Source of the DNA: Rhodospirillales bacterium
Lineage (GTDB): Bacteria > Pseudomonadota > Alphaproteobacteria > Acetobacterales > Acetobacteraceae
Length of the DNA stretch: 39,423 nucleotides
Assembly: GCA_025352665.1 (NCBI GenBank)
Contig: JANXSM010000088.1
Coordinates: forward strand, 1-39,423
Direction: 5' to 3'
Position 1 is the stretch's first letter. Each line of letters starts with the position of its first letter. The position numbers and the translations under genes are program-made. This document shows positions 1-39,423 of the stretch, in pieces. Below the pieces are notes generated by a model. It made no database searches. It was not told the DNA's origin and worked only from the letters and a program-made list of their open reading frames with translations.

Positions 1-52
1 CGCGAGTCGAAGGACCCGCGGGTATGCCCCCCTCATCACGCAGAGACATACC

Positions 53-142
53 TTGAACGAATGGCGTCCAGAGGCTCCGCCTCTGGCGGGTTCAGGGCAG
101 AGCCCTGGTCGGGCCGAAGGCCATTCCGGCGGAGCCGGACCA
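53..142 (-). repeat. Four-hairpin 3'-UTR repeat, copy 1
   Basis: Four short hairpins follow one another just behind the stop codon of the OsmC-like gene. Stems: 68-75 with 79-86 (CCAGAGGC/GCCTCTGG), 93-98 with 102-107 (CAGGGC/GCCCTG), 112-115 with 119-122 (GGCC/GGCC) and 125-130 with 134-139 (TCCGGC/GCCGGA). A second copy with the same order relative to its gene lies at 39333-39420. No U-tract follows. Bases 1-52, before it, show nothing I can name. Confidence 0.75.
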
Positions 143-154
143 GCAGCCCGCGGG

Positions 155-586
155 TCAGACGGCGAGGGTGGCGGTGAGGGTGATTTCGGTTTTGAACAGT
201 TTGGAGACGGGGCAGCCGACTTTGGCTTTGTCGGCGAGGGACTGGAACGTCGCCTGGTCGGTGCCTGGCACTTTACCGGTGAGGGTGAGGTGGATGCCTG
301 TGATGGCGAAGCCGTCGTCGAGTTTTTCCAGGGTTACGTCGGCGGTGGTCTCCAGGCTGTCGGCGACCAGCTTGGCCTCGCCCAGGATGAGCGACAGGGC
401 CATAGTGAAGCAGGCGGCGTGCGCTGCGCCGAGCAGTTCCTCGGGGTTGCTGCCTTTCAGGCCTTCGAAGCGGCTGGCGAAACCATAGGGATAGGCGCTG
501 AGCGCGCCGCTTTCGGTGGTGATGTTGCCGTGGCCGTCCTTGATGCCGCCCTGCCAGGCCGCCGAACCATTCCGTTTGATCTTCAT
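155..586 (-). CDS. OsmC/Ohr-family peroxiredoxin
   Basis: A 143-residue protein of the usual OsmC length. The family reduces organic hydroperoxides in the cytoplasm with a Cys pair. Both cysteines are visible: Cys59 in AAHAACF and Cys125 in VGCPVSK. The N-terminal signature (MKIKRNGSAAWQGG) and the stretch NPEELLGAAHAA are typical of OsmC rather than Ohr. The ATG at 586 was chosen because AAGGAGAG lies about six bases before it; the open frame runs further upstream, but that part lacks family similarity and enters the neighbouring gene. The four-hairpin repeat follows the stop. With oxyR and katA nearby this fits peroxide defence. The family call is firm, the exact substrate is not. Confidence 0.93.
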   Translation of the reverse strand: MKIKRNGSAAWQGGIKDGHGNITTESGALSAYPYGFASRFEGLKGSNPEELLGAAHAACFTMALSLILGEAKLVADSLETTADVTLEKLDDGFAITGIHLTLTGKVPGTDQATFQSLADKAKVGCPVSKLFKTEITLTATLAV

Positions 587-680
587 TGCGCACTCTCCTT
601 GGTGGACGGCTGATATGTGGTTGCCGACGCTACAGAATAAGTGTTGGCCACTGACGTCTGTTCCAATGTCACGCCAACGA

Positions 681-699
681 CATCGCCGAACCGGCGATG
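681..699 (-). terminator. GC-rich hairpin behind the phosphodiesterase gene
   Basis: An 8-bp perfect stem (CATCGCCG / CGGCGATG, loop AAC) lies just past the stop codon at 705 and before the OsmC-like gene. No T-run follows on the minus strand, so it is at best a weak or Rho-assisted terminator or an mRNA 3' end stabiliser. Confidence 0.35.
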
Positions 700-704
700 C
701 GCCG

Positions 705-1499
705 TCATCCCCAGCGCCGCGGCGTCGGCAGGGGCGAGGGGCGGGTGGTCCAGCTTCGGCCATCCCAGGTGCGCGGTTCGACCGTGATCTCGCCCGCGGC
801 CGAAATGGTGACACGGTTGTAGCTGTTCGGTTCGCCACGCAGCCGAACAGAGGTTGCGGTGCCGCCCTGCAGAACCAACGGCGGCTCGCCGCTGGCACTC
901 GACAACCGCGCGAAGCCGCGATGCAGGTGCCCTGCCAGCACCAGCGCCACGTCGTGCCGCCGCAGGGCTGCCAGCGCCGGCGCGGAACCGCCGGCGACCC
1001 GGGTCTCCGGCGCCGACGGCGGCGGCATCAGCGGGTGATGCGCCACGACCACGCGGATGATCCCGTCGGCGATACCGTCAAGCCGCCGCTCAAGGCCGTG
1101 CAGCCGGCGGCTGGTGAACCGGCCTCGCGACCAGTCGAGATACAATCCGCCACGTCGCGCGGTGTTGAGGCCGAGCACGGCCACGCTGTCGTTCTGCCAG
1201 TCGGGCTCGGTGCGCAGGCCGATCGTGCGACGCCAGCGGCGATAGGGGTCGGTGAAGCGCTCCACCAGATTGTACGGTGTGATGTCGTGATTGCCTGGCA
1301 CTGCCAGCCAGGGGGCGGCCAACCGATCCATGAACACGCGGGCGGCGCGAAATTCGGTGTAGTGGCCGCCTTGCGTGAGATCGCCGCTGATTGCCACCAG
1401 GTCGGGCGGGTCGGCGTTGATCTCGGCCACCAGCGCCTCCACCACCGCCGTGTCCTCGGCGCCGAAATGCAGGTCGGTCAGATGGGCGATGCGCGTCAC
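705..1499 (-). CDS. Class III metallophosphoesterase (CpdA/Icc-like)
   Basis: A 264-residue cytoplasmic phosphoesterase. The dinuclear-metal motifs appear in order: D9-x-H11 in LTDLHF, SGDLT at 38-42, GNHD at 69-72, HHP at 154-156 and GHLH at 190-193. This set defines the class III cyclic-nucleotide phosphodiesterase/calcineurin superfamily. The substrate could be cAMP, another cyclic nucleotide, or a phospholipid head group. The start is GTG at 1499, where the frame begins [12 protein letters not shown]; it overlaps the stop of the lipid-kinase gene by four bases (GTGA), so the two are translationally coupled. Coupling to a lipid kinase makes a phospholipid or diphosphate substrate worth considering, but that is inference. 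Confidence 0.88.
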   Translation of the reverse strand: MTRIAHLTDLHFGAEDTAVVEALVAEINADPPDLVAISGDLTQGGHYTEFRAARVFMDRLAAPWLAVPGNHDITPYNLVERFTDPYRRWRRTIGLRTEPDWQNDSVAVLGLNTARRGGLYLDWSRGRFTSRRLHGLERRLDGIADGIIRVVVAHHPLMPPPSAPETRVAGGSAPALAALRRHDVALVLAGHLHRGFARLSSASGEPPLVLQGGTATSVRLRGEPNSYNRVTISAAGEITVEPRTWDGRSWTTRPSPLPTPRRWG

Positions 1500-2434
1500 G
1501 CCGGCGCCAGCACGATCAACGCGCCGGGACGGATGCGGTAATGCAGCGGCATGTCCAGCAGCATCGCCTCGCCGTCGTTCATCACCCGCATCGCCGGGCG
1601 AGAGCCGCGCAGCACCAGTTCGCCCGCCAGCACCTCCTCCACCGCCGGATCCTCCCGCCAATGGCCGAACAGCACGCGCAGCCCGATTCGCAGCACGTCC
1701 CACAGCCGCATGTGGGTGATCAGATACACGGCCAACTGGCCGCCATCGAGCGTCAGGCGGCCGAAATGGTGGCCGGCCGCATCGCTGAGCGCGTTGACGG
1801 TGACGTTCAGCGCCGGCACCCGCACCCGCCGCGGTTGGCCGTCCATCACCAGCGTCAGCCGCATCGCGCGCTGGCGGGCCAGCACCCGCAGCACGCCGCG
1901 CAGAAGCTTCGGCCACGCGTTCCACACCGCAGCCCCGCGGCCGGCCTCGCGGTGATGGCCGATGCGGGTGGGCAGCCCGAGCATGGAGCCACACAGGAAC
2001 ACATGGCCGTTGACCTCGCCGACGTCGATCGCCCGCGGCACGGCGGTCACCAGCGCCTTGACCGCCTGGGCGAGGTCGCCGACCGGAATGGCGAGGTCCT
2101 TGGCCAGAAGGTTCATCGTGCCGGAGGGCAGAATGGCGAGGGGCATGGCGCTGTCCACCAGCAGAGTGGCGGCACAGCCCACGCTGCCATCGCCGCCGAC
2201 CGCCACCACCGCATCGGCGCCGCTGTCGCGCGCCCGCGTGAACCGTTCGGCCAAGGTTCCGGCCTCAGGCGGGATCAGTTCGGCGATCAGGCCGTGTTCC
2301 GCGAAGGCTGCGGTCAATGCCGCCTCCACGTCCCCGCGGCCCAGCAGCGTGCCGGCGGCCGGGTTGAAAACGACTGCGAAACGCCGCGGCGGGGCTTCGG
2401 TTTGTCCCAGCACGACGGTGGCGATCGGTTCCAT
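1496..2434 (-). CDS. Diacylglycerol kinase-family lipid kinase (YegS/DgkB-like)
   Basis: A 312-residue protein with the DAGK catalytic fold. [12 protein letters not shown] at about residues 23-34 is the nucleotide-binding start, GGDGSV at 80-85 the family motif, and [16 protein letters not shown] at about 102-117 the G-T-x-N motif. These enzymes phosphorylate diacylglycerol or related lipids at the inner membrane face; no membrane segment is seen. The ATG at 2434 was preferred over an in-frame ATG at 2497 because the latter overlaps the oxyR end and adds residues without similarity. The ribosome site before 2434 is weak. It is cotranscribed with the downstream phosphodiesterase (4-bp overlap). 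Confidence 0.88.
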
Positions 2435-2471
2435 GGGCAGGAAACGTGGAAAAAGATGGCCGGTTCCGCCG

Positions 2472-3404
2472 CTATCCTGCCTGGTGCACGCCGCCAACGG
2501 CTGCCGAAATGGTGGCCGCCACCGCGCGATAGTCGGCGGCCTTGGGTGTGTTGGGGCGCCAGGCCAGGCCCAGCATACGGCTGGCTCCCTGCTGGCTCAG
2601 CGGCCGGAGCACCACGTCGGTCCCGTGTGTCACGCCCGCCTCCACCGCAATTCGCGGCAGCAACGTGACGCCGAGGCCACCGGCGACCATCTGCACCAGC
2701 GTGTGCAGGCTGGTTGCGGCGAAATCCTGCAACGGATCGTCCGGCCGGTCGCCGAACGCGAAGCCGCAGGCAGACAGCGCCTGATCGCGCAGGCAGTGGC
2801 CGTCCTCGAGCAGCAGCAGCCGCTCGCTGGCCAGTGCCGTGACCGGGATACTCGCGCGCTCGGCAAGTTTATGGCCGGCCGGCAGAGCTGCGATAAAGTC
2901 ATCGCGCAGCACCGGCATCACCTCCGCCCCACGGCAGGCGCAGGGAATGGCCAGCAGCGCCACGTCGATCCGCCCGGCTGTCAGCCCTTCGACCAGGTTC
3001 TCCGTGGTGTCCTCCCGCAGATACAGCCGCAGCAGGGGGAACGCCTGGCGCAGCGCGGGCATCATGCGTGGCAGCAGAAACGGGCCCACGGTCGGGATCA
3101 CGCCAAGCCGCAGCCGCCCGGACAGCGGCGCGCGGTCCGCGTCGGCCGCCTCCACCATCGCCTCCAGCGCCGAGACCGCGACGCGCGCCCGGTCGACCAT
3201 CTCCCGGCCGAGGGCTGTGAAGGCCACTCGCTTCGCCCCCTCGCGGTCGAGCAGCCGCGCATCCATCTGCCGCTCCAGCGCCAGCAGCCCGGCCGACAGG
3301 GTCGATTGGGTGACCGCACAGGCATCCGCGGCGCGGCCGAAATGTTGGTGTTCCGCCAACGCCAGCAGGTAACGAAGCTGCTGCGGAGTGGGCAACGGGG
3401 TCAT
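2472..3404 (-). CDS. oxyR: Peroxide-sensing LysR-type regulator OxyR
   Basis: A 310-residue LysR-type activator. The N-terminal winged helix (about 5-65) starts with [18 protein letters not shown]. The redox pair is present: Cys204 in EDGHCLRD and Cys213 in LSACG, spaced nine residues like E. coli Cys199/Cys208, with the GHCLRDQA context characteristic of OxyR. The start at 3404 gives the normal LysR N-terminus; the open frame continues upstream through katA but is only the shadow of that gene. It is transcribed away from katA, the usual OxyR-catalase layout, so it probably activates katA and regulates itself from the shared spacer. Confidence 0.95.
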
Positions 3405-3431
3405 CGATTGAGCCGATCGTACACGGTAAAA

Positions 3432-3460
3432 ATTATCAATTGGCGCATGGTCGAAAGCAA
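3432..3460 (-). promoter_or_regulatory. Putative oxyR promoter in the oxyR-katA spacer
   Basis: On the minus strand TTGCTT (3460-3455) and GATAAT (3437-3432) are 17 bases apart, and the -10 lies about 28 bases before the oxyR ATG. The 93-bp spacer 3405-3497 must also hold the katA promoter and OxyR sites. The AT-rich core around 3427-3442 is the likely binding area, but I cannot resolve a full OxyR consensus by eye. Confidence 0.5.
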
Positions 3461-3497
3461 ATGCAGTGTCCGCTTTAGCAAGGCAAGGACAATCGCT

Positions 3498-4943
3498 ATG
3501 AGCACGCTGACCACAACCGCAGGCGCTGCGGTTCCCGACAACCAGAACAGCCAGACCGCGGGACCGCGCGGGCCCCTTCTGGCGCAGGATTACCACCTGC
3601 TGGAAAAGCTCGCCCATCAGAACCGCGAGCGTATTCCGGAACGCGTGGTGCATGCCAAGGGCGTCGGCGCCTATGGCAGCTTCACCGTCACCCAGGACAT
3701 CAGCCGTTACAGCAAGGCCGCGGTGTTCGCCGGCATCGGCAAGCAGACGCCGGTGCTCGCCCGCTTCTCCACCGTGGCCGGCGAGCGCGGTGCGGCCGAT
3801 GCCGAGCGCGACGTGCGCGGCTTCGCGCTGAAATTCTACACTGACGGCGGCAACTGGGACATGGTGGGCAACAACACCCCGGTATTCTTCGTCCGCGACC
3901 CGCTGAAATTCCCCGATTTCATCCGCACCCAGAAGCGCCACCCGCGCACCAACCTGCGCTCGCCCACCGCAATGTGGGATTTCTGGTCGCTGTCGCCCGA
4001 AAGCCTGCACCAGGTGACGACGCTGTTCAGCGACCGTGGCCTGCCCACCAGCATGCGCCACATGAACGGCTACGGCAGCCACACCTATTCCATGATCAAT
4101 GCCGCGAACGAGCGGGTGTGGGTGAAATTCCACTTCAAGGTGATGCAGGGCCACCGCCATTGGACCAACGGCGAGGCCGCGCAGGTGGTCGCCCATGACC
4201 GCGAGAGTGCCCAGCGCGATCTGTACGACGCGATCGAGACTGGTGACTTCCCGAAATGGCGCTTCTGCATTCAGGTGATGACGGAAGCGCAGGCGAACAC
4301 TGCGGCCTTCAACCCGTTCGATCTCACCAAGGTCTGGCCGCATGGCGACTTCCCGCTCATCGAGGTCGGCATTCTCGAGCTCAACCGCAATCCCGCGCAT
4401 TATTTTGCCGAGATCGAGCAGGCCGCCTTCTCGCCGTCCAACATCGTGCCCGGCATCGGCTTCTCGCCCGACAAGATGCTGCAGGCGCGCATCTTCGCCT
4501 ATGCCGACGCGCATCGCTACCGGGTCGGCACGCATTACGAGCAGCTGCCGGTGAACCGGCCGCACGTGCCGGTGCATACTTACCACGCCGACGGCGCCAT
4601 GCGCATGGACAGCCCGGTGGGCACCGATGCCTATTACGAGCCCAATTCGTTCGGCGGGCCTACCCAGTCCGGTCAGCACGAGCCGCCGCTGCGGTTGGAG
4701 GGCGACGCCGCCGCCTACGATCACCACGTCGGTAACGACGACTACGGCCAGGTCACCGCCATGTTCGCTTTGTTCGACGAGGACCAGCGTGGCCGCCTCT
4801 ATCACAACGTGGCAGCTTCCATGGACGGCGTGCCGGAGGCGATCATCGAACGCCAGCTTGGCCATTTCGCCCGTGTTCACCCCGCCTATGCCGCTGGCGT
4901 CCGCGCGGCGCTGACCGTGAAGCTGGCCGAGGCAGCCGAATAG
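3498..4943 (+). CDS. katA: Monofunctional haem catalase, small-subunit type
   Basis: A 481-residue catalase, the normal size for small-subunit (clade 3) enzymes that split H2O2 into water and oxygen. Visible residues: catalytic His52 in RVVHAKG, Asn125 in VGNNTPVFF, and the proximal haem ligand Tyr335 in [10 protein letters not shown] with Arg331. The small-subunit length lacks the C-terminal flavodoxin-like domain of large catalases. The ATG at 3498 has AAGGAC eight bases upstream; the frame is open far upstream only because of GC-rich shadow coding. It is divergent from oxyR, which probably controls it. Its TAG stop is the first three bases of palindromic repeat copy A. Confidence 0.97.
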
Positions 4944-5028
4944 AGCGTGATGGCGTCTGCTCGGCGACTTTAGCCCGCTCTAGCTCTCTGTTTTATCGCG
5001 TAATTCCACCTTCGGTCATCACGCTCTA
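4941..5028 (-). repeat. Palindromic intergenic element, copy A
   Basis: An 88-bp member of the family also seen at 7330, 10970, 12255 and 24912. Read on the minus strand it begins TAGAGCGTGATGACCGAAGG, carries GCGATAAAACA inside, and ends with TCACGCTCTA. Outer ends are inverted repeats (TAGAGCGTGATG / CATCACGCTCTA). On the plus strand its first three bases are the katA stop codon. Confidence 0.8.
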
Positions 5029-5048
5029 AGCAACCGATTGCTGAACGA

Positions 5049-5074
5049 GGGCCGGAACCGTGTGGTTCCGGCCC
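5049..5074 (+). terminator. Strong hairpin between katA and the ahpD remnant
   Basis: A perfect 11-bp stem, GGGCCGGAACC / GGTTCCGGCCC with loop GTGT, followed by TTAT. It can terminate katA transcription although the T-run is short. It sits about 20 bases before the start codon of the ahpD remnant, so it may instead be the end of a lost ahpC, a usual upstream partner of ahpD. Confidence 0.5.
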
Positions 5075-5094
5075 TTATCCTTCGGAGAGACCCG

Positions 5095-5623
5095 ATGTCC
5101 ATTGAAACGTTGAAGAATGAGCTCTGCCCGAATACGCTCGCGACCAGAAGCTGAACCTGGCTTCGCTGGCGGTGGATCCGACCCTGCCGCCGCAGCAGTT
5201 CGCCGGCACGTTCGTGGCGAGCGCGTTGGCCTCGCGCAACGCCATGGTGATCCGCAACATCGTCGCCGAATTCGCCCCAAAATGATTTCCGAGGCGCTCA
5301 CTGTCGCCAAGGCCGCCGCCTCCATCATGGGCATGAACAACATTTAATATCGCTTTACCCATCTGGTCGGCGGCGACTATTCGCAACTGTCGGCCAGGCT
5401 GCGCATGAACATCATAGCGCGCTCCGGCGTGGAGAGGGTCGATTTCGAACTCTGGTCGCGTGCCGTCTCGGCCATCAACGGCTGCGGCATGTGCATGGAA
5501 AGCCATGAGAAGGTGGTCCGTCAGGACGGACTATCGGTCGAGCAGGTGCAGACCGCCGTGCGCATCGCAGCCGTTGTTCACGCGGTCGCTGCATCGCTGG
5601 ACGGTGAGGCTGCCTTGGCCTGA
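5095..5623 (+). pseudogene. ahpD: Decayed alkyl hydroperoxidase AhpD
   Basis: Reading through three frames rebuilds an almost full Ahp[11 protein letters not shown], then [20 protein letters not shown], then ISEALTVAKAAASIMGMNN, then [14 protein letters not shown] and [19 protein letters not shown]. Lesions seen: an extra CT at about 5122-5125 (frame shift), a one-base loss at about 5277-5280 (second shift), and an in-frame TAA at 5345-5347 where a Tyr codon is expected. The active CGMC pair and ESHEK are still readable. AhpD normally supports the AhpC peroxiredoxin; no ahpC is present here. The AhpD identity is firm, and the loss should be confirmed against reads since lesions could in principle be sequencing errors. 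A GGAGAGA ribosome site is still visible before the start. Confidence 0.88.
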
Positions 5624-5691
5624 TATGCTGTTCGCGTTCACCCTGGATTAACCTGCGCCCGGCATGCTCTGCCCATCATCAGGGGTTGCGC

Positions 5692-7353
5692 ATGCCAGAC
5701 TCGGCCGGGCTGTCCGTTTCGACGCCGTCGGCGCGAGCTGGCGAGAGCGGCGCGGATCGCTATCTCGCCTTTGCTTTCGCCGCCGCCGACATGCTCGTCG
5801 AAGCGGATCTCGACGGCATCATCGGCTTCGCCGCCGGCGCGTTCCGCTCCCGCCTCGGCATTGAGGCGGAGCAGACCATCGGCCGTTCCATCACCAGCCT
5901 GTTCGCCCCCTCCGATCACGAGACGCTGGAGGTCGCGCTCGCCATGGCGCGCCACAGCGGGCGGATCGCCCCGGTTGTGCTGCGCCTGGCCGACCGTGCC
6001 AGCACCCAGGTTTCGGTCGGCGCCCTCATGCTCGATGTCAACGGCCGCCCGCCGCGGCTGCATTTCACCATCGGCCCGCTGCCGACGGAGGCGGATGCCA
6101 CGGCCAGCCAGATTGGCCCGCTGGCCGACAAGCGCAGCTTCGCCCGCATCGCCGAAGCGGCCCTGCGCGGTTCGGCCCCCAGCAATCTCGGCCTGGTGGA
6201 GGTCACCGGCTGGGACCGTATTCGCGAAACCCTGTCACCGGTCGGGCGGCGCGAGCTGGAAGCGGACTTGAACCAGGCGATGGTGGACAGCGCGCCCGGC
6301 GGCACCGCCGGCACGTTGGACGACGGCAAATATGGCGTGCTGGCGCCCAACGGTATCGATCTCGACGGCATGATGGGCCGGTTGAAGACCATCCTGCGCG
6401 GCAACCCCGCCGCGGTAGCCGCAGGTCTGGGCGGATCGGTATTGCAGCTCGAAGCCGGCGGGCTGTCAGGGCCGCAGGCGGCCCGTGCGCTGCGCTATGC
6501 ACTCGACCGGTTCGCGGAAGGTGGCCAGAAGGCCGCGGATGCGGCGGGCGGGCGCGCCGGCCTTGCCGGCATCGTGGCAACCGCCGGCCAGCAGGCGGTT
6601 GCGGTGCAGGAAGCGCTGAGTCGACGCCGCTTCAGCCTGCTCTACCAACCGATCGCCCGCCTGCAGGACCGCTGCACCAGCCATTACGAGGCGCTGCTGC
6701 GGCCCAATCCCAACGCCCGCCTGCCTATGCGCAACACCCAGGAATTCGTCACCTTCGTGGAAGCGGTGGGGATGACGGAGGAGCTGGACTGGGCGGTGCT
6801 GGAAACCGCCATTCTGGCGCTGCAGGAGACCAAGGCGGCCTCGGTTGCCATCAACATGTCCGGCCTGACCTTCCAGAACCCGGCCTATCGCAAGCGCATG
6901 ATGGCACGGTTTGCGGAACTCGCGGCCGAGGGCGACATCCTGGCGAACCGGCGGCTGATGATCGAGCTCACCGAAACGGTCGAAATCCGCGACCTCGAAG
7001 CCGCCGCTGTCACGATGGAACAGCTGCGTACCATCGGCGTGCCGGTCTGTCTGGACGATTTCGGCGCCGGCGCCTCGGCATTCCGCTATCTGCGGGCGTT
7101 TCGCGTGGACTTTGTGAAGCTGGACGGCGCTTACGTGCGCAGCGCCTGCACCAGTGCGCGCGAGCGCAGCCTGGTCGGCTCGATGATCACAATGGCGACC
7201 AACGCCGGCGCCAAGGTCGTCGCTGAAATGATCGAGACCGAGGAGCAGATGAAGATCATGCGCGACCTTGGCGTGCAATACGGCCAGGGCTGGCTGTTCG
7301 GCCGGCCCGGCCGGCTGCCGGGCCGGCGCTCGAGCGTGATGACCGAAGGTTGA
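5692..7353 (+). CDS. EAL-domain protein, likely c-di-GMP phosphodiesterase, with N-terminal PAS-like domain
   Basis: A 553-residue cytoplasmic protein. About 26-133 looks like a PAS sensor. The middle (about 140-300) is poorly conserved and may be a degenerate GGDEF, with no GGDEF motif. The C-terminal EAL domain starts near 305. Its catalytic set is complete: YEALLRP, NMSGLTFQ, IELTETVE, LDDFGAG, VKLDGAY, AEMIETEEQ and YGQGWLFGRPG, so hydrolysis of c-di-GMP is expected. The ATG at 5692 has AGGGG six bases upstream; a TTG two codons earlier is less likely. The last codons (SSVMTEG) and the stop come from palindromic repeat copy B, so the original C-terminus was probably different. Confidence 0.9.
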   Translation: MPDSAGLSVSTPSARAGESGADRYLAFAFAAADMLVEADLDGIIGFAAGAFRSRLGIEAEQTIGRSITSLFAPSDHETLEVALAMARHSGRIAPVVLRLADRASTQVSVGALMLDVNGRPPRLHFTIGPLPTEADATASQIGPLADKRSFARIAEAALRGSAPSNLGLVEVTGWDRIRETLSPVGRRELEADLNQAMVDSAPGGTAGTLDDGKYGVLAPNGIDLDGMMGRLKTILRGNPAAVAAGLGGSVLQLEAGGLSGPQAARALRYALDRFAEGGQKAADAAGGRAGLAGIVATAGQQAVAVQEALSRRRFSLLYQPIARLQDRCTSHYEALLRPNPNARLPMRNTQEFVTFVEAVGMTEELDWAVLETAILALQETKAASVAINMSGLTFQNPAYRKRMMARFAELAAEGDILANRRLMIELTETVEIRDLEAAAVTMEQLRTIGVPVCLDDFGAGASAFRYLRAFRVDFVKLDGAYVRSACTSARERSLVGSMITMATNAGAKVVAEMIETEEQMKIMRDLGVQYGQGWLFGRPGRLPGRRSSVMTEG

Positions 7354-7435
7354 ATCACCGAAGAGGCTAAATCACGCGATAAAACGAAGAGCGAAACCGG
7401 GGCGATTTCGCCAATCAGAAATCATCCTGGTTTAG
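7330..7435 (+). repeat. Palindromic intergenic element, copy B
   Basis: A 106-bp copy starting within the last codons of the EAL gene: GAGCGTGATGACCGAAGG, then ACGCGATAAAACGAAGAGC, ending ATCATCCTGGTTTAG. It aligns along its whole length with copy C (10970-11075). It supplies the EAL stop codon (TGA at 7351-7353). Confidence 0.8.
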
Positions 7436-7439
7436 CGCC

Positions 7440-7476
7440 AAAAAACAAAGAGGGCCCCGGTGCACCGGGACCCTCG
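7440..7476 (-). terminator. Rho-independent terminator, minus strand
   Basis: Hairpin GAGGG-T-CCCGGT / ACCGGG-G-CCCTC (7451-7476) is followed on the minus strand by TTTGTTTTTTT. This is the clearest intrinsic terminator in the window. It closes the moeA block and the small reading frame at 7510-7602. Confidence 0.85.
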
Positions 7477-7509
7477 CATTGTCAGGCGGATCAGAAAGGC
7501 TGACCTGTC

Positions 7510-7602
7510 TTAGACGGCAGCCGCACTCGCGCTTGAAGGAAGGCAAGCCGACGCGGGAACCCAGGTCAAGCCAGTTATCCTGGCCATGAGACAATGAGAC
7601 AC
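7510..7602 (-). CDS. Small ORF (30 aa) with perfect Shine-Dalgarno
   Basis: A GTG-started frame of 30 codons ending TAA, too short for most gene callers. Peptide: VSHCLMARIT, then GLTWVPASAC, then LPSSASAAAV. It has two cysteines (4 and 20), one Trp and an Ala/Ser-rich tail. Before it, 7604-7617 is complementary to the 16S rRNA 3' end over 14 bases, with AGGAGG seven bases from the GTG. An in-frame ATG five codons in is too far from that site to be preferred. An intrinsic terminator follows 34 bases later. It lies 57 bases behind the MoeA fusion in the same direction, with nothing downstream to attenuate. I do not recognise the peptide; it could be a real microprotein, a modified-peptide precursor or a translated leader. 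Confidence 0.55.
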   Translation of the reverse strand: MSHCLMARITGLTWVPASACLPSSASAAAV

Positions 7603-7603
7603 T

Positions 7604-7617
7604 GGATCACCTCCTTT
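7604..7617 (-). promoter_or_regulatory. Maximal Shine-Dalgarno (full anti-16S match)
   Basis: On the minus strand this reads AAAGGAGGTGATCC, the exact complement of the conserved 16S 3' tail (GGATCACCTCCTTT). Natural genes rarely use more than 6-8 of these bases. It decides the GTG start at 7602. The match is one of sequence, not a fragment of a 16S gene: nothing upstream resembles helix 45. Confidence 0.7.
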
Positions 7618-7659
7618 CGGTTGTTGAGATATGTAGGGTGCACGGGTTCTTGCCCGGAT

Positions 7660-9624
7660 TCAAGCTTTCTGCGGAGTCGCGGGAAAACCGATCGCTGCCA
7701 GCGCCGCACGGGTCTCGGGTGCTGCGAGCAAAGCGCGGAAACGTACCACTGCCGGGCGGTCGCAGCGACTGTCGGGCACCACGAAGTCATAGTGTTCCGC
7801 CTGCAGCTGCAGGAAGCCGAGCCCGGACCGGGCAGCAACCGTCGCGATCGCAACACCCCAATCCGCCCGGCCCTGCGCCACGGCCGCGGCTACCCCGTTG
7901 TGCGATTTTGCCTGCGCGCTGTAGCCAGGGGGACGCGCGCCGGCGAGCAGGCGGTCGATCAGGATGCGTGTGCCGCTGCCGGCGTTGCGGTTGGCCATGA
8001 CGCAATCGGGGTCGGCGAGCACCCGCGCCATCGCCTCCGCCACGCTGCCGTTGAACCGTTCGTCACCGGGCCGGAACACCAGCCCCTGCATGCGCACGTA
8101 GCCGGGGACCAGCGTCAAACCCGGTGAGAGGAACGGCTGATTGTAAATCCCGCTTTCGCCGTCCATCAGGTGTATCGGGGCGATGTCGCATTCGCCGCGT
8201 CGCGCCGCCGCAAGGCCGCCGTGGCTGCCGACCGCAAGCACCCGGCTCGTGATTCCCTCACGGGCCAACAGGCTCACCAGCAGGTCCAGCCCCACACAAT
8301 GGCTGCCGATGATCGCCAGATCCGCCGGCTGCCGCCCGGCGTCGATCAGCTGCACGGCAACGGTGCTGCCAGCCGCCACACTCTCGACCAGCGGCTCCAC
8401 GGCGAAGAACCCGTCGGACGCTGCGAAGGCGGTGACCGCGCCGGAGCCCTTGCCGGCGGGGTAGGCCACAAGCCCGCCGTCGGCGCCATAGGCCAGCGAC
8501 ACCAGCACATATTCCATCCGCCCCCGCTCCGATGCCACGCGCACCGAAAGCGCGGCCGAGACCGTTTCCGCCCGTGCCGGATCGCGCCCGGCGAAGGCAC
8601 GGATGACGGGGGCGATGAATTCGTGAAACGTCATGATCGCCGAGGTCGGAAATCCCGGCAGGATCGCCACCGGCTTGCCTGCGGTTACCGCCAGGCACAC
8701 CGGCTTGCCGGGCTTGAGCGCCACGCCGTGCACGAGAACCCCGGGATCGCGCAGCCCGGCCACCACGCGGGCCGCGAAATCGCCCGCCCCTTTGGAAGTG
8801 CCGCCCGACAGCAGCACCATGTCTCCCTCGGCTAACGCGCGATCGAGCATCGCCTGCAAGGCTGCGGGATCGTCGGCGACGATACCGAGCATCACCGGCC
8901 GGCCGCCGAGCTCGATCACCGAGGCGGCGAGTGCGGCTGCGTTGCTGTCATACACCTGCCCGGGCCGGATCGGCTCACCCGGGGCCACGATCTCGTCGCC
9001 GGTCGAAAAAATCGCCACAAGCGGCCGCCGCCACACCGGAACCGCAGCCAGGCCGACGGCTGCGAGCATGGCGATTTCGCGGGCCCCCAGCACGCAGCCG
9101 GTGCGCAGCAGCGTTTCGCCGCTGGCGATGTCGGAGGCCGCGGCCGCCACGAAGGCGCCGGCTGTGGGCGGGCGATGGATGTCGACGGCCAGTCCATCCG
9201 CATCCTCGAACGCCTCGGTCTGCTCGACCATCACCACCGCATCGGCGCCGCGCGGCACCATGCCGCCGGTGGCGATCGGCGTGGCCCAGCCCTGGGTAAC
9301 CTCGCGCATCGGCTGGATCCCGGGCGTGAGGATCTCCGGGTTGAGACGCAGCCGCACCGGTGCCTGCTCGGTCGCGCCGGCGCAATCCTGGGCGCGCACG
9401 GCAAACCCGTCCACGCTGGCGCGATCGAAGCCGGGGGCGTCCACCGGGGCCACCAGATCCTGCGCCAGGACGCGGCCCAGGCTATCCAGCAATCCCACCA
9501 TCTCCGCCCCCAACGGCTGCAGCCGCAGGGCGGCATTGAACCGTGCCGCCGCCACATCGCGTGAGACCACGTCGAGAAACTGTTCCTGGCGCGCCGCCTG
9601 GAGCAAAGCCGCAAGATCGATCAT
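7660..9624 (-). CDS. MoeA molybdopterin molybdotransferase fused to a periplasmic-binding-like domain
   Basis: A 654-residue fusion. Residues 1 to about 400 are MoeA, which inserts molybdate into adenylylated molybdopterin: GFDRASVDGFAVRAQD at 65-80 with the conserved Asp, STGDEI at 207-212, SGGTSKGAGD at 273-282 and PGFPTSA at 323-329. From about 430 on there is a LysR-substrate/PBP-like domain (IGSHCVGLDLL, GSHGGLAAARRGECDIAP, NRNAGSGTRILIDRLL). Such MoeA-PBP fusions are known in bacteria and archaea; the second domain is thought to bind a ligand such as molybdate or cofactor, but its role here is inferred. The ATG at 9624 opens the family N-terminus and lies seven bases after the stop of the upstream MoeA paralogue, so the two are an operon. 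Confidence 0.9.
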   Translation of the reverse strand: MIDLAALLQAARQEQFLDVVSRDVAAARFNAALRLQPLGAEMVGLLDSLGRVLAQDLVAPVDAPGFDRASVDGFAVRAQDCAGATEQAPVRLRLNPEILTPGIQPMREVTQGWATPIATGGMVPRGADAVVMVEQTEAFEDADGLAVDIHRPPTAGAFVAAAASDIASGETLLRTGCVLGAREIAMLAAVGLAAVPVWRRPLVAIFSTGDEIVAPGEPIRPGQVYDSNAAALAASVIELGGRPVMLGIVADDPAALQAMLDRALAEGDMVLLSGGTSKGAGDFAARVVAGLRDPGVLVHGVALKPGKPVCLAVTAGKPVAILPGFPTSAIMTFHEFIAPVIRAFAGRDPARAETVSAALSVRVASERGRMEYVLVSLAYGADGGLVAYPAGKGSGAVTAFAASDGFFAVEPLVESVAAGSTVAVQLIDAGRQPADLAIIGSHCVGLDLLVSLLAREGITSRVLAVGSHGGLAAARRGECDIAPIHLMDGESGIYNQPFLSPGLTLVPGYVRMQGLVFRPGDERFNGSVAEAMARVLADPDCVMANRNAGSGTRILIDRLLAGARPPGYSAQAKSHNGVAAAVAQGRADWGVAIATVAARSGLGFLQLQAEHYDFVVPDSRCDRPAVVRFRALLAAPETRAALAAIGFPATPQKA

Positions 9625-9631
9625 CGCAGGT

Positions 9632-10627
9632 CTATGCCGCGAACGCGTGCACCGTGACCAGATCGCCGGCCGCAAACCCCTCCCGCGTTGCGGGCACGAG
9701 TACGTAGCCATCGGCCCGCGACAGCGCTGCCGCCCCGCCGGTCTCCACCCCCGGCAGCGGCGTGGCGCCGGCTTCGGACAGGCGCACCAGCACGACGTCG
9801 GTCAGCCCGATGGCGGAGACGATCTTGCCGAGCAGCTTCACCGCCGGGGCCTCCGGCAGCAATCCGAAGCCGGCATGGCCGCGGATCAGCCGCGCCGCCA
9901 GCAGCTCATAGGTCAGGGTGAACCCCAGCCAGTCCCGCGGCAGCCGCAGCACCAGCCGCTTGCGCCGCCGACCGAAGCACACCGCCTCGCCAGCGGGGCG
10001 CAGCGCCAGACCTTGGATTTCCCAGCTGTCGGCCGTGGTTGGGCGGGTGGTTAAGATCACGTCCGCCTGGCTGGCGGGTTTGGTTTCGCAAAGGTCGCGC
10101 GACAGCAACGCCTGCGCGAGGCCGTCGAGCCGGGGATCGATATCGACATGCACGGCCAGGCCGTAGCGCACCACCACCGTGCCGACCTCGAGCTCGCTGA
10201 GCAGCGCCACGTCCTGCGGGCGCAGCCGGTGCCCGGCGGGGAAGATCAGCGCGCCGCGCTTCAGCTGGCTTGCCGCGCGGGCCACGCCTTCGCCGACCGC
10301 CGCCGCCTCCAGCGCGCAGCCGTGTTCCAGCAGATCCGCCGCCAGCACCGCGTCCGTGCCAGGCGGCATCGTGTCGCCGGATGCCACCGGGATGGCTGCG
10401 ACCGGCTGCGGGTTGTAGGGACCGGCGCCTTCGGTGTCTTCGGCGCGCAGGGCGAAACCGTCGAGCGTGGCCCGATCATTCGGCGGCAGCGCATGGCCGG
10501 CACGCAACTCCATCAGCAGCGCGCGGCCGACCGCCCGGCTCGGCGGGACATTGGTGGTGGCGATCGGGAAGGACAGCCGGTCGAGCCAAGTGATCGCTTG
10601 GTCCAGCGAGGCGCGTTCTCCGTTCAA
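9632..10627 (-). CDS. Shortened MoeA-like protein
   Basis: A 331-residue MoeA relative (typical length about 400). The N-terminal region is recognisable: PPNDRATLDGFALRAEDTEG, then MPPGTDAVL and FPAGHRLRPQDVALLSELEV. The MogA-like central domain is eroded: no TGDE and no SGGVSxGDxD motif, and the PGNPVSA loop is replaced by LPRDWLGFTLTYELL. It probably cannot carry out the full molybdotransferase reaction and may act as a scaffold or regulator of its fused neighbour. The start is TTG at 10627, chosen because GGGAGG lies six bases upstream; the longer frame to 10768 has no family similarity. It forms an operon with the MoeA fusion. Confidence 0.75.
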   Translation of the reverse strand: MNGERASLDQAITWLDRLSFPIATTNVPPSRAVGRALLMELRAGHALPPNDRATLDGFALRAEDTEGAGPYNPQPVAAIPVASGDTMPPGTDAVLAADLLEHGCALEAAAVGEGVARAASQLKRGALIFPAGHRLRPQDVALLSELEVGTVVVRYGLAVHVDIDPRLDGLAQALLSRDLCETKPASQADVILTTRPTTADSWEIQGLALRPAGEAVCFGRRRKRLVLRLPRDWLGFTLTYELLAARLIRGHAGFGLLPEAPAVKLLGKIVSAIGLTDVVLVRLSEAGATPLPGVETGGAAALSRADGYVLVPATREGFAAGDLVTVHAFAA

Positions 10628-10664
10628 TGTCGGCCTCCCGGTAAACCTATGCCCATCATGCGGA

Positions 10665-10937
10665 TCAGCCGAAGGCGCCGACCTCATACGCGATCGCGGC
10701 TCCAATCTCGCGCATCGTGGCGAACAGATGCAATATAGGGGAAAAGATCTCGCGATGCTCGCGCGCATAGGCCACGGAGATGGCCCCGATCGCCTGGACA
10801 GGTTGGCGGCGAAGATAAGCTATCCCGCGGTTGCAGGGCCCGCCCGCGCCACCGAAAGCCGCATCGCCCGATTGGCGAAGGTGGCATCGCACAGCTGGGC
10901 GATCAGGGCCGCGATCCGCGTGGCCGTTGGCGAACAT
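10665..10937 (-). pseudogene. Remnant of a transcriptional regulator (IclR-like C-terminus?)
   Basis: The last 50 codons read AIGAISVAYAREHREIFSPI followed by LHLFATMREIGAAIAYEVGA, which looks like the closing strand and helix of a small-molecule-binding regulator domain such as IclR. Upstream the sense switches frame: about 10815-10945 gives IAALIAQLCDATFANRAMRL in another frame ending at a TAG. No helix-turn-helix is left. I therefore read it as a truncated, frame-shifted gene. It lies 37 bases before moeA-like in the same direction and ends on the other side at repeat copy C. The family call is tentative. Confidence 0.35.
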
Positions 10938-10969
10938 GGGCGCACCAAATATAGCATCCGATGCTGGGA

Positions 10970-11075
10970 TAGAACGTGATGACCGAAGGTGGGATCACCG
11001 AAAGGTCTGAATCATGCGATAAAACAAAAGGCTAGAACGGGATTACGTCGCCTATCAGACGTCATCCCGCTCTAG
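10970..11075 (+). repeat. Palindromic intergenic element, copy C (best-preserved)
   Basis: A 106-bp copy. Left half: TAGAACGTGATGACCGAAGG, then ATCATGCGATAAAACAAAAGG. Right half is a hairpin: CTAGAACGGGATTACGTC, loop GCCTATCA, GACGTCATCCCGCTCTAG (16 of 18 pairs). Ends are inverted repeats (TAGAACGTGATGAC / GTCATCCCGCTCTA, 12 of 14). No coding capacity. It fills the space between the regulator remnant and the aldolase-like gene; the rest of 10938-11129 shows nothing else. Confidence 0.85.
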
Positions 11076-11129
11076 GTCGGTCACTGGCGTCGTCTTCCAG
11101 ACTGGCCCCGACGGGTTTAGGATATCGTT

Positions 11130-12257
11130 ATGAAAATTCACAACGGCTTCGAAACCATTGGCAGCGATACCCTGGGCGACCGCGCGGCCTTGCGGGCCGG
11201 CTGCCATCGCTTTCTGTCCGGCCACGGCCGCAGCACCGCACGGGCTTGGACGGAACGCCTGGCGGCATCGCCGTATCTGGGCCTGGCGCTCGACGAATAC
11301 AGCGATGGCCCTGCGATCGCCCTGCTGGAAAGCCGGGTTGCCGACCTGCTGGGCAAACCCGCCGCCCTGTGGTTCCCCAAGGGCATCACGGCGCAGCAGG
11401 CAGCCTTGCTGGTTCATGCCGCCAACACCGGGAAACGCGCGGTGGCGCTGCATCCCCAAAGCCACCTGGCCATCGATGAGCAGGACGCGCTCGATCGCCT
11501 CGCAGGGCTGTTGCCCGTGCGCATTGGCCTCGATCATCGCCCGTTCACATTGCAGGACCTCCAGGCGGTGGCCGAGCCGCTGGCAGCCGTGACCGTGGAA
11601 CTGCCGCTGCGTCGCGCGGCCTTTCAGGCGCCTGTCTGGAAGGATCTGGTTGCACTTTCGACCTGGGCGCGCGACCGGGGCACGCCGTTTCACATCGACG
11701 GCGCGCGTATCTGGGAAGTGGCGCCGTGGTATGGCCGGTCGCTGGCTGAAATAGCGGCGTTGTCCAACACGATCTATGTTTCGTTCTACAAAGGGCTCGG
11801 TGGCCTTGGCGGCTGCGTGCTGGCCGGGCCCGAGGCGTTCATCCAGGCGGCCCGGCCGTGGCGGAACCGCTATGGGGGCGACCTCGCGGTGGCGTTCCCG
11901 TTTATTGTGACGGCGTTGGACGGGCTTGCCGAATATCTGCCGCGCATGGGCGACTATCACAGGCACGCCTGTGCCATCGCGCAGGCGCTCGTGGGCGTCG
12001 GTCTGGCGGCCAATCCGGCGGTGCCGCATGGCAATTCGTTTCAGGTGCATTTCCCGGTGTGCGCCGCAGCGCTGACCGCTGCCGCGCATGATGTCGCGCG
12101 TCGGCGCGGCTTCTGGCTGTTCGGGCGGGTTCTTGAGGCTGCCTTGCCCGACCGCTGCTACGCCGAGATTGCGGTTGGCGAGGCGACGATGGGCTGGCGT
12201 CCGGATGAAGTGGCAGCGCTGCTCTCAACCTTGAGCGGGACCACGGCCAACCGCTAG
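11130..12257 (+). CDS. Threonine-aldolase-like PLP lyase (beta-eliminating lyase family)
   Basis: A 375-residue fold-type I PLP enzyme. FHIDGARIWEVAPWYG near 187-202 carries the Asp that holds the PLP ring nitrogen (Asp190), and SFYKGLGGLGG holds the Schiff-base Lys221; both match low-specificity L-threonine aldolases. Family members cleave L-threonine or allo-threonine to glycine and acetaldehyde, but related lyases act on other beta-hydroxy amino acids, and the N-terminal 40 residues are less typical. The start ATG at 11130 has TTTAGGA about eight bases upstream. The TAG stop belongs to repeat copy D. It stands alone on the plus strand with repeats on both sides. Confidence 0.82.
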   Translation: MKIHNGFETIGSDTLGDRAALRAGCHRFLSGHGRSTARAWTERLAASPYLGLALDEYSDGPAIALLESRVADLLGKPAALWFPKGITAQQAALLVHAANTGKRAVALHPQSHLAIDEQDALDRLAGLLPVRIGLDHRPFTLQDLQAVAEPLAAVTVELPLRRAAFQAPVWKDLVALSTWARDRGTPFHIDGARIWEVAPWYGRSLAEIAALSNTIYVSFYKGLGGLGGCVLAGPEAFIQAARPWRNRYGGDLAVAFPFIVTALDGLAEYLPRMGDYHRHACAIAQALVGVGLAANPAVPHGNSFQVHFPVCAAALTAAAHDVARRRGFWLFGRVLEAALPDRCYAEIAVGEATMGWRPDEVAALLSTLSGTTANR

Positions 12258-12297
12258 AGCGTGATGACGTCTGATTGGCGACGTCATCACGCTTTAA
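12255..12297 (-). repeat. Palindromic element, copy D (solo hairpin module)
   Basis: Only the hairpin half of the family: a perfect 14-bp stem AGCGTGATGACGTC (12258-12271) / GACGTCATCACGCT (12280-12293), loop TGATTGGC, which is the reverse complement of the copy C loop with one change. It is therefore inverted relative to C. Its first bases are the stop codon of the aldolase-like gene. It may also serve as a terminator, though no T-run follows. Confidence 0.8.
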
Positions 12298-12327
12298 GAG
12301 CCGAGATCGCCGCCGGGCTTGGCTCGG

Positions 12328-12352
12328 CCCTTGGCGGTCGCACCGCCAAGGG
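12328..12352. terminator. GC-rich hairpin between convergent genes
   Basis: A perfect 11-bp stem CCCTTGGCGGT / ACCGCCAAGGG with a three-base loop lies between the aldolase-like gene and the convergent GH13 gene. No T-run is seen on either side, so termination by it alone is uncertain. The remaining 12353-12404 holds no gene. Confidence 0.4.
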
Positions 12353-12404
12353 CGATCTGCGTCAGCAGCAGGTCTGCCTCATCCTCCTCGGTATGGGTCG
12401 CGTG

Positions 12405-14468
12405 TCATGGCCGCACCAGGCTGACGATGCGCCACGATGCACCTTCGTAAGGTTGCAGTTCTATTGTTAGATCTCCCGTTTCGGTGAAGTCGCCGATCAC
12501 GGCCTCCCCGAGCATGTCGACGAGCGGGCCGGGGGCGACCTTGGGCAGGTGCAGCACCTCGCTGATCGGGTTGGCACTGAAGTTCAGCAAGGTGATCTGC
12601 GTGCCGCGCGTGTCGGGCAGTTCATGCACCATCGCGAGCAGGCCGGGCGACTGCACGGCGGGGATCGCGATCTGCCGGGCCAGCGCGAGCCCGTACGCCT
12701 GGCGCACCGACAGAAGCTGCTTGAGCTTCGTCGCGAAGCTGTCCGGCTGCTGCAGCTGCTCCGCCAGGGAGCCGTAGAGCATGCGCGCCCGCGGCAGACC
12801 TTCGGAGGACATGGTGCTGTCTGGGCTGGAGTTGGTCAGGTCGTAGGCGCCACGTGAGATCCAGCGTGAGTCGCCGTCGCTCATCATGTGCACCACAGCG
12901 TCCGGCGGCAGTGGCAAGGCCCCCACCAGATCCCAACCGGAGAGGGCGAACACGCCTGGCTGGAAGCTGTTGAACATGGCCAGGAGCAGATGGATTCTCT
13001 GAATGAGTGCCTTTTGTTCGTCGGTGATGGCGTCGAGATCGCTGATCCCGAGTGCCGCCGTGATGATGCTGACGGTGGTGCAAGCGACGCCATTGGTGAC
13101 AAAGCGCAAATTGTACGGAGCGTTCTCGCCGGTTAGTTTGGCATACATCGTCTCACGGATATGGCTGCGCAACAGGCGGCCCTGCCAGGTTTGGCCTTGG
13201 AAGGTGTAGATGTCGTTGGCGTGCAGCGTCCAGAAATGCACGAGTTCCAGGGTCAGCTCGTCGTGGTTCTGCAGCGCGTGGACGAGGCTTGCGGGATCGA
13301 TGCCGTATTCATGCACCATGTTCAGCATCAGGCGCAGGAACTCGGTATCGCCGGTGAGAATGGCATGCTGGTAGGCCGGGCGGCTGATGAAATCGTAGGA
13401 CAGGTCTGCCCCTCCGCGCGACATGGCGGCGATGTCATCGACCGTGAGGTTGAGTTCCTGAAAGCTGAACCCGCCTGCCTTGCGGATCATGCCTGCCAGC
13501 AGCTGGTTGCCCACCATCGACAGTGGGTGGCTCTCCGACCAGGCGACGCCGCTGCCGCGCCGTTCCACGCCCAGGAAGCCGTTGGCATCAAGCCGCAGCC
13601 CCGCGGCTCCGAGCACGTCGAGCGAATGTAGGGCATCGCCGATGATCATCTGCTGGGCCGCGAAGGTGGGATCGAGCCAGTTGAGCGAGGGTTGGCCTTC
13701 CTTGAAGTAATGCAGATACACCCAGCGGCGCATCACGCCATCGACGCCTCGGATCGGGCCCGTGGCGCTCCAGTCGGTCTCCTTTACCCCGGGTTCAAAG
13801 AAGATCACGCGCTGCAAGGCGCCGACGATGTAGTTCTTGTTGGCCAGCGTCTCGACGGTGCCAGGTGCCAAATTGGCCGCGTCATGGCCTTCCCGCAGGG
13901 CGGGCAGCAGCTCCCAGTCCTCCGGCCGGATCTCCACCATGTGGTAGATGCCCGGATAATCCTCGAAAGCCATTTCGGCGAGGCGGAAGTCTGGCCCTTT
14001 GCCGGTATGGGCGGGCACCACGTCGTCGATCACAACCGCGTTGAACGCGGCCGCCATCCGGGTCATGGCGATGTATTCGTCCTGCGTGCCGAACTTGGGG
14101 TCGATGTCCAGACCGATACGGTCGAAATTGCCATCGATGGTGGGGGTGAAGTTTTGTCCGCGCAGGCCGCCGGCACGTTTTATCGGGCCGGTGTGGATGC
14201 CTTGTACCCCGATGGAGGACAGGGCGCGCCACAGATCCTGCTGTCCCAACGACGCCAGCACTGACTGGTCGGGCCCGGTGATCAGTGAGGGTGGGTAGGT
14301 GGTCATCCAGACCGAGGCAATGCCTGCCGCGGCCCGCGGCCGAGCTTCGGCGAAAGGTCGCTGCCACATCCGCCCCTGGCCCGAATATTTACGCGCGCGC
14401 AGCCGGGCGATGTGCAGCATCGAGCGCTCCACCAGCCATTCGACATCGTCCGTCTCGGTATCGGCCAT
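12405..14468 (-). CDS. GH13 alpha-amylase-family enzyme (trehalose-synthase-like)
   Basis: A 687-residue glycoside hydrolase family 13 protein. The barrel motifs are present: [11 protein letters not shown] near 146-156, nucleophile Asp294 in GLRLDANG, acid/base Glu338 in SFQELNLT, and NHDE at 401-404. The C-terminal beta domain (about 600-687) carries [14 protein letters not shown]. Length and layout resemble maltose glucosyltransferase (trehalose synthase), which rearranges maltose to trehalose, but the conserved regions differ enough that another alpha-glucan transferase is possible. No signal peptide, so it acts in the cytoplasm. ATG at 14468 with GGAG about nine bases upstream. No sugar transporter lies next to it. 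Confidence 0.78.
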
Positions 14469-14612
14469 GCTTCATCCACTCCAGGATCCTGCGATCGGAA
14501 CGAGGCAGGCCGGGCAGAGTTGCCCCGATAATGCATATCACTGGCGCACAGGCGGTTGCGCTGTCTCTGTGCCGCGCGCAGGCTCTGGCATCACCCAGTT
14601 CGCGAGAGCCGC

Positions 14613-15806
14613 ATGTCCGCCACTTTGATGTCTCAGATCCTGCCGCACCATCGCGCACTCACCGCAATCCGGCGCGACATTCATGCCCATCCCGAAATGG
14701 GGCTGGAGGAGGTTCGCACCGCGGCCCTGGTGGCGGCCAAGCTGCGTGAATGGGGCATTGAAGTGACCGAGGGCGTTGGCGGCACCGGTGTGGTCGGCAC
14801 CATCAGGGGAAGGTTGCCGGGCCAGCGCGCGATCGGCCTGCGTGCGGACATGGACGCCTTGGCCATTGTCGAACAGACCGGGGCCGCCCACGCGTCGACC
14901 ACGCACGGCACCATGCATGCCTGCGGCCATGACGGGCACACGACGATGCTGCTCGGCGCCGCTCGCCACCTGGCCGAGCACCGCGATTTCAGCGGCACGG
15001 TGCAGCTCATCTTTCAGCCGGCGGAGGAGGGCAGGGGTGGTGCCAAGAAGATGCTAGCCGACGGGCTGATGGAGCGTTTTCCGGTCGATGCCATTTACGG
15101 CATGCACAACATGCCGGGCATTCCGGTCGGCAAATTCGCCATTCGCACCGGCCCGTTCCTGGCCGGCACCTCACGCTGGAATGTGGTGTTCCGCGGCAAT
15201 GGCGGCCATGGCGGCGCCTCGCCGCATCTGGCCGCCGATCTTTCGGTGGTGCAGGCGCATTTTGTGCTGGGGCTTCAAACGATCGTCGGCCGCAACGTGC
15301 CGCCGCTGGAAACGGCCGTCATCTCCGTCGGCCACATCGCAGGGGGAGCGTCACAATCGCTGAACGTGATGCCGTCAGAGCTTGCCATCGGCGGCACCGC
15401 GCGCTGCTTCACCCCGGCAACGCAGGAGATCATCGGCCGCCGCATGGGCGAACTGGCGCAGGCTATGGCTGCCATGCATGGGGCCTCGGCGGAATTCTCG
15501 ATCGAGTGGGGCACCACACCTTTGGTCAATCACCCCGAGCAGACCGTCGTTGCGGCCGCGGCCGCCCAGGCGTTGGTGGGTGAGGCGGACGTGAACACCA
15601 ATGCCGGCGCCATCACCGGCGGTGAGGATTTCGCCTTCATGCTTGAGGCCAAGCCCGGCTCGTTCATCTTCATCGGCAACGGTGTTGCCGACGACGGCAG
15701 CTTTCATTCCGTGCACACGCCGAAATATGATTTCAATGACGAAATTATCCCGCTCGGCGTCGCCTGGTGGATCAAGGTCGTCGAGCAGGAACTCAGCCTC
15801 GGCTGA
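14613..15806 (+). CDS. M20-family amidohydrolase (hippurate/N-acyl amino acid hydrolase-like)
   Basis: A 397-residue zinc amidohydrolase. Metal ligands are in HACGHDGHT at 102-110, the catalytic Glu pair in QPAEEGRGG at 136-144, with GMHNMPG and [10 protein letters not shown] (dimerisation domain) following. RADMDAL at 78-83 is the usual family strand. Such enzymes remove acyl groups from N-acyl amino acids, hippurate or indole-acetyl conjugates in the cytoplasm; the substrate cannot be told from sequence. The ATG at 14613 was chosen (GAGAG upstream, normal N-terminus [10 protein letters not shown] soon after); an ATG five codons later is also possible. It is convergent with the RutB-like remnant, and a minus-strand open frame overlaps its end by 14 bases. 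Confidence 0.9.
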
Positions 15807-15887
15807 AGAATGCGGCGACCGCCCGGTTGAACAGGCGCGGCTCGGTGATATCGCAGCCGTGCTCCTGGATGTGATGTCCGTCTTGCG

Positions 15888-16543
15888 GACGGCGCCACAG
15901 AAATCGGCAGCGGTTGAGACCCAGCCGAAAAGGCCTCGATGTTGTAGAGCGACGCCGCCTGGATTTCGGCAGGGCCGGCCTGGGGGGTGGCGTCGGCCAG
16001 CACGATGCCGAAATATTCAAGGGGGAACCCGCCCCGCAGGGTGGATTCCACGCAGACGTTGGTGGCGATGCCCGTGAACACCAGCGTGCGGATGCCGCGG
16101 CTCCGCAGCATGCTGTCGAGATTGGTGTTGTAGAAGGCATTGTAACGGGTTTTGCCGATGACGATGTCGCCCGGCTGCGGCTTGAGGGCGTCGACCAGCG
16201 CATAGTCCCAGCCGCTGCGGGCGAGCTGGCTGCCTTCGAGCTACGGGTGGGCGCGCATTGTTTTGAGCGCGTTGGACTTATGCCAGTTGGGCGAACCGGG
16301 GCCGCCGGCCTCGGTGTAGGCAGGGTCCCAGCCGTTCTGGAGGAACACGATCTGGATGCCGGCTTCGCGCGCGGCTGCGATCGCCGCCTGGATTTGCGTG
16401 ATCACGGTGGCGGCCCCCTCGATGCTGAAGTCGGCGAGATCGAGATAGCCGCCCGGCGAGGCATAGGCGTTCTGCATGCCCACCACGGTCAGGGCGGACT
16501 CTGCGGGGTTGAGCCGGACCGGTTCGGCGCGCGCGGGCAGCAT
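15888..16543 (-). pseudogene. Decayed isochorismatase-family hydrolase (RutB-like)
   Basis: The ATG at 16543 opens a cysteine-hydrolase sequence: [18 protein letters not shown] with the catalytic Asp position altered from D to G-M-Q context, then [17 protein letters not shown] and [19 protein letters not shown] at 16243-16241 interrupts it where RutB has Glu. In the same frame it continues as [20 protein letters not shown] and [17 protein letters not shown] (active-site Cys region), then a lost T at about 15928-15931 breaks [16 protein letters not shown]. The RutB family hydrolyses ureidoacrylate or biuret-like amides. It is the last gene of the minus operon, five bases behind the amidohydrolase, so the pathway's terminal carbamoyl-removing step is probably lost or done elsewhere. 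Confidence 0.82.
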
Positions 16544-16548
16544 CTGAA

Positions 16549-17973
16549 TCAGTCGGTCTCCTCCAGAAAGCGGGCCAGGCCGTTGGCCAGGCCCGGCAGC
16601 GAGTCTCGCACGGTCTGCGGGCTGGTGTGCAGCCGTTGCCGGATTTCCGCGTGCACGTCTCGCGCTTCGGCGATCACGGCGGTCTCGTCGAAGGCCTGAA
16701 TCGTGCCCTCCCGCAGCGCCCAGTTGCCCGCGATCATCACACCGGCGATGGCTCCCTCGCTCGCGTGCAGCACGAAACTGTCGGACGTTTCCTCCATCAG
16801 GGTGGTGGAGGCGGTGGCACGCCGCACCAGGACGAGATCTGCAGCGCGACCGACCGCGATACGGCCGGTTTCGCACCCGAGGCCGAGTACATGTGCGCCA
16901 TTGTGAGTGGCCATGTCGAGCAGGTCAGCACCCTGCGGCCAGCAGGACGGATCGCTGCCGGGTGCTCGGTGCAGCATGCTGGCGAGGCGCATGATCTCGA
17001 ACAGATCGTGCCGGCCGCCGGTGTTGGCGCTGTCGCTGCCCAGCGCCATGGCCACGCCGAGTTCCCGGTAGCTGGCGTAAGGCAGGATGCCGCTGCCGAG
17101 CATCATGTTGCTGGCGGGGTTGTGCACCACCGTGACCCTTTCGCGGGCCAGCAGCTTGCGTTCGCACAGGGTCGGCCACACGCCGTGGGCGACGGACAGT
17201 CGGCTGTCGAGCAGGCCCTGGCGATGCATTTCGGCAACCGTGCCGCCACGCCATTTCCTCTGGCCCACCAGCGCCTGGGCACGGGTTTCCAGAAGATGCG
17301 TGTGGACGGGCACGTCGTGCCGGTCGCGCAGCCGGCGCCACATGGCCCAGGCATCAGGCGAGCAGCGCTGCGGTGCGTTTGGGCCGAGCAGCGGGCGCAC
17401 GCGGCCCGAGCCTGTGCGGGCGGCGGTGACGATCTCGGCGAAGCGGCCTTCGAACGCATCATCCAACGGCTTCGGGCCGCGCGCCCAGGCGCCGAGGGTT
17501 TGCGGAAGTTCGAGGCCCATCAACACATAATCGCTGATGTCCTGCAGGAACGGCGCGTAGCCGACCCGCAGGCCAGACTGTTCATGGGCCGCAAGCGCTG
17601 CTTCGGCGAGATGCACCTGCGGCGTGTGGTCGACCGTGCCGGTGATGCCGCAACGCAGGCGCTCGGCGGCGCCCAGGAGGATCGACACCCGCATCGCCCG
17701 GGCGTCAAGCGCCTGGCCATACAGCGTGGTGTACAGGGCCCATAGCTCGAGCGGCAGATTGTTCTCAGTACCGCGCAGGATGGTTGCGTAGCCGTGGGCG
17801 TGGGCGTCGATCATGCCGGGGATGAGCCAGCAATTCTCGGCCGGGATGATCTCGCCGTCATGCGGCTGCGTTTCGTTCCAGATCAGCTCGGCGATCTTGC
17901 CGTCGCGGACCCGCAGGCTGCCCTTGCGGAACTTTCCCTCGTGGAGGATCTGGGCATCGGCGAACAAGGTCAT
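16549..17973 (-). CDS. Amidohydrolase-superfamily deaminase/hydrolase (TrzN/AtzA/guanine-deaminase type)
   Basis: A 474-residue metal-dependent hydrolase. Metal ligands follow the subtype III order: HAH at 58-60, HTH at 224-226, Glu229, AHG at 262-264, and Asp314 in [12 protein letters not shown]. The C-terminal composite sheet includes [16 protein letters not shown]. Related enzymes deaminate or dechlorinate purines, pyrimidines, triazines or S-adenosylhomocysteine. The start ATG at 17973 overlaps the LysR stop by four bases (ATGA). Its place next to a RutB-like gene and an importer suggests a nitrogen-rich ring as substrate; that is inference. Confidence 0.85.
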
Positions 17974-18863
17974 AGCGTGGCCAGGCTTTCAGCGAGCACG
18001 CGCACCAGCGCGTTGCAGGCGGGTGAGAGGGTGCGCATGGTCGGCACGTAGAGGCCGACGCGCTGGTCCATGAGCCGTTGCGAGGCAAGCGGCACCCAGG
18101 CCATTTCGCCCGTTGCGATCTCCTGGCGGAAGGCCAGGCGCGTGTAGAAGCCGACGCCGAGACCCGCGCGCAGCATGCGCTTGATGAAGTCGATGTCGTT
18201 GGAGGCGAAGCGCACCTGTGCAGCCGCGCGGAAGGCTGCGAATTCATCGCTGACGAAGGCGCGCGAGGGCAGGTCGCCCTGTTGGATCAAGGCTGGATAA
18301 GGCAGAAGATCATCGAAGCTCAGCAGGCATCGCGTGGCCAACGGGTGGCTTGCCGCCATGATCGCGCCCACCGGGGCGGCGGCGCTGGCGATCAGTTGCA
18401 GGGCCGGCCCGAAGGGAGCGACGAAGGTGAGGCCGAGGTCGGCTTCGCCCGCCTGCAACTGCCGGTTGACATCGATGGGCGAGGCCGCGACCACGGAAAA
18501 CGTCACCGCGGCGAAGCTGTTGGCGACCCGTTCGAGCACGTCGGGCAGCATTTCCAGAAGCAGGCTGTCGAGGGTTGCGATGCGTACGTGACCGGAGCGG
18601 ATGCCGCGCAGCGAATCGATCTCGGCGACCGCCTGCTCATAGCCGTGCAGGGTGGTGCGCACGTGGCGCAGCAGGATCTCGCCGCTGGGGGTGAGGCGCA
18701 TACCGTCCGGCAGTCGGTCGAACAGACGGATCTTGAGCTCGGCTTCGAGTTTCAGGATCTGCCGGTTGACCGCCGAGGCCGCCACATGCAGCGATTGCGC
18801 CGCCTTGCGGATCGATCCGGCGCGGACGACCTCACGCAGATAGAGGAGGGCGGCTGCGTGCAA
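17970..18863 (-). CDS. LysR-family transcriptional regulator inside the catabolic operon
   Basis: A 297-residue LysR regulator. N-terminal helix-turn-helix: YLREVVRAGSIRKAAQSLHV and SAVNRQILKLEAELKIRLFD; effector-binding domain from about 90 to the end. The start is TTG at 18863, immediately after the TGA of the hydratase gene; no in-frame ATG would leave the HTH intact. Unusually for LysR regulators it is not divergent from its operon but sits within it, between the hydratase and the amidohydrolase, so it would autoregulate with the operon. The dyad at 24863-24882 before the first gene is a candidate binding site. Effector unknown. Confidence 0.9.
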   Translation of the reverse strand: MHAAALLYLREVVRAGSIRKAAQSLHVAASAVNRQILKLEAELKIRLFDRLPDGMRLTPSGEILLRHVRTTLHGYEQAVAEIDSLRGIRSGHVRIATLDSLLLEMLPDVLERVANSFAAVTFSVVAASPIDVNRQLQAGEADLGLTFVAPFGPALQLIASAAAPVGAIMAASHPLATRCLLSFDDLLPYPALIQQGDLPSRAFVSDEFAAFRAAAQVRFASNDIDFIKRMLRAGLGVGFYTRLAFRQEIATGEMAWVPLASQRLMDQRVGLYVPTMRTLSPACNALVRVLAESLATL

Positions 18864-19637
18864 TCAGCGTCCGGTCCAGACCGGCGGCCGCTTTTCGACG
18901 AAGGCTGCGACACCTTCGTTCGCGTCGGCGGAGGCGAGGCATTCGACCACGGCGGGCAGGCGCAAGGCCTGGGCGTCGGCGGCGGCGAGTTGGGCGGTGC
19001 GTCGCACGGTCTGCTTGATGGCACGCAGGGACAGTGGGGCGCAGGCGAGCAGCTCGGCCAGCCAGCGGTCGACGGCGGCGTCGAGCTCGGCTGGGGGGAC
19101 GACTTCGTTGACGAGGCCGCAGGCCAGGGCTTCGGGCGCCTTGATGCGTCGGCCGGTGAGCATCATGGCCATGGCCGGGCGGAAACCGATCTGGCGTTGC
19201 AGCAGCACCATGCCGCCATCGAGCGGCAACCTTCCGACGCGGGCTTCTGGCAGGCCAAAACTGGCGTGGTCGCTGGCCACCGCGATGTCGCAGCCGAGCA
19301 TCATCTCGAGCCCGCCGCCAAGCGCATGGCCGTTGACGCGAGCGATGACGGGCACGTCGAGCGTGGTGCGCAGGGACAATGCGCCGAAACCGCCTGGCGT
19401 GCTGTGCGCCCAGTATTCCAGGCCGGAGCGACCGCTACCGCCCTTCATGTCGGCGCCGGCGCAGAACGCGCGGGCGCCGACGCCGGTGAGCACCACGGCG
19501 CGGATGTCGCGATCGGTCTCGATGCGCTGCCAGATCGCTTCCAGCGCCTGAGTCGATGGTGCATCCAGTGCGTTCAGCACGTCTGGCCGATCGATGGTGA
19601 CGCGGGCGACGTGGCCTTCGACGGCGTAGTGGATCAC
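18864..19637 (-). CDS. Enoyl-CoA hydratase/isomerase family protein
   Basis: A 257-residue crotonase. Oxyanion-hole residues lie in FCAGADMK (59-65) and NGHALGGGLE (102-111). Both catalytic glutamates of true hydratases are present, Glu111 in GGGLEMM and Glu131 in GLPEARVG, spaced 20 residues like Glu144/Glu164 of rat enoyl-CoA hydratase. It should therefore hydrate an alpha,beta-unsaturated acyl-CoA or do a related hydrolysis. GTG start at 19637 overlaps the CoA-transferase stop (GTGA). Paired with the CoA-transferase, it likely acts on the acyl-CoA that the transferase makes. Confidence 0.92.
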   Translation of the reverse strand: MIHYAVEGHVARVTIDRPDVLNALDAPSTQALEAIWQRIETDRDIRAVVLTGVGARAFCAGADMKGGSGRSGLEYWAHSTPGGFGALSLRTTLDVPVIARVNGHALGGGLEMMLGCDIAVASDHASFGLPEARVGRLPLDGGMVLLQRQIGFRPAMAMMLTGRRIKAPEALACGLVNEVVPPAELDAAVDRWLAELLACAPLSLRAIKQTVRRTAQLAAADAQALRLPAVVECLASADANEGVAAFVEKRPPVWTGR

Positions 19638-20845
19638 GCGAGCACGCCGCCCGCGCGCATCGAGTGGACGTGGGCCTCGTCGTAGCCGAGTTCGGCCAGG
19701 ATATCGGCGCCGTCGGCGCCGACCTTCGGCGGGTTCATGCGCAGCGCGAAGGCGGCGCCCGACAGATGCACGGGCGAGCCGATGACGCCCAATTCGTCGC
19801 CGCTATCCTGGGGCGCGCTCAGCAGCATGCCGTTGATGGCGGTCTGCGGATCGGCGAGTGCTTCGGCCAGGCTGCGGACGGGGGCGCAGAGCAGGTCTCG
19901 CGTTTCGAGGGCTGCGATCCAGTGCGCGGTGGTATCGGTCGCGAAATGCGTGCGCAGGATGTCGTGCAGGGTGGTTCGGTTCTGCATGCTGAGGGCGAAG
20001 GTGCAGAAGCGCGGATCGGCGGAGAGATCATCGAGGCCAATGGCCAGCGAAATCTCGCGCAGCGGGTTGTCCTTGAATGCGCCGACCACGACGAGCGCGC
20101 CGTCGGTGGTTTTGAACGCGCCATTGTGCGGCAAGGCGCCCCAGGAGAAATCGATGCCGCGCATCATCGACATCGCGGCCTCCTGCATCTGCATGGCCAG
20201 CATCGAGTCATACAGTGAAACCGAAACCCGCTGCCCCTGTGCGGTTCTTTCCCGATGTAGCAGTGCCAGCAGCATGCCCTGCACGAGATGCATGCCGGCC
20301 GAATAGTCGGCCAGCGAGGTCGGATAGATGGTGAGCGGATCGGAAGGATCGCATTTGCGCGCCATCACGCCGGACAGCGCCTGGGCCAGGATGTCCTGGC
20401 CGCCCTTGTGGGCGTAGGGGCCGGTGATGCCGTAGCCGGTGCCCTCGGCATAGATCAGGCGCGGATAGCGTGCGTGCAGTGCCTCGTAGCCAAGTCCCAT
20501 GCGCTCCATCACGCCGGCGCGGAAGTTGTTGACGATGACATCGGCGGTTTCCAGCAGGCGGTGAACCACCGCGATCCCGTCGGCCGACTTCAGATCGAGG
20601 GCGATGCTGCGCTTGTTGCGGTTGAGGCTGGAGAACACCGGGTTCTGCGGGCCGGCGGGGTCGTCGCCGATCGACCAGCGCGACAGGTCGCCGGCGCCGA
20701 TGCGTTCTATCTTGATGACGTCGGCGCCGTAGTCGCCCAGCATCTGGGTGGCGCAGGGGCCCATCATCACCTGGGTGAAGTCGACGATCCTGATGCCGGA
20801 GAGCGGCTGCATCTGGTCTGCCATAGGCTTGGTGATGACGTTCAT
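19634..20845 (-). CDS. CaiB/BaiF class III CoA-transferase
   Basis: A 403-residue family III CoA-transferase, the standard length. Family features: GIRIVDFTQVMMGP near the start, GDYGADVIKIER, RNKRSIALDLKS, and the catalytic Asp180 in SLADYSAGMHL. These enzymes move CoA between carboxylic acids through an aspartyl-CoA anhydride. The ATG at 20845 overlaps the oxidoreductase stop (ATGA); a longer frame to 20863 would overlap more and has no similarity. No acyl-CoA ligase is nearby, so this is the probable entry of the substrate acid into CoA chemistry. Confidence 0.92.
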   Translation of the reverse strand: MNVITKPMADQMQPLSGIRIVDFTQVMMGPCATQMLGDYGADVIKIERIGAGDLSRWSIGDDPAGPQNPVFSSLNRNKRSIALDLKSADGIAVVHRLLETADVIVNNFRAGVMERMGLGYEALHARYPRLIYAEGTGYGITGPYAHKGGQDILAQALSGVMARKCDPSDPLTIYPTSLADYSAGMHLVQGMLLALLHRERTAQGQRVSVSLYDSMLAMQMQEAAMSMMRGIDFSWGALPHNGAFKTTDGALVVVGAFKDNPLREISLAIGLDDLSADPRFCTFALSMQNRTTLHDILRTHFATDTTAHWIAALETRDLLCAPVRSLAEALADPQTAINGMLLSAPQDSGDELGVIGSPVHLSGAAFALRMNPPKVGADGADILAELGYDEAHVHSMRAGGVLA

Positions 20846-22182
20846 TCCGCAGCCTCCGCCCATACCGGGGCCTTGTCGCCGGGGTCGGCGCCCTGGTCGC
20901 GCAGGCGTTTCTGCAAGGCTGCGACATCGACGTTGCGAACGGTGGTGCCAGCGGAGAGCGCCATGGCGGCGGCGATCCCGGCCGCTTCCCCCATGGCCAT
21001 GCAGGGCGGTATCTCACGCGAGATCTTCTGCGCCTGGGGGGTGGCCGAGTAGTGGCGGCCGGCGACCAGCAGCTGATCGACGCCCACCGGCAGCAGGGCG
21101 CGATAGGGTGTGTAGTAGTCGCGGCCGCGGGCGATGCTGTCGGGGAAATGCACGCGCTCGGTGATATCGGGTTTGGTCACGACGTATTCGCCTTCGAGCA
21201 TGCGGGTCTGGCGCACGCCGGTCTGGGGTGCCACGTCCACCACGTAGCAATCGGCAAAACCTGGCAGCTTGGCGCGGACGTGGTCGACCATGGCGTGGAT
21301 GCGTTTACGGCCTTCGAATTCGGCGCGCGTGAGATCCTCGACCTTCATGCCGTCCAGCCCGGTCATGTGCGGGCAGTTGCACCAGACGATCCCTGGCAGC
21401 GGGGTTTTCAGCCACCAATAGTCCCACGAGCCGCCGATGACACGGCGGGCTTCGAGGTCGAGGACGGCGTGGCGCGCAGGCTCCTCGAACTGGAAGCGCT
21501 CGGCTTCGTCCGTGTTGACGCCGCCGAGGCGGAACACGGTGGTGACCATGTAGGCGCCTTCGGAGAAACGGGCGCCGGCGGAGGCTGCGACGTCGAGATC
21601 GCCGGTGGTGTCGATGACGATGTCGCCCATGATGGCCTGGCGGCCGGCCTTGCTTTCGGTGATCACACCGACGGTGCGGCCATCCTTGACGATGCTGCCG
21701 GCGAACAATGAATGCAGGCGCAGTTCGATGCCGGCTTCGGCCACCATGTCGTCGCTGGCGCGTTTCCAGCCGTCGGGGTCGAAGGCAACGGCGTAGCAGA
21801 TCGGGTGCGGTTTGGTGCGGGTGTTGAAATCGAACAGGCCCCAGCGCGACCATTTGCGAAACATCGCCGGGTCGTGCCCGCGTTCGCCTTCGGGTGGATA
21901 CACGGCGTGGCCGCGCGCGCGCATGCGTTCGACGAGTTCCCCGCAGATGCCGCGCACGGTGATTTCAGAGCCCGCGCACATGTCGTCGAGCACCAGCACC
22001 ATGCCGCCGGAGGCGAGGCCGCCGAGATAGGGATAGCGCTCCACCAGGCACACCTTGGCCCCCTGGCGGGCCGCGGCGACGGCGGCGCTGAAACCGGCGG
22101 GGCCACCGCCGACCACCACGACATCGGCGCGCGTGGCCACGGCCAGGTCGCGGCCAGGCTCGGCGTAGAGTTGATCGGACAT
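20842..22182 (-). CDS. FAD-dependent oxidoreductase (PF12831-type)
   Basis: A 446-residue flavoprotein. The Rossmann start VVVVGGGPAGFSAAVAAARQ at 21-40 and the following VERYPYLGG are the FAD-binding signature of the FAD_oxidored (PF12831) family. VIDTTGDLDVAASAGA at mid-protein is also typical. Near the C-terminus VAGRHYSATPQAQ and MAMGEAAGIAAAMA close the FAD site. Substrates of this family are mostly unknown. ATG at 22182 has AAAGGAG in the right place; the longer frame is only a shadow of the permease gene. It comes right after the importer genes and overlaps the CoA-transferase, so it likely performs the first oxidation of the imported compound. Confidence 0.88.
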   Translation of the reverse strand: MSDQLYAEPGRDLAVATRADVVVVGGGPAGFSAAVAAARQGAKVCLVERYPYLGGLASGGMVLVLDDMCAGSEITVRGICGELVERMRARGHAVYPPEGERGHDPAMFRKWSRWGLFDFNTRTKPHPICYAVAFDPDGWKRASDDMVAEAGIELRLHSLFAGSIVKDGRTVGVITESKAGRQAIMGDIVIDTTGDLDVAASAGARFSEGAYMVTTVFRLGGVNTDEAERFQFEEPARHAVLDLEARRVIGGSWDYWWLKTPLPGIVWCNCPHMTGLDGMKVEDLTRAEFEGRKRIHAMVDHVRAKLPGFADCYVVDVAPQTGVRQTRMLEGEYVVTKPDITERVHFPDSIARGRDYYTPYRALLPVGVDQLLVAGRHYSATPQAQKISREIPPCMAMGEAAGIAAAMALSAGTTVRNVDVAALQKRLRDQGADPGDKAPVWAEAAE

Positions 22183-22183
22183 T

Positions 22184-23026
22184 TCAGGCTCCTTTGGGAA
22201 TCCAGCGCACGCACAGGCGCTCGGCCAGGCGCACGGCCAGGAAGAAGGCAACGGAGAACACCGATCCGCACACAACGGTGGCGTACAGCAGCGCGCTGTC
22301 GAAATTGTAGGTCGCCTGGATGATGAGGGCGCCGATGCCCTCCTGCGAGCCGATCCATTCGCCGACGATGGCGCCGACCACGGCGGTGGAGGCGGCGATC
22401 TTGAGGGCGGAAAACAGATAGGGCACCGAAGTTGGCAGTCGCAGCCTGATGAAGATCTCCCAGCGGCTGGCCGAGAGCACATGCATCAGCTCCATCGATT
22501 GCGGGCTGACCGCTTCGAGCCCGCGCACCATGTTGACCAGCGTGGGGAAGAAGCACACCACCGCGGCGATCGCGATCTTGGGCGCCATGCCGTTGCCGAG
22601 CAGCAGCACCAGGATGGGCGCCTTGGCCACCACGGGCACGGAGTTGAACAGCACCACCAGCGGGAAGAAGGCGAGTTCCAGCATCTTGCGATGCACGAAC
22701 AGGGTGGCGATCACAATGGCTGCGATGTTGCCGACCAGAAAGCCGCAGACGGCCTCGATGGCGGTGGGCAAAAGATTGCTGGCCAGCACATCGAACTTGG
22801 CGATCAGCGTCTGCGCCACCACTTCGGGTGCGGGGGCGATGAACGGCTTTACCTTGAAGAGGTAGATCACCGCCCACCACAGGATGAGCAAGGTTGCTGC
22901 ACCCACCAGCGGCAATCCGAAGCGCGCCCAGGCGGCGCGCCTGCGGGCGGCAAGCCACTTGGCGCGGCGGTCCGGCGTTTCGCTTTGCGCGAGCGAGATC
23001 TTGGCGAGGCCGATACCGCTTGCCAT
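22184..23026 (-). CDS. ABC transporter permease (NitT/TauT/SsuC family)
   Basis: A 280-residue inner-membrane permease with about six hydrophobic segments, the first near 38-57 (LPLVGAATLLILWWAVIYLF). The EAA-type loop lies around 175-200 (LSASRWEIFIRLRLPTSVPY), followed by IVGEWIGSQEGIGALI, characteristic of nitrate/sulfonate/taurine-type importers. Start ATG at 23026 overlaps the ATPase stop by one base (TGATG). Subunit of the importer with the two genes upstream. Confidence 0.92.
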   Translation of the reverse strand: MASGIGLAKISLAQSETPDRRAKWLAARRRAAWARFGLPLVGAATLLILWWAVIYLFKVKPFIAPAPEVVAQTLIAKFDVLASNLLPTAIEAVCGFLVGNIAAIVIATLFVHRKMLELAFFPLVVLFNSVPVVAKAPILVLLLGNGMAPKIAIAAVVCFFPTLVNMVRGLEAVSPQSMELMHVLSASRWEIFIRLRLPTSVPYLFSALKIAASTAVVGAIVGEWIGSQEGIGALIIQATYNFDSALLYATVVCGSVFSVAFFLAVRLAERLCVRWIPKGA

Positions 23027-23793
23027 CAGCAGGTCTCCAGCACGGCGCGCAAGCGTGCTGCGATTGCGCCGAATGCCTGGGTGTCGCGCACGGCCAGCGC
23101 TCGCGGCTCGGGCAGGTCGATCGTTACCAGTTCGCGCACCCGGCCGGGGCGGGCGGCGAGCATCAGCACCTTTTGGCCGAGATAGGCTGCTTCATGGATC
23201 GAGTGGGTGACGAACAGGATGGTTGTCTGGGTTTCGCGCCACACCCGCAGCAGCTCGTCATTCAGGCGGTCGCGGGTGATTTCGTCAAGTGCGCCGAACG
23301 GTTCGTCCATCAGCAAAATTTTCGGCCCGACCAGCAGCGCGCGGGCGATCGAGACGCGTTGGCGCATGCCGCCGGACAATTCGTGCGGCAAGGCCTTTTC
23401 CCAGCCTGCGAGACCGACCAGGGCGAGCAGTTCCTCGGCGGAATGGCGCGGCTTCACGCCGCGCAGCTGGCCGCCGACCTGCAGCGGCAGGCGCACGTTG
23501 TCGATCACGTTGCACCACGGCAGCAGCGACGCATCCTGGAACACAAAGCCGATTTCACGCTGGCGGCGGGCGATGTCGGGCGCATGGCCGAGCACGCGCA
23601 CGGTGCCGGCGCTGGGGGCCACGATATCGGCGACCAGACGCAACAGCGTGGATTTGCCGCAGCCGGAGGGGCCGAGCAGCGACAGGAAGCTGCCGGCCTC
23701 AAGGGTGAAGGACACGTCCTCCAACGCCGTCACCTCGGCCCGATCGCTCATGAACCGGACCGAGACACCCCGCAGATCGATCGCAGGCGTCAT
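23026..23793 (-). CDS. ABC transporter ATP-binding protein (SsuB/TauB-like)
   Basis: A 255-residue ATPase. Walker A GPSGCGKST at 41-49, Q-loop VFQDASLLPW at 84-93, signature LSGGMRQRVSIARAL at 139-153, Walker B ILLMDEPFGALD at 159-170 and switch His in VTHSIHEA. It powers the NitT/TauT-type importer. ATG at 23793 overlaps the stop of the binding-protein gene by one base. The longer frame to 24486 is a shadow of that gene. Confidence 0.94.
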   Translation of the reverse strand: MTPAIDLRGVSVRFMSDRAEVTALEDVSFTLEAGSFLSLLGPSGCGKSTLLRLVADIVAPSAGTVRVLGHAPDIARRQREIGFVFQDASLLPWCNVIDNVRLPLQVGGQLRGVKPRHSAEELLALVGLAGWEKALPHELSGGMRQRVSIARALLVGPKILLMDEPFGALDEITRDRLNDELLRVWRETQTTILFVTHSIHEAAYLGQKVLMLAARPGRVRELVTIDLPEPRALAVRDTQAFGAIAARLRAVLETC

Positions 23794-24809
23794 CAGCCGA
23801 TCTGGGGCCGGTTGCCGGAGGTTGCCTTCAGCACGGCGAGCGACATCACCTCGTCGAGCTTGGGCACGCGCTTGGTGAACTGGCCGAGGCCGGCGTAGAG
23901 GTCGATCTGCGCCTGCCACACCGCCGGGTCCATCGTGCCGTAGCCTGAGGCCTTGGTGCTGGCGTCGAACGCATGGTCGAGCATGATGTTGGCGGCGGCG
24001 CGCTCGTCGGCGGCGACCAGGTTCGGGTAGGTTTTGACCAGAAGGGCGACTGCCTGGTCGCGGTTGGCATAGGCGTAGCCCCAGCCGCGGGCGCTGGCGC
24101 GCAGGAAGCGGGCGAGCAGGGCGGTTTTCGTCTCGATCGTCTCGGGCATGGCGTAATAGGGGTTGGCGTAGAGCTGCACACCGGCGTCCCACAGCCGCAG
24201 CGCCACCACATCCGGGCCCAGCACCTTCAGCGCCGTGGTGTTGGTGAGCCAGCCGGTCACCACGTCCACCTGGCCGGTCATGATCGGCATCATTTCCGAG
24301 CCGATGGTGACGATCTGCACGTCTTTCGGGTCGATGTCGTTCTTCTTGAGCAGCGCGCGCAGCAGCACCACGCCGGTGGCCTGGATGCCGACCTTCTTGC
24401 CGCGGAAGTCGGCGGGTTTGTGCACCGGGTTCTTCGGCAGCGAGAAGAACGCATACGGGTGTTTCTGGGCGGAGACGGCGAAGCACTTGATCGGCAGATC
24501 CTGCGAGGCCGCCAGCATGAGCGACGGGCTAGAGGAAACCTGGCCCACCGCGCTGCGGCCGGAGGCGACGCCTGCGATACCGTCGTTGCTGGGCCCACCC
24601 GGAATGATCTTCAGGTCGAGCCCTTCCTCGCCGTAATAGCCCAGCTGCTGGGCCACGATCTCGCCGAGCTGGTTGCCGCCGCCGATCCAGCCGAGTTGCA
24701 TCTCGACGGCCTCGGCAGCCGAGGCATGGCGGGAGATTGACAGCACAGCCCCGGATGCTGCGGCGGCGGTGATTAAAGTACGGCGCGAGACGGCGGGGAA
24801 ATTTGGCAT
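23793..24809 (-). CDS. ABC transporter substrate-binding protein (NMT1/THI5-like), Tat signal
   Basis: A 338-residue periplasmic binding protein and first gene of the minus operon. The N-terminus has a twin-arginine signal (VSRRTLITAAAASGAVLS) ending near ASA, so it is probably exported folded by Tat. The mature part has QLGWIGGGNQLGEIVAQQ and YYGEEGLDLKIIPGGPSN, hallmarks of NMT1/THI5-type proteins that bind pyrimidines, aromatic acids, sulfonates or ureido compounds. ATG at 24809 has GGAG eight bases upstream. The ligand is not predictable but, given the operon, an acid or cyclic ureide is plausible. Confidence 0.92.
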   Translation of the reverse strand: MPNFPAVSRRTLITAAAASGAVLSISRHASAAEAVEMQLGWIGGGNQLGEIVAQQLGYYGEEGLDLKIIPGGPSNDGIAGVASGRSAVGQVSSSPSLMLAASQDLPIKCFAVSAQKHPYAFFSLPKNPVHKPADFRGKKVGIQATGVVLLRALLKKNDIDPKDVQIVTIGSEMMPIMTGQVDVVTGWLTNTTALKVLGPDVVALRLWDAGVQLYANPYYAMPETIETKTALLARFLRASARGWGYAYANRDQAVALLVKTYPNLVAADERAAANIMLDHAFDASTKASGYGTMDPAVWQAQIDLYAGLGQFTKRVPKLDEVMSLAVLKATSGNRPQIG

Positions 24810-24862
24810 TGAATGCTCCGGCCATGTCTGAGGGTATGGCAGCATTGCATGCGGCGGCGATG

Positions 24863-24882
24863 CGAAATAGCGCTTAATTTCG
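24863..24882. promoter_or_regulatory. Dyad before the minus operon, candidate LysR operator
   Basis: CGAAAT, eight bases, ATTTCG: a perfect 6-bp inverted repeat in an AT-richer patch, 54-73 bases before the ATG of the binding-protein gene. LysR regulators bind such interrupted dyads near -65 to promoters. A separate 7-bp hairpin CGTTGCC / GGCAACG lies at about 24890-24908. The link to the LysR gene at 17970-18863 is inferred. Confidence 0.4.
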
Positions 24883-24911
24883 ATGGAGCCGTTGCCTTTT
24901 CGGCAACGCCT

Positions 24912-25016
24912 CAGAGCAATATCGCCCGAGGTTGAACCAACCCCACGATAAAATTGCTCGTTAAAACAAAAGCTAGTGCCTGATCGCTTCGCCTACCAGA
25001 AGCCATCAGGCTCTAG
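24912..25016 (+). repeat. Palindromic intergenic element, copy E (diverged)
   Basis: A 105-bp copy, the most diverged: CAGAGCAATATCGCCCGAGG at the left, CACGATAAAATTG inside, then GTTAAAACAAAAGCTAG, TCGCCTACCAGAAGCCATCAG and GCTCTAGG at the right. Order and orientation equal copy C. On the minus strand its right end closes the small truncated frame at 24993-25115 with a TAG. Confidence 0.72.
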
Positions 25017-25115
25017 GAGCAGCCGGGCCAGCTCCGCCGCCGCCTGGTTGAAGGCTGTGAACAGATCGTCGTCGGCGAACACGCGGCCGCCGGCGAGGTA
25101 GATGCGTGGGGTCAC
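24993..25115 (-). pseudogene. Truncated gene cut by repeat E (nucleoside deoxyribosyltransferase-like start?)
   Basis: A 40-codon GTG frame: TPRIYLAGGRVFADDDLFTA then FNQAAAELARLL, after which the sequence runs into repeat copy E and stops at a TAG inside it. The opening RIYLAG-x(2)-F resembles the first strand of nucleoside 2-deoxyribosyltransferases, which are about 150 residues long, so nearly all the gene would be missing. It overlaps the preceding 28-codon frame by GTGA. The family call rests on a very short match. Confidence 0.35.
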
Positions 25116-25198
25116 AGGCGGAAGCCGTGCGGGATCAACTGGCCCAGCAGCGTGTCCCGCCGACCCGCCACGATGTCGGCGGGCAGCGGCTCAGACAT
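25112..25198 (-). CDS. Very small ORF (28 aa) coupled to the VTT gene
   Basis: ATG at 25198 lies inside the last codons of the membrane-protein gene (8-base overlap) and the frame ends at 25112 with a GTGA overlap to the next remnant. Peptide: MSEPLPADIVAGRRDTLL then GQLIPHGFRL. No recognised family. It may be a real coupled microprotein or a leftover of a larger gene decayed together with the 24993-25115 remnant. The flanking tight overlaps argue it was once translated. Confidence 0.35.
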   Translation of the reverse strand: MSEPLPADIVAGRRDTLLGQLIPHGFRL

Positions 25199-25769
25199 AG
25201 CGGATGGCGACGAAGCCGAGCACGATGCTGGCGGCGGTGATGCTGGTGACCAGGGTCAGCCTGCGTTCGATGAAGTCGCGCACCGGGTCGCCGAAACGGC
25301 GGATGAGGCCGGCGAACAGGAAGAAGCGCGCGCCGCGGGTGACGATGCAGGCGGCGATGAAGGCTGGGAAGTTCACGGCGGTGAGGCCGGAGGCGATGGT
25401 GACGATTTTGAACGGGATCGGCAGCAGGCCCTTGATGAGGATGATGTAAACGCCGTTCTCGGCGAAGCGTTGGCGGAACTGCTCGAAACTGTCCTGGTAG
25501 TGGTAGAAGTTCAGGATCGGCAGCGCGACGTAGTCGAACAGGGCGTAACCGATCGCGTAGCCGAGCATGCCGCCGAGCACGCTTGCGGTGGTGCAGATCG
25601 CAGCATAGCGCCAGGCGCGGCGCGGCTGGGCCAGTGCCATCGGGATCAGCAGAACGTCCGGCGGAATGGGAAAGAAGCTGCTCTCCGCGAATGCGATCGC
25701 GGCCAGCCACCAGGGCGCCCGTCTCGAGGCCGCCAGGGCCAGCACGCGGGCGTAAAGGCGGTGGAGCAT
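25191..25769 (-). CDS. VTT/DedA-family membrane protein (YqaA type)
   Basis: A 192-residue inner-membrane protein. ESSFFPIPPDVLLIPMAL at about 29-46 is the re-entrant VTT motif, and IKGLLPIPFKIVTIASGL at about 111-128 the second half with conserved prolines; a last hydrophobic stretch lies at the C-terminus (SITAASIVLGFVAI). DedA/VTT proteins are thought to move or flip phospholipids; the YqaA branch is poorly characterised. ATG at 25769. It is divergent from the plus catabolic operon across 60 bases. Confidence 0.88.
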   Translation of the reverse strand: MLHRLYARVLALAASRRAPWWLAAIAFAESSFFPIPPDVLLIPMALAQPRRAWRYAAICTTASVLGGMLGYAIGYALFDYVALPILNFYHYQDSFEQFRQRFAENGVYIILIKGLLPIPFKIVTIASGLTAVNFPAFIAACIVTRGARFFLFAGLIRRFGDPVRDFIERRLTLVTSITAASIVLGFVAIRYV

Positions 25770-25829
25770 GGGCTATGTCCTTTGTCGGTGGGCTTGTATG
25801 GTGCAACGTCAATGACAGTCGGGGGTCGC

Positions 25830-26300
25830 ATGCGTCGGGTCGCTTTTTGCCTTATCATTGCCGTGCTGGCCATCCCCGGCGCTGTCGAACGCGCCGCCTC
25901 GCAGCCGGCCGCCCCGCCACATGCCTGGCTGTTCGGTTCCTGGACCGGCGGGTTGTTCCCAGTCTCGTCCAGCATGACGGCGGAAATGTGCCGTGCGCAG
26001 CCGACCGTGATCTTCACGCGCGACGTGGTGCTGCGGGCTTCGCTGATCGAGTCGAGCTATACGCAGCGTGGCGTGGAGACGGCGCGCAGCACGCCGGCGG
26101 GCACCGAGTTCCACTTCATGCCAGGCGCCAGCGCGCTCGGGGCACTCGACGCCGGCCTGCTCGGCCGCCAGCCGCCGCCGCCGCAGGTGGGGTTTGGCTG
26201 CGAGAACCCCGATGTGCTGCATGTGCAGCGGCGCGGCGAGAACGAGATCAGCTTTCCCGGCTGCCGCGACTTTCCGGAGCCGCTGGTGCGCTGCCCCTGA
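25830..26300 (+). CDS. Secreted/periplasmic protein of unknown function, first gene of the plus operon
   Basis: 156 residues with a Sec signal (MRRVAFCLIIAVLAIPGA, cleavage near AAS-QP). The mature part starts HAWLFGSWTGGLFPV and has four cysteines (MCRAQ, FGCEN, PGCRD, VRCP) that could form disulfides. I do not recognise a family. An ATG six codons upstream (25812) is possible; 25830 is preferred because it opens the signal directly. The upstream spacer holds the imperfect dyad TTGTA-TGG-TGCAA near 25795-25808, a possible operator. Its stop overlaps the next ATG (TGATG), tying it to the catabolic operon although it may be only a passenger. Confidence 0.75.
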   Translation: MRRVAFCLIIAVLAIPGAVERAASQPAAPPHAWLFGSWTGGLFPVSSSMTAEMCRAQPTVIFTRDVVLRASLIESSYTQRGVETARSTPAGTEFHFMPGASALGALDAGLLGRQPPPPQVGFGCENPDVLHVQRRGENEISFPGCRDFPEPLVRCP

Positions 26301-26920
26301 TGCGAATAGCCCTGATCCACGCGCTTCGGCTGTCGATTGACCCGATCATGGCGGAGTTCGCGGGCACATGGCCTGAGGTGCTGCTGATGAACCTGCTGGA
26401 CGACAGCCTGTCGGCCGATCTCGCCGCAGGGGCCAGCCTGGATGATATGAAGCGGCGGTTCCTCGATCTCGCCCATTACGCCGCCGACACCGGGGCGGAC
26501 GCCATCCTGTTCACCTGCTCCGCCTTCGGGCCTTGCATCGCGGCCTGTGCGGAGGAGCTGGCGCCGATGCCGGTGTTGAAGCCGAACGAGGCGATGATAT
26601 CGGAAGCCGAGCCGTATGCCCGCGTTGGTCTCGTGGCAAGCTTCGCGCCCACTCTGGCGACCCTGCCAGCGGAATTCGGCAGGCCGGTTCAGACTGTGCT
26701 GGTGGAAGCGGCGATGGCGGCACTGAACGCCGGCAACGGGCCTGCCCATGACCGGCTGGTCGCTGAAGCCGCGCGGACTCTTGACGACGTGGATGTGATC
26801 GCGCTGGCACAGTTCAGCCTGGCGCGCGCCGCCCATGCGGTAGAGCAGGCGACCGGTAAACCGGTGCTGAGCACGCCGGGTTCCGCGGTTCGCAGGCTGA
26901 AGGCACTGCTGGCCGCCTGA
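26300..26920 (+). CDS. Asp/Glu/hydantoin racemase-superfamily protein
   Basis: A 206-residue protein. The first catalytic Cys is present in LFTCSAFGPCI (Cys73, also Cys79). The second Cys expected in the C-terminal half is absent: IALAQFSLAR at 167-176 has Gln/Phe/Ser in its place. A two-base racemase mechanism therefore looks unlikely; one-Cys relatives include arylmalonate decarboxylase and isomerases. In purine (hpx) and hydantoin clusters a racemase of this superfamily inverts allantoin or hydantoin just before ring opening, and here it sits directly before a hydantoinase. ATG at 26300 overlaps the upstream stop by one base. Confidence 0.85.
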   Translation: MRIALIHALRLSIDPIMAEFAGTWPEVLLMNLLDDSLSADLAAGASLDDMKRRFLDLAHYAADTGADAILFTCSAFGPCIAACAEELAPMPVLKPNEAMISEAEPYARVGLVASFAPTLATLPAEFGRPVQTVLVEAAMAALNAGNGPAHDRLVAEAARTLDDVDVIALAQFSLARAAHAVEQATGKPVLSTPGSAVRRLKALLAA

Positions 26921-26977
26921 CGGTTGCACGCTCGGCGGGCTCGTTCCACTCTGGCGATGCATTCGAGCGAGGTGAGG

Positions 26978-28420
26978 ATGGACGGTTTCGATCTGGTGGT
27001 GCGCGGCGGCACGGTGGTGACGGGGACGGACGTGTTCCGTGCCGATGTGGGCGTGTCCGGCGGGAAGATCGCAGCGATCGGGCTGAACCTGCAGGGCGCA
27101 CAGGCCATAGATGCCGGCGGGTTGCTGGTGTTGCCCGGCGGCGTCGATACACATTGCCATATCGAGCAGTTGCAGGAAGGCGGTGGCGCCGATGAGGAGA
27201 GCTGGACGACTGGGTCCACCAGCTGTTTTGCCGGCGGCACCACCTCGGTCGTGACGTTTTCCACGCAGTTCAAGGGCTGCGGCATTCTGGAGCCGCTGGC
27301 GGAGTATCGCCGGCGGGCGGCGCGGGGGATGGTGGATTATGGGTTTCACCAGATCATCACCGATGCCTCGGATGAGGTGATCTGGCAGCAGATTCCGGAA
27401 GTGGTGGCGGCCGGGGTGCGCAGCCTCAAGGTGTTTCTGACCTATGACGCGCTGGCGCTGGACGATCGCGGGTATATCCGGGTGCTGGCGGCGGCGCGGC
27501 GAGCCGGGGCGCTGGTGACGGTGCATTGCGAGAACTATGCGGCAATCGGCTGGCGGACCGAGGCGTTGCTGGCCGCCGGCCACACGGCGCCGAAATACCA
27601 TGCCTGGTCGCGTCCGCGGATGATCGAACGAGAAGCGACGTCTCGCGCCATCGCGTTGGCCGAGATGGTCGACCAGCCAATTCAGATCTTTCATGTTTCG
27701 TGCAGCGAAGTGGCCGCAGAGATCGCCCAGGCGCGGCATCGCGGCCTGAAGGTGTGGGGCGAGACCTGCCCGCAGTATTTCGTGCTGACCGCCGAGCATA
27801 TGGATCGTCCCGGGTTCGAGGGGGCGAAGTTCATGTGCTCGCCGGCACCGCGCCATGCGCCCGATCAGCAGGCGTTGTGGGAGGACATCCGCCGCGGCAC
27901 GCTGGATGTGATCAGCTCGGATCATTCCGGTTGGTGTTACGACGGCAGCCGGGGCAAGCGAGCGAGCGGCAGCGCTGCGAATTTCCGCGATATTCCCAAC
28001 GGCGTGCCGGGGCTGGCGGCGCGGCTGCCAATCATCTTCAGCGAGGGTGTCGCCAAGGGGCGGATCGATCTGCCGCAGTTCGCTCGGCTGATTGCAGGCA
28101 ACCCGGCGAAACTGTTCGGCTTGCAGAGCAAGGGCAGCATCGCACCTGGGTTCGACGCTGATTTGGTGCTGTGGGACCCGGCGAAGAAGACCGTGCTCGA
28201 CAACAGCCATATGCAGCATGCGATCGACTACACGCCATACGAGGGGCTGGAGGTGACGGGCTGGCCGGTTGCCACCATTCGCCGTGGCGAAGTGGTGATG
28301 CGTGATGGCCGCGTGCAAGCCGAGCCTGGCAGCGGCAGATATTTGGCGCGGGGTTCCTACGACATGATCCGCTCGACCGGCGTGCTGCCAGATGGGTTCG
28401 ACGCCGCAGCTTTCGCCTGA
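26978..28420 (+). CDS. Dihydropyrimidinase/hydantoinase
   Basis: A 480-residue cyclic amidohydrolase. All dinuclear-metal ligands are in place: His59 and His61 in THCHIE, carboxylated Lys151 in SLKVFLTYD, His183 in TVHCEN, His239 in FHVSCSE and Asp315 in SSDHSG. Enzymes of this set open the amide ring of dihydropyrimidines, hydantoins or allantoin. ATG at 26978 follows GAGGTGAGG; upstream ATGs in the 57-base spacer lack similarity. It is followed 13 bases later by the AtzG-like gene. Whether its substrate is hydantoin, dihydropyrimidine or another ureide cannot be told. Confidence 0.93.
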   Translation: MDGFDLVVRGGTVVTGTDVFRADVGVSGGKIAAIGLNLQGAQAIDAGGLLVLPGGVDTHCHIEQLQEGGGADEESWTTGSTSCFAGGTTSVVTFSTQFKGCGILEPLAEYRRRAARGMVDYGFHQIITDASDEVIWQQIPEVVAAGVRSLKVFLTYDALALDDRGYIRVLAAARRAGALVTVHCENYAAIGWRTEALLAAGHTAPKYHAWSRPRMIEREATSRAIALAEMVDQPIQIFHVSCSEVAAEIAQARHRGLKVWGETCPQYFVLTAEHMDRPGFEGAKFMCSPAPRHAPDQQALWEDIRRGTLDVISSDHSGWCYDGSRGKRASGSAANFRDIPNGVPGLAARLPIIFSEGVAKGRIDLPQFARLIAGNPAKLFGLQSKGSIAPGFDADLVLWDPAKKTVLDNSHMQHAIDYTPYEGLEVTGWPVATIRRGEVVMRDGRVQAEPGSGRYLARGSYDMIRSTGVLPDGFDAAAFA

Positions 28421-28433
28421 CAGGAGCACCCCC

Positions 28434-28625
28434 ATGATCGATCCGGAGCGTTTCGACGCCTTGGCCTATGTCACTGCCGCCTGCCCCGCGGTCGGGCTGA
28501 ATTTGCCCCAGGCCCGGTTGGCCGAATTGGCGGAGGCCTTCGCCCTGGTCATCCGGGTGGCGACGCCCGCATTGAACTTTGCAATCGATGACCACGCGGT
28601 GCCGGCACCGGTGTTCGAACCATGA
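28434..28625 (+). CDS. AtzG/HpxX-like small subunit (DUF4089)
   Basis: 63 residues, mostly helical, of the DUF4089 family. AtzG forms a complex with the amidase AtzE, resembling GatC-GatA; HpxX is the name used in oxalurate catabolism. A GGAG ribosome site lies seven bases before the ATG and the gene overlaps the amidase start by four bases (ATGA), the usual arrangement. Function by itself: structural partner needed for amidase folding or activity (known for AtzG, inferred here). Confidence 0.85.
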   Translation: MIDPERFDALAYVTAACPAVGLNLPQARLAELAEAFALVIRVATPALNFAIDDHAVPAPVFEP

Positions 28626-30022
28626 GCCTGCACACGCTGTCCGCGAGCGAGATCGCGGGGCGGATCAAGGCCGGCACGCTGTCTGCCCGGCAGGCGGTGG
28701 AGGCGGCTTTGGCCCGCGTCGAAGCCCACAACCCGGCGGTCAACGCGTTCACCGAAATGGTGTCCGAGCGGGCGCTGGCGCAGGCTGATGGGCTCGATGC
28801 GGCGATTTCTCGCGGCGAGACGGTCGGGCCGCTGGCTGGTGTGCCGTTCGCGGTCAAGAACCTGTTCGACGTGTTGGGCGTGGTGACGCTGGCGGGCAGC
28901 ATCATCGAGCGGCGGCGGGCGCCGGCCGCGGTTGATGCGTTCGGCGTGGCCGGGTTGCAGGCGGCAGGGGCGATCTGCGTCGGCTGCCTCAACATGGACG
29001 AATACGCTTATGGCTTCACCACCGAGAACACGCATTATGGTCCCTGTCGCAATCCGCATGACCTGGCACGGATTACCGGTGGCTCCTCTGGCGGCTCCGG
29101 GGCGGCGGTGGCGGCGGGGTTGGTGCCGATCACTTTGGGCACCGACACCAACGGGTCGATCCGCGTGCCCGCCGGTCTCAATGGCGTCTGGGGGCTCAAG
29201 CCGACCTATGGGCGGCTGTCGCGGACGGGAGGCGTGATGTTTGTGCCGAGCCTTGATCATGTCGGGCCGTTCGCGCGCTCGGTGGTCGATCTCGCCTTGG
29301 CGTATGAGGCGATGCAAGGCGAGGACGAGGAAGATCCCGGCCAACATTGGCGGGGCGAGGACCGGGTGATGGACCGGCTCGGCTTCGGTCTGGCAGGGTT
29401 GCGCGTGGCGCGGTTGGGCGGGCATTTCGAGCGGCACGGCGTGGCGGCGGTGCAGCAGGCGACCGATCGGGTGGCGGAGGCGCTGGGGGCCACGGCGCGT
29501 GTGGCCATCGAGGATGCGGCGGCGGGCCGGGCCGCCGCGTTTCTGATCACGGCGGCCGAGGGGGCCAACCAGCACGCGGCGGATCTGCGCACTCGCCCCG
29601 ATGACTTCGAGCCGTTGACGCGGGATAGGCTATTGGCGGGTATGTTGGTGCCGGCGCAATGGGTGATCCACGCCCAGCGGCTGCGCAGCCAATATCGCGC
29701 CAAGGTCGCCGCCCTGTTCGAGGACTGGGACATTCTGGTGGCCCCGGCCACGCCTTCGCCCGCCACATTGATCGGCCAGGACCTGTTGGAGGCGGACGGC
29801 CAGACCGTGCCGCTGCGGCCGAGTTTTGGCGTGTATACCCAGCCGATCAGCTTTATCGGCCTGCCGGTGATCGCAGCGCCGGTGCAGAATGCCCACGGCT
29901 CGCTGCCGGCCGGCGTACAGCTGATCGCAGCACCTTGGGCCGAGGCGAAGCTGTTTCAGGCGGCAGCCCACCTGGAACGGGCCGGTATCTGTGCCGCCCC
30001 AGTCGCTCCGGGGTTTGTCTGA
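28622..30022 (+). CDS. Amidase-signature hydrolase, AtzE/HpxY family
   Basis: A 466-residue amidase. The Ser-cisSer-Lys triad is visible: Lys79 in VPFAVKNLFD, Ser155 in GGSSGGSG and Ser179 in TDTNGSIRVPA. AtzE removes a carbamoyl/amide nitrogen from 1-carboxybiuret in cyanuric-acid breakdown; HpxY homologues belong to oxalurate catabolism. With AtzG- and AtzH-like neighbours in the standard order the family call is good, but no cyanuric-acid hydrolase (AtzD) is present, so another carbamoylated or ureido acid produced by the upstream hydantoinase is a better guess. Confidence 0.9.
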   Translation: MSLHTLSASEIAGRIKAGTLSARQAVEAALARVEAHNPAVNAFTEMVSERALAQADGLDAAISRGETVGPLAGVPFAVKNLFDVLGVVTLAGSIIERRRAPAAVDAFGVAGLQAAGAICVGCLNMDEYAYGFTTENTHYGPCRNPHDLARITGGSSGGSGAAVAAGLVPITLGTDTNGSIRVPAGLNGVWGLKPTYGRLSRTGGVMFVPSLDHVGPFARSVVDLALAYEAMQGEDEEDPGQHWRGEDRVMDRLGFGLAGLRVARLGGHFERHGVAAVQQATDRVAEALGATARVAIEDAAAGRAAAFLITAAEGANQHAADLRTRPDDFEPLTRDRLLAGMLVPAQWVIHAQRLRSQYRAKVAALFEDWDILVAPATPSPATLIGQDLLEADGQTVPLRPSFGVYTQPISFIGLPVIAAPVQNAHGSLPAGVQLIAAPWAEAKLFQAAAHLERAGICAAPVAPGFV

Positions 30023-30429
30023 TGGATATCAACCTGCCCGACATCGTGGCCGAGGTTGGCGCCGCGTTCGACCGCTACGAGCAGGCGCTGGTGGGCAACG
30101 ACACCGCCGTGCTCGACGAGCTGTTCTGGGCCAGCCCCCACACCATCCGCTACGGCCTGGGCGAGAACCTGTTCGGCATTGACGAGATCCGCGGCTTTCG
30201 CACCGGACGGCCCAATGGGGACCTTGCCCGCGAGCTCGGCGGTACCGTCATCACCACCTTTGGGCGTGATCTCGCCACCGCCAGCACGCTGACCCGCAAG
30301 ACCAGCAGCGGCAAGACCGGGCGGCAGATGCAAACCTGGGTGCGCCTGCCGGAAGGCTGGCAGGTGGTGGCCGCGCATGTGTCGCTGCTGGATGTCCCGT
30401 GGGCCGGCCGAGCACAGGAGCTGGCATGA
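30022..30429 (+). CDS. AtzH/HpxZ-like protein (DUF3225, NTF2-like fold)
   Basis: 135 residues with the SnoaL/NTF2-like pattern: FDRYEQALVGNDTAVLDELF, TIRYGLGENLFGIDEI, then TFGRDLATASTLT and WVRLPEGWQVVAAHVSLLD. AtzH is reported to hydrolyse 1,3-dicarboxyurea to allophanate in the cyanuric-acid route; HpxZ is its oxalurate-cluster homologue. ATG overlaps the amidase stop (TGATG), and its own stop overlaps dgoK (ATGA). It completes a canonical G-E-H (X-Y-Z) trio. Confidence 0.87.
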   Translation: MDINLPDIVAEVGAAFDRYEQALVGNDTAVLDELFWASPHTIRYGLGENLFGIDEIRGFRTGRPNGDLARELGGTVITTFGRDLATASTLTRKTSSGKTGRQMQTWVRLPEGWQVVAAHVSLLDVPWAGRAQELA

Positions 30430-31292
30430 TTGCAATAGATTGGGGCACCAGCAGCTTTCGCGCGTTTCGCCTGGGGGCAGACGGGCAGGCGATCGCCCGG
30501 GTCGAAACATCGATGGGCATTCTCAACGTGTCGCAAGGCGGGTTCCCGGCAACTCTGCGCGAGGCGGTCGGCGCCTGGCTGGCCGGGGGTGAAACCCGCG
30601 TGCTGATGTCCGGCATGGTCGGCAGCCGGCAGGGCTGGATCGAGGCGCCGTATTGTCCGTGCCCCGCGGGTGCTGCCGAAATTGCAGCCTCCGTCTGCGC
30701 GGTGCCGTTCGAAGATGCTCAAATCTTCATTGTGCCAGGTCTGTCAGCCCAGGATGCCTCCGGCACGCCGGAAGTGATGCGCGGCGAGGAGACGCAGATC
30801 ATCGGTGCCGGCGCCGAGGGGCTGGTGTGTCTGCCAGGCAGCCACGCCAAATGGGTGCGCGTGGCGGACGGGCGGATCACGGGGTTCGAGACCTATCTCA
30901 GCGGCGAGGCGTTCGCCGCCATACGCTCCGGCACGATCCTTGGGCGTATGATGGTGGACGGCCCGCCGGTCGAGGCGGCGTTCGACGAGGGGTTGGCGCG
31001 TTCCGACAGCCCTGGCCATCTGCTGCATCATCTGTTCGGCGTGCGCAGCCTGGGGCTCTTCGGGCAACTGCACGACAGCGCCAGCGCGTCCTATCTGTCT
31101 GGCCTGCTGATCGGCCATGAGATCCGCGCGGCGCTGCAACCGGGCGATCACGTCACCTTGCTTGGAGCGCCGGCGCTGTGTGCGCTCTATGCGCGGGCGA
31201 TCGGCCTGTGCGGCGGGATCGCTGCGATCGGCCCGGCCGACTGTGCCGCCGCCGGACTTGCCCGGATTGGAGAGAGCATCGCATGGACCTGA
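30426..31292 (+). CDS. dgoK: 2-dehydro-3-deoxygalactonokinase (DgoK)
   Basis: 288 residues, family length. IDWGTSSFRAFRLGADG at 3-19 is the phosphate-binding start of the ASKHA kinase fold; SGMVGSRQGWIEAPYCPCPA, GEETQIIGA and LPGSHAKWVRV are DgoK signatures. It phosphorylates 2-keto-3-deoxy-galactonate in the De Ley-Doudoroff pathway. ATG overlaps the AtzH stop (ATGA) and the aldolase start lies 10 bases before its end. No galactonate dehydratase is in the window. Its place inside an amidase operon is unusual. Confidence 0.92.
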   Translation: MIAIDWGTSSFRAFRLGADGQAIARVETSMGILNVSQGGFPATLREAVGAWLAGGETRVLMSGMVGSRQGWIEAPYCPCPAGAAEIAASVCAVPFEDAQIFIVPGLSAQDASGTPEVMRGEETQIIGAGAEGLVCLPGSHAKWVRVADGRITGFETYLSGEAFAAIRSGTILGRMMVDGPPVEAAFDEGLARSDSPGHLLHHLFGVRSLGLFGQLHDSASASYLSGLLIGHEIRAALQPGDHVTLLGAPALCALYARAIGLCGGIAAIGPADCAAAGLARIGESIAWT

Positions 31293-31888
31293 AACATTAT
31301 CTGCGCCGCTGCCCGCTGGTGGCCATCCTGCGTGGCGTGCGGCCCGACGAGGTTGAGGCGATCGGCGACGCGCTGGAGCAGGCGGGCATCGCCATCATCG
31401 AGGTGCCGCTGAACTCGCCCGATCCGCTCGACAGCATCGCTCGCCTGGTGAAACGCTGTGGCGAGCGGCTGCTGATCGGCGCCGGCACGGTGATGACGCC
31501 GGCCCAGGTGCAGCAGATCGCCGATGTCGGCGGCAGGCTGATCGTGACGCCGCATGCGGCTGTGGACGTGGTGAGGGCGGCGAAGTCGCTGGGGATGCTG
31601 GCGTGTCCCGGTTTCGCCACCCCCACCGAGGCCTTTGCGCTGATTGCGGCGGGGGCCGATGCGCTGAAGCTGTTTCCCGCCGAAGCCGCGAGCCCCGCCG
31701 TGCTGCGCGCCATCCGCGCCGTGCTGCCGCCGGAGCTTGCGATCCTTCCCGTGGGCGGCATCGCGCCCGGCAACATGGCGGCGTGGCGCGAGGCGGGGGC
31801 GGCGGGTTTTGGCATTGGCTCCGCCATCTACAAGCCGGGCGACACCGCTGCGATCGTGGCTGGCAAGGCTCGCGACTTGCTGGCCTGA
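31283..31888 (+). CDS. dgoA: 2-dehydro-3-deoxy-6-phosphogalactonate aldolase (DgoA)
   Basis: A 201-residue class I KDPG/KDPGal aldolase. Glu40 in IIEVPLNSPDP and Schiff-base Lys129 in ADALKLFPAEA are present; EVPLNS is typical of KDPGal rather than KDPG aldolase. It splits the DgoK product into pyruvate and glyceraldehyde 3-phosphate. ATG at 31283 overlaps dgoK by 10 bases, with GAGAG upstream. Ends in a 16-bp palindrome that includes the stop codon. Confidence 0.92.
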   Translation: MDLKHYLRRCPLVAILRGVRPDEVEAIGDALEQAGIAIIEVPLNSPDPLDSIARLVKRCGERLLIGAGTVMTPAQVQQIADVGGRLIVTPHAAVDVVRAAKSLGMLACPGFATPTEAFALIAAGADALKLFPAEAASPAVLRAIRAVLPPELAILPVGGIAPGNMAAWREAGAAGFGIGSAIYKPGDTAAIVAGKARDLLA

Positions 31889-31952
31889 GCCCGCGGGCTC
31901 AAAAAACACCAGATAATCATGGCCGGTGTCATGGCCGGACCCGGTTTCGGGT
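31886..31952 (+). promoter_or_regulatory. Palindrome and direct repeat before pcaL, candidate control region
   Basis: Three signals in 67 bases: a perfect 16-bp palindrome TGAGCCCGCGGGCTCA including the dgoA stop, then AAAAAA; the 9-base direct repeat CATGGCCGG at 31918 and 31930, 12 bases apart; and a short hairpin ACCCG-GTTT-CGGGT at 31939-31952. This 91-base gap is the longest within the plus operon, so an internal promoter for the pca genes is likely. No regulator of the Pca type is nearby. Confidence 0.4.
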
Positions 31953-31979
31953 GCGAACTTCCGGTCAAGGGGAAACACG

Positions 31980-33128
31980 ATGTTCATTCGCGCGAACGAG
32001 CTGGATATTCATGTCCAGATCAGCGGCCCGCCCGGTGCGCCGCCGCTGCTGCTGATCCATTCGCTGGGCACCAGCCTGCATGTGTGGGACGCGCAGGCGA
32101 CTGCGCTGTCGGCCGGGTTTCTGGTCATTCGCCCGGATCTGCGCGGGCATGGGCTGACCACCGTGACTCAGGGCCCCGGCGATATCGCGGTGCTCGCGCG
32201 CGACATGCTGGCGGTGCTCGACGCCCTGAAAATCGGCAAGGCGCATGTCGCCGGGCTTTCCATCGGCGGGATGATCGCCCAGTCGCTCGCGGCCCAGGCG
32301 CCCGATCGCGTGGCTTCGCTGATCCTGTGCGACACCGCCATGGCGATCCCGCCGCCGGACGGCTGGCTTGCGCGGGCCGCGACCGTGCGCAGCCAGGGCA
32401 TGACGGCGATCGCGGATGCCGTGATGGCGCGCTGGGTGACGGCGCCATTCCTGAACACCCCCGAGGCCCGCGGCCTGCGCGCCATGCTGCTGCGCACTGA
32501 CCCCGAAGGTTATGCCGCGGCCGCCGAGGCGATCGCGGCGGCCGATCTCACCGCCCAGACCAGCCGGCTGAACGTGCCGACGCTGGTGCTGGTCGGCGAT
32601 CAGGACGAGGCGACCCCCGTGGCCAGCGCCGAGGCGATGGCGGCGGCCATTGCCGGCGCCTCGCTGATCATCCTCAAGGGAGCTGCGCATATCCCCACGG
32701 TGGAAGTGCCCGACGCGGTCAGCGAAGCCATCGGGCATTTCCTGGCGCCGCCGATCGACGATTATTACGAGGCTGGCATGGTGGTGCGCCGCCAGGTGCT
32801 GGGGGCCGCCCATGTGGAGCGGGCGACCGCGGGGATCACCGATTTCGACCGCGCCTTCCAGCATTTCATCACACGCACGGCCTGGGGCAGCGTGTGGACC
32901 CGGCCGGGTCTTGACCGGCGCACGCGCAGCCTGCTGACGCTTGCGATGATGGCAGCGCTCGGCCACCACGAGGAATTCACGCTGCACATCCGCGCCAGCC
33001 GCAACACCGGCGCCACGCCCGACGATATCGCCGAGATGCTGATGCAGGTGGCTGTCTACGCCGGCATTCCCGCCGCCAACGGTGCGGTGCGGATCGCCAA
33101 GGAAACCTTCAAGGAGATGGATGCATGA
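31980..33128 (+). CDS. pcaL: PcaL: fused 3-oxoadipate enol-lactonase and 4-carboxymuconolactone decarboxylase
   Basis: A 382-residue fusion. Residues 1 to about 255 are an alpha/beta hydrolase (PcaD): nucleophile Ser94 in AGLSIGGM, acid in VGDQDEATP and His in KGAAHIPTVE. From about 262 on it is PcaC (AhpD-like fold): VRRQVLGAAHVERA, LTLAMMAALGHHEEFTLH and TPDDIAEMLMQVAVYAG. It converts 4-carboxymuconolactone to 3-oxoadipate. ATG at 31980 follows AAGGGGAAA. Its stop overlaps pcaH (ATGA). Confidence 0.94.
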   Translation: MFIRANELDIHVQISGPPGAPPLLLIHSLGTSLHVWDAQATALSAGFLVIRPDLRGHGLTTVTQGPGDIAVLARDMLAVLDALKIGKAHVAGLSIGGMIAQSLAAQAPDRVASLILCDTAMAIPPPDGWLARAATVRSQGMTAIADAVMARWVTAPFLNTPEARGLRAMLLRTDPEGYAAAAEAIAAADLTAQTSRLNVPTLVLVGDQDEATPVASAEAMAAAIAGASLIILKGAAHIPTVEVPDAVSEAIGHFLAPPIDDYYEAGMVVRRQVLGAAHVERATAGITDFDRAFQHFITRTAWGSVWTRPGLDRRTRSLLTLAMMAALGHHEEFTLHIRASRNTGATPDDIAEMLMQVAVYAGIPAANGAVRIAKETFKEMDA

Positions 33129-33844
33129 GCGACCCTGTTCCGTTTCGGCCCTATGTGGCGCAGACCCAGCCCGAATATGACGCCGCGATCTACGGCAGCA
33201 CGAAGTTCCGCCATCCGGACCAGAAGCTGCTCAAGATCCCGCACAGCATCACCGAGACGACCGGCCCGCAATTCGCCCGAAGCCGCTATCCCAGCGTCAT
33301 CGACCTGTCCAAGGTCGCCAGCGGCGAGGCGCAGGGCCAGCGCATCATCGTGGAAGGCCGGGTGACCGACGAGGACGGCCGTCCCGTGCCGAACACGATG
33401 ATCGAGTTGTGGCAGGCCAATTCCACCGGCCGCTACCACCACGAAGGCGACCAGCACGACGCGCCGCTGGACCCGCATTTCCATGGCGCCGGCCGGGTGT
33501 TCACCGATGCCGAGGGCAAGTATCGCTACACCTCGATCAAGCCCGGCGCTTATCCGTGGCGCAACCACCACAACGCCTGGCGGCCCAACCACATCCACTA
33601 CTCGCTGTTCGGCGCGGGCTTTGCCAGCCGCATCATCACCCAGATGTATTTCGAGGGCGACCCGCTGATGGCGCTCGACCCGATCTACAACATGGTGCCC
33701 GACGAAGCCGCGCGGAAGCGGCTGATCGCCTTGTTCGACATCAACCTCACCGAGCCGGAATGGGCGCTCGGCTACCGCTTCGACATCGTGCTGCGTGGCC
33801 GTGGCGCCACACCGATCGAAGAAGCCCATGCAGGGAGCCACTGA
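33125..33844 (+). CDS. pcaH: Protocatechuate 3,4-dioxygenase beta subunit
   Basis: 239 residues, full length. The four non-haem Fe(III) ligands are visible: Tyr104 in TGRYHHEG, Tyr143 in PGAYPWRN, His156 and His158 in PNHIHYS. LDPHFHGAGRVFTD and WRPNHIHYSLFG are family signatures. With PcaG it cleaves protocatechuate between the hydroxyls to 3-carboxymuconate. It overlaps pcaL by four bases. Confidence 0.96.
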   Translation: MSDPVPFRPYVAQTQPEYDAAIYGSTKFRHPDQKLLKIPHSITETTGPQFARSRYPSVIDLSKVASGEAQGQRIIVEGRVTDEDGRPVPNTMIELWQANSTGRYHHEGDQHDAPLDPHFHGAGRVFTDAEGKYRYTSIKPGAYPWRNHHNAWRPNHIHYSLFGAGFASRIITQMYFEGDPLMALDPIYNMVPDEAARKRLIALFDINLTEPEWALGYRFDIVLRGRGATPIEEAHAGSH

Positions 33845-33845
33845 C

Positions 33846-34367
33846 ATGGCGATCGCCGTTTCCAGCCAGACGATCGGGCCATACTGGCACCTGCTGCGCG
33901 ACCCGACCTGGGCCGACATGACCCGCTTCGGCGCCACCGGTGAGGTCATCCGCATCGAAGGCCGCATCACCGATGGCGCCGGCGATCTAGTGACCGACGC
34001 CTGCGTCGAGATTTGGCAGGCGAGCCCCCCGGTGTCGGACACATTCGACGGCTTCGGCCGCGCCGGCACCGATGCGCAAGGCAGGTTCAGCATCAAGACC
34101 ATCAAGCCCGGCCCCGTCCCCGGTCTCGGCAACGCCCAACAGGCGCCGCATGTGGCGGTGACGATCCTGGCACGCGGCCTCACCAAGGGCCTGGCAACGC
34201 GGATCTATTTCAAGGGCGACGACGGCCACGAGACCGACCCGGTGCTGAACCTGATCGAGGACCCCGCGCGACGCGAGACGCTGATCGCCACGCAAACCAC
34301 CCCCGGCGTATGGTCGCTCGACATCTGCCTGCAGGGCGACACGGAGACGGTGTTCTTCGACGTGTAG
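33846..34367 (+). CDS. pcaG: Protocatechuate 3,4-dioxygenase alpha subunit
   Basis: 173 residues, slightly short of the usual 200. QTIGPYWHLLRDPTW at the start, then VTDACVEIWQASPP, FGRAGTDAQGRFSIKTIKPG and the C-terminal GVWSLDICLQGDTETVFFD are PcaG features; it lacks metal ligands as expected for the alpha subunit. Starts one base after pcaH. The gene for the next step, pcaB (carboxymuconate cycloisomerase), is not in the window. Bases 34368-34400 are non-coding. Confidence 0.94.
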   Translation: MAIAVSSQTIGPYWHLLRDPTWADMTRFGATGEVIRIEGRITDGAGDLVTDACVEIWQASPPVSDTFDGFGRAGTDAQGRFSIKTIKPGPVPGLGNAQQAPHVAVTILARGLTKGLATRIYFKGDDGHETDPVLNLIEDPARRETLIATQTTPGVWSLDICLQGDTETVFFDV

Positions 34368-34400
34368 GAGAAGGCCGATCCGGCGCAGCAGGACCCCGGT

Positions 34401-35426
34401 TCATTGACGCGGGCGCAGGAAACCGGAATTGCCCCGGTCTGGTCGGGTGCGACTGCCCGCGGCGGGAGTGCCGCGGGGGCCGGTTGGTGACTCGCCGCGG
34501 CCGGGACCGCTGATGGCGTGATTGGGTATCGGCGCCGGCTCCAGCCTGTGCTGCGGGGTCGGCGCTAAGCTTGCGGGTGCCCGCAGCGATCGCGCCTCCA
34601 GCGAGCCGTCCGGCTGGCGGGCGAATTCCACCACCGCCCGACCGGGCGTGACGGGGCCGAAACCCGGGCGCAGCGGAGTCGACAGGCCGCCCAGTCGCAG
34701 GGTGCCGTCGCCCGCCAGCACATAACCCTCCAGCACCAGCACGCCCACGCGCGGTCCGAAATAGCCTGCGGGGTCGATTGCCAGCCGGTCGGGGGCGGCA
34801 TTGTCGGCATAAAGCACGCCGTCGCCGTAGCGTCCGCTGATGACGACGCTTTCGCCCGGCACCAGCCGCAAACCTGTGAGCGGGCGGATTTCGAGCGTGC
34901 CGATGCGCAGGTGGTTGGCCTCGAACAGCAGCATGCCGTGCAACGTGGCCCGGCTGGGTTTGAACGGATCGATCCGGGTTGCGGCGATCACGCCGTCGGT
35001 GCGGCGCAGCCCGCTGACCTGCACCCAGTCGCCGACGCCGGCCGGGCTTGTGCGCCAGGTCTGTTCGGAGAGGGCGACGCGCTGGCCGGCCACGATCAGG
35101 ACACCGCCCGGCGCCATCGCCTCGACCGGGCCGGACACCTCGTGATGCACCTGGATGCTTTGGGCCTGCAGGCTTTGCGCGCCGCCGCCGGCTTCGATCG
35201 CTGCGAGCTGGCCGGCCCTGAGGTCGGCGGGTGTGGCGCTGCTTCCGCCGATGCCCCGGTCTGCCACAACAGGGCCGCCATTGGGACCGATGCGACAGAC
35301 CGGAGCCACCGCTGCCACCGGTTGCGCGGCCGGCTCGGGCGCCGGTGCGGCGCAGGAGGCCAGCAGTAGCGCGAGCGCCAGGGCTGTGCCGCGCGTGCCG
35401 CCAGTGCTGCCATCAGCCTGGGGCAA
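34401..35426 (-). CDS. DUF5666-domain lipoprotein
   Basis: 341 residues from a TTG start. ALALALLLASC has the lipobox LASC (Cys25), so the protein is likely anchored in the outer or inner membrane. Repeated OB-like DUF5666 segments follow: VLIVAGQRVALSEQTWRTSP, VQVSGLRRTDGVIAATRIDP and VVISGRYGDGVLYADN. Low-complexity Pro/Arg tail. No ATG fits before the lipobox, and the TTG choice (GAGGACGAG upstream) is uncertain; the true start may have been damaged with the upstream DUF6502 gene. Function unknown. Confidence 0.7.
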   Translation of the reverse strand: MPQADGSTGGTRGTALALALLLASCAAPAPEPAAQPVAAVAPVCRIGPNGGPVVADRGIGGSSATPADLRAGQLAAIEAGGGAQSLQAQSIQVHHEVSGPVEAMAPGGVLIVAGQRVALSEQTWRTSPAGVGDWVQVSGLRRTDGVIAATRIDPFKPSRATLHGMLLFEANHLRIGTLEIRPLTGLRLVPGESVVISGRYGDGVLYADNAAPDRLAIDPAGYFGPRVGVLVLEGYVLAGDGTLRLGGLSTPLRPGFGPVTPGRAVVEFARQPDGSLEARSLRAPASLAPTPQHRLEPAPIPNHAISGPGRGESPTGPRGTPAAGSRTRPDRGNSGFLRPRQ

Positions 35427-35940
35427 TCGGTCTCGTCCTCGACATAGAGGAACACGCCGAGATTGACGCGACGGGTTGGGCCCGGCTCCGGACTCGCCGC
35501 GCGCACTGCGTCGTCGGCTTCGGCGATGGCGAGCGCCTTGCGGTTCACGTCGACCAGCATGGCCTGCGCGGCAGCGCGGCCGGTTTCGATCAGCTGTGTG
35601 CCGCCGCTGCCGGGCTCAGCCGGTCGTAGTGCACGCTGCGGTCGAGAAACGGTGGTGTGCCTGCTGCCAGCACGTTGGCGGACGCCGCGGCGGCGGCGGC
35701 GTGGTCGTGCAGGTTGCGGGCGAAGAAGAACAGCTGTGCCTCGCGCCCCTGCTGCGGCAGGAAATTGTCACTGTCGAGCAGGATGCGCCCGTCATCGTCC
35801 AGCGTCATCGTCCAGCGTCACCAGCCCCTGGGTCAGCCAGTCGTCCAGCACCGTGCGGGGGCGAACGTCGCGGGTGACCGAGGCCACCAGCGCCTCGAAC
35901 GACGGCTGTCGTCCCGAGCGGGGCAGGGGGCAGGGGCAGG
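35420..35940 (-). pseudogene. Decayed DUF6502 gene
   Basis: Joined over three frames it reads SFEALVASVTRDVRPRTVLD, WLTQGLVTLDDD, then RILLDSDNFLPQQGREAQLF, HYDRLSPAAAA, then ETGRAAAQAMLVDVNRKALA and RVNLGVFLYVEDETD. This is the C-terminal two thirds of a DUF6502 protein. Lesions: a 13-base tandem duplication at 35793-35818, a two-base insertion at about 35595-35599, and the N-terminal HTH-like part is missing; between it and the rhodanese gene (35941-36041) I see nothing coding. DUF6502 and DUF5666 genes are often neighbours. Confidence 0.7.
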
Positions 35941-36041
35941 ACGGCCATGATTACTCAGACAGGCTCCTAGCGGGAAGCTGCACCCTGGTCTCGTTCATCC
36001 ACAACTTCGCAGCCTTGCTCGCCTGGCTCAGGCCGCATTGA

Positions 36042-37559
36042 TCAGCCGGGACCGACTCCGAAGCGGGCGGTGCCGTCGCGGATGATTTCGTGGACGAGAT
36101 CGACCTCCCATTCGAGATAGGCGTTCATCGCGGCCTCGACTCCCGTGTTGCGATCGTAGGGGCGCAGATAGACGTCGACACAGGCCTCGTCCGGTGGCAC
36201 CAGCCGATCGCTCTCCAGCGCGAGGCCCGCCTTGCGCCAGCCCGCGGTGCCGCCGACCAGCAGGCGCACGGGCGCCTGGGTGAGCGCCTGCGCCTCGGCC
36301 AGCGCCAGGCTCGCCAGTGCGCCATCGGGAGAGGTCAGCACCACGAGATCAGCGGTTCGCAGCGTCTCGGCCAAGGCGTCGAGCCGGCGGCGGATGCCCC
36401 AGATCGCGCCGGGGATGTGGCCCTCGCGGAAGCTCAGACTGCTGGTGAGGTCGATCACCACCGCAGCGCTCGCGGCGAGTTCGGAAGGCGTGATCGGCCA
36501 GGGCAGGGCGCCTTCGGCCACCATTACCTCGCGGTGGCCCATCTGGCGCAGCCAGGCGGCGGACATGCGGGCGCGCACGCCGTCGTCGTCGATCAGCACG
36601 ATGCGGGCGTTGCGGGCCGCGATCCATCCGTCGGTCGCCTGCACCAGTTGGCCGCCGGGCGCATGGGCGCTGCCGGCGCGGTGGTTGGCGGCGAATTCGG
36701 CGCGGTCGCGCACGTCGAGCACATACAGCGTGCGATCGGGGTCGGCCTCCATCTCGGCCAGGGTTGTGGCGTCGATCAGCTTCACACCGGAGCGGCTCGC
36801 GAAATCGGCGGCGCGGCGGGCGGCCAGATCGGCCGTGGCGGGGCGACCAGGTGCGAAGCGCTCGGTGCTGTCGTGGGCGCATTCCAGCCCGGCCAGCTCC
36901 CAGCCCATCGTGCCGTTGCGCAGCGCCACAACCCTGTTGGGAATGCCGGCCTGGCGCAGGCTTTCGGCCCCCATGATCGAGCGGGTGCGGCCGGCGCAGT
37001 TGATCACCACCAGCGTTTCGGGGTTCGGTGCCAGATCGCCGATCCGGTAGGCGAGCTCGCCGCCGGGCACGGAAACGCCCGATGGAATCGACATGCGCCG
37101 GAATTCCTCGGTGGTCCGGCTGTCGAGCACCACCATGTCGCGGCCCTCGGCGATCCAGGCCGCAAGCTCCGGCGGGTCGACGCTCTCGGTGCCGTAATGG
37201 TGCTCCACCCACTCGCCGAACGCCTTGGACGGCACATGCACGCCGGAAAACAGCACGTGGCCCGCGGCCGCCCAGGCCTTGGTGCCGCCATCCAGCACAT
37301 GCAGGTTGCTGCAGCCGAGCCGGGCCAGCACAAGGGCGAGTTTTTCCGCGAGGCCGCGCCCGTCATCGACGCACACGATGCGCACGGAGCGCCTGGGGAG
37401 CAGCTTGGGGGCGCGCATTTCGGCGCGCGACAGCGGGCAGGGCACCGCCCAGAACAGATGGGCGGTGCCGAACTCGCCCTCCTCGCGCGCATCGAGGATG
37501 GCGAGCTCCTGGCCGTCGTCCAGCCAGGCCCGCAGGGTGGCCGCGTCGATGTGGCGCAT
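36042..37559 (-). CDS. Four-domain rhodanese (sulfurtransferase)
   Basis: 505 residues with four tandem rhodanese domains at about 1-105, 125-235, 255-365 and 370-480. Domain 1 has Cys63 in RIVCVDDGRG and domain 2 Cys188 in VINCAGRTRSI, an intact CxGxxR-S loop. Domains 3 and 4 have Asp/Ser at the site (VLIDDDGVR, VVLTSPDG) and should be inactive. So one clear and one probable sulfur-transfer site. ATG at 37559 overlaps the thiol-dioxygenase stop by one base (TGATG), which links sulfane sulfur handling to thiol oxidation. Confidence 0.92.
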   Translation of the reverse strand: MRHIDAATLRAWLDDGQELAILDAREEGEFGTAHLFWAVPCPLSRAEMRAPKLLPRRSVRIVCVDDGRGLAEKLALVLARLGCSNLHVLDGGTKAWAAAGHVLFSGVHVPSKAFGEWVEHHYGTESVDPPELAAWIAEGRDMVVLDSRTTEEFRRMSIPSGVSVPGGELAYRIGDLAPNPETLVVINCAGRTRSIMGAESLRQAGIPNRVVALRNGTMGWELAGLECAHDSTERFAPGRPATADLAARRAADFASRSGVKLIDATTLAEMEADPDRTLYVLDVRDRAEFAANHRAGSAHAPGGQLVQATDGWIAARNARIVLIDDDGVRARMSAAWLRQMGHREVMVAEGALPWPITPSELAASAAVVIDLTSSLSFREGHIPGAIWGIRRRLDALAETLRTADLVVLTSPDGALASLALAEAQALTQAPVRLLVGGTAGWRKAGLALESDRLVPPDEACVDVYLRPYDRNTGVEAAMNAYLEWEVDLVHEIIRDGTARFGVGPG

Positions 37560-38152
37560 CAGGACGCGGGCGTTGCGGTGGGCTTCATGAAGTTTTTGTT
37601 GTACGGAATCGCAGCCCCGGTCGCCATGTCGTAGCCCATGCGGCGGTCGAGCACCTCGAGCGCCAGGCCGTACATGTGCAGGTGGCGCGTGGGTTGCTCG
37701 CCCGGGGTGCTGATGGAGTGGATATCGTCCGGCATCAGCGCGATGGCGGTGCCGGGCTCGACCATCACCTGATGGTCCACGTCCAGCCCGCCCGGCCGGC
37801 GGCGATAGACCTTGTTGAGCTCCTGGCCCTCGACGGAGGCCACCACGGCCCAGGTGGTGTGGTCGTGCGGCTTGGTTTCGTTGCCCGGGTTCAAGGCGTT
37901 CAGATACAGGGCGAAGCGGTGGTCGTCGTCCTCCTGCAGCAGATAGCGCTGGGCGCCTTTCTGGCCATCCGGCGGGGGCAGGAACTCGGCTGACGGAAAC
38001 AGATGCTCGTGTTTCGCGAGCGCCAGCATCTCCTGGCTGATCGCGTCGAGCGACGCGCGGGTGACGCCCTGGGCCGCCTCGATGGCGCGGATGCGATCGA
38101 TGGTCGCGGCGACCGTTGTGGCGCGGACCGCCTTCGGATCGGTGGCATTCAT
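37559..38152 (-). CDS. Thiol dioxygenase, cysteine dioxygenase type I family
   Basis: A 197-residue cupin. The iron ligands lie in KPHDHTTWAVV (His96, His98) and RHLHMYG (His157 or 159), with EGQELNKVYRR between. It adds O2 to a thiol; cysteine is the classical substrate but 3-mercaptopropionate is handled by close homologues, so I leave the gene unnamed. ATG at 38152 with GGGAGG upstream. Divergent from the 2-hydroxyacid oxidase over 87 bases in which I see no clear operator. Confidence 0.88.
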   Translation of the reverse strand: MNATDPKAVRATTVAATIDRIRAIEAAQGVTRASLDAISQEMLALAKHEHLFPSAEFLPPPDGQKGAQRYLLQEDDDHRFALYLNALNPGNETKPHDHTTWAVVASVEGQELNKVYRRRPGGLDVDHQVMVEPGTAIALMPDDIHSISTPGEQPTRHLHMYGLALEVLDRRMGYDMATGAAIPYNKNFMKPTATPAS

Positions 38153-38239
38153 GATTGGCCTCCCTGTTTGGCGCCGATCCTAGCGCGAGTTACGGGCCTG
38201 GGCCAGAATGACGCAAACGGGGCCGAGGAAACCAGAGGC

Positions 38240-39325
38240 ATGAGCGCCAGCGTCCAGGATCGCTTCCACACTTTGCACGAAATCGTCGCGGCCGCCCGGC
38301 AGGCGCTCAACCGGAACCTGTGGGACTACGTGGTTGGCGCCACCGGAACGGAGACCACGATGATCCGCAACCGCATGGCGCTGGACCGTATCGGTTTCCG
38401 CCCGCGGGTGCTGCGTGATGTTTCCTCCATCGACCCGAGCGGCCTGTGCTTCGGCCGGAGCGTGCGGCTGCCCGTGCTGCTCGCCCCGGTTGGCGGGCTC
38501 GACCAGCTCGGCGTCGGCGGGGGTGCCACCGTCGCGCGGGGGGCGGGTCTGGCTGGGGTGCCATTCTGCCTCAGCTCGGTGACCGATTTGCGGCTGGAGG
38601 ACGTTGCCGCCGCCGCGTCCGGGCCGAAGATCTTTCAGCTTTATGTGCGCGGCGACGACGCCTTCGTCGACGAGCATGTGCGTCGGGCCGTCGATGCCGG
38701 CTACGACGCGTTCTGCATCACCGTCGACAGCGCCATCTACAGCCGGCGGGAGCGCGACCTGTCGAACCGGTTCACCAAACCCTGGCGTGCCCGCTCCGGC
38801 GGCATGGACTACCAGGCGGCGCTGAGCTGGGACAACATCCGCCGCTTCAAGGATGTGCACGACGTGAAGCTGATCCTGAAGGGCATCGCCACCGCCGAGG
38901 ACGCGTCGACCGCCTGCGCCATGGGCGTGGAAGGCATCTGGGTCAGCAACCACGGCGGCCGCCAGCTCGACCACGGTGTCGGCGCGATGGACGTGCTGCC
39001 CGAGATCGTGACCGCGATCGCCGGGCGCGCCCAGGTGATCGTCGACGGCGGCTTCAGCCGCGGCAGCGACGTGGTGAAAGCCCGCGCGCTCGGCGCCGAC
39101 CTTATCGGCCTCGGCCGCCTCTACCTCTACGGCTTCGCCGCCGCCGGCGCCGAAGGCATCGCACGCGTGATCGAACTGCTCGACATCGAGATCTGCGAAA
39201 CCCTCGGCCTGCTCGGCCTCACCAGCTTCGCAGGCTTGGACGCCAGCTACCTCCGCGCCGCCGAGCCCATCGGCCCCGCCTCCATCCACAGCGCCTTCCC
39301 GCTGCTCGAGCTGCAAACCCGCTGA
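38240..39325 (+). CDS. FMN-dependent alpha-hydroxy acid oxidase/dehydrogenase
   Basis: 361 residues, the usual length of the LldD/glycolate-oxidase family. FMN and catalytic residues: Tyr30 in WDYVVGAT, Lys214 in LILKGIAT, the active base His238 and Arg241 in SNHGGRQLDHG, then VIVDGGFSRGSDVVKA. It oxidises an L-2-hydroxy acid such as lactate, glycolate or mandelate to the keto acid. Domain layout has no membrane segment, favouring a soluble enzyme. ATG at 38240 after AGAGG. The four-hairpin repeat starts about ten bases after the stop. Confidence 0.92.
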   Translation: MSASVQDRFHTLHEIVAAARQALNRNLWDYVVGATGTETTMIRNRMALDRIGFRPRVLRDVSSIDPSGLCFGRSVRLPVLLAPVGGLDQLGVGGGATVARGAGLAGVPFCLSSVTDLRLEDVAAAASGPKIFQLYVRGDDAFVDEHVRRAVDAGYDAFCITVDSAIYSRRERDLSNRFTKPWRARSGGMDYQAALSWDNIRRFKDVHDVKLILKGIATAEDASTACAMGVEGIWVSNHGGRQLDHGVGAMDVLPEIVTAIAGRAQVIVDGGFSRGSDVVKARALGADLIGLGRLYLYGFAAAGAEGIARVIELLDIEICETLGLLGLTSFAGLDASYLRAAEPIGPASIHSAFPLLELQTR

Positions 39326-39332
39326 GACCTGG

Positions 39333-39420
39333 GTGTCCGGCTGCGCCGGATGGCCTTCGGCCCGAGCAGGGCCTTGCCCTGCACCCAGCAGGGGCAAGCC
39401 CCTGCACCCCGTTCATTGAA
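39333..39420 (+). repeat. Four-hairpin 3'-UTR repeat, copy 2
   Basis: Same order as copy 1 relative to its gene: TCCGGC/GCCGGA (39336-39350), GGCC/GGCC (39352-39362), GCAGGGC/GCCCTGC (39366-39382), GCAGGGGC/GCCCCTGC (39388-39405), then GTTCATTGAAG. Compared with copy 1, the last stem differs at two pairs and both partners changed together. No U-tract. Confidence 0.75.
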
Positions 39421-39423
39421 GCG

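Follow-up and report, generated by a model that had tools for sequence, protein, structure and literature searches.

A CC2171 relative in an alphaproteobacterial genome with an extended Shine-Dalgarno sequence, a predicted internal lock, and a short frame kept without its peptide

What is the function of a gene of only 30 codons that carries an unusually long Shine-Dalgarno (SD) sequence and its own terminator? This question is raised by a short unit in contig JANXSM010000088.1 of a Rhodospirillales bacterium (assembly GCA_025352665.1), of which we analyzed positions 1 to 39,423 (hereafter the window, 39,423 nucleotides in length). The unit lies on the minus strand, and its originally predicted layout of SD, GTG, 30 codons, TAA, and terminator was confirmed. 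AAAGGAGGTGATCC at 7617-7604 is followed by one A and by the GTG at 7602-7600, leaving a gap of 7 nt between GGAGG and GTG. The 30 codons from this GTG encode MSHCLMARITGLTWVPASACLPSSASAAAV and end in a TAA at 7512-7510; both the frame (7510..7602) and its length are kept in relatives. The predicted terminator is also present: its 11-bp stem with a 4-nt loop spans 7475-7450, begins 34 nt past the TAA, and is followed by a T-run to 7440 (7440..7475 in total). Complementarity to the alphaproteobacterial 16S 3' tail, which we take to end in CTGGATCACCTCCTTTC, extends over 17 nt, the first base of the start codon included (GAAAGGAGGTGATCCAG, 7602..7618), and the calculated energy of this duplex is -31.0 kcal/mol. 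The order on the minus strand is therefore CAACAACC, then the 17-nt GAAAGGAGGTGATCCAG, with the GTG sharing its first base. The short 5' leader CAACAACCG (7618..7626), whose last G is part of the extended SD, is conserved in letters: among 183 copies, 90% have A at -8 and 95% have G at -1.

The unit is not a chance arrangement, because DNA matches to it were found in 28 of 60 genomes at E <= 0.001 and the pattern of SD, start codon, and TC occurred in 87 of 200 genomes of the bacterial family, the unit's own genome being counted both times. The reversed pattern gave 0 hits among the matches listed, and a related pattern was present in 46 of 385 genomes of the class, again with the own genome counted. 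AAGGAGGTGATCC has a single occurrence in the 5.27-Mb genome (reversed control, 0). When the 17-mer was searched in this genome and 19 relatives, the matches were the element alone (own genome and 9 of the 19). A 16S 3' end with this tail is present in 211 plasmid or chromid records, including Azospirillum, Ensifer, and Rhizobium, with 209 records at 99% identity or more. As the plus strand of the unit reads CTGGATCACCTCCTTTC, a 16S fragment was considered but rejected, since conservation with covariation extends over the wider element and the frame persists.

To which family does the unit belong? Rfam at its curated gathering thresholds returned 0 matches in the whole window. A relaxed cmscan placed RF01867 (CC2171, "Caulobacter sRNA") at 7626-7451, covering model positions 1-159 of 159 with 72.7 bits and an E-value of 2.9e-15, and the window copy thus falls below the curated cut-off of 75 bits. 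A model that we built from 75 copies (R1) matched 7445-7628 with E 2.0e-28, the window being within its training set. The whole element spans 7440..7626. Because the homology covers the full model and the covarying helices are shared (75 copies), we filed the unit as a below-cut-off CC2171 relative, and on this comparative evidence it is almost certainly a copy of that RNA family. The Rfam cut-off misses most CC2171 matches: among 289 genomes of the class, own genome counted, the RF01867 model matched 66 at E <= 0.001 and 10 above the cut-off. Model R1 matched 104 of the 289, part of its strong matches being its own training copies; many weaker ones start at model position 20-33 and are probably terminator-only, and a hand count gave about 80 genomes with full-length matches at E < 1e-6, two of them shorter than 50 nt.

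Named hosts among the matches listed (at least 120 stretches) included Methylobacterium, Bosea, Microvirga, Brevundimonas, Roseiarcus, Roseomonas, and Acidisoma. On 14 control genomes, the RF01867 model matched Caulobacter vibrioides alone. A plasmid search with the element returned two Methylobacterium records of about 40 nt each, and a search outside the class but within the phylum gave seven weak genomes (best E 3.7e-6). Among 79 genomes belonging to a single order outside the class, two carry TAAGGAGGTGATCATATGTCGAG with a short frame, a shared GCTATGAGTGAGGG, and a terminator (L365:1501, plus strand; L366, minus strand), units that are perhaps a CC2171 relative in another proteobacterial class. 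A typical copy (L113) comes from a metagenome bin whose title, Ramlibacter, belongs to the Betaproteobacteria, which would reflect mis-binning or transfer, and one genome (G047) holds two different copies of the element (L221 and L222). In the accessible parts of two publications, the Rfam 2025 paper names CC2171 among the families improved by one covarying pair, and an intergenic-sRNA study of Mesorhizobium huakuii has a CC2171 match in its table.

For the family comparisons, we kept 254 of 264 distinct candidate sites, excluding nine cut at locus ends and one (L186) with no stop within 50 codons. Counts for the P1 helix, frame, hydropathy, and spacer use 184 representatives, and those for the P2 helix use 158 copies with a confident terminator. 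Most copies were fetched by SD and start-codon patterns, and the invariance of SD and start is thus partly by construction. The alignment (A1) contains the window copy and 74 of 137 eligible representatives; it favored copies that do not begin with MSHC (44 of 45 included, L314 out), and 30 of the 92 MSHC copies entered by random draw. Among 56 loci obtained via the Rfam model, L316, L321, L323, and L324 have no SD-like match and were not counted, and L315 has its SD in a shifted register. Further loci, including those of the order outside the class, were inspected and enter none of the counts.

Within the unit, the SD and start codon can pair with an anti-SD mimic located inside the frame, and we refer to this helix as P1. 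In the window, its 5' strand is GATCCAG (7602..7608; the 3' part of the SD with the first base of the start codon) and its 3' strand is the in-frame CTGGGTT (7558..7564; Trp-Val codons). In the commonest type of copy the mimic reads CUGGAUC followed by a GCCUC-like run, and in other types GGAGCA(G/A)CCUUC. In 170 of 184 copies, the segment that best complements the SD begins upstream of the stop codon; in the other 14, it begins at the stop or past it. Across the 184 copies, the duplex of SD and interior is more stable than with dinucleotide-shuffled interiors (mean z -1.35, against -0.19 for a reversed SD). The two spacer letters and the start codon differ between copies, and the mimic changes along with them. 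The mean duplex energy, observed at -16.94 kcal/mol, weakened to -16.31 (sd 0.079) when spacer and start letters were exchanged among copies and to -16.58 (sd 0.062) when the spacer letters alone were exchanged, and 0 of 500 permutations reached the observed value in either case; kinship is not removed in these shuffling and exchange controls, although the representatives were thinned for similarity. Where the spacer departs from CA (37 copies), the own spacer pairs better than CA would in 26, worse in 10, and equally in 1. Matched exchanges of spacer and mimic were seen: GATCCAG/CTGGATC, GATCCGG/CCGGATC, GATCCTG/CAGGATC, GATCCCG/CGGGATC, and CCGATG/CATCGG. On the MAFFT alignment of 75 copies, which by reading is one column off in the GGAGCA type, both-sided changes occur at four of the seven P1 pairs, and the fraction of paired cells is 72%.

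The window copy itself shows a weak P1 signal (z -0.54; calculated -15.4 kcal/mol). In its minimum-energy fold, computed with no pseudoknots, the partner of the mimic is GACAGGUC of the 3' UTR and not the SD, and a third, competing partner is therefore possible. By the same fold, ACCTGG of the mimic region (7561-7566) can pair with CAGGTC of the 3' UTR (7502-7507, minus strand). A possible second anti-SD segment, weak alone, is GCCTTCCTTC (7535..7544), which falls within the latter half of this copy's lowest-energy SD duplex.

A further helix, P2, joins codons 2-6 to the strand just 5' of the terminator. In the window, CATTGTC (7590..7596; codons 3-5) faces GACAATG (7477..7483), one base 5' of the terminator stem. 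The mean P2 energy of 158 copies is -11.79 with their own partners vs -9.54 with exchanged ones (sd 0.185), and that of the 52 copies not beginning TCTCATTG is -10.69 vs -7.70 (sd 0.316); P2 is poor in some copies, such as L305 (-1.9). Changes on both sides occur in all 7 P2 pairs and in all 11 pairs of the terminator stem (75 copies each). Taking the three helices together, 83.7% of cells pair in the 75 copies, vs 68.5% after shuffling and 31-51% when strands are slid by 1-3 columns. These comparisons make it very probable that P1 and P2 exist in the family. The linear order is SD, P2 5' strand, mimic, and P2 3' strand, and P1 and P2 therefore cross, which would make them either a pseudoknot or two exclusive states. 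Because the SD can pair within the RNA, the very high initiation suggested for this unit in the original prediction is uncertain.

Does selection act on the frame, on the peptide, or on both? All but one of the 184 copies reach their first frame-0 stop after 17-37 codons (sd 3.1), vs an sd of 24 in the other frames; the refutation proposed earlier, loss of the frame in relatives that keep SD and terminator, is not borne out. Of 112 copies with the CTGG[AG] anchor, 104 have it in frame, most often at 35, 38, or 41 nt, and the spacing from start to mimic shifts by threes. By reading, L068 and L081 are real among the eight exceptions, and in the others the anchor is located outside the frame or the copy is of the alternative mimic type. 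GTG, ATG, or TTG is found in each listed copy of the BLAST-fetched loci, for which no start codon was required, and 181 of 184 copies have TCN as their second codon, its third base being variable. Yet differences in 59 independent nearest pairs are spread almost evenly over codon positions 1/2/3 (142/157/141), and the synonymous fraction is 0.322 vs 0.294 expected at random; in homologous genes flanking 48 of the same pairs, the counts are 1997/1350/5275 and the fraction is 0.785.

Since frame and length are kept and the codon-position counts are flat, translation looks selected and the peptide does not. We consider it highly likely, at somewhat lower confidence than the helices, that the frame of about 24 codons is selected and that its amino acids are not, although the flat counts could hide weak amino-acid selection beneath the RNA constraint. 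The suggestion of a short frame under selection thus stands, and that of a functional microprotein is not supported: the synonymous comparison once proposed as a check, now run, does not favor the peptide. Past Met-Ser, the peptides of different lineages have little in common, and MSHC and Trp, recurrent in the commonest type, coincide with the pairing strands of P2 and P1, respectively. A Pfam search with the peptide returned 0 matches. A modified-peptide precursor, also suggested earlier, fares no better, with no peptide conserved between lineages and with MoeA, the one neighboring enzyme compared, matched at few loci (below). A peptide product is disfavored by these comparisons. We also observed a 56-codon frame behind the same extended SD, with a start that resembles a signal peptide by eye, in L186:1501 (plus strand) and L342 (minus strand, SD at 511).

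The surroundings of the unit suggest that it stands alone. In the window, the gene 5' of it encodes MoeA fused to a PBP-like domain, as first read, and the gene on its other side encodes a convergent EAL-domain protein, in agreement with the earlier claim of an autonomous unit that lacks a same-strand gene directly downstream. The MoeA-PBP neighbor is thus real, but the link to molybdenum-cofactor genes drawn from it was rejected: tblastn with the window MoeA found a match near the element in 8 of 324 loci, of which five are the window itself, two come from one same-genus genome, and one is L147. Using a simple ORF caller on 159 copies, we found the upstream gene on the same strand in 77, on the opposite strand in 77, and not called in 5; downstream, the gene was on the opposite strand in 89, on the same strand in 55, and not called in 15. 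As judged from these neighborhoods, the CC2171 unit is a stand-alone gene spread over the Alphaproteobacteria with no moeA linkage. Elsewhere in the window, by reading, a second MoeA-like frame lies directly upstream of the fusion (9632-10768, minus strand), and 2472-4943 holds two frames, one catalase-like (plus strand) and one LysR/OxyR-like (minus strand).

A consensus promoter scan of the window copy found none. Across 183 copies, promoter-like motifs cluster 5' of the SD, TTGNN at -52 to -47 and TANNNT at -27/-26, and from this clustering transcripts probably start about 12 nt 5' of the SD. The family promoter signal and the terminator would fit a discrete small RNA.

How might such an RNA work? 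The mimic starts 34 nt 5' of the stop codon in 54 of 105 copies and 25-37 nt from it in 102 of 105; this distance is independent of that from start to mimic (r -0.12), and the distance from stop to P2 is variable (median 40 nt, 83 copies). A ribosome with a stop codon in its A site covers about 15-17 preceding nucleotides, and the mimic would therefore be freed at about the time the ribosome reaches the stop. Such re-emergence is not universal, because 14 of the 184 copies have late segments, including an 18-codon lineage (L304 and L310; L335, L336, and L338 by eye) with its clear anti-SD run past the stop, and because L331 and L332 have a 14-codon frame.

We propose that a 30S subunit competes with P1 through the 16S tail (calculated -31.0 vs -15.4 kcal/mol in the window copy) and that its initiation would open both helices. 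In the most frequent arrangement, the ribosome would uncover the mimic again near the stop, and the lock would close once more. The RNA would then be in one of two states, locked or translated, as set by the supply of free initiating ribosomes, and the output would be the RNA itself, through its stability or through strands freed in one state. A trans action is proposed for this output, since the unit has no regulated gene joined to it. The two-state reading of free ribosomes and the RNA output are the last two steps, and these we infer. Taken jointly, 30S-lock competition, re-locking, and RNA output in trans are tentative, lying between doubtful and nearly even in likelihood. We give slightly less than an even chance to the proposition that the window unit is a stand-alone self-locking mini-mRNA that functions through its translation state, probably as an RNA sensor of initiating ribosomes. 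The broader proposition, that CC2171 RNAs in general are stand-alone translation sensors with an SD and a 16S-tail copy, translated for translation's sake, re-locking, and trans-acting, is appreciably more doubtful.

How do other explanations compare? If the unit were a true small-protein gene, a peptide of 20-30 amino acids would be the product and the structure would tune its synthesis. The kept frame, start codon, and length, the TCN at codon 2 in 181 of 184 copies, and the recurrent MSHC and Trp of the commonest type speak for this, but the flat 142/157/141 counts, the synonymous fraction of 0.322 (0.294 expected, 0.785 in flanking genes), the divergence of lineages past Met-Ser, the position of MSHC in P2 and Trp in P1, and the lack of a Pfam match speak against it, and we regard it as rather improbable. 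A classical base-pairing sRNA, in which the mimic or a P2 strand binds target mRNAs, the SD acts as a lock over the seed, and translation is incidental, is unlikely but carries some weight: the unit is a stand-alone gene with a U-run terminator, and Rhizobiales sRNAs with CCUCCUCCC loops are known (PMC3927594, in the part of the article available). Steps of three between start and mimic and the narrow position of the stop would, however, be unexpected if the frame were incidental.

The large calculated difference between the pairing of the SD with the 16S tail (-31.0 kcal/mol) and with the mimic (-15.4 kcal/mol) in the window copy would also suit a decoy, whose 17-nt SD binds free 30S subunits, or sRNAs bearing an anti-SD, and buffers initiation. 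Such a decoy would require no fixed frame and no lock, and AAGGAGGTGATCC occurs once in the genome, which leaves this explanation distinctly improbable. A short frame, alternative pairings, and a terminator are likewise what a leader-peptide attenuator of a downstream gene would have; the next gene in the window is convergent and that of relatives is opposite in 89 of 144 copies with a gene called (same strand in 55), and on this gene orientation we rejected a cis attenuator as extremely improbable. A type I toxin was also rejected, since the mean hydropathy of the peptides is 0.11 and exceeds 1 in 4 of 184. The self-locking mini-mRNA remains our preferred reading.

The unit resembles RF01867 in its full-length match, SD core, P2, and terminator; it differs in that the library entry is an sRNA whose printed consensus structure lacks the helix between SD and anti-SD mimic. 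We know of no ligand or antitoxin for CC2171 units. Type I toxin mRNAs and preQ1 riboswitch pseudoknots, as described in the parts of the sources available, also hide an SD by long-range or pseudoknot pairing, whereas CC2171 peptides are not hydrophobic like those of the toxins. In the uORF leader of DUF1127 in Sinorhizobium meliloti (PMC12218461, accessible text), which has 29 codons and for which masking at low ribosome availability was proposed, translation of part of the frame sets the accessibility of an element inside it; there, however, the gene is controlled in cis, whereas the CC2171 unit has no attached gene. The rnTrpL/peTrpL RNA of S. meliloti is likewise a small, translated, trans-acting alphaproteobacterial RNA, but according to the portions of the literature available its peptide is functional and it originated as an attenuator. 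Ribosome profiling in Caulobacter found two formerly predicted ncRNAs to be translated and other intergenic ncRNA regions not (Schrader 2014, PMC4117421, accessible part). A literature search covering parts of texts did not find the frame, internal anti-SD, or function of CC2171 described.

P1, P2, and selection for a frame without its peptide were not met in our literature searches and come from comparing 184 diverse copies, and the proposed reading of CC2171 gives exact, testable predictions. CC2171 is listed as an sRNA, yet comparison alone suggests a translated mini-mRNA with selection on frame and length and none on amino acids. Such a pattern is characteristic of regulation through translation itself, which is usual in leaders of downstream genes and is found here with no gene attached and across the Alphaproteobacteria.
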